Virus record (IMG/VR): IMGVR_UViG_3300006924_000162
Location: 1 to 24,789 of that record
Reading direction: 5' to 3' (one strand)
Length of the DNA: 24,789 nucleotides
From: a virus
Shown here: in pieces, positions 1 through 24,789 of the stretch
How the letters are laid out: each line of letters opens with the position of its first letter
Position numbering within the stretch: position 1 is the first letter of the stretch
Position numbers and translations under genes: made by a program
The notes under the pieces: generated by a model
Told to the model about the DNA's origin: nothing
The model's input: the letters and a program-made list of their open reading frames with translations, nothing else
Database searches by the model: none

Positions 1-289
1 CGTTGCTCAAACTGGTGATACAATGGAAAACGTATCCGTGTTCTTCGTGCAACTTCTTGACATACTTGATGGCATCACGGAGAGGCGGCAGTTTGCGAAT
101 CGTGGCAGACTCGTTGAACATCCTGACAAGTCTTTTCTTGTCATTGTAGTTCAGTCCGTACTTCTCATTGATACTGTAAACATTGGGCACCGCAATTGGA
201 TACTCATGTTTGGCCATCCAACGATCAAAAGAGAATTCCCAATCGCACAAGACCCCATCGCAGTCAGTCAGAATGACTTTGTTTTTCAC
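1..289 (-). CDS. HAD-superfamily phosphatase / 5'-nucleotidase-like, partial (cut by left window edge)
   Basis: This is the first 96 codons of a gene running off the left edge. The start is GTG at 287-289, overlapping the upstream gene's TGA as GTGA, with a GAGG Shine-Dalgarno just upstream. No ATG serves. Residues 5-15 read VILTDCDGVLC, the HAD motif I DxDGV. D9 would be the nucleophile and D11 the general acid/base. Near the visible end HCITS resembles HAD motif II (hydrophobic-hydrophobic-T/S). The DCDGVLCDW form is typical of small 5'-(deoxy)ribonucleotidases and other phage HAD phosphatases. Known for the family: Mg-dependent dephosphorylation of small phosphorylated substrates. The substrate here is inferred at best; a nucleotidase role would fit the nucleotide genes elsewhere in the window. 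Motifs III and IV lie outside the window. Confidence 0.8.
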   Translation of the reverse strand, partial: MKNKVILTDCDGVLCDWEFSFDRWMAKHEYPIAVPNVYSINEKYGLNYNDKKRLVRMFNESATIRKLPPLRDAIKYVKKLHEEHGYVFHCITSLSN

Positions 290-447
290 GGAACCTCTTC
301 CCACTGGACTTCGCTGTACAGAACGTCAGCACCTTCTTCCTTTAGTAGTGCGTGGGCCATGTCAGTGACCCCGATCTCATGTATCTCGGACGGATACATG
401 TCGAAAGTAACCTCAAACTCTTCAAAAAACGCTCTGTATTTTTTCAT
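286..447 (-). CDS. Small acidic protein of unknown function (53 aa)
   Basis: Not recognised. The open frame extends upstream to 483, but the ATG at 445-447 overlaps the previous gene's TGA as ATGA and has an AGGTGG-type ribosome site in front, so it is preferred. The product starts MKKYRAFFEEFEVTFDMYP and is rich in Glu and aromatic residues, with no cysteine pair or membrane segment. Its own TGA overlaps the GTG of the HAD gene. It is thus the middle cistron of a translationally coupled trio and is probably made together with the HAD phosphatase. Confidence 0.65.
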   Translation of the reverse strand: MKKYRAFFEEFEVTFDMYPSEIHEIGVTDMAHALLKEEGADVLYSEVQWEEVP

Positions 448-953
448 GCTGCCACCTCTTCTGGTGCATACTTGTCCAACCAAGAACGAAGCTCACTGTA
501 AGGAATTTGGTCACCGTTCACCATCTCAAAAGAGACACCGTGACTGACCTGCTCTCCGTTGTTCAACACATCGTAGGCATCGTACTGTTTTGCGATCTCG
601 CTCCGCATACCAGACATAGTTCGGTTTTCAGTCGTGCGGTGAAAACAGATGCGATCTTCCTTGATCGTGCCATAGTAAGGAGCATCCCACTCCTCACAGT
701 GATCTGACAGACGGAAGTCGATATCATCGACCACAGTCTCGCCAACAGAATACTCTTCAAAGTACTCCGACTTGCTGGTGCAAGAGGCTTCAACACGAGC
801 CCACCACTCAGGAGACATATTCTCCTCAATGGTGCAGTTAAAGATATAGGTGTTGCCAAACTTTGGCTTCCAGTACTGCGGGCACTCGCCCTTGCCGTCC
901 CAATCGTGGGCGCCATAGTTTTCCATGTGTTGTGTTTGAATAATGGCTTTCAT
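444..953 (-). CDS. Conserved-looking phage protein of unknown function (169 aa)
   Basis: Not recognised. The frame is open up to 1043, but the first 30 codons lie inside the upstream gene. The ATG at 951-953, one base after that gene's TAA and with a GGGAG Shine-Dalgarno, is the credible start. The protein begins MKAIIQTQHMENYGAHDWDG and is rich in Trp, Tyr, Cys and acidic residues. The composition suggests a compact cytoplasmic alpha/beta protein; no signal peptide or membrane segment is seen. It ends by ATGA overlap with the next gene and belongs to the operon fired by the promoter at 1249-1277. The start is well supported; the function is not. Confidence 0.7.
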   Translation of the reverse strand: MKAIIQTQHMENYGAHDWDGKGECPQYWKPKFGNTYIFNCTIEENMSPEWWARVEASCTSKSEYFEEYSVGETVVDDIDFRLSDHCEEWDAPYYGTIKEDRICFHRTTENRTMSGMRSEIAKQYDAYDVLNNGEQVSHGVSFEMVNGDQIPYSELRSWLDKYAPEEVAA

Positions 954-954
954 T

Positions 955-1215
955 TTATTTCTCCCAAAATTTGTGAGATGAGATGTCCCACTTTTCTTCG
1001 ACAGGTTTCCCATACTCATCTTCATCAACGCAGATGTAGGCAACGGTCTTCAGTATCCGAGCGTAACGGAACCCATCAAGGGTCCAGAGTTTGTGGGGAA
1101 AGTCTTGAGCAAACTCAAGGTCTGTATTGCGTGAATACTCATGATAACCACCGACTGAACGCTCACGGAAACACCCTACTGTATTCGGATAATCTTCCCA
1201 TTTCGCCATTCCCAT
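955..1215 (-). CDS. Small protein of unknown function, first gene after a consensus promoter (86 aa)
   Basis: Not recognised. It is the first cistron of the leftmost transcription unit. The start is taken as ATG at 1213-1215, about 27 nt after the predicted transcription start and preceded by GAG-rich sequence. A second in-frame ATG two codons later (1207-1209, MAKWEDYPNT) is also possible. The 86-aa product has many aromatic and charged residues (GYHEYSRNTDLEF, PHKLWTLDGFRYARI, YICVDEDEYGKPVEEKWD) and no membrane segment. The position next to a strong sigma70-type promoter suggests early expression, perhaps in host takeover, but no motif supports a specific role. Confidence 0.65.
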   Translation of the reverse strand: MGMAKWEDYPNTVGCFRERSVGGYHEYSRNTDLEFAQDFPHKLWTLDGFRYARILKTVAYICVDEDEYGKPVEEKWDISSHKFWEK

Positions 1216-1248
1216 ATCACTCTCACTCTCTCATCAATTTAGACTACC

Positions 1249-1277
1249 ATTATAAGCCATTTTGAAGCAAATGTCAA
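1249..1277 (-). promoter_or_regulatory. Consensus sigma70-type promoter (TTGACA-17-TATAAT)
   Basis: On the minus strand TTGACA (1272-1277) is followed after exactly 17 nt by TATAAT (1249-1254), a perfect match to the bacterial housekeeping-sigma consensus in spacing and both hexamers. It lies in the largest intergenic gap of the window. Predicted transcription start is near 1242, leaving about 27 nt of leader before the ATG at 1215. It should drive the unit 1215 to the left edge using host polymerase, as expected of an early phage promoter. Confidence 0.85.
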
Positions 1278-1318
1278 ATTTTTCTGCCTCTGTAAGTCAT
1301 TGATTTGTAAGGAAAAGT

Positions 1319-1341
1319 AAAAAAAAGTTGAAATAATTTCA
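1319..1341 (-). terminator. Candidate Rho-independent terminator over the stop codon of the NUMOD3 gene
   Basis: On the minus strand the TGA stop (1339-1341) opens a short inverted repeat, TGAAA-TTA-TTTCA (1329-1341), followed two bases later by eight T residues (1319-1326). The 5-bp AT-rich stem is weak, but the perfect U-tract and the position immediately before a consensus promoter fit a transcription-unit boundary. Confidence 0.4.
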
Positions 1342-1860
1342 CGCGGATGGGCGATATTTGTCGTAAAATCGACCCCATTGCCAGTCCTCTGGTATCTCAG
1401 AGTCCGCCCTGACAAGGTGCATCCTGCCATCTGGTTCGACACACCATCGCATCTTTGGTCTCTCATACGCACGCTGGCGAATCTTGGCGATGGTTTCTGG
1501 GCGGTGTTTCCGGCCATACATTGGGTTGAATTCACCACGCCGAGTTCCGGTCATCGTCTCGGAAATCTTGCGTTTGTGATCCTCTTTCAATCCACCCTTG
1601 GCGGGGTGTTTGTCACCCAGTTTTGCCTGTCGTATGCGTTCCCGTCCTTCTGGTGTATGCCATGAAGTTCTATCTCTACACTTATCCACGATAGGCAGAT
1701 TGCGTTTGTTATATGTTATGACGTACTCTCGCACACCCTCAACCGTTGATTGTTTGATAATCAATTCTCTGGGTTTGGGTACAAGTTGAAGAGTGTTTTC
1801 ATCTACAATCCAAAACTCTTCTCTGCACTGGAATAGAAAAAATCTACTTGCTCTAGTCAT
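1339..1860 (-). CDS. NUMOD3-type DNA-binding protein, homing-endonuclease-related (173 aa)
   Basis: Residues about 65-130 carry two or three copies of the NUMOD3 modular DNA-binding repeat of phage GIY-YIG and HNH homing endonucleases. The first is SWHTPEGRERIRQAKLGDKHP; the next is LKEDHKRKISETMTGT; the last is FNPMYGRKHRPETIAKIR (residues 111-128). The tail (139-164) has the W/C-x-D/G-G ... IPEDWQWGR pattern common in these proteins. The N-terminal 60 residues show neither GIY-YIG nor an HNH triad, so it may be a nuclease-less remnant, an accessory DNA-binding protein or a divergent nuclease. The ATG overlaps the upstream TGA (ATGA), so it is co-translated with the 306-aa gene rather than sitting as a free insertion. 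The NUMOD3 call is firm; nuclease activity is doubtful. Confidence 0.75.
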   Translation of the reverse strand: MTRASRFFLFQCREEFWIVDENTLQLVPKPRELIIKQSTVEGVREYVITYNKRNLPIVDKCRDRTSWHTPEGRERIRQAKLGDKHPAKGGLKEDHKRKISETMTGTRRGEFNPMYGRKHRPETIAKIRQRAYERPKMRWCVEPDGRMHLVRADSEIPEDWQWGRFYDKYRPSA

Positions 1861-2777
1861 TTGATGGAATACCTCAACACCTTTTCGTTGTTGAGACTTT
1901 TTGGTAGTGAATACTTGTCAAGGTCTATATTTCCGATTGGCCACCTGTTCAACATTTTATCAGGGCAGTGCTTACTATGCCACTGATTAAACTCGGTACT
2001 CCGCAATATTTGATTGTAGTGTTTGTCCACATCGATCATAATGTTTGGAGTCATGAATGCATTTCCAGTGATGTCATCATTGGTTGGATCATCGCCATCC
2101 AAGTAACAACACACCAAGTCTTTGCCTAAGATGTCATTCGATAACCAAACGTTAAAGTCTGTTTTCTCCGCTCGGTGGTCAAACATATCAAACTCAGGCC
2201 TTATCCGATGAAAGAATAAGGAGTCATCATCAGAATTAAAATTGGCACTGGTGTATATTATATTGTGGCAAACACCCCTGTATTTGTTTCTAAGAGGCAA
2301 ACTGTCCCAAGAAACAAAAGTCTCCAACAAGTGTACTGACTGATTGATATCATGTACTCTTTCATCCAGCAGAGGATCATCTGATTCATTGTTTTTCAAA
2401 AAACATTGAGTAGTGAATTCTCTGTGCAGGATATTCAAATCCGATTGGCGTATGTCAACCTTTGCGTTCCATGTGTACTTCACTCTAGAAAGAGCTTCAA
2501 AGGCAATAGTCCAATCATACTGTGGTATATTGTCTCTACAATACTCTAGGGCCCGCTCCAATTTCTCTATAATCTTGACAATCCTTTCCCTAGACACCTT
2601 GACATGTCCTTGATATGGTGACCAACTAGAAACTTGAAAGTCTTTACTGAGAACCTTGTGACGTTTTCCTCGGAATTGACTTATCTTTTTCATGTACACG
2701 GACCACTTCTTCGCAAATTCAGTATCTAATACATCTATTACGAATCTAGAAGTGGTTGTGGTGACATCAATCTGCAT
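1857..2777 (-). CDS. Protein of unknown function (306 aa)
   Basis: Not recognised. The ATG at 2775-2777 directly abuts the previous gene's TAA (2778-2780). The protein starts MQIDVTTTTSRFVIDVLDTE and contains a basic, helix-prone segment (about residues 25-100, including GKRHKVLSKDF and RERIVKIIEKLERALEYC). A longer acidic/aromatic C-terminal half follows, with RPEFDMFDHRAEKTDFNVW and LVCCYLDGDDPTNDD. No signal peptide or transmembrane helix is seen. The Asp-rich stretches could bind metal, but no catalytic motif is assignable. It sits between a 71-aa gene and the NUMOD3 gene in the operon that also holds RNase H. Local base composition is more AT-rich than around the nrd genes, hinting at accessory content. 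Confidence 0.75.
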   Translation of the reverse strand: MQIDVTTTTSRFVIDVLDTEFAKKWSVYMKKISQFRGKRHKVLSKDFQVSSWSPYQGHVKVSRERIVKIIEKLERALEYCRDNIPQYDWTIAFEALSRVKYTWNAKVDIRQSDLNILHREFTTQCFLKNNESDDPLLDERVHDINQSVHLLETFVSWDSLPLRNKYRGVCHNIIYTSANFNSDDDSLFFHRIRPEFDMFDHRAEKTDFNVWLSNDILGKDLVCCYLDGDDPTNDDITGNAFMTPNIMIDVDKHYNQILRSTEFNQWHSKHCPDKMLNRWPIGNIDLDKYSLPKSLNNEKVLRYSIK

Positions 2778-2993
2778 TTAAATGCGGGGAACGGTATCTT
2801 TCAGTCTGACCAGCATCTCTAGCTTATCGTCATACTCTGCCGCACGGCTAAGTTCTTCTTCGATTGTGGCCAATATATCTGGATGTTCAGCAACACCAAC
2901 TCCATTCTCCATGAGAATTTTTGCGTTGGTCAAATGTTTTTCTCTCATAGATTCAAACAATGCTTGGAGAGTACGAGTAATTTGTTCTTTCAT
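2778..2993 (-). CDS. Small helical protein of unknown function (71 aa)
   Basis: Starts by ATGA overlap (ATG 2991-2993) with the upstream gene and ends flush against the next gene's start. The sequence (MKEQITRTLQALFESMREKH ... IEEELSRAAEYDDKLEMLVRLKD) is almost entirely amphipathic helix with heptad-like hydrophobic spacing, suggesting a small helical bundle or coiled-coil partner protein. It has no cysteines, zinc site or membrane segment. It lies one gene from RNase H, where T4 itself carries small DNA-binding and transcription cofactors (dsbA, gene 33). This protein does not show the gp33 or DsbA sequence pattern, so no such assignment is made. Confidence 0.65.
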   Translation of the reverse strand: MKEQITRTLQALFESMREKHLTNAKILMENGVGVAEHPDILATIEEELSRAAEYDDKLEMLVRLKDTVPRI

Positions 2994-3487
2994 TTTGATA
3001 CCTTCTTCTTTTTCGGTGTCTTTTTCTTAGTCTTGACAGGTTTGTTGTACCCAGTGATACCCAGAGGTTCCATCAGTTTTTCCAACTTGGGATACAGGGA
3101 CAACAAAACGGCGTCCTTCACCGCAGTGAGCACCTTCGCCTCATTTGCGTGAACACCTTCAAGAATCTGCAACCAGTTCATTTCACGTTTCCAATCTGGC
3201 AATTTGTTCATGTTGCTTGCGGGATCAAAAAACTGTGAGATGCGGCGCCACTCCAACTGAATAGATGTCTCGCCCATACCTTCTGGGATATCTTCCTTGA
3301 GTTTAATATTCTCTGGTTGGCCCTCTGGCAAGTTCCACTCTACCTTTTCGGCACCAACTCCGATGCGTACAAGTGGCACTAGAGTCTGATTAGTACCGGC
3401 CCATTGTTTGAGTCTTGATACCTGTTCATCAACTGACTCACCCTTCAATACCCAATCAAACCCCTCGTCGGTTTGTCTAAATTTCAT
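2990..3487 (-). CDS. Marine T4-like phage conserved protein, possibly DUF6433-like (165 aa)
   Basis: The start MKFRQTDEGFDWVLKG at 3485-3487 follows the RNase H stop by one base, with an AGAGGA ribosome site inside the rnh end. The core (about residues 95-140, DWKREMNWLQILEGVHANEA then AVLLSLYPKLEKLMEPLGITG) matches my memory of a family widespread in T4-like cyanophages (DUF6433), function unknown. The C-terminal 17 residues are a lysine-rich tail (KTKKKTPKKKKVSK), suggesting nucleic-acid contact. No enzymatic motif is seen. Its position directly after rnh suggests a replication-linked or early role, but that is inference. Confidence 0.7.
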   Translation of the reverse strand: MKFRQTDEGFDWVLKGESVDEQVSRLKQWAGTNQTLVPLVRIGVGAEKVEWNLPEGQPENIKLKEDIPEGMGETSIQLEWRRISQFFDPASNMNKLPDWKREMNWLQILEGVHANEAKVLTAVKDAVLLSLYPKLEKLMEPLGITGYNKPVKTKKKTPKKKKVSK

Positions 3488-3488
3488 T

Positions 3489-4373
3489 TCAAAATTCCTC
3501 TGCTTTATCCATCAAACGATGTAAATTAAACTTACTGAAATACTTATGCACATCGCCACGACCTTTATTTTGTTGTAGTTCGTACTGTGCTACGATTTCA
3601 TCTTGAATGTTCTGTGGTGTCTGTGATAAGTCAACCATAGTTCGGTTGCGAATGTATCCCTCCACCATGTCACCAGTAACCCACTCTTCTGGTTTCTGTG
3701 TCTTCCACTCTGCAATGAGAGTTTTGCGAATGGGTCTCTGTCTGTTGCCATTCACAAACACATCATCATCACTGAGAATGTTGGGCACACCATCACCCTT
3801 GTCACCAGCGATGATGTGTTCCATTAGAATTTCCTGTGCCGTAGAAGTGATCTCCACAAACTTTTTGCGGATAGGTGACCACTGTTTGACGTTCTCCCAC
3901 TTCTGCAACTGTTGAAAGTCATGGTCAGCAGAGACGACCAAGAAAGGTTTTGGTTCTTGGAATAATGAGTGTTCGGTTAGATCGTTTGTCTGACTGTAAG
4001 CAGCAAGTGTACCGATCACATCATCTGCCTCTGCACCTGTTACATCAATAACAGGGTAGGGCATAAACTCATCAAGTTCCGACTTCACCTGACCCAGACA
4101 ATCAAAGATAGTGTTCCAATCGTAACCACTGGCCTCTCGCGTTTTTTTGCGGCTTGCTTTGTAGTTTGGGAACACTTCTCTGCGCCAGTACCGGCGATTG
4201 TCACAGGCTATGACAACCTCACCAAACTCCTCACCCCACTTGGTTCGGTAACTGAGTATGGTACTCAAAATCATGTGGCGAATCAGATCAAAATCTACGT
4301 CACTCGTTTTTCTTTTATTCATCTCAGCCATCAGGTTACTGATACTGATCTGATTATAATCAACTAATATCAT
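3489..4373 (-). CDS. rnh: T4-type RNase H / 5'-3' exonuclease (FEN-1 family)
   Basis: Removes RNA primers from lagging-strand fragments with a 5'-nuclease active site. The open frame reaches 4463, but ATG 4371-4373 (MILVDYNQISISNLM) matches the family N-terminus and overlaps the upstream gene by 14 b. The visible length of 294 aa is close to T4 RNase H (305 aa). Metal-ligand acidic residues are present in family order: D5; D58 (ACDNRRYWRREVFPNYKASR, 56-75); E115-D117-D118 (GAEADDVIG); D150 and D152 (VSADHDFQQLQ); D191 and D194 (AGDKGDGVPNI, helix-hairpin-helix region). All look intact, so an active enzyme is expected. It is the second gene after the promoter at 4874-4903, consistent with expression alongside replication. 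Confidence 0.93.
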   Translation of the reverse strand: MILVDYNQISISNLMAEMNKRKTSDVDFDLIRHMILSTILSYRTKWGEEFGEVVIACDNRRYWRREVFPNYKASRKKTREASGYDWNTIFDCLGQVKSELDEFMPYPVIDVTGAEADDVIGTLAAYSQTNDLTEHSLFQEPKPFLVVSADHDFQQLQKWENVKQWSPIRKKFVEITSTAQEILMEHIIAGDKGDGVPNILSDDDVFVNGNRQRPIRKTLIAEWKTQKPEEWVTGDMVEGYIRNRTMVDLSQTPQNIQDEIVAQYELQQNKGRGDVHKYFSKFNLHRLMDKAEEF

Positions 4374-4848
4374 CTTCTGTTCCCCATACAATTCCAAGAT
4401 CGGGATAGTATGTGTACTTCTCCCGTTTTGGATTTCCATCCTTGTCATATGCCATAGCCACACAGTGTCGAATCATTCTCTTTTCCATGTTCGCACCGTA
4501 GTAGTCTGACGCCCAATCACCATTCTTTAGGTAACCTTCCATCAATGCAATGTATCCTTTGATCTTTGCATCTTCGGCAATGGCGCCCTTATGGTTTGTC
4601 CTTATTTGTTGTCGGATCGCAGGCAACTTGTCACGGTTCTCTTTGATCCACGACTTCACCGTTTGAAAAGACAGGGGATTGTCTTCGGGCAAAGCAAGGA
4701 CATCTGGGTGGATGTTTTTGTATGTGGGTGGGTTGGATTTGGCACGTTTCTCTCGCGCCAACTTGAGACGTTCCGCAGCTGCGGCACGTTGTTCTTCGGT
4801 CATAGGTTTGCGTCTACGCCGAATCTTTGGTTTGGGTGTGGTTGCCAT
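4360..4848 (-). CDS. Basic N-terminal protein of unknown function upstream of RNase H (162 aa)
   Basis: First gene of its operon: ATG 4846-4848 with a perfect AAGGAG six bases upstream, about 19 nt after the predicted transcription start. Residues 1-40 are Lys/Arg-rich (KPKIRRRRKPMTEEQRAAAAERLKLAREKR split over 7-36), probably helical and nucleic-acid-binding. A mixed domain follows, with NPLSFQTVKSWIKENRDKLP and a conserved-looking C-terminal block (HCVAMAYDKDGNPKREKYTY, then YPDLGIVWGTEDD). I recall similar C-terminal blocks in T4-like cyanophage hypotheticals. The 3' end overlaps the rnh start by 14 b. In T4 the neighbours of rnh are transcription and replication cofactors, which makes a DNA-binding role plausible but unproven. 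Confidence 0.72.
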   Translation of the reverse strand: MATTPKPKIRRRRKPMTEEQRAAAAERLKLAREKRAKSNPPTYKNIHPDVLALPEDNPLSFQTVKSWIKENRDKLPAIRQQIRTNHKGAIAEDAKIKGYIALMEGYLKNGDWASDYYGANMEKRMIRHCVAMAYDKDGNPKREKYTYYPDLGIVWGTEDDIS

Positions 4849-4873
4849 TATGGACTCCTTGTATTACTATTAT

Positions 4874-4903
4874 ATAGTAACACAGAGGAGCCTCGGATGT
4901 CAA
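4874..4903 (-). promoter_or_regulatory. Sigma70-type promoter, TTGACA-18-extended TACTAT
   Basis: Minus strand TTGACA (4898-4903), 18-nt spacer, TACTAT (4874-4879), with TG one base upstream of the -10 hexamer (extended -10). It fills the 58-b gap after the WYL_2-like gene's TAA. A TATAAT at 4869-4874 is too far from the -35 (23 nt) and is probably incidental. Predicted start near 4867 gives a 19-nt leader carrying AAGGAG before ATG 4848. It should drive the rnh unit. Confidence 0.75.
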
Positions 4904-4906
4904 GGA

Positions 4907-5170
4907 TTAAAATCCCTTACCGAAATGAAGGATATTACCGATGATTAGTGTTCTCCACTCAGACTTTTCTACGTCAAACACCGTAACGCATGTCGAGCTA
5001 CCCCTTCCCTTGGTATCCGATTGAGTGCCAGTGCCAGTAGTTTTGGGCACAACGGATTCTTGCAGTGTGGCCTTTACCACTCTTTCGGTCCCATCCTTTT
5101 TCCTGTACAAGATATCACAAGTATTGTTGACCAGAACATCCATGACCGACTGTTTGTTTAATGTTTCCAT
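4907..5170 (-). CDS. WYL_2 / Sm-like SH3 beta-barrel fold protein (DUF2693-like, 87 aa)
   Basis: The pattern of an N-terminal helix (METLNKQSVMDVLVNNTCDI), then a strand pair with KKDGTERVVKATLQESVVP, a Gly/Ser/Thr-rich loop (about 45-58) and a final block FDVEKSEWRTLIIGNILHF fits the small phage WYL_2 (formerly DUF2693) family. That family is very common in T4-like phages. Its members have an SH3-like barrel related to WYL ligand-sensing domains, and their role is unknown. The loop is longer than I remember for typical members. The ATG (5168-5170) overlaps the end of the preceding gene by 13 b, so it is coupled to it. It is the last gene of its operon before the 4874-4903 promoter. Confidence 0.72.
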   Translation of the reverse strand: METLNKQSVMDVLVNNTCDILYRKKDGTERVVKATLQESVVPKTTGTGTQSDTKGRGSSTCVTVFDVEKSEWRTLIIGNILHFGKGF

Positions 5171-6237
5171 ACTTCTTTTCCTTTCATTTCAAAATAAAGA
5201 TGATTAGCAATTTCACGGTGGCATTTTTCGTCTGGATGATATCCGGGCATTTTGCCAACAAAATCTGGGTGGTCTGGATGTAGATACATGCGAGAGAAAA
5301 GTTTAGTAGACATCTCTGGCATCGACGTTACAGACTCCAGTTTATATAACATCTTATCATAAATTCTTCCTTCACGCAAGAGATTATAGTAAGTTTCTTG
5401 TTTAAATGATCCCATGTCGAAAAATTCTTGCGGGTCGGAAAACAAATTCATTATTCTATCAAAATTGCCAGACCTCACCAATCTGCTCACACTGGTGCAT
5501 GTTTCGGCTTCATCTATCACCTTCAATCCAGCCAAAACCCAGTTCCACATTTCTACATTATGAAAAGCATCCCATATATAACACGGAATATTTTTCGATC
5601 TGAACATGTAGACTAGAGATTCTACCAACCTCAACGTATCTAAGGATTGATGAATTGGGGAGTTGAATAAATCATGAGATAATATATCATCCTTCATCAA
5701 ACTAAAGTTCGTAAGACGTTCATCATTGTTATTTCTAAGTTCTCGGAGATCATGACTATTCCAGTTAGAGTTTTCTTCAACCGAACCGAGTCCACACAAA
5801 TCTTGCGTGTCACTGTAAATGCCACCCTTGCTCCATCCAATAAAATCAACACCAACGTGTCCATCGTTATCACACATCACCGCACACGGTCTACTGGGTT
5901 GCCACCTATTAACAAAGTTTTCATTTACAGGCACTTGAAATCTTTCTGGCCCACTCAGTTGAATTACTGCGGCACCACTAAAATTTTTATTATCTGGGTT
6001 ATCAAAATAATCCAGTGTAGTTCTCCACGTTCTCCAGTTGGAACCACCACCCCTAGCAAGATTGACAGGTTCTAAATTTAATTTTTCTGCAAGGACAGCA
6101 GACCATCTGAGTTGTGCTCTTTGCTCTGGATCAACCCACTGATATGGCCGGTTTTTGTCTCCGTCAAAATATCTGGTTTCTTCGGATAACTCTGCGCCCA
6201 GAGTGACAGAACAACCATTTACAAATAGTTTAGTCAT
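5158..6237 (-). CDS. SGNH/GDSL-hydrolase-like protein (359 aa)
   Basis: The N-terminus LFVNGCSVTLGAE (4-16) is block I of SGNH esterase/acetylhydrolase folds (G8-C9-S10, with S10 the candidate nucleophile). LARGGGSNWRT (60-70) supplies the block II glycine and an Asn. PGYHPDEKCHREIANHL near the C-terminus (331-347) resembles block V, usually D-x-H-P with a catalytic His. The expected Asp position is Gly here, so the triad may be incomplete or Asp may come from another position. Known members deacylate carbohydrates or lipids; marine phages carry many uncharacterised relatives. No signal peptide is seen. It overlaps the membrane-protein gene upstream by 8 b. A role in altering host surface sugars or virion glycans is inference. 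Confidence 0.65.
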   Translation of the reverse strand: MTKLFVNGCSVTLGAELSEETRYFDGDKNRPYQWVDPEQRAQLRWSAVLAEKLNLEPVNLARGGGSNWRTWRTTLDYFDNPDNKNFSGAAVIQLSGPERFQVPVNENFVNRWQPSRPCAVMCDNDGHVGVDFIGWSKGGIYSDTQDLCGLGSVEENSNWNSHDLRELRNNNDERLTNFSLMKDDILSHDLFNSPIHQSLDTLRLVESLVYMFRSKNIPCYIWDAFHNVEMWNWVLAGLKVIDEAETCTSVSRLVRSGNFDRIMNLFSDPQEFFDMGSFKQETYYNLLREGRIYDKMLYKLESVTSMPEMSTKLFSRMYLHPDHPDFVGKMPGYHPDEKCHREIANHLYFEMKGKEVWKH

Positions 6238-7153
6238 TGTTTTCCTTGTCTATCAACCATCCCAATTTTGTTCTGAGAGTTTTGTCAAGTCTTCTAAACT
6301 GAGCCAGTTCAGTTTCACTCAGTTCTTCTGTTTCTTCTACTTCTGGTATCACAACCTCTTCGACCACTGTATCATCTATACTGACAGCGGTGATTACCTC
6401 ACCCCGCCTCTGCATCCATGTCATGTTTGATGAGATAACCAGAAGAATAGCGAGAGGATCGAATACCAAAACAATAAGGATAATAATCCAGCGGACAGCT
6501 GCATCAAAATGATCTTGTGCTTCGTCTCCATAAATTAACTCCGCGATATATTTTAGAGGCCCAACTTCCGCCTCAAGAGCCAAGGATTGTTTCTGTATAG
6601 GGATGAGTTGAGTTTGAATTTCTTCGATAGTTGTGTACGCAGTGTCGATCTGAGCGTTGATAGTTCGCCTTTCCTCTGCCTGCCCCTCACGAACCGCGAG
6701 TGACCCCGACGGCCCTCGTATTCTATCGTATTCGATGAGAGTTTGTACGGCACCGTCGAGTTGAGACAATACAGTCTCCGCATCTTCAATAATAACCTGT
6801 TGACGATCAATTCTGCGTTGAAAGTTTTGTATCTGAAGTTCATTGTTGCCACCCGCGCTTACGGTATGTTCAATGTGTGCCTTTGATAAGAACCCAAAGA
6901 TGCCTATACTAGTTATAATAGACAAGACTACAACAGCAACAGTAAAATAAGATTTCAATAAAACAGCGGCGGTGTCCCAGTTTCGGTACAACCAAGATGC
7001 AGTAACCAGTTTCGCCACCTCCAATACCGCACCCATAGTGAGAATGGGAATCGCAGCTGCGGGAAAAATTGCCATCAGTCCTACGATGGAAAACCATCCG
7101 GCGACTGCGGAAACGGATAGTGCTGACAATACTAACAGAGACAAAAATATCAT
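6230..7153 (-). CDS. Four-helix membrane protein with central coiled coil, unknown function (307 aa)
   Basis: The topology is clear from the sequence. Hydrophobic segments lie at about 2-20, 22-50 and 66-89. A long Gln/Glu/Ile-rich coiled-coil region follows at about 103-195 (QNFQRRIDRQQVIIEDAETV and following), then a fourth membrane helix at 222-242 (RWIIILIVLVFDPLAILLVI) and an acidic tail of about 60 residues. The layout resembles a protein family recurring in marine T4-like phages and is broadly like DUF4407-type membrane proteins, but I cannot confirm either. The coiled coil between helices 3 and 4 would lie on one side of the inner membrane, as in membrane-spanning scaffold proteins. 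It starts by ATGA overlap after the sulfotransferase-like gene. Possible roles (lysis timing, membrane remodelling, superinfection exclusion) are inference only. Confidence 0.75.
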   Translation of the reverse strand: MIFLSLLVLSALSVSAVAGWFSIVGLMAIFPAAAIPILTMGAVLEVAKLVTASWLYRNWDTAAVLLKSYFTVAVVVLSIITSIGIFGFLSKAHIEHTVSAGGNNELQIQNFQRRIDRQQVIIEDAETVLSQLDGAVQTLIEYDRIRGPSGSLAVREGQAEERRTINAQIDTAYTTIEEIQTQLIPIQKQSLALEAEVGPLKYIAELIYGDEAQDHFDAAVRWIIILIVLVFDPLAILLVISSNMTWMQRRGEVITAVSIDDTVVEEVVIPEVEETEELSETELAQFRRLDKTLRTKLGWLIDKENND

Positions 7154-7917
7154 TGGAATGTTTTCTTTTCTAATTCTATCAGCGTCATCTCATTCTTTTC
7201 GTCATTACCGTCTTGTACGAAACTGATTTGGAATGGGGAGAGGTCTTCTATGTAGTCTTCAGCCTCGGCCGTAAGATTAAAGTCGGGGGATGGCAACAGA
7301 GGGGAATTGCACTCCATTGACAGGACATCCTCAAAAGAGATTGTGGTGAAGTTTGGGTCTTCATGTGTTCGTTGATGAAACAAATACACCTCCGTCATTC
7401 TTTCCGCGAAATTACGGGCGAGTTTGTTTTTGTCAATATTGTCAGTAGATACTTCTACGGGCGCCTCATCATTTTTTTCCCACTGCCACCTTTGCGACAT
7501 GTTGGCAAGTGCAAACGATCTCCACTGAGAAACCAATTGTCTTCTAATGTAAACTTTTTGATGTTCTACTATATCACAAAGACCATGAACGTGAGGGTAA
7601 CCCTTAGCAATCAGTCTTCTATCAGCATCCTCTATCGTGTCTGCGTTATCCATAAAAAATTCTGGGGGTTGCATACATGCGGCTTCAAATAGATTGAAGT
7701 GACATGAGCTGCCAGCAAATTCTATAGATTGATAAAGGGGGTCTTTGCCTTTTCTAAAAGCCGTACCATAAGCGTCGATGTCAGGATATTTCCCACCAGT
7801 ATCCCAATCCAAGTCCTCAAGACCAGAGTACAACACTGGGTCGGCCTGGCATCTTGCATACTGGTAGTGCCAAGAACCATTTCTCGGTCCACCGAATATA
7901 AAAACATGATCTGTCAT
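7150..7917 (-). CDS. Sulfotransferase-like protein (255 aa)
   Basis: Residues 5-16 (VFIFGGPRNGSW) resemble the 5'-phosphosulfate-binding loop of PAPS-dependent sulfotransferases (GxPRSGS/T). Residues 121-137 (KVYIRRQLVSQWRSFALA) resemble the 3'-phosphate-binding R...S segment, with R125/R126 and S134 as candidates. A late ISFEDVL is also common in phage relatives. The reaction would be sulfate transfer from PAPS to a sugar or other acceptor. The start is ATG 7915-7917 (ATGA overlap); a GTG four codons upstream is less likely. The Trp in place of Thr/Ser after the loop is unusual, so a sulfotransferase-fold protein with another role is possible. It sits in an accessory block with an SGNH-like gene, which would suit surface modification. 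Confidence 0.5.
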   Translation of the reverse strand: MTDHVFIFGGPRNGSWHYQYARCQADPVLYSGLEDLDWDTGGKYPDIDAYGTAFRKGKDPLYQSIEFAGSSCHFNLFEAACMQPPEFFMDNADTIEDADRRLIAKGYPHVHGLCDIVEHQKVYIRRQLVSQWRSFALANMSQRWQWEKNDEAPVEVSTDNIDKNKLARNFAERMTEVYLFHQRTHEDPNFTTISFEDVLSMECNSPLLPSPDFNLTAEAEDYIEDLSPFQISFVQDGNDEKNEMTLIELEKKTFQ

Positions 7918-8261
7918 TTTGGTTTCCACTCTACGGGCGTAAACTCTGACAAGTGACTTCTTCTCAACCTAATATTCAACATGTCGTTGAGACAGTTATC
8001 ATCTTCTCTTTGTTGCCACTGCAAAAGAAATTCTTGCATCTTTGCATGAGATTTTTTCTCATACTCCGCAATAGTTACTTTGGTCAGTTCGCCCTCATAC
8101 TCTTTTACTATTGTGCTACTGCCATAATATTTCTCATACAGATTTTGTGGTTTGCATGAGTATCCTATGTAATATCTTCCGTCTGGAAAATATGTGCAGT
8201 AGACTCTATGTGTCTTCTTTGAGGAGGTATTTTTCTTTCTCTTCTTCGTGGTCATAACCAT
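7914..8261 (-). CDS. GIY-YIG-like nuclease-domain protein (115 aa)
   Basis: After a basic leader (MTTKKRKKNTSSKK), residues 17-50 read THRVYCTYFPDGRYYIGYS followed by a KYYGSST segment. This is the strand-turn-strand pattern of GIY-YIG folds (Y..Y...G.YYIG.S). The remaining 60 residues are helical and include KVTIAEYEKKSHAKMQEFLL and a NIRLRRSHL segment. The catalytic Arg and Glu of classical GIY-YIG enzymes cannot be placed with certainty. Start: ATG 8259-8261 or the ATG two codons later (8253-8255). Either way it overlaps the upstream small gene by about 50 b, unusually long for this window. It may be a small homing-type endonuclease or a domesticated structure-specific nuclease. Confidence 0.55.
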   Translation of the reverse strand: MVMTTKKRKKNTSSKKTHRVYCTYFPDGRYYIGYSCKPQNLYEKYYGSSTIVKEYEGELTKVTIAEYEKKSHAKMQEFLLQWQQREDDNCLNDMLNIRLRRSHLSEFTPVEWKPK

Positions 8262-8409
8262 CAGGTAACTCTTGCACTGTTGAGTTACTATTTATGGTCT
8301 TGCCATCACCCCACAATCTCTTCATAGCATCTTCTTTGGACACGGATTCAAGTTTTGGTTTCTTATGTACTTGTTTTGATTTTGCCACGATATGGTCTCT
8401 CCATTCCAC
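8206..8409 (-). CDS. Small basic/acidic protein of unknown function overlapping both neighbours (67 aa)
   Basis: The 67-aa frame begins MEWRDHIVAKSKQVHKKPKL with a basic N-terminal half, contains AMKRLWGDGKTINS, and ends in an acidic-basic tail (DHEEEKEKYLLKEDT). It shares 47 b with the membrane-protein gene upstream and 56 b with the GIY-YIG-like gene downstream. Without it there would be a 101-b gap, so coding is likely, at least from the internal ATG 8323-8325. That start would remove the upstream overlap. Composition is protein-like, with no family recognised. Confidence covers existence, not function; the start is uncertain. Confidence 0.5.
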   Translation of the reverse strand: MEWRDHIVAKSKQVHKKPKLESVSKEDAMKRLWGDGKTINSNSTVQELPDGYDHEEEKEKYLLKEDT

Positions 8410-8680
8410 GGTAAATGATAAGTTTCCACCAAGGCAGATTCCTTGGTATTTTTTTCATGGTGTATTCCCAAGCCACACCATCAACATCCTGATATACACA
8501 GTGGTATCCTCTCCACCGTTTACTTGCTATGGGTATTACTTTACCAACGAATCCCTCAAACACCAATCTCTTGACTGCGTAGTACCAGCAGTTTGAGTAT
8601 GGGGTGAGCAGGACAATTGGCATTAACAGGAACCACAACAAAAACAACCACGCGGTCATTAAAACTCTAGGGATTTTCAT
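8363..8680 (-). CDS. Small membrane-anchored protein of unknown function (105 aa)
   Basis: Residues about 8-30 (MTAWLFLLWFLLMPIVLLTP) form one strong hydrophobic helix after a short basic N-terminus. A soluble domain follows, with RWRGYHCVYQDVDGVAWEYT and a C-terminal WWKLIIYRG segment rich in Trp/Tyr. I recall a family with the same layout (TM, then GYH..Y..DG..WEYT, then IIYRG) in T4-like cyanophages; its role is unknown. The ATG (8678-8680) overlaps the dCMP deaminase stop by 14 b, so it is coupled to the nucleotide operon. The topology suggests an inner-membrane protein with the domain on one face. Confidence 0.72.
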   Translation of the reverse strand: MKIPRVLMTAWLFLLWFLLMPIVLLTPYSNCWYYAVKRLVFEGFVGKVIPIASKRWRGYHCVYQDVDGVAWEYTMKKIPRNLPWWKLIIYRGMERPYRGKIKTST

Positions 8681-9083
8681 CTTCTATTTTTTCTACTTTC
8701 ATTTCACACTTCTCTAGAAATTTCAAACCTTCGTCTGTTCTGAGGTGTGGGTTTTTCCAAACCACTCTGGAAATACCAGATTGGTATATGAGTTTGGCGC
8801 AATCCAAACACGGTGCTGTGGTGACAAACAATGTAGCCCCAACACAATTTTCATTTGATCTAGCAACCTTTGCGATTGCATTTGTCTCTGCATGTAACAC
8901 TTCGGGTTTGGTTACATTCTCAACTTCACATGTGTTATCCCATCCAGAAGGCATACCATTATATCCGATAGAAATAATTCTATTCTCTTTTACAATGATA
9001 CAACCAACCTTTAATCTAGTAGCAGAAGAAAGGTTGGCGTATACTTGAGCGACCTGCATGTGTGCATAATCAAACTTTACCAC
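8667..9083 (-). CDS. cd: Deoxycytidylate (dCMP) deaminase
   Basis: Converts dCMP to dUMP, the substrate of thymidylate synthase (ThyX at 12882-13571). Zinc-site motifs are intact: H65-A-E67 (LHAETNAI) and P91-C92-x-x-C95 (APCLDCAK). The N-terminal SSATRLKVGCIIVKENRIIS and GYNGMPSGWDNTC blocks are typical of phage dCMP deaminases. The start is GTG at 9081-9083, overlapping the zinc-ribbon gene end; the next Met (residue 9) would cut into the conserved FDYAHMQVA segment. At 138 aa it is shorter than T4 Cd (193 aa), as usual for marine T4-like phages. It closes the deoxynucleotide block. The dUMP branch plus ThyX bypasses the need for host thymidylate synthase. Confidence 0.92.
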   Translation of the reverse strand: MVKFDYAHMQVAQVYANLSSATRLKVGCIIVKENRIISIGYNGMPSGWDNTCEVENVTKPEVLHAETNAIAKVARSNENCVGATLFVTTAPCLDCAKLIYQSGISRVVWKNPHLRTDEGLKFLEKCEMKVEKIEDENP

Positions 9084-9259
9084 TCAATTTCTTCCTCGGC
9101 CTCATCGGGAAACAATTCCCGTTGATTTGGGTCATAGAAATCTTCTAGTTTCCCACCGCAGAAAGAACAAAATGATACCTCGTAATGCTCACCTGACATA
9201 TCATGTTTTATTTGATAAGTTGCCTCACAGTCTTGACATTCTATATACAACGGTTTCAT
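9077..9259 (-). CDS. Small zinc-ribbon protein (60 aa)
   Basis: C8-x-x-C11 (IECQDCEATYQ) and C31-x-x-C34 (FCSFCGGKL) form a standard zinc ribbon, followed by an acidic tail (FPDEAEEEIEW). The open frame reaches 9286, but ATG 9257-9259 overlaps the nrdB TGA (ATGA) and removes nine implausible residues. Such ribbons are common in T4-like phages next to nrdB and can bind nucleic acid or proteins. Nothing here decides which. Tight coupling to nrdB and the dCMP deaminase suggests co-production with the nucleotide enzymes. Confidence 0.78.
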   Translation of the reverse strand: MKPLYIECQDCEATYQIKHDMSGEHYEVSFCSFCGGKLEDFYDPNQRELFPDEAEEEIEW

Positions 9260-10239
9260 GCAGCAGTACCCCAGACATCTCCCCAATCACCAGACAGTGC
9301 GCCACGGGCGTAGTCTGTTGCACGATTCTCAAAGAAATTCGTGTGGGTCGGTGCGTTAATCATCTCTTCTACCCACGGCAGAGGATTCTTCTTAACCTTG
9401 AAGATACCCTTCATACCGAGCGAGATCAATCGACGGTCACAAATATATCGAATGTATTTCTTCACCTCTTCGTTTGTGAGTCCTTCCATTGGTCCCATGG
9501 CAAACGCGAGATCAATAAACTTGTCTTCTAGTTGTACCATTTGCTCGGCAATGGTGTAGATTTTGGATTTGAGATCATCATTCCACAGATCAAGGTTCTC
9601 TTCAACATATGTTCGGAACAGTTTAATCATAGACTCGGCGTGCATTGTCTCATCAACAATAGACCAAGTTACAATCTGTCCCATACCCTTCATCTTTCCG
9701 TGTCGCGGGAAGTTCAGAAGCATAATGAATGATGAAAAGAGTTGCATACCCTCGGTAAAGGCAGAGAACGCGGCAATGTTTGTTGCAACCGATTCTCTTG
9801 ACCCATTGGTGTTAGATAGATCAGTAAAATAATCATGCTTATCGCGCATGGCTTCATATTCAAGGAATTCATTGTATGTACTCTCTGGCATACCCAGAGT
9901 TTCGATGAGGTGTGAGTATGCAGCGACATGCAATGCTTCTCTCGCGGCGAATCCCATCAACATCATTCTGACTTCTGGTTGGGGGAAGTATGGCAGATAG
10001 TTTGTTACATATCCACCAGCGACATCAATATCACCTTGAGTGAAAAAACGAAAGATGTTTGTTAAAAATGCTTGTTCTGACTCGTTTAGTCTACTCTTCC
10101 AATCTTTTACGTCTTCTGCCATCGGTACTTCGGTGTGTAACCAATGTGATTGTTCGTGTTTCAACCACGCCTCGTATGCCCAAGGATAGTTGAAAGGCTT
10201 GAAGTAATCTCGGTCCTGCGTTAAATCTGTTTTAGCCAC
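9256..10239 (-). CDS. nrdB: Class Ia ribonucleotide reductase, small (radical-bearing) subunit
   Basis: Houses the diiron-tyrosyl radical that drives ribonucleotide reduction by NrdA. The ligand set is intact in E. coli-like spacing: D70 (TQGDIDV), E101 and H104 with radical Tyr Y108 (REALHVAAYSHL), E163 (FTEGMQLF), E197 and H200 (DETMHAES). At 327 aa it is shorter than E. coli NrdB (376), mostly between the first and second halves, as in cyanophage forms. Start codon is GTG (10237-10239) with a strong AAGGAG six bases upstream, which lies within the 10-b gap after the glutaredoxin TAA. The radical Tyr is kept, so a classical rather than Tyr-less subunit is predicted. Confidence 0.95.
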   Translation of the reverse strand: MAKTDLTQDRDYFKPFNYPWAYEAWLKHEQSHWLHTEVPMAEDVKDWKSRLNESEQAFLTNIFRFFTQGDIDVAGGYVTNYLPYFPQPEVRMMLMGFAAREALHVAAYSHLIETLGMPESTYNEFLEYEAMRDKHDYFTDLSNTNGSRESVATNIAAFSAFTEGMQLFSSFIMLLNFPRHGKMKGMGQIVTWSIVDETMHAESMIKLFRTYVEENLDLWNDDLKSKIYTIAEQMVQLEDKFIDLAFAMGPMEGLTNEEVKKYIRYICDRRLISLGMKGIFKVKKNPLPWVEEMINAPTHTNFFENRATDYARGALSGDWGDVWGTAA

Positions 10240-10249
10240 TTACTGCTCC

Positions 10250-10456
10250 TTAGAAATGTGTGTCCCACTCAGGGGTCATAGAAAATTTGATTAGGTCTTC
10301 GTATCCACCAATATGATAATCACCAATGTATATCTGAGGAACCCGTCCCTCGGATTGATATTCTTCGGTGTACTCTACTTCCATCCCCATTAAAAATCCT
10401 TTAGCGTCATCACAATAGCTACAGTCATCTCTTGAAAGAATTTTTACCTTACTCAT
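10250..10456 (-). CDS. nrdC: Glutaredoxin / thioredoxin-like electron donor for RNR
   Basis: A 68-aa thioredoxin-fold protein with a C12-S-Y-C15 redox motif near the N-terminus (LSRDDCSYCDDAKGFL), a cis-Pro segment (GRVPQIYIG) and the glutathione-site GGYEDL. Its place between nrdA and nrdB makes reduction of the NrdA active-site disulfide the likely job. Compared with T4 NrdC (87 aa) it is compact and lacks the last helix. The ATG (10454-10456) overlaps the QueC-like gene's stop by 8 b. The symbol follows T4 usage; a grx name would be equally valid. Confidence 0.87.
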   Translation of the reverse strand: MSKVKILSRDDCSYCDDAKGFLMGMEVEYTEEYQSEGRVPQIYIGDYHIGGYEDLIKFSMTPEWDTHF

Positions 10457-11078
10457 TGCCGGTGTCCTCTTTGTTTATTTGTTTGAAACCCCATTCCCTT
10501 TCTTTACACCACCAACATTCACCACACCGACCTCTATTCAATTCCGTACAACTGTGAGTAATAGGCATAATCTCATCCGCGATCCCAAGTGTAAAGCCCC
10601 AACGTATAGTTTGGTCTTTGGTCATATTTGCGAATGGTTGTCCTACAAACTCCTTGTGTTTTTCTTCCGGTTCCCATCGGTCATTGGGTAGAGGATATCC
10701 CTCTGGCAACATGTCACGTTGATTCGGGGGATACTTGTTCGCACCGTTCAACAGGTAGTCGGCATATCCCTTTTCAAAAATTTCATATGCGCCACTTGTG
10801 ACGTAATCTGAGGGATTGTCTGAGCTGATCTGTCCTACGAGTGTTGTTTTGATTGTTGGTATTTTCAATCGCTGACAAGACCATTCCAATACTTTGTTTG
10901 CGTAGTGTTCTGCACCGTCCAACTTAGGGACTGTGAAGGGGTTACAAACTTGGTTTCGCGCAAGACACACAGATTTGGCAACATACCACAATACTGCGCT
11001 GTCCCATCCACCGGATATCACAACAGCGATCTTTTTATTTATCGGGATCATTTTTTCTAAAGTGTAAAACATTCCCAT
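10449..11078 (-). CDS. QueC-like PP-loop ATPase (7-cyano-7-deazaguanine synthase family, 209 aa)
   Basis: The PP-loop SGGWDS (22-27, VVISGGWDSAVLW) defines an N-type ATP pyrophosphatase. The C-terminal cysteines C177, C185, C188 and C191 (SCTELNRGRCGECWWCKERE) match the QueC zinc site. QueC turns 7-carboxy-7-deazaguanine into preQ0 with ATP and ammonia; in phages preQ0 can feed 7-deazaguanine DNA modification that blocks restriction. No queD, queE, folE or DNA transglycosylase is in this window, so the pathway is unproven. The middle part (NPSDYVTSGAYEIFEKGYADY) is not obviously QueC-like, and a different amidation or thiolation role is possible. Start: ATG 11076-11078 shares its A with the nrdA TAA; ATG 11070-11072 is an alternative. 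It sits inside the RNR cluster between nrdA and glutaredoxin. Confidence 0.7.
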   Translation of the reverse strand: MGMFYTLEKMIPINKKIAVVISGGWDSAVLWYVAKSVCLARNQVCNPFTVPKLDGAEHYANKVLEWSCQRLKIPTIKTTLVGQISSDNPSDYVTSGAYEIFEKGYADYLLNGANKYPPNQRDMLPEGYPLPNDRWEPEEKHKEFVGQPFANMTKDQTIRWGFTLGIADEIMPITHSCTELNRGRCGECWWCKEREWGFKQINKEDTGNE

Positions 11079-12877
11079 TATCCTTCGCAGGCAAGACAAG
11101 AATCTTCATCAATAAGAGACTGCATATCTATCTCTTTGATGACCTCTCTTTCGATCCTCTTTGATACTCTGTCTGCCTTACCTAGTTTCTCTGATCGGCA
11201 GTAGTACATAGTCTTCAATCCACGTTTCCACGCAAGAAAGTGGACAGCGTGTAGATACTTGATGTTTACATCGGGTCTGAAGAATACGTTCAATGACTGC
11301 GCCTGATCGATAAAAGACTGTCTGTCTGCGGCGTGTTCGATTACCCACCGTTGATCGATTTCCATTGCGGTCTTGAAGATGTCCTTCTCCCAATCATCAA
11401 GAAAACTTAGATGTTGTACTGAACCATCATTGGCGATTATCGACGACCAAGTTTCGTCATAATCGATCTTCGGATTCTCTTCAATTTTACTTTTAATGAG
11501 GACATCCAAATGCTTATTTTTGTTGAGATACGCACCACTAAGCGTGTCCTGGCGATATGCGTTAGCCCTAAAAGGTTCAATAGACGGTGAAGTGTTACCC
11601 ATGATAATACTACTACTAGCATTGGGAGCGATAGCCATAATGTGACTAAATCTTCTCCCTGTGCCTGCTGCGTCAGGCGCTTCACCTCGTTCTTCACCAA
11701 GTTCCAAGTTTGCGTCATTTAAACGACTCCTGATTAATTTAAACATTCTTAGATTAGCACCCTTCGCCATTGCATTTTCCCAAGGCAATCCTTTCTTTTG
11801 CAAATATGCGTGAAAACCTAGAGCACCAATACCAATACTTCTTTCTCTAATTGCAGAAAACTTGGCCCTCTTCACTTGATCTGGGGCGTTGTCAATAAAG
11901 TATTGCAGTACGTTGTCCAACATCTCTGCAACATCTTTCAAGAAATTACTGTCCTTTGACCATGCGTCATAGTTTTCCAGATTGACGGAAGAGAGACAAC
12001 ACACGGCAGTACGTTCTTCGTTAGTCGGAAGAATGATTTCAGAACACAAATTTGATTGATGAATCTTCAGTCCCAAGTCCTTCTGGAATTCTGGAAGATT
12101 TCTATTACTGGTATCAATGAAGTGAAGATATGGTTCACCCGTCTCCATGCGTAGTTCCAGAATCTTCTGCCACAGTTCCTTGGCGGACACCGTGTCGCGA
12201 ATTGCTCCACTATGGGGGTCAGTAAGGTTCCAACCATCATCGGCGTCAGGGTCCGCCATGCACCGCTCTACGAGTTCCATGAACCTGTCGCTGATGTTGA
12301 TGCCATGATGTAAATTCAAACATCTCCAGTTTTGGTCTCCTGTTGGTTTACGCATCTCCAAGAACACTACAACATCTGGGTGTGAGATGTCCAAGTATGT
12401 GGCATAGGAACCACGGCGAGTCCGTCCTTGTCTGTACGCCAGACAAGAGGCGTCATATGTCTTGAGGTGAGGCATAACACCGACCGACTTATCGTCACTG
12501 GCGCGGATACCGAACCCGATACCGACACCACCACCTAACATAGACAACCAGTTTGTTTCCGAAAGATTTTCAACAAGACCTTCGGCGGTGTCGTTGATGT
12601 AATTTAGAAAACAAGAAATAGGCATACCACGTTTCGATCTACCGTAAGATAGAATCGGGGTTGAGTATGACAACCAATGTTTACTGGAATACTCGTACAA
12701 TCGCTGAGCGTGTTCTGGATTAGAACCAAACGCCTTGCTGACGAAAGCAAATCTTTGTTGCGGAGTCGTTTCCTCATCCGTCATGTAACTTTCTTTCAGT
12801 CTTTGCAGACCCAACTTGTCAAATAAATCATCACGCGAGGTATCAATCTGAATACCCAGATATTCTTGTTTGGCCAT
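11078..12877 (-). CDS. nrdA: Class Ia ribonucleotide reductase, large (catalytic) subunit
   Basis: Reduces ribonucleoside diphosphates to deoxy forms. Key residues are present: C89 (PISCFLN, disulfide partner), N276-x-C278-x-E280 (NLCSEI, thiyl-radical Cys and substrate Glu/Asn), C293 (AVCCLSS), the Tyr-Tyr radical relay (MYYCRSEK) and the C-terminal redox pair C594/C597 (SCLACEG). At 599 aa it is much shorter than E. coli NrdA (761 aa). The N-terminus starts near the catalytic barrel, so the ATP-cone that gives dATP feedback inhibition is absent, as in cyanophage NrdA. The ATG lies 4 b after the thyX stop. It shares TAATG with the QueC-like gene. It forms one operon with thyX, glutaredoxin and nrdB. 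Confidence 0.95.
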   Translation of the reverse strand: MAKQEYLGIQIDTSRDDLFDKLGLQRLKESYMTDEETTPQQRFAFVSKAFGSNPEHAQRLYEYSSKHWLSYSTPILSYGRSKRGMPISCFLNYINDTAEGLVENLSETNWLSMLGGGVGIGFGIRASDDKSVGVMPHLKTYDASCLAYRQGRTRRGSYATYLDISHPDVVVFLEMRKPTGDQNWRCLNLHHGINISDRFMELVERCMADPDADDGWNLTDPHSGAIRDTVSAKELWQKILELRMETGEPYLHFIDTSNRNLPEFQKDLGLKIHQSNLCSEIILPTNEERTAVCCLSSVNLENYDAWSKDSNFLKDVAEMLDNVLQYFIDNAPDQVKRAKFSAIRERSIGIGALGFHAYLQKKGLPWENAMAKGANLRMFKLIRSRLNDANLELGEERGEAPDAAGTGRRFSHIMAIAPNASSSIIMGNTSPSIEPFRANAYRQDTLSGAYLNKNKHLDVLIKSKIEENPKIDYDETWSSIIANDGSVQHLSFLDDWEKDIFKTAMEIDQRWVIEHAADRQSFIDQAQSLNVFFRPDVNIKYLHAVHFLAWKRGLKTMYYCRSEKLGKADRVSKRIEREVIKEIDMQSLIDEDSCLACEG

Positions 12878-12881
12878 AATC

Positions 12882-13571
12882 TTATTTCTCTTCTAGTGCG
12901 TCTACTATGTCTGGGAAATGAATGCCAACGATGTTCCAACATTTGTCGGCAATTTTCATGTGTTCTTTTTGTGTGCCGTTCTCACGGCGTAGTTCGCAAT
13001 AGTGAATCCAAGAACGCAATGTACCACCCATATACAGTGTTGATTCTGTAAGTCCTTCTGGTAATACTGCTCTTGCCTGTTCCTTTGCGATTCCGTTGTC
13101 TAACGCCCACTGGTAAATCTTTTTTGTCTCATGGATATGTCGGTGTTGCATCATATTCCATTCTTCAGACAAACGTCCTTCTGGGGTTGAAAGTCCGTCT
13201 TTGCGGACACGGTGATCTATTTCGATGCTGTTCTGTCTATTCTTGGGGTCTTGCAATCTTGCTTGACGAGAAGTAAAATTCTCACTGACCGCATACCGCT
13301 GACTAAACTCTTGAAAACTAAAACTTCGATGTCTCAAGATTTGTCTGGCGATATCCCGCGTAGTTTTAATCTCCATTGTCATGTGTACCATTTCAAATGG
13401 AGACCAGTGATTATTTTTTGCTAAGTACCGCAAAAGTTTGGGAGAGGTTTCTTTATTATTCTGGTTGTCGGGGTTACTCACCCTAGCAACATATGAAACC
13501 AACTCTCCCGCAGTGCCACATCCTGTGATAGCAGAAGGTTTTGATACACTAATCAAATTCACTTCACTCAT
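12882..13571 (-). CDS. thyX: Flavin-dependent thymidylate synthase ThyX
   Basis: Methylates dUMP to dTMP using methylene-tetrahydrofolate, FAD and NAD(P)H. The ThyX signature RHRxxSxxExSxRY is exact at residues 80-93 (RHRSFSFQEFSQRY). The N-terminal LVSYVARVSNP and HWSPFEMVHMTMEI blocks and the C-terminal LRSWIHYCELRRENGTQKEH substrate-binding block are all present. Length of 229 aa is normal. ATG 13569-13571 follows AAGGA. It opens the nucleotide cluster: its substrate dUMP comes from the dCMP deaminase encoded at the cluster end. T4 uses the unrelated gene td; ThyX is the usual marine-phage replacement. Confidence 0.95.
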   Translation of the reverse strand: MSEVNLISVSKPSAITGCGTAGELVSYVARVSNPDNQNNKETSPKLLRYLAKNNHWSPFEMVHMTMEIKTTRDIARQILRHRSFSFQEFSQRYAVSENFTSRQARLQDPKNRQNSIEIDHRVRKDGLSTPEGRLSEEWNMMQHRHIHETKKIYQWALDNGIAKEQARAVLPEGLTESTLYMGGTLRSWIHYCELRRENGTQKEHMKIADKCWNIVGIHFPDIVDALEEK

Positions 13572-13595
13572 TATATATTCCTTTACAACTTAAAC

Positions 13596-13907
13596 TTACT
13601 TAGACTTCAATCCATCCTGATACGCGGATACCATCTTCTTCTTTGTTTGACGAGCGTCCAACTTGATACCCTGCTTTGCAGCTTGTGCATCTAGTTGCTT
13701 TTTGGTCAACTTCATCAACTCTTCATAAGAAGGTAGTCCGAGTGATGCGAGACCTACGTCATAGTTTGCTTCTACCTGTTCCGGTGTCAGCGATTTTGAT
13801 GCTCCAGTAGCGTTGTCAATCGCCTTTTCAGCTTTGGGTTTAAACATGAAAGTCCAAAAACCCCAAACAAACAATACTGCGACACCGGCAAGAATTAAAA
13901 ATTCCAT
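13596..13907 (-). CDS. Single-TM protein with SAP/HeH-like helix-extension-helix motif (103 aa)
   Basis: Begins MEFLILAGVAVLFVWGFWTF, one N-terminal membrane helix. A linker follows (about 25-50), then a C-terminal domain LMKLTKKQLDAQAAKQGI followed by KLDARQTKKKMVSAY. That has the helix-extended loop-helix spacing of SAP or HeH domains, which usually bind DNA. Start chosen at ATG 13905-13907 because AGGAG lies six bases upstream; the earlier ATG (13911-13913) has AGGAG touching it. A membrane-anchored DNA-binding layout could tether replicating DNA to the membrane, which is inference. It lies between primase and thyX in the replication block. Confidence 0.7.
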   Translation of the reverse strand: MEFLILAGVAVLFVWGFWTFMFKPKAEKAIDNATGASKSLTPEQVEANYDVGLASLGLPSYEELMKLTKKQLDAQAAKQGIKLDARQTKKKMVSAYQDGLKSK

Positions 13908-13916
13908 TACCATCTC

Positions 13917-14954
13917 CTAACATTTTTTCCATTGGTTAAAGTTAAATTGAGCAGACAGTCCACGGTATGTGTTGTTGTCTACTATATCTTGTACGTTCAA
14001 ACCACTTGTTACCATATCATTTATATCTTTCTGAGATATGCTCTCAGGCCAAATAACGACATTGTAATTCTGATCGACGTACTTTGACATCAACTTACAA
14101 ACATCCTTGTTCTTCGGTTGATTATCAAAAACGATGCGAATTTTTTCTGGATCAAAACCTAGACTATCTATCTTATTGAAAGATGTTCCGGCACACGCAA
14201 TGCAGTTGTCAAGAAACAGAGAATCCAGTGGACCCTCAACAACAGTGGCCATCTTTGTGTTATCCACCTGTTCCAATCCAAATACAGTAGGAGCATCTTC
14301 CCTAACTTTGACAAGGATGTATCTCAGTGTCTCACCACGCATGGCTCGCAAAGAAACGGCAGTCAATCTACCGTGTTTGTCAAAGAATGGAATTGCTAGT
14401 CTGGGTTCCTCCGTAATAATACTCGCCGCATACTTCTCATTCAGTTGTACAACATTTTTTATGTTGTCAATATAGTAAAGTCTGTCCCAAACTTTCTTGG
14501 GGATATCTCGACTCTCCACATATTCGACAACCTCATGGTCATATGGTAATGTGCTTACCTTGTCCATTATATTATCTATAAGAGTCTTTACTTTTGGCTG
14601 TTCTGGTTCTTCGTTTTTGTCAAAGAGGGTGTGTCCGTTGGGTGTCCAATTGGACCCCGTTGGTTGCCACTGTTTTCTTTCTCCCTCGGTGTACTTCTCT
14701 AAACAATATTCCTTGTATGATAATGGGTCAAGTTGTTTCAAAACATTCCCAAAACTAGCTCCGTATCCACATTTGTGACACTTGTAGATCATGTTGTTTT
14801 CTTTGCGGAAGAAGTATCCACGCATCTTGTTCAGTTTGCGTTTGGAGTCTCCACAGAAGGGACATCTCACATTAAAGAGATAGTCATTCTTGCGCTTGAA
14901 TTTCTCAAAACGATAGGAAATGAAGTTTAGGTATTTTACGTCAACATATAGCAT
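13917..14954 (-). CDS. 61: DNA primase, T4 gp61 family
   Basis: Makes RNA primers with the gp41-type helicase. N-terminal zinc-binding domain: C31-P-F-C34 and C59-H-K-C62 (VRCPFCGDSKRK, YKCHKCGYGASFG). TOPRIM catalytic domain: E240-G-P-L-D244 (TVVEGPLDSLFLDN), then IRIVFDNQPKNKD (272-284) with D277, and SQKDINDM. Length of 345 aa is almost that of T4 gp61 (342 aa). The ATG (14952-14954) has no Shine-Dalgarno and lies exactly six bases after a TACTAT -10 element, so a leaderless transcript is predicted. A later start would cut the N-terminal strand. It could also be translated from read-through mRNA. Confidence 0.92.
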   Translation of the reverse strand: MLYVDVKYLNFISYRFEKFKRKNDYLFNVRCPFCGDSKRKLNKMRGYFFRKENNMIYKCHKCGYGASFGNVLKQLDPLSYKEYCLEKYTEGERKQWQPTGSNWTPNGHTLFDKNEEPEQPKVKTLIDNIMDKVSTLPYDHEVVEYVESRDIPKKVWDRLYYIDNIKNVVQLNEKYAASIITEEPRLAIPFFDKHGRLTAVSLRAMRGETLRYILVKVREDAPTVFGLEQVDNTKMATVVEGPLDSLFLDNCIACAGTSFNKIDSLGFDPEKIRIVFDNQPKNKDVCKLMSKYVDQNYNVVIWPESISQKDINDMVTSGLNVQDIVDNNTYRGLSAQFNFNQWKKC

Positions 14955-14960
14955 CAGTCT

Positions 14961-14989
14961 ATAGTACTAGAAACCCATGTATAAGTCAA
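14961..14989 (-). promoter_or_regulatory. Sigma70-type promoter of the primase gene (TTGACT-17-TACTAT), leaderless geometry
   Basis: Minus strand TTGACT (14984-14989), 17-nt spacer, TACTAT (14961-14966). The -35 lies in the last codons of the upstream gene, whose TAG stop (14967-14969) directly precedes the -10. Six nt separate the -10 from the primase ATG, placing the expected transcription start at the A of ATG. Confidence 0.65.
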
Positions 14990-15920
14990 GGTCTTTTTTG
15001 ATTTTCAAAGATTTTTCTAGTCTAGATACGTCATCTGCAAGTCGGGGTACTTCGGTAGGTAGTTGAATCTCTTCCAAGATTTCAAAACATCTTTTTTGGT
15101 TGTGTTTTCGGCACTCCAATGTTTCTTCATGCAATTCTGGTAGTGTGTATTCTTCTCGCAGTCGTTTGAGTTCTCTAACCAACCCTCTTGCCCTGAGATA
15201 TGGATTTGGTTCCATGTCATACTCGTAGTTGATTATTTGGTGTGGGAAATGAAATCCCCATTCCATGAGTGGGTCCATCATATTTTTGTTGCCAAAAATC
15301 AGAGGTAGTCTCATGCCAAGCATCGGTTTCCAAGTTTTTTCTGTATAGAACGTGTGATCTTCATGTGTCTCTACCACCAAGTCAATGAGACACAGATCAT
15401 ACCAAGGCGGGAATCTGTGAGTCTTTTGTTGGTTATCACCTTTCCATACACATCTATCGACATCTTCTCTGTAGTGTTCTACAACATCCCTATAGATGCC
15501 TTTGCCGACAAAGGTGACATACTGACCAATACACCTCTGTGACAGTAACAGGTCATAAATCATCTCTCTGTGGGGTCTCTTCTGACCCAACATACATGTA
15601 TACAATTGGCAGGGTAGGCGGGATGTTTGCCAGTATTGTTCTGGGTCTACGCCGCTGTTTACGATATCCCAACAGGCATTCACCGTATCAATTAACCAGA
15701 AGTACGGCCAACTAATAAATTTTGTGTTGTTTTCGGGGTATTGTTTTGGATGTAAGTTACCAGTGATTTCTGTGTAACTTTTGACTTTTAGGGGTCGGTT
15801 GTTGTAATCGTAATCAGGTACAATTTCTACTTCATTGGAATTGTAAAACAAAACATCTTCGTTGTGGTATCGTCCACGCAGTAGAGAGTCTTTGGTTTGG
15901 TTATCGTTGATTACAATCAT
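14967..15920 (-). CDS. Glycosyltransferase-like protein (317 aa)
   Basis: Residues 191-223 hold FYTEKTWKPMLGMRLPLIFG then MMDPLMEWGF. This resembles the (S/T)EKTxKP...PxIxxG...LxxxGF block of a large group of phage and viral proteins related to glycosyltransferases such as fucosyltransferase (GT10) C-termini. The E194-K195 pair would contact the nucleotide sugar. The N-terminal half is variable and Tyr/Trp-rich. The donor and acceptor are unknown; phage DNA, virion or host envelope glycans are options. The ATG (15918-15920) lacks a ribosome site and is six nt after a TACTAT -10, so it is probably leaderless. Unusually, a sugar-modifying gene sits directly before the primase. C-terminal residues about 260-305 are charged helices. 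Confidence 0.6.
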   Translation of the reverse strand: MIVINDNQTKDSLLRGRYHNEDVLFYNSNEVEIVPDYDYNNRPLKVKSYTEITGNLHPKQYPENNTKFISWPYFWLIDTVNACWDIVNSGVDPEQYWQTSRLPCQLYTCMLGQKRPHREMIYDLLLSQRCIGQYVTFVGKGIYRDVVEHYREDVDRCVWKGDNQQKTHRFPPWYDLCLIDLVVETHEDHTFYTEKTWKPMLGMRLPLIFGNKNMMDPLMEWGFHFPHQIINYEYDMEPNPYLRARGLVRELKRLREEYTLPELHEETLECRKHNQKRCFEILEEIQLPTEVPRLADDVSRLEKSLKIKKDLDLYMGF

Positions 15921-15926
15921 TACATA

Positions 15927-15955
15927 ATAGTACCACCAATGTGGCCAAATGTCAA
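15927..15955 (-). promoter_or_regulatory. Sigma70-type promoter (TTGACA-17-TACTAT), leaderless geometry
   Basis: Minus strand TTGACA (15950-15955) contains the TGA stop of the preceding gene (15952-15954). It is followed after 17 nt by TACTAT (15927-15932). Six nt then lead to the ATG at 15918-15920, so transcription should start at or next to the start codon. The gap 15921-15951 holds nothing else. Confidence 0.75.
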
Positions 15956-16389
15956 CCCAATAAGTTCATAAGACTCGCGTTACCAGCAATAAATCCAAGT
16001 ACTGCAGCAGCACCCATAATCATCCACTGTCTCTTTTCTACATTGCGGAGTCGTTCTTCTTCTATGCGTTGTTGATCCAACATTGCATCCTTCAAATCTG
16101 CTATAGAATCCATGAGACTTTTAGTCTCTTCTTTCATCTCTTCAGATAATTCTCTATGAACCGTAGTGATCCTAGAGTGAAGTTGTTCATACCTCTGGTC
16201 AAACATAGAAAATTGCGTCTCCAATTCGATTTCCGTAGCGTTAATTCTAGTTTCGTGAGAAGATAATACTTCTCGTATGGATACGTTTAGTTCTGCAATT
16301 TTTTCTATGGAAGTGTCAAGACGACTAAAAAATCCTTCCATTTTTCTGGTATCAGCTTCCAGTACGGCGATTCTGGTCTCAGTTGACAT
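15952..16389 (-). CDS. Coiled-coil protein with C-terminal membrane anchor (145 aa)
   Basis: Residues about 1-118 are an almost continuous coiled coil (MSTETRIAVLEADTRKMEGF, then SIEKIAELNVSIREVLSSHE and LDQQRIEEERLRNVEKRQ). They end in a single hydrophobic helix, WMIMGAAAVLGFIAGNASLM, at about 119-138. This tail-anchored coil layout is seen in many phage proteins, including spanin-like and virion-associated ones, but it has no lipobox or signal sequence. It overlaps the preceding gene's end by 11 b and is the last gene before the promoter at 15927-15955. It may belong to the late region; the function is unknown. Confidence 0.75.
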   Translation of the reverse strand: MSTETRIAVLEADTRKMEGFFSRLDTSIEKIAELNVSIREVLSSHETRINATEIELETQFSMFDQRYEQLHSRITTVHRELSEEMKEETKSLMDSIADLKDAMLDQQRIEEERLRNVEKRQWMIMGAAAVLGFIAGNASLMNLLG

Positions 16390-16927
16390 TTGGAAACTTC
16401 CTCTTCTTCTTTCTACGTTGAAGAGGCATTGCTATGGATTTTCGGCCTGGTTCACCTTGCGCGTCAGTTCCCAGACCAGCGATTTTACCACCCGTCATTG
16501 GTCCTGCAACATTAGCGATTTCTTCTCCCATCATGAAATATTTGAATGGGACATTACCAGCTTCTAGAATTTTAGCCTCAGTGATTACATTTTCATCTTG
16601 TGAATACATATCAAGTAAAACTTGAAATTCATCATCTGACATATTTTCGATGTCATTGTTTTCTCTTATCATGGCAATAGCAGAAGCAAATACTAATAAT
16701 CTTCTGGCAGCTGCATTTGATGAGGTGGTCAATGCTCTACGAATTTTGAATCCGAGTCTATCTAAAAAGGTGTATGCGTTTCGTTCTTCGGAGGTGCGAG
16801 GGTCTTTAATTTTGTTGCCTTTATTGTCGATGATACCCATCTCAAAAGCTGGATGCTTCTCGTAGGGTGTACTAAACAACCTGAGAAGTCTTATCGCTAC
16901 GAGACTATCAACTACAGTTCTTGACAT
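16379..16927 (-). CDS. Conserved marine T4-like phage protein of unknown function (182 aa)
   Basis: I recall the block IRLLRLFSTPYEKHPAFEMG with GIIDNKGNKIK and TSEERNAYTFLDRLGFKIRR (residues about 12-65) from T4-like marine phages, where it travels with the next-listed 125-aa gene. The middle is helical. The C-terminal part is Gly-rich (VAGPMTGGKIAGLGTDAQGE) and ends in a very basic tail (LQRRKKKRKFPNVN) that could contact DNA or the capsid interior. The start is ATG 16925-16927, with the A shared with the upstream TGA (TGATG). The late-region position suggests a virion or assembly role, which is inference. Confidence 0.7.
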   Translation of the reverse strand: MSRTVVDSLVAIRLLRLFSTPYEKHPAFEMGIIDNKGNKIKDPRTSEERNAYTFLDRLGFKIRRALTTSSNAAARRLLVFASAIAMIRENNDIENMSDDEFQVLLDMYSQDENVITEAKILEAGNVPFKYFMMGEEIANVAGPMTGGKIAGLGTDAQGEPGRKSIAMPLQRRKKKRKFPNVN

Positions 16928-17304
16928 CAGATATTCCTAAGTATGTTAATAATTTTAAAGTCCAGTGGTATATCATCACCGCGAACACCACCAGTAATTA
17001 TTGACTCCAAAGGCATCCGGTTTAGGAATACCAAAAAAGTTTTTAGTATTGACCAATGTTGTTTATCAATCTTGTAAAACAACATTGGAGTAGCATGTCT
17101 ATCAAACACGTTGTATAATACTATAAGGTGATTCAAGATGAGTCTGTCATTTAATTGACCCGATCTTTCATATCTTCTAAACAACCTCTTCAGATACTTG
17201 AATCTTTTTACATCTTCCTCAAAGTCTTCGATCCCCGAACACTCTGGACTGTTGTAATGTTTTATAGCATAAACAAGATAATTACTTTCATTCAATTCAA
17301 TCAT
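16927..17304 (-). CDS. Conserved marine T4-like phage protein of unknown function (125 aa)
   Basis: The sequence begins MIELNESNYLVYAIKHYNSP and has a helical core (FKYLKRLFRRYERSGQLNDR, LILNHLIVLYNVFDRHATP, HWSILKTFLVFLNRMPLE). It closely resembles a small family I recall as near-universal in T4-like cyanophages and pelagimyophages, with no known role. It has no cysteine pairs and no membrane helix. It is paired with the 182-aa gene by a one-base stop-start overlap. The upstream leader (17305-17311) is only a short TA-rich stretch with no clear ribosome site. The position between virion surface proteins and the replication genes suggests a morphogenesis factor, as inference. Confidence 0.72.
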   Translation of the reverse strand: MIELNESNYLVYAIKHYNSPECSGIEDFEEDVKRFKYLKRLFRRYERSGQLNDRLILNHLIVLYNVFDRHATPMLFYKIDKQHWSILKTFLVFLNRMPLESIITGGVRGDDIPLDFKIINILRNI

Positions 17305-17311
17305 ATTATTA

Positions 17312-17755
17312 TTAGGTTACCGCAGCAGAACCCCCAACCATCCACCACTTCGATCCTGCATAAATCAGAAGGGCGGTGTCACCAGCACTGTCAAAGGTAA
17401 TAGTGTCATGTCCCAGATCGCTGTCATCCAGCAAAAGGGTCACGGCACTAGCATTAGAAGTCATGATGATAGTTTTTAACTGACCCGTAGTTCCACCAGT
17501 GAGGGTAAGAGTACCACCAACAGCAGGATCAACAATCAGATGTACGTTGTAATCATTTGACAATACACCAGCACTTGTAACATTTATATGATCTCCAATA
17601 GAAACCTTGTCTGCGAACAATGTTGGAGTAGAAATCTGTCCAAATATGTTTGCAGTACTAACTTTCTTACTGGAACCACCTTGTACAAGGTAGTGGGTAT
17701 CATCAGCGGCCACCGAGGTGGCCGCAGTGAGTTCTGATAGTTTTGAATCAGACAT
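17312..17755 (-). CDS. Probable virion surface / tail-fibre-associated protein (147 aa)
   Basis: The N-terminus MSDSKLSELTAATSVAADDT, then HYLVQGGSSKKVSTANIFG, is the recurrent leader of phage fibre and decoration proteins (KISELT...D.F.VV..G..KK...NL). The rest is Thr/Gly/Val-rich with short beta-strand repeats (VGGTLTLTGGTTGQLKTIIM, and so on), as in beta-sandwich or beta-helix virion proteins. It ends with a WWMVGGSA strand. No enzyme motif is seen. It lies 10 b after the 133-aa structural gene and should be read from the late promoter at 18196-18203. Whether it is head decoration or fibre cannot be told. Confidence 0.65.
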   Translation of the reverse strand: MSDSKLSELTAATSVAADDTHYLVQGGSSKKVSTANIFGQISTPTLFADKVSIGDHINVTSAGVLSNDYNVHLIVDPAVGGTLTLTGGTTGQLKTIIMTSNASAVTLLLDDSDLGHDTITFDSAGDTALLIYAGSKWWMVGGSAAVT

Positions 17756-17765
17756 CAGTTAAACC

Positions 17766-18167
17766 TTATGAGTCGGGGAATTCAGTATCGTCATCATCGG
17801 CAGTAGCGACAGCAGTACCCGTTCCAGTACCAGCGCCAGAAGCGGTGAATACTGTGCCTGGGTTAGAGTCAGCGGCACCAACTGCGGTGAAGTCGGTAGT
17901 TCCAGTGGTAAGAATTTTGTACTCAGTTGCGGCGGCAAGAGCAGTAGCGACAACACCTACAGCCGCCTCGTATACTGCGTCAGTAGATGCGGATGCCATA
18001 GCAACAAGAGTTTCATACTTCTTGCGCGAACCGACAGTAGTTCTCCGTACCCAACCGGGCTGTGTAATACCAGCAGTAGCAGCGACTTCCGCTTCGTCAA
18101 CCATAAAGATTTCAGATGCAGGAATCCCAGTAATTACTGGCTTATTGGATTTTGACCATGCGCTCAT
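17766..18167 (-). CDS. Probable virion structural protein with GTGTG-type shared module (133 aa)
   Basis: Residues 1-60 (SAWSKSNKPVITGIPASEIF, PGWVRRTTVGSRKKYETLVA) resemble short T4-like marine-phage virion proteins (AW.K..KP.I....S.iy.VD). Residues 83-120 (YKILTTGTTDFTAVGAADSN, then TVFTASGAGTGTGTA) are a beta-strand module found in many unrelated phage surface proteins. The tail is acidic (DDDDTEFPDS). Start ATG 18165-18167 with AAGGAG nine bases upstream, about 23 nt after the start predicted for the late promoter at 18196-18203. Late promoter and composition agree on a virion role. Confidence 0.7.
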   Translation of the reverse strand: MSAWSKSNKPVITGIPASEIFMVDEAEVAATAGITQPGWVRRTTVGSRKKYETLVAMASASTDAVYEAAVGVVATALAAATEYKILTTGTTDFTAVGAADSNPGTVFTASGAGTGTGTAVATADDDDTEFPDS

Positions 18168-18195
18168 TGTGACTTTCTCCTTGGGTCTATTATTT

Positions 18196-18203
18196 TATTT
18201 ATA
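18196..18203 (-). promoter_or_regulatory. T4-type late promoter TATAAATA containing the upstream stop codon
   Basis: A perfect TATAAATA on the minus strand, 28 b before the ATG of the 133-aa virion gene, leaving room for a leader of about 23 nt with AAGGAG. The TAA at 18199-18201 within it is the stop of the 649-aa gene (GTA-TAA-ATA). T4-type late promoters need gp55-like sigma; no such gene is in the window. Confidence 0.8.
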
Positions 18204-20148
18204 CGTGCTTCTTAAAATGATCGTGGCTCTTGTGGGCAGACGTTTGCATTGCTTGTTTGTCAGCGGGTTTGCTGTTCATGTACTTATTCAAGAACTTTGC
18301 AGCGTGTCCTTTACTGATCTTGTGCGTCTTCCCATCTTGGAATTGAACCTCTTTACCAACGGTAATTGCTTTTCGCATCTGAGGTACAATGTGTTCGATT
18401 TCTTTTGCGTTTGATGCGTCACTGACCTTTGCGGGTTTGTCCGACTTAGTAGGAGCAAGACCTTTCTTATCATCCGCATCATAGTCTCTCTTTGCATCCG
18501 CAGCGGCATCTTCAGTGATACCCTTCTTCTTCATGAGTCTTGCCTTGGCAGCACCAGCATCTTTATTTGAGATACGCATCCCACCAGTGTTGTGACTTGC
18601 CTTGTCCTTTGACATAGCACCAGAAGACTTTGCATAATCATTCTTCATGGTGTAGTTTTCATTCTTTGCGTTGTGTGCGGCATCTACACTGTTGAAGAAT
18701 TTCTTTTTCTCTTCTGGGGACATAGAACCAAGAGACTTACCTGATTTCTTCAGCATCGCCTGAAACTTTGCCTTGAATTCCATTTCGATCAACTCATCCA
18801 ACTCTTCATCGGAGTAGTCATCGAACATACCTTCGTTTGCAGTGCGGAGAGCCTTCTGAGCGCCTGGGTGATTAGAAAGACCTTTCTTAATCTTTTCCAT
18901 CTTCTTTGCGGCACCCGTCATGTCACCACCCTTGTGACGGGGGTCATTTGCAATACCCTTCGCCATCTTAACTTGTTTACCAGTGATATACTCTTTGAGT
19001 TGATATCCCTTGTCATCGCATTCGGAACAACCTTTACCCTTACACTCTGGACAATCAACCTTTTTAACTTCGTCAAGGCCCGGATCAGTTTCCCTCTCAG
19101 TCTTTGAAACTTTGCGAGAAAGTCTCTCGGCGGCCTTCTTGGCGCGTTGTCGAGAATCTTCTGCGTCTGAGCCAGGATTCTTAACTTTGTACTCGTCGAG
19201 TTTTGATTTCTTAGCGGCGGCAAACGGATTGTTCATGTCCACGGTAATTTCCTCTTCGGTCTCTTCTTTGGAGAGTTTAGCAGCGATGGCCATCTCTCTC
19301 TTCTTTTCTTTAGACTTGCCCTTAAATTGGGGTGCATCAGACTTTTGGAAGTCCTTGATGACTTCACCCATTTCCATGTCTTCAACCTTTTCTTCTAGGT
19401 CCGTTTCTTCGTTAGTAGCAGGAACCTTGGCAGTAGATAAACCATACTTCTTGTAAACGGATGAATATCTCTTCTTACTTGCAAGACGGTCACCCTTCAC
19501 ACGTTTTTTAATCTTATCTACATCCTGAGTACCAACCGCCTTTTCACGATCAGTCTCGTTCTTTTGTTGGTAACTTGCCAACATTTTAGATGATACTTCA
19601 TCAACCTGTTCTACATCTTCACTAACTGATTTCCAACTTCCACCGGCTTTTTTATACATCTTGGCAGCCCAACCATTGGCATAAGCAGAAGGATACACAT
19701 CGAATTTTGCCTTCGCCTGTGACTTGTACTTTGACCACAACTTCGGGTTTGTTGGGACATTCTTCTCTTCAAGAGTCTGAATGTCCAACAACAGTTCTTC
19801 CCATTCATTCAAGGTTACATCATCACTCTCTTCGGCCGTTTCGATCTCACTCTCTTCGGTCTGATAGCGATTCTTTTGAGTGTGTTGTCGTGCTTTCTGG
19901 AATACTGTATCGTCACCAAGTATGATATACATCATTTGGTCAAGAACACCACTAACAGCATCTCTTTCTTGCGGAGTACCCACTTTACCAGATTTCATTT
20001 TTTCAAGACCACGTTTTAACAGTGGCAGTTTTGCAACTGGCAACATACCCTGTCGAACCAGCATATCAAGTCTTCTTGACATATCAGCTTCTAATAGGGT
20101 AGATTCTCCAGACTGTAATATGTCACGGATGTTTCTTTCTACCGGCAT
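18199..20148 (-). CDS. Large mosaic Lys/Glu-rich protein with DUF5872-like and zinc-knuckle modules (649 aa)
   Basis: The frame extends to 20181, but ATG 20146-20148 (MPVERNIRDILQ) has GGAG eight bases upstream and fits the late promoter at 20184-20191. Modules in order: a conserved helical N-terminus (1-90); acidic linker; NPKLWSKYKSQAKAKFDVYP...NGWAAKMYKKAGGSW (134-172), a DUF5872-like block; long charged linkers; C366-x-x-C369...C374-x-x-C377 (CPECKGKGCSEC), like half a DnaJ zinc finger; GIANDPRHKGGDMTGAAKKM...LSNHPGAQKAL (398-434), a module seen in other marine phage proteins; two EF-like acidic helices; and a C-terminal VGKEVQFQDGKTHKISKGHA module (597-616). Known role: none. Late expression suggests a virion-internal or assembly protein. 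Confidence 0.8.
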   Translation of the reverse strand: MPVERNIRDILQSGESTLLEADMSRRLDMLVRQGMLPVAKLPLLKRGLEKMKSGKVGTPQERDAVSGVLDQMMYIILGDDTVFQKARQHTQKNRYQTEESEIETAEESDDVTLNEWEELLLDIQTLEEKNVPTNPKLWSKYKSQAKAKFDVYPSAYANGWAAKMYKKAGGSWKSVSEDVEQVDEVSSKMLASYQQKNETDREKAVGTQDVDKIKKRVKGDRLASKKRYSSVYKKYGLSTAKVPATNEETDLEEKVEDMEMGEVIKDFQKSDAPQFKGKSKEKKREMAIAAKLSKEETEEEITVDMNNPFAAAKKSKLDEYKVKNPGSDAEDSRQRAKKAAERLSRKVSKTERETDPGLDEVKKVDCPECKGKGCSECDDKGYQLKEYITGKQVKMAKGIANDPRHKGGDMTGAAKKMEKIKKGLSNHPGAQKALRTANEGMFDDYSDEELDELIEMEFKAKFQAMLKKSGKSLGSMSPEEKKKFFNSVDAAHNAKNENYTMKNDYAKSSGAMSKDKASHNTGGMRISNKDAGAAKARLMKKKGITEDAAADAKRDYDADDKKGLAPTKSDKPAKVSDASNAKEIEHIVPQMRKAITVGKEVQFQDGKTHKISKGHAAKFLNKYMNSKPADKQAMQTSAHKSHDHFKKHV

Positions 20149-20183
20149 TGTGTATACTCCAAAATAAATTTGACGTTTCAATA

Positions 20184-20191
20184 TATTTATA
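20184..20191 (-). promoter_or_regulatory. T4-type late promoter TATAAATA containing the radical SAM stop codon
   Basis: A perfect TATAAATA on the minus strand. The TAA at 20187-20189 is the stop of the radical SAM gene (TTA-TAA-ATA). The expected transcription start near 20178 gives a leader of about 30 nt with GGAG before ATG 20148 of the 649-aa gene. Confidence 0.8.
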
Positions 20192-21791
20192 AAGATAACT
20201 TATTCTGTTTGTACTCTTCTATAGCTGATTTTACCATTTCTTCGGGTGGATTCATCATACTAGGCAATTCTCTGAAATTTTTCAACATATCGGCCTTACT
20301 AAACCCCACTCCTTGCCAGTTTGATTGGTTAAAAATGGGTACACCCCTATCCCAATATCTATCATGACCAAATAACATGTTCTGCACACCAATATATGCA
20401 CTGACCGCATCATAGTGTTCGTTTTTCCACATATATGTCAAATGGTGCCAGTGTGGACTATTCAAATCTGGTTCAAGGAGTTTGATTCTTCTCTTGAAAT
20501 AATCATCGACATTTGGATCGGCGTAGATGTGATCTAGTCTGTCGCCTACTGGTTCGATTTCCATTGGTTGCGGGGTCTTGTACCACTTGTCTTTCTTAGA
20601 GGTAAGATCACTGGGTCGCGTCATTCCATTGTCTCTCATAATATGTAGAGGGAACATCGATACTGCCTGAGACTGCCAATTATCATCCAACCACTTGAAG
20701 GTCCAGTCTAGAGTTTCTGGAGTCTCGTACGGCAACCCCCAAATCAAACTTATCTCCCCCCGATAAAACCCATTCTCTTTTAAGAAATATTCTTTAGCTT
20801 TTAGAATGCCATCTAGAATCTTCTTTGGGTCACCACCCTTTCCCATTGATTTGGCACTTGCATGATTTGTTGATTCGATCCCATAGAGATGACTATTGAA
20901 TCTCATTCTAGCAAGTTCTTCTAGGTCACCCTTGCGTTGAGTCATCAAGTCTGCGCGAATGTACCCAGTAAAGTTTGGTTTAAAATCACATGACTGAACA
21001 ACATCACCATACTTTTTAATTTTTGGAATGTAGTCATTGAAAGTATCATCAGTAATGATGTACTCTGTTGTTCCCCAAAGGTCATAGTTTTCTTTTATGT
21101 TTCTCTCAAAACAATCTTGTGAACGAGTATAGTCACCCTTCACACCCAGAATCGGGAAGTTGCAATAGGAACAGGCGAATCGACATCCTCTAGAAGTTTC
21201 CATAGACAAAACTTCGTAGGGTTTAATAAAGTCTCTTTTCTCGTATCGGATTGGCAATTCAGACCAAGGGTACGCATGATACTTTGAGTTTTCCCAACAA
21301 TCTACTACTGGAAATGTAGGTCCGCCTTCAAAGGGCGTAAATTGTTTTACTTCTGGATTACCCTGTATTATGGCCTTCATGCCGAGTTCACCATAACCAA
21401 TACAGTAATAATCGATGTTTGGTATTTTCATAAGTGACCAGATGTCCTGACTTCCAGCACAAGTGGTCACATTGGGATAATTGGTTTTAACGTATTTGAA
21501 TAGATTAACAATGTTCGGGGCTGCAAGAAAGAAGAGTCCACCCACACCCACCATTTTAGTGTCTGGTCCGACCCTGCTATCTACAATTTCAACGAGTTCT
21601 TCATACCGCCAAGAAAACATAAAATCGACAACTTCTACGTTAAAGTCGAATTCATCTCTTAGGTATGTGGCAATTCGGTAGGTGCCAGAAGTTCGACTTC
21701 TGGTTTCGTAACTAGGTTCTTCTGTTGCAGCCTGTACGCCGTGTGAATACGAACCTAGTCCCGTAAATAATAGTACGTCAACGTAATCCAT
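20187..21791 (-). CDS. B12-type radical SAM protein of unknown substrate (534 aa)
   Basis: C203-x3-C207-x2-C210 (SRGCRFACSYCNFP) is the [4Fe-4S]/SAM motif. Residues about 36-135 (RIATYLRDEFDFNVEVVDFM, MVGVGGLFFLAAPNIVNLFK, IDYYCIGYGE) look like the Rossmann-type cobalamin-binding domain that precedes the radical SAM barrel in class B methyltransferases and relatives. The cobalamin-ligating DxHxxG is not seen. Later barrel blocks include NFTGYIRADLMTQ, LYGIESTNHASAKSMGKGGD and ISLIWGLPYETPETLDW. The C-terminal 150 residues are Trp/His-rich and unfamiliar. Reaction unknown: methylation or another radical change of a peptide, nucleic acid or small molecule is possible. Start ATG 21789-21791 with GGAG five bases upstream. 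It is embedded among late virion genes, which is striking. Confidence 0.85.
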   Translation of the reverse strand: MDYVDVLLFTGLGSYSHGVQAATEEPSYETRSRTSGTYRIATYLRDEFDFNVEVVDFMFSWRYEELVEIVDSRVGPDTKMVGVGGLFFLAAPNIVNLFKYVKTNYPNVTTCAGSQDIWSLMKIPNIDYYCIGYGELGMKAIIQGNPEVKQFTPFEGGPTFPVVDCWENSKYHAYPWSELPIRYEKRDFIKPYEVLSMETSRGCRFACSYCNFPILGVKGDYTRSQDCFERNIKENYDLWGTTEYIITDDTFNDYIPKIKKYGDVVQSCDFKPNFTGYIRADLMTQRKGDLEELARMRFNSHLYGIESTNHASAKSMGKGGDPKKILDGILKAKEYFLKENGFYRGEISLIWGLPYETPETLDWTFKWLDDNWQSQAVSMFPLHIMRDNGMTRPSDLTSKKDKWYKTPQPMEIEPVGDRLDHIYADPNVDDYFKRRIKLLEPDLNSPHWHHLTYMWKNEHYDAVSAYIGVQNMLFGHDRYWDRGVPIFNQSNWQGVGFSKADMLKNFRELPSMMNPPEEMVKSAIEEYKQNKLSL

Positions 21792-21804
21792 GTTGTCTCC
21801 ATCA

Positions 21805-22053
21805 TCAATATATTTTTTTCAAATCAAATCCAACTGGATTTACAACTCTTATTTCATGTCTCTTTTTATCAGTACCAATAAAAATAATGTGGTTTTGTTT
21901 TAGTTTTAAGATTTTTTTAGCATGATAAGTTTTTGGACTAAACGTCTCTATGCGAGTACCATCAGGCAGAACAGTAGTTTCGCCTGGGTAGTAAACAGTA
22001 AGTTGATATTCTTCCTTCAACCACTCTTTAATTTTTTCTATTAACCATCTCAT
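21805..22053 (-). CDS. Small conserved phage protein, probably SH3-like beta fold (82 aa)
   Basis: An amphipathic N-terminal helix (MRWLIEKIKEWLKEEYQ) leads to a beta-rich domain with VLPDGTRIETFSPKTYHAKK, LKLKQNHIIFIGTDKKRHEI and a terminal NPVGFDLKKIY. The PDGT...SPKTYxAKK...HIIFxxxDGxR..I..V.PVGxDxKKIY arrangement matches small proteins I recall from marine T4-like phages; function unknown. The ATG (22051-22053) has no ribosome site and lies only six bases after the TATAAATA at 22060-22067, so its late mRNA would be essentially leaderless. Otherwise it is translated by read-through from the SGNH gene. Confidence 0.7.
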   Translation of the reverse strand: MRWLIEKIKEWLKEEYQLTVYYPGETTVLPDGTRIETFSPKTYHAKKILKLKQNHIIFIGTDKKRHEIRVVNPVGFDLKKIY

Positions 22054-22059
22054 AAACAG

Positions 22060-22067
22060 TATTTATA
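22060..22067 (-). promoter_or_regulatory. T4-type late promoter TATAAATA containing the SGNH gene stop codon
   Basis: A perfect TATAAATA on the minus strand; its TAA (22063-22065) ends the SGNH-like gene (CTA-TAA-ATA). The expected start is within one or two bases of the ATG at 22053, so either the 82-aa gene is leaderless or the promoter mainly serves the radical SAM gene at 21791 with a long leader. Confidence 0.6.
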
Positions 22068-23019
22068 GTTTTTCTTTGATTAGTTTTATGATTATTTCTG
22101 CCCACTTTGCATTTGTTTCTTCGCCTGGGTGTATGAGGTCTCTGGCCATAGAAACCCCATCAAAAGATTCATCTCCACGTTGAGCACAGTGTTTCCAATA
22201 ATGATAAGCTTTAAACTCTCTGTCAAAGTCCTTTGAATAGTCAGCCAAAACGAAAGGGATATCCAGTTCTTTTGCGATATCTCGCAACACCATGATGTTC
22301 TTGGTTGTCTGAATAAGGTTATTCATGTCATCCGTGACACATTGATACTCCATTGACATTACATACTCTTCTGTAATTTTCCTGTATTTTGAAATCTGTT
22401 GAGAAGAGGTGGTTACAATCTGAGATCCGTTAAAGTAGTTCCACCTTCTTGGTGGTGGTGTAAAAACAACCATCGCTTTTGGTTTCTTGACAGTGTGTTT
22501 GAGTAAGAACAAAGCATGAATTACGCTTGCATCAAGTCCAACGCCAGGGATACCGAAATTAAAATTTGCAAGACCCAGTTCTTTTGATACTATCTCAGTG
22601 AAGGTATGTTCCTTGTCTAGACCGATACCGAATGTAAAACTGCATCCATAGAAAATAATTCCGTCTTCATCATAACCGTGGTCTATTCGGTATCCTTGGT
22701 CGTTGAGGAGGTACTGGACTGAAACGGCGTTTTGCGACCCGTCAGTTCTTATCCAGTTAAACTGTTCCAGACACTTTCGGGTCTGGGGGTCATTCTTGTG
22801 TTCGTTAAAGGTTTCTTGTGTGTCTGGGTCAATCCAAAACAAATTATGTGTTCTGTTTTCTTTCCACGAGTCTATTGAATCACATAAAGCAAGATTGATA
22901 CCACCGAGGCACTTTCGGATTGTTGGCAGATTTTCTTGTGGGAGACACACACTGTTTTCCCAAGAAAGACCTTTACCCAAGTACTGTCTTGTGTACTTCA
23001 GAATATCATCAATTGTCAT
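22063..23019 (-). CDS. SGNH/GDSL-hydrolase-like protein (318 aa)
   Basis: Residues 122-131 (IFYGCSFTFG) are block I of the SGNH fold with S127 as candidate nucleophile. NFGIPGVGLD (154-163) supplies the block II Gly. PKAMVVFTPPPRRWNYFNG lies near block III. DLIHPGEETNAKWAEIII (294-311) gives the D294-x-x-H297 catalytic pair of block V. Unlike the second SGNH-like gene in the window, this triad looks complete. The N-terminal 110 residues (TIDDILKYTRQYLGKGLSWE and following) are extra and unfamiliar. The family includes carbohydrate and lipid esterases. In the late region it could deacetylate host surface polysaccharide or modify virion glycans; that is inference. It follows the DUF6321-like gene by 15 b with no obvious ribosome site. 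Confidence 0.7.
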   Translation of the reverse strand: MTIDDILKYTRQYLGKGLSWENSVCLPQENLPTIRKCLGGINLALCDSIDSWKENRTHNLFWIDPDTQETFNEHKNDPQTRKCLEQFNWIRTDGSQNAVSVQYLLNDQGYRIDHGYDEDGIIFYGCSFTFGIGLDKEHTFTEIVSKELGLANFNFGIPGVGLDASVIHALFLLKHTVKKPKAMVVFTPPPRRWNYFNGSQIVTTSSQQISKYRKITEEYVMSMEYQCVTDDMNNLIQTTKNIMVLRDIAKELDIPFVLADYSKDFDREFKAYHYWKHCAQRGDESFDGVSMARDLIHPGEETNAKWAEIIIKLIKEKL

Positions 23020-23034
23020 AACGAAATTAAACTC

Positions 23035-23301
23035 TTAGCAGTTCCATCTTCTTCTTGCAGCCTTACCTCTTTCACCCGTCCAACCGCGTGATCGGGCACA
23101 GAAGGATTTTCTTCTATTAGCCGCTTTGCTACCTTTCTTTAGTTTACTAGGAGGCGTAGTAACAGCAGTCTGTAGATTGCCGCCGGTTCTGCGGTTCTCT
23201 GCATCTACGCCCTTCTGTGTCAGACCAGCACCTTTATCAGTGGGCCGTTTGTGTCCAGACTTAATACCTTCTTCTGTGACAAACTCCAAAAAAGTCTTCA
23301 T
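23035..23301 (-). CDS. DUF6321-like small basic Cys/Trp protein (88 aa)
   Basis: After a short leader, residues about 26-88 hold GAGLTQKGVDAENRRTGGNL, TAVTTPPSKLKKGSKAANRR, KSFCARSRGWTGERGKAARR and the terminal RRWNC. This is the LTxKGxxxxNRxTGxNLxxxVTxxxxKxGSKAAxRRKSFCAR...RRWxC pattern of the DUF6321 family, shared between marine phages and giant viruses, function unknown. The highly basic charge and two cysteines suggest nucleic-acid binding, perhaps inside the virion. It starts by ATGA overlap with the large mosaic gene and so is translated together with it. Confidence 0.78.
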   Translation of the reverse strand: MKTFLEFVTEEGIKSGHKRPTDKGAGLTQKGVDAENRRTGGNLQTAVTTPPSKLKKGSKAANRRKSFCARSRGWTGERGKAARRRWNC

Positions 23302-24789
23302 TTCTTCTTCACCTTAAACTTCTTAGCCTTCTGTTTAGACGCCTGTGACTTCGCCTGTGCTGGATTATATTTCTTAGCCTTCTGTGGTTTACTTCTTCTT
23401 GAAGTAAGTCTCTTCAGTTCGTTCTTTCTGATTATCGGGACCATTCTCTGTGCGAGTCTAGAAACCAGACCACCAAAACGTTTGGCCATCGCTTCAATTC
23501 TTGCCTTCTCTGCGGGTGGCAAAGACTTGATATCTCTACCTCTCGCAATGCGACCTTTAATCATGTTTCTTGCACCGCGAGATGCCCTTCTCTTAATTCT
23601 TGCGGGGTCGGCGGCTCTTCTGGATGCCCTCATACGAGCAACCTTCAGTTTTTGTTTGTTACGACGAGCGTTGAATCGACGTTTCATTCTACCTTGAATT
23701 GACAGATTTTCAAGGATATCAATGTTATCGTGAATATCCTCATCTTCCTCTGCCGCAGCATCTAATTCTTCAACTTCTTCTTCGTCATACATTCCAAGAT
23801 CAATTAGGTCATCGAAATTCATGCCATCAATCTGAGTTTCCATCTCTTCGATTTCTCTCTCACTGAATACATGGTGGTCCATTTCCAAAACATCATAATC
23901 GGCATCTTCTTCACAACCACAGTGTTCTTTCACTGCTTGCTTACCGTATGTGATGCAGGGGTCTTGACCGCAACCGCAGTTCTCTTGTACCTTTGCCTTG
24001 TAGTGGTACTTATTAGTAGTCTTGTTTTTCTTTGTGGTTTCTCCTGGCTCGCCAGGTGTTACTGCCTTCAAATACGCAGTTCCTTCTGGTCTACCCCACT
24101 CGTACTTACTAATCTGCACATCTTCATACATACCAGCAAGAGTTCTGGGATCAACCTTATCCGAAACCTGTCCTGCAACCTTTGCGGCATAGTACTCAAC
24201 ACCATGTCGGAGTTTGCCACCACCCTCTTTCTTCTTGCGGTCTACAATTTGTTTCAGAAGTTTGTGTGCGTGTTTGTACTGAGTTTTATAGACAGTCTTT
24301 GCCAGTGCGGGTTGCATCCACTGCGGAGTCTCTGATACTGGGACGCAATTCGGAACAACCCTATTGCCTTTCTTTTTCAGACCTTTCTCTTTATATCCAT
24401 TCCAACACTTTTCATCAATCTTCTCTTCTGATTTTACTGTTTTCGCTGATGTCTGTTGAAATTTTTTCTTCATGTCCTCATAGTACTTCAACTTGGCTTC
24501 CAAGTCCATACCATGTTTGTCTTTAAGTCTTTTTGCAAAACGATCTTGTGCTGACATTGATGCCTCTTTGACATCGGTCTTTACCATAACTGGTTTGCCG
24601 CCCTTACCACTACGATCTGCAACTGGGTCTTTCCTTCTTTTTCTTCTAGCAGATGTTGCCCTGTCATCTTTGGACATGCTGTGAGCCTTTGATCTGGGCA
24701 TACACTTGGGTTTGCCTTCTCCAGGCTCTCTAGCACAGTCACCTTTGATCTTTCCGTCTGTACCTACACGGACCCAATCACCTTTTGGC
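23298..24789 (-). CDS. Large mosaic Lys/Arg-rich protein, partial (N-terminus beyond right window edge)
   Basis: The frame is open to position 24789: 29 further codons lie upstream of the first internal ATG (24699-24701), and they complete a recognisable module. That module is DWVRVGTDGKIKGDCA, then PKCMPRSKAHSMSKDDRATS, the W..I..DGKI.G.C...CLPK.KA..L....R...A pattern of phage basic proteins, so the true start is outside. Next come KCWNGYKEKGLKKKGNRVVP (Cys/Lys module), WMQPALAKTVYKTQYKHAHK, a GRPEGTAYL segment and two Cys clusters (ENCGCGQDPC, EHCGCEED). An acidic stretch follows, then a very basic helical block (MKRRFNARRNKQKLKVARMR to VSRLAQRMVPIIRKNELKRL) and a Lys tail. It is probably a virion-internal or DNA-associated protein, inferred from charge and late context. 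496 residues are visible. Confidence 0.8.
   Translation of the reverse strand, partial: PKGDWVRVGTDGKIKGDCAREPGEGKPKCMPRSKAHSMSKDDRATSARRKRRKDPVADRSGKGGKPVMVKTDVKEASMSAQDRFAKRLKDKHGMDLEAKLKYYEDMKKKFQQTSAKTVKSEEKIDEKCWNGYKEKGLKKKGNRVVPNCVPVSETPQWMQPALAKTVYKTQYKHAHKLLKQIVDRKKKEGGGKLRHGVEYYAAKVAGQVSDKVDPRTLAGMYEDVQISKYEWGRPEGTAYLKAVTPGEPGETTKKNKTTNKYHYKAKVQENCGCGQDPCITYGKQAVKEHCGCEEDADYDVLEMDHHVFSEREIEEMETQIDGMNFDDLIDLGMYDEEEVEELDAAAEEDEDIHDNIDILENLSIQGRMKRRFNARRNKQKLKVARMRASRRAADPARIKRRASRGARNMIKGRIARGRDIKSLPPAEKARIEAMAKRFGGLVSRLAQRMVPIIRKNELKRLTSRRSKPQKAKKYNPAQAKSQASKQKAKKFKVKKK

Follow-up and report, generated by a model that had tools for sequence, protein, structure and literature searches.

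A late-positioned and apparently mostly viral family of B12-type radical SAM enzymes in T4-like phages

Radical SAM arrays and the enzyme beside them

Campylobacter phages CP220 and CPt10 encode 11 and 12 radical SAM proteins (PMC2853527), the T4-like ocean genome TARA_ERS488813_N000010 encodes 12 along with Fe-S assembly genes (PMC5332604), and pelagimyophages carry radical SAM cassettes within a host-recognition cluster (PMC7029224). The portions of these reports available to us give no tested function for the arrays and describe no B12-type family in any of these phages; nor did any Campylobacter phage record in INPHARED match the family described here. Radical SAM arrays in T4-like phages are already known; a late viral B12-type family appears to be undescribed in open-access PMC text. 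We report on one member of this family, encoded at 20187..21791 on the minus strand of a 24,789-nucleotide viral stretch (IMG/VR record IMGVR_UViG_3300006924_000162, hereafter the window). Its phage, which is marine, resembles the systems above in being T4-like, in the many radical SAM genes of its relatives and in their accessory modules.

The number of radical SAM domains is 7-9 in each near-full-length relative of the window phage with arrays, reaches 15 in more distant phages and is only 2-3 in others. The arrays contain SPASM-type radical SAM, 2OG-oxygenase-like, carbamoyltransferase-like, desaturase-like and epimerase-like genes, all assigned by eye. At L107 and L108-L109 (G001:134901-154000, G002:40000-79000) each array holds at least five SPASM-type radical SAM proteins as well as 2OG-oxygenase-, methyltransferase-, carbamoyltransferase-, desaturase-, epimerase- and GDSL-like genes, and has the look of a biosynthetic or surface-modification island. 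Contigs of up to 331 kb (L049-L059, L062, L071-L073) bear dense clusters that combine up to 15 radical SAM domains, numerous 2OG-oxygenase-like proteins and a gene of amidinotransferase type, reminiscent of the islands of Campylobacter phage CP220. IscU-like Fe-S scaffold genes are also present in this phage group, at L111:3869-4288, close to gp32 and a family copy, and at L063:7889-8266.

The richness of the arrays in these genomes, their contents and the host-recognition setting of the pelagimyophage cassettes (PMC7029224) are consistent with the enzyme being one piece of a radical SAM arsenal whose target in the infected cell is a surface glycan, a sugar nucleotide or a lipid, for example in a late receptor change. 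An SGNH-hydrolase-like gene adjoining the enzyme (c8, 318 aa; 22063..23019, minus strand; GCSFT, GIPG and DLIHP blocks by eye, no family match) points the same way. Against such a role, the window-type enzyme lies outside the arrays and both family copies sit in late or replication/virion modules, while the NCBIfam models for HpnJ, HpnR and other lipid or sugar subgroups come nowhere near their cut-offs in the family. We regard this role as possible, if rather unlikely.

Motifs, predicted fold and distribution

The ORF is intact, begins with ATG and encodes 534 aa with a sole CxxxCxxC motif (CRFACSYC, residues 203-210; 21162..21185, minus strand) that would bind the [4Fe-4S] cluster and SAM. 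Pfam PF04055 (Radical_SAM) matched it with an E-value of 1.6e-15 and 58.1 bits against a cut-off of 29.5, and Pfam, the structure model and structural matches together place the radical SAM core at about residues 190-390 (20622..21224, minus strand). In an alignment of 43 family members (A2), which served for the conservation counts and the structure model, 40 positions are invariant, so the ORF is not a chance one. The only cysteines conserved family-wide are those of columns 203, 207 and 210 (43/43); among the 43 members there are neither the three further conserved N-terminal cysteines of the MiaB/RimO second-cluster type nor a conserved C-terminal column of the SPASM/twitch auxiliary-cluster type, which speaks against a second cluster of either kind. 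The protein closes with a conserved C-terminal helix ending in YKxxKL (20189..20242, minus strand; alignment and model), whose Y527 and K531 are invariant in all 43. The idea that this tail is a common recruitment tag of array enzymes was rejected, as it is specific to this family.

Structure prediction gave an AlphaFold model built on the 43 members with a pLDDT of 92.5 and a pTM of 0.91 that lies closest to cobalamin-type enzymes. VIA-align Z scores were 19.9 for AprD4, 19.8 for MgmA, 19.6 for OxsB, 19.0 for TsrM, 16.8 for TokK and 17-18 for MiaB/RimO. AprD4 and MiaB/RimO have much of the fold in common, yet are not cobalamin methylases, so the fold is no proof of cobalamin use or methyl transfer; OxsB, too, is not a methyltransferase. 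DSSP of the model delimits an N-terminal Rossmann domain at about residues 1-165 (21297..21791, minus strand) with strands at 6-10, 52-55, 80-84, 109-114 and 128-131, trailed by a hairpin of short strands at 149-151 and 160-164. This is the class 1 order, in which a five-stranded Rossmann domain is followed by a beta-hairpin and then by the radical SAM core (PMC13331322). The predicted protein thereby resembles the class 1 enzymes OxsB, TsrM and TokK, with which it also has in common a core with one CxxxCxxC and a helical C-terminus (Z 15-20), but it is only about 12-15% identical to them, belongs to a nearly virus-only family and is probably expressed late in a phage. The loop that follows strand 3 has Phe at position 87 in 37 of the 43 members; by sequence order, as distinct from superposition, this position would equate with the residue that lies under the cobalt in the corresponding loop, which is Trp76 in TokK, Arg69 in TsrM and Asn186 in OxsB (PMC13331322).

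The Pfam B12-binding profile matched residues 39-141 with 19.7 bits (E 8e-4), under its cut-off of 32.1 bits, a score that reflects a limit of the profile and is no proof that the domain is missing. DxHxxG, the mark of histidine-on cobalamin proteins, is absent from the window protein. Class 1 enzymes hold cobalamin base-off, without a histidine ligand (PMC13331322), so this absence is expected and uninformative. Taken together, the Pfam results, the motif and the predicted class 1 fold bear out the preliminary description of a B12-type radical SAM enzyme with CxxxCxxC, a cobalamin-domain-like N-terminus and no DxHxxG. We infer that the enzyme uses cobalamin, as its modelled structure suggests, and that it transfers methyl groups. 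AprD4 as top structural match and the sub-threshold B12-binding score would also suit a cobalamin-independent AprD4-type radical SAM enzyme, a dehydratase or one of other chemistry. AprD4, however, is tied with MgmA and OxsB, both cobalamin enzymes, and nothing resembling an AprD3 partner was identified next to the gene, where the neighbours are without Pfam match; we consider an AprD4-type enzyme improbable.

Among NCBIfam models the best match was the PhpK family of P-methyltransferases (TIGR04479; E 1.6e-15), which matches all 43 members; on the window protein it aligns only with residues 180-369, over the radical SAM core, at 56.4 bits against a cut-off of 600. MgmA, the methyl-coenzyme M reductase glutamine methylase (9ccb), ranked first among PDB sequences in a profile comparison (E 0.00095) in addition to its likeness in fold, but the window protein scores 21.1 bits against the cut-off of 360 for the MgmA family (TIGR04014). 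On these profile scores, with the core matched and the window protein far under the cut-offs, the enzyme is outside every curated B12-radical-SAM subgroup. The preliminary description had set close kinship to a characterised metabolic subgroup against its own proposal; with 56 bits against 600 at best, such kinship is not seen. A PADLOC search for known defence systems gave a single weak match to a candidate model (39 bits), and a role as a known defence system was rejected.

Motif and alignment scans of IMG/VR yielded 262 confirmed family loci, of which 80 were kept. Searching the 50,697 phage records of INPHARED with the window protein (tblastn) found no relative at E 1e-5 and noise only at E 10; a distant family member gave one weak fecal-phage match. 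Across 84,980 prokaryote species, a scan with a narrow alignment found no family locus and one with a wide alignment found seven. Of these seven, a single locus from a Pseudomonadales MAG is close (44%); it nests within the viral tree (support 100/99), which makes virus-to-cell transfer the simpler reading. Going by these searches the family is overwhelmingly viral, a result to be read as enrichment and not as a census, the viral and prokaryote collections being unequal in size and make-up. The two top Foldseek matches in BFVD, radical SAM proteins of uncultured Caudovirales, fit a viral family. A 349-kb bacterial MAG contig (L101) has a distant member amid oxygenase-like and desaturase-like genes that resemble the phage arrays. 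One family copy on a 144-kb record (L064:6662-8273) is split by a frameshift into 399 and 148 aa, either as a pseudogene or through assembly error, and is intact in the close relatives L065 and L067.

Late promoters and gene neighbourhood

The window contains three copies of the T4-type late promoter TATAAATA, where 0.62 would be expected, each on the coding (minus) strand and at a gene junction. The first, at the junction of c8 with an 82-aa gene (22060..22067), precedes the 82-aa ORF and the enzyme and is found only here and in L001/L003. The second (20184..20191) overlaps the enzyme's stop codon ahead of c16 and is conserved, including in phages that lack the enzyme, and the third (18196..18203) lies at the end of c16, at its junction with the next gene. 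Over 14 window-type loci, some of them near relatives so that the counts are not independent, 54 of 56 copies of TATAAATA sit 6-60 bp ahead of an ORF; such zones cover 6.9% of the DNA. In the same loci NATAAATA falls 90 times on the coding strand and never on the opposite one.

Every relative locus that contains the start of c5 has a late promoter ahead of it, and in window-type loci c16 is preceded by another, at or just past the stop codon of the enzyme gene; the enzyme thus belongs to a late unit starting at c5. Late regulation, as the preliminary description proposed, is consistent with the promoters at conserved junctions in 14 relatives. Expression with early genes, which it had named as contrary evidence, is not what the promoters heading the unit suggest. 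The late link gains strength from a further family member placed after gp32, which in 3/4 near-full-length genomes has a late promoter to itself. Late transcription of the enzyme gene itself is probable from these sequence signals.

In the late unit the enzyme gene lies between the 82-aa ORF and the large late protein c16. The 82-aa ORF (family c18; 21805..22053, minus strand) is directly upstream of the enzyme in every window-type locus checked, and is also common in T4-like contigs without it. We rejected c18 as a dedicated partner or substrate on grounds of specificity, 51 of 80 c18 loci having no family member in the stretch examined (some stretches being short). Its fold gave no Pfam or PDB match worth using, and it represents a small conserved family (A3) of 80-aa proteins of T4-like phages that appears in several genomic settings. 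On the other side, c16 (18199..20148, minus strand; MPVERNIRDIL...LLEA, ATG at 20148) borders the empty site in relatives.

Beyond c8 lie the DUF6321 protein c22 (23035..23301, minus strand), whose relatives begin with the T4 capsid-targeting-like MKTFLEFLGE, and the C-terminal part of the P-loop protein c5 (23298..24789, minus strand), cut by the window end. Capsid-targeting-like N-termini are found in c5, c14 and c22 (MDKTFKDFLPLEEG, MKRFSTFLTED and MKTFLEFLGEE). In L031 these three late proteins (c5, 5636-7945; c14, 2703-3959; c22, 7945-8226) are candidates for head packaging and injection; the P-loop of c5 is of zeta-toxin/AAA type and c14 is a DUF6267 protein. The preliminary description spoke of structural-type flanks, which holds in part: on the upstream side relatives have lysozyme, lipoprotein-like genes and proteins with capsid-targeting-like N-termini, and at about 4 kb downstream of the enzyme the window passes to primase, thyX and nrdA. 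Between nrdA and nrdB is a 216-aa ORF (10449-11099, minus strand) with a Pfam match to QueC (1.7e-9) over its final third, residues 152-208; it is possibly a 7-deazaguanine-type or an unrelated PP-loop enzyme. A cyanophage host is not supported: although the primase is nearest to those of cyanophages, psbA is absent from 13 phage records.

The late promoters and the neighbours c5, c14 and c22 are consistent with methylation of a virion or packaged protein, the reading favoured in the preliminary description, as are a family copy among structural-looking genes in another lineage and the fact that MgmA, a relative in fold, acts on a protein. The enzyme's own N-terminus, MDYVDVLLFTG, is strand 1 of the predicted fold and not capsid-targeting-like, which counts against this reading, as does the accessory nature of the gene beside a little-changed c5 and c16. 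We put it forward tentatively.

An accessory copy and its possible substrates

In blocks with c5 and c18, the enzyme comes next in 26, and c16 comes next without the enzyme, at the same junction, in 16 syntenic blocks; the window-type copy at the c18-c16 junction is accessory. L119, whose site is empty, carries ahead of c16 the stretch TTTATAAATATATTGAAACAACAAATTT, matching the enzyme-bearing L117, so the point of gain or loss of the enzyme lies between c18 and the promoter of c16. Compared across phages with and without the enzyme, the proteins c5 and c16 have 70-91% identity, which argues weakly against these two as obligate substrates, an argument that does not extend to other proteins of the virion. 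This pattern of presence and absence fits a small-molecule or surface role about equally well.

Near-full-length genomes G001 and G002 (165 kb) have exactly two family members each, and G020 (161 kb) and G021 (137 kb), which lack a copy at the c18-c16 site, have one each. In 4/4 near-full-length relatives a family copy is directly downstream of gp32 (named by eye), with a baseplate-type module adjoining, and in 3/4 NATAAATA provides a late promoter 25-39 bp ahead of it. The window-type copy is additional to this conserved late copy. G010, of another lineage, has an independent duplicate flanked by gp4-like and baseplate-like genes, and in the largest marine sub-lineage a copy lies between uvsW-like and gp55/gp47-like genes (all names by eye). 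A 147-kb record, G024, has no member, so the family is common but not universal. The idea that the extra copies seen in different lineages form a single orthologous clade was rejected by the tree; they are independent duplications.

The placement of a whole sub-lineage in a replication block and of the core copy next to gp32 could suggest a nucleic acid substrate, whether tRNA, rRNA or phage DNA, in the manner of the similarly folded MiaB, which like RimO is within about 3 Z of the top matches. Such an activity is not favoured by the single conserved cysteine set, by a Pfam search of the window protein that found no TRAM domain or by methylthiotransferase models, which match few family members, and those weakly; we think it improbable.

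Our preferred reading, which we hold with some confidence, is that of a class 1 cobalamin-type radical SAM methylase, transcribed late and acting on something made or remodelled late. A [4Fe-4S] cluster on CxxxCxxC would cleave SAM to give the 5'-deoxyadenosyl radical, and cobalamin, held base-off on the N-terminal Rossmann domain with no histidine ligand, would act as methyl carrier in the methylation of an unreactive carbon (or phosphorus) of the substrate. Late transcription would start at the conserved promoter ahead of c5 and read through into the enzyme gene, with an additional start in the window species at the promoter just upstream of the 82-aa ORF and the enzyme. As to the substrate of this methylase, we lean slightly and tentatively towards a phage-made protein over a surface glycan or lipid, itself a rather doubtful candidate; a substrate of some other kind seems unlikely, and a nucleic acid more unlikely still.

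A bolder proposal, which we consider distinctly doubtful, is that these are virus-evolved late cobalamin radical SAM methylases that C-methylate virion proteins, the core copy being the one after gp32 and the exchangeable one sitting in the c18-c16 slot. If this holds, radical methylation of virion proteins would, as far as we know, be seen in a phage system for the first time. Phage pairs with and without the gene at one junction offer a natural direct comparison by which the role of the enzyme can be tested.

Cobalamin radical SAM enzymes are costly and oxygen-sensitive, and their usual role is in cell metabolism or natural-product synthesis. Here they form what appears to be a nearly all-viral family, kept at conserved late positions and often in two copies per phage. 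Should the enzyme mark virions, this would represent a new type of phage protein modification; should it mark the host surface, a new tool of late host remodelling.
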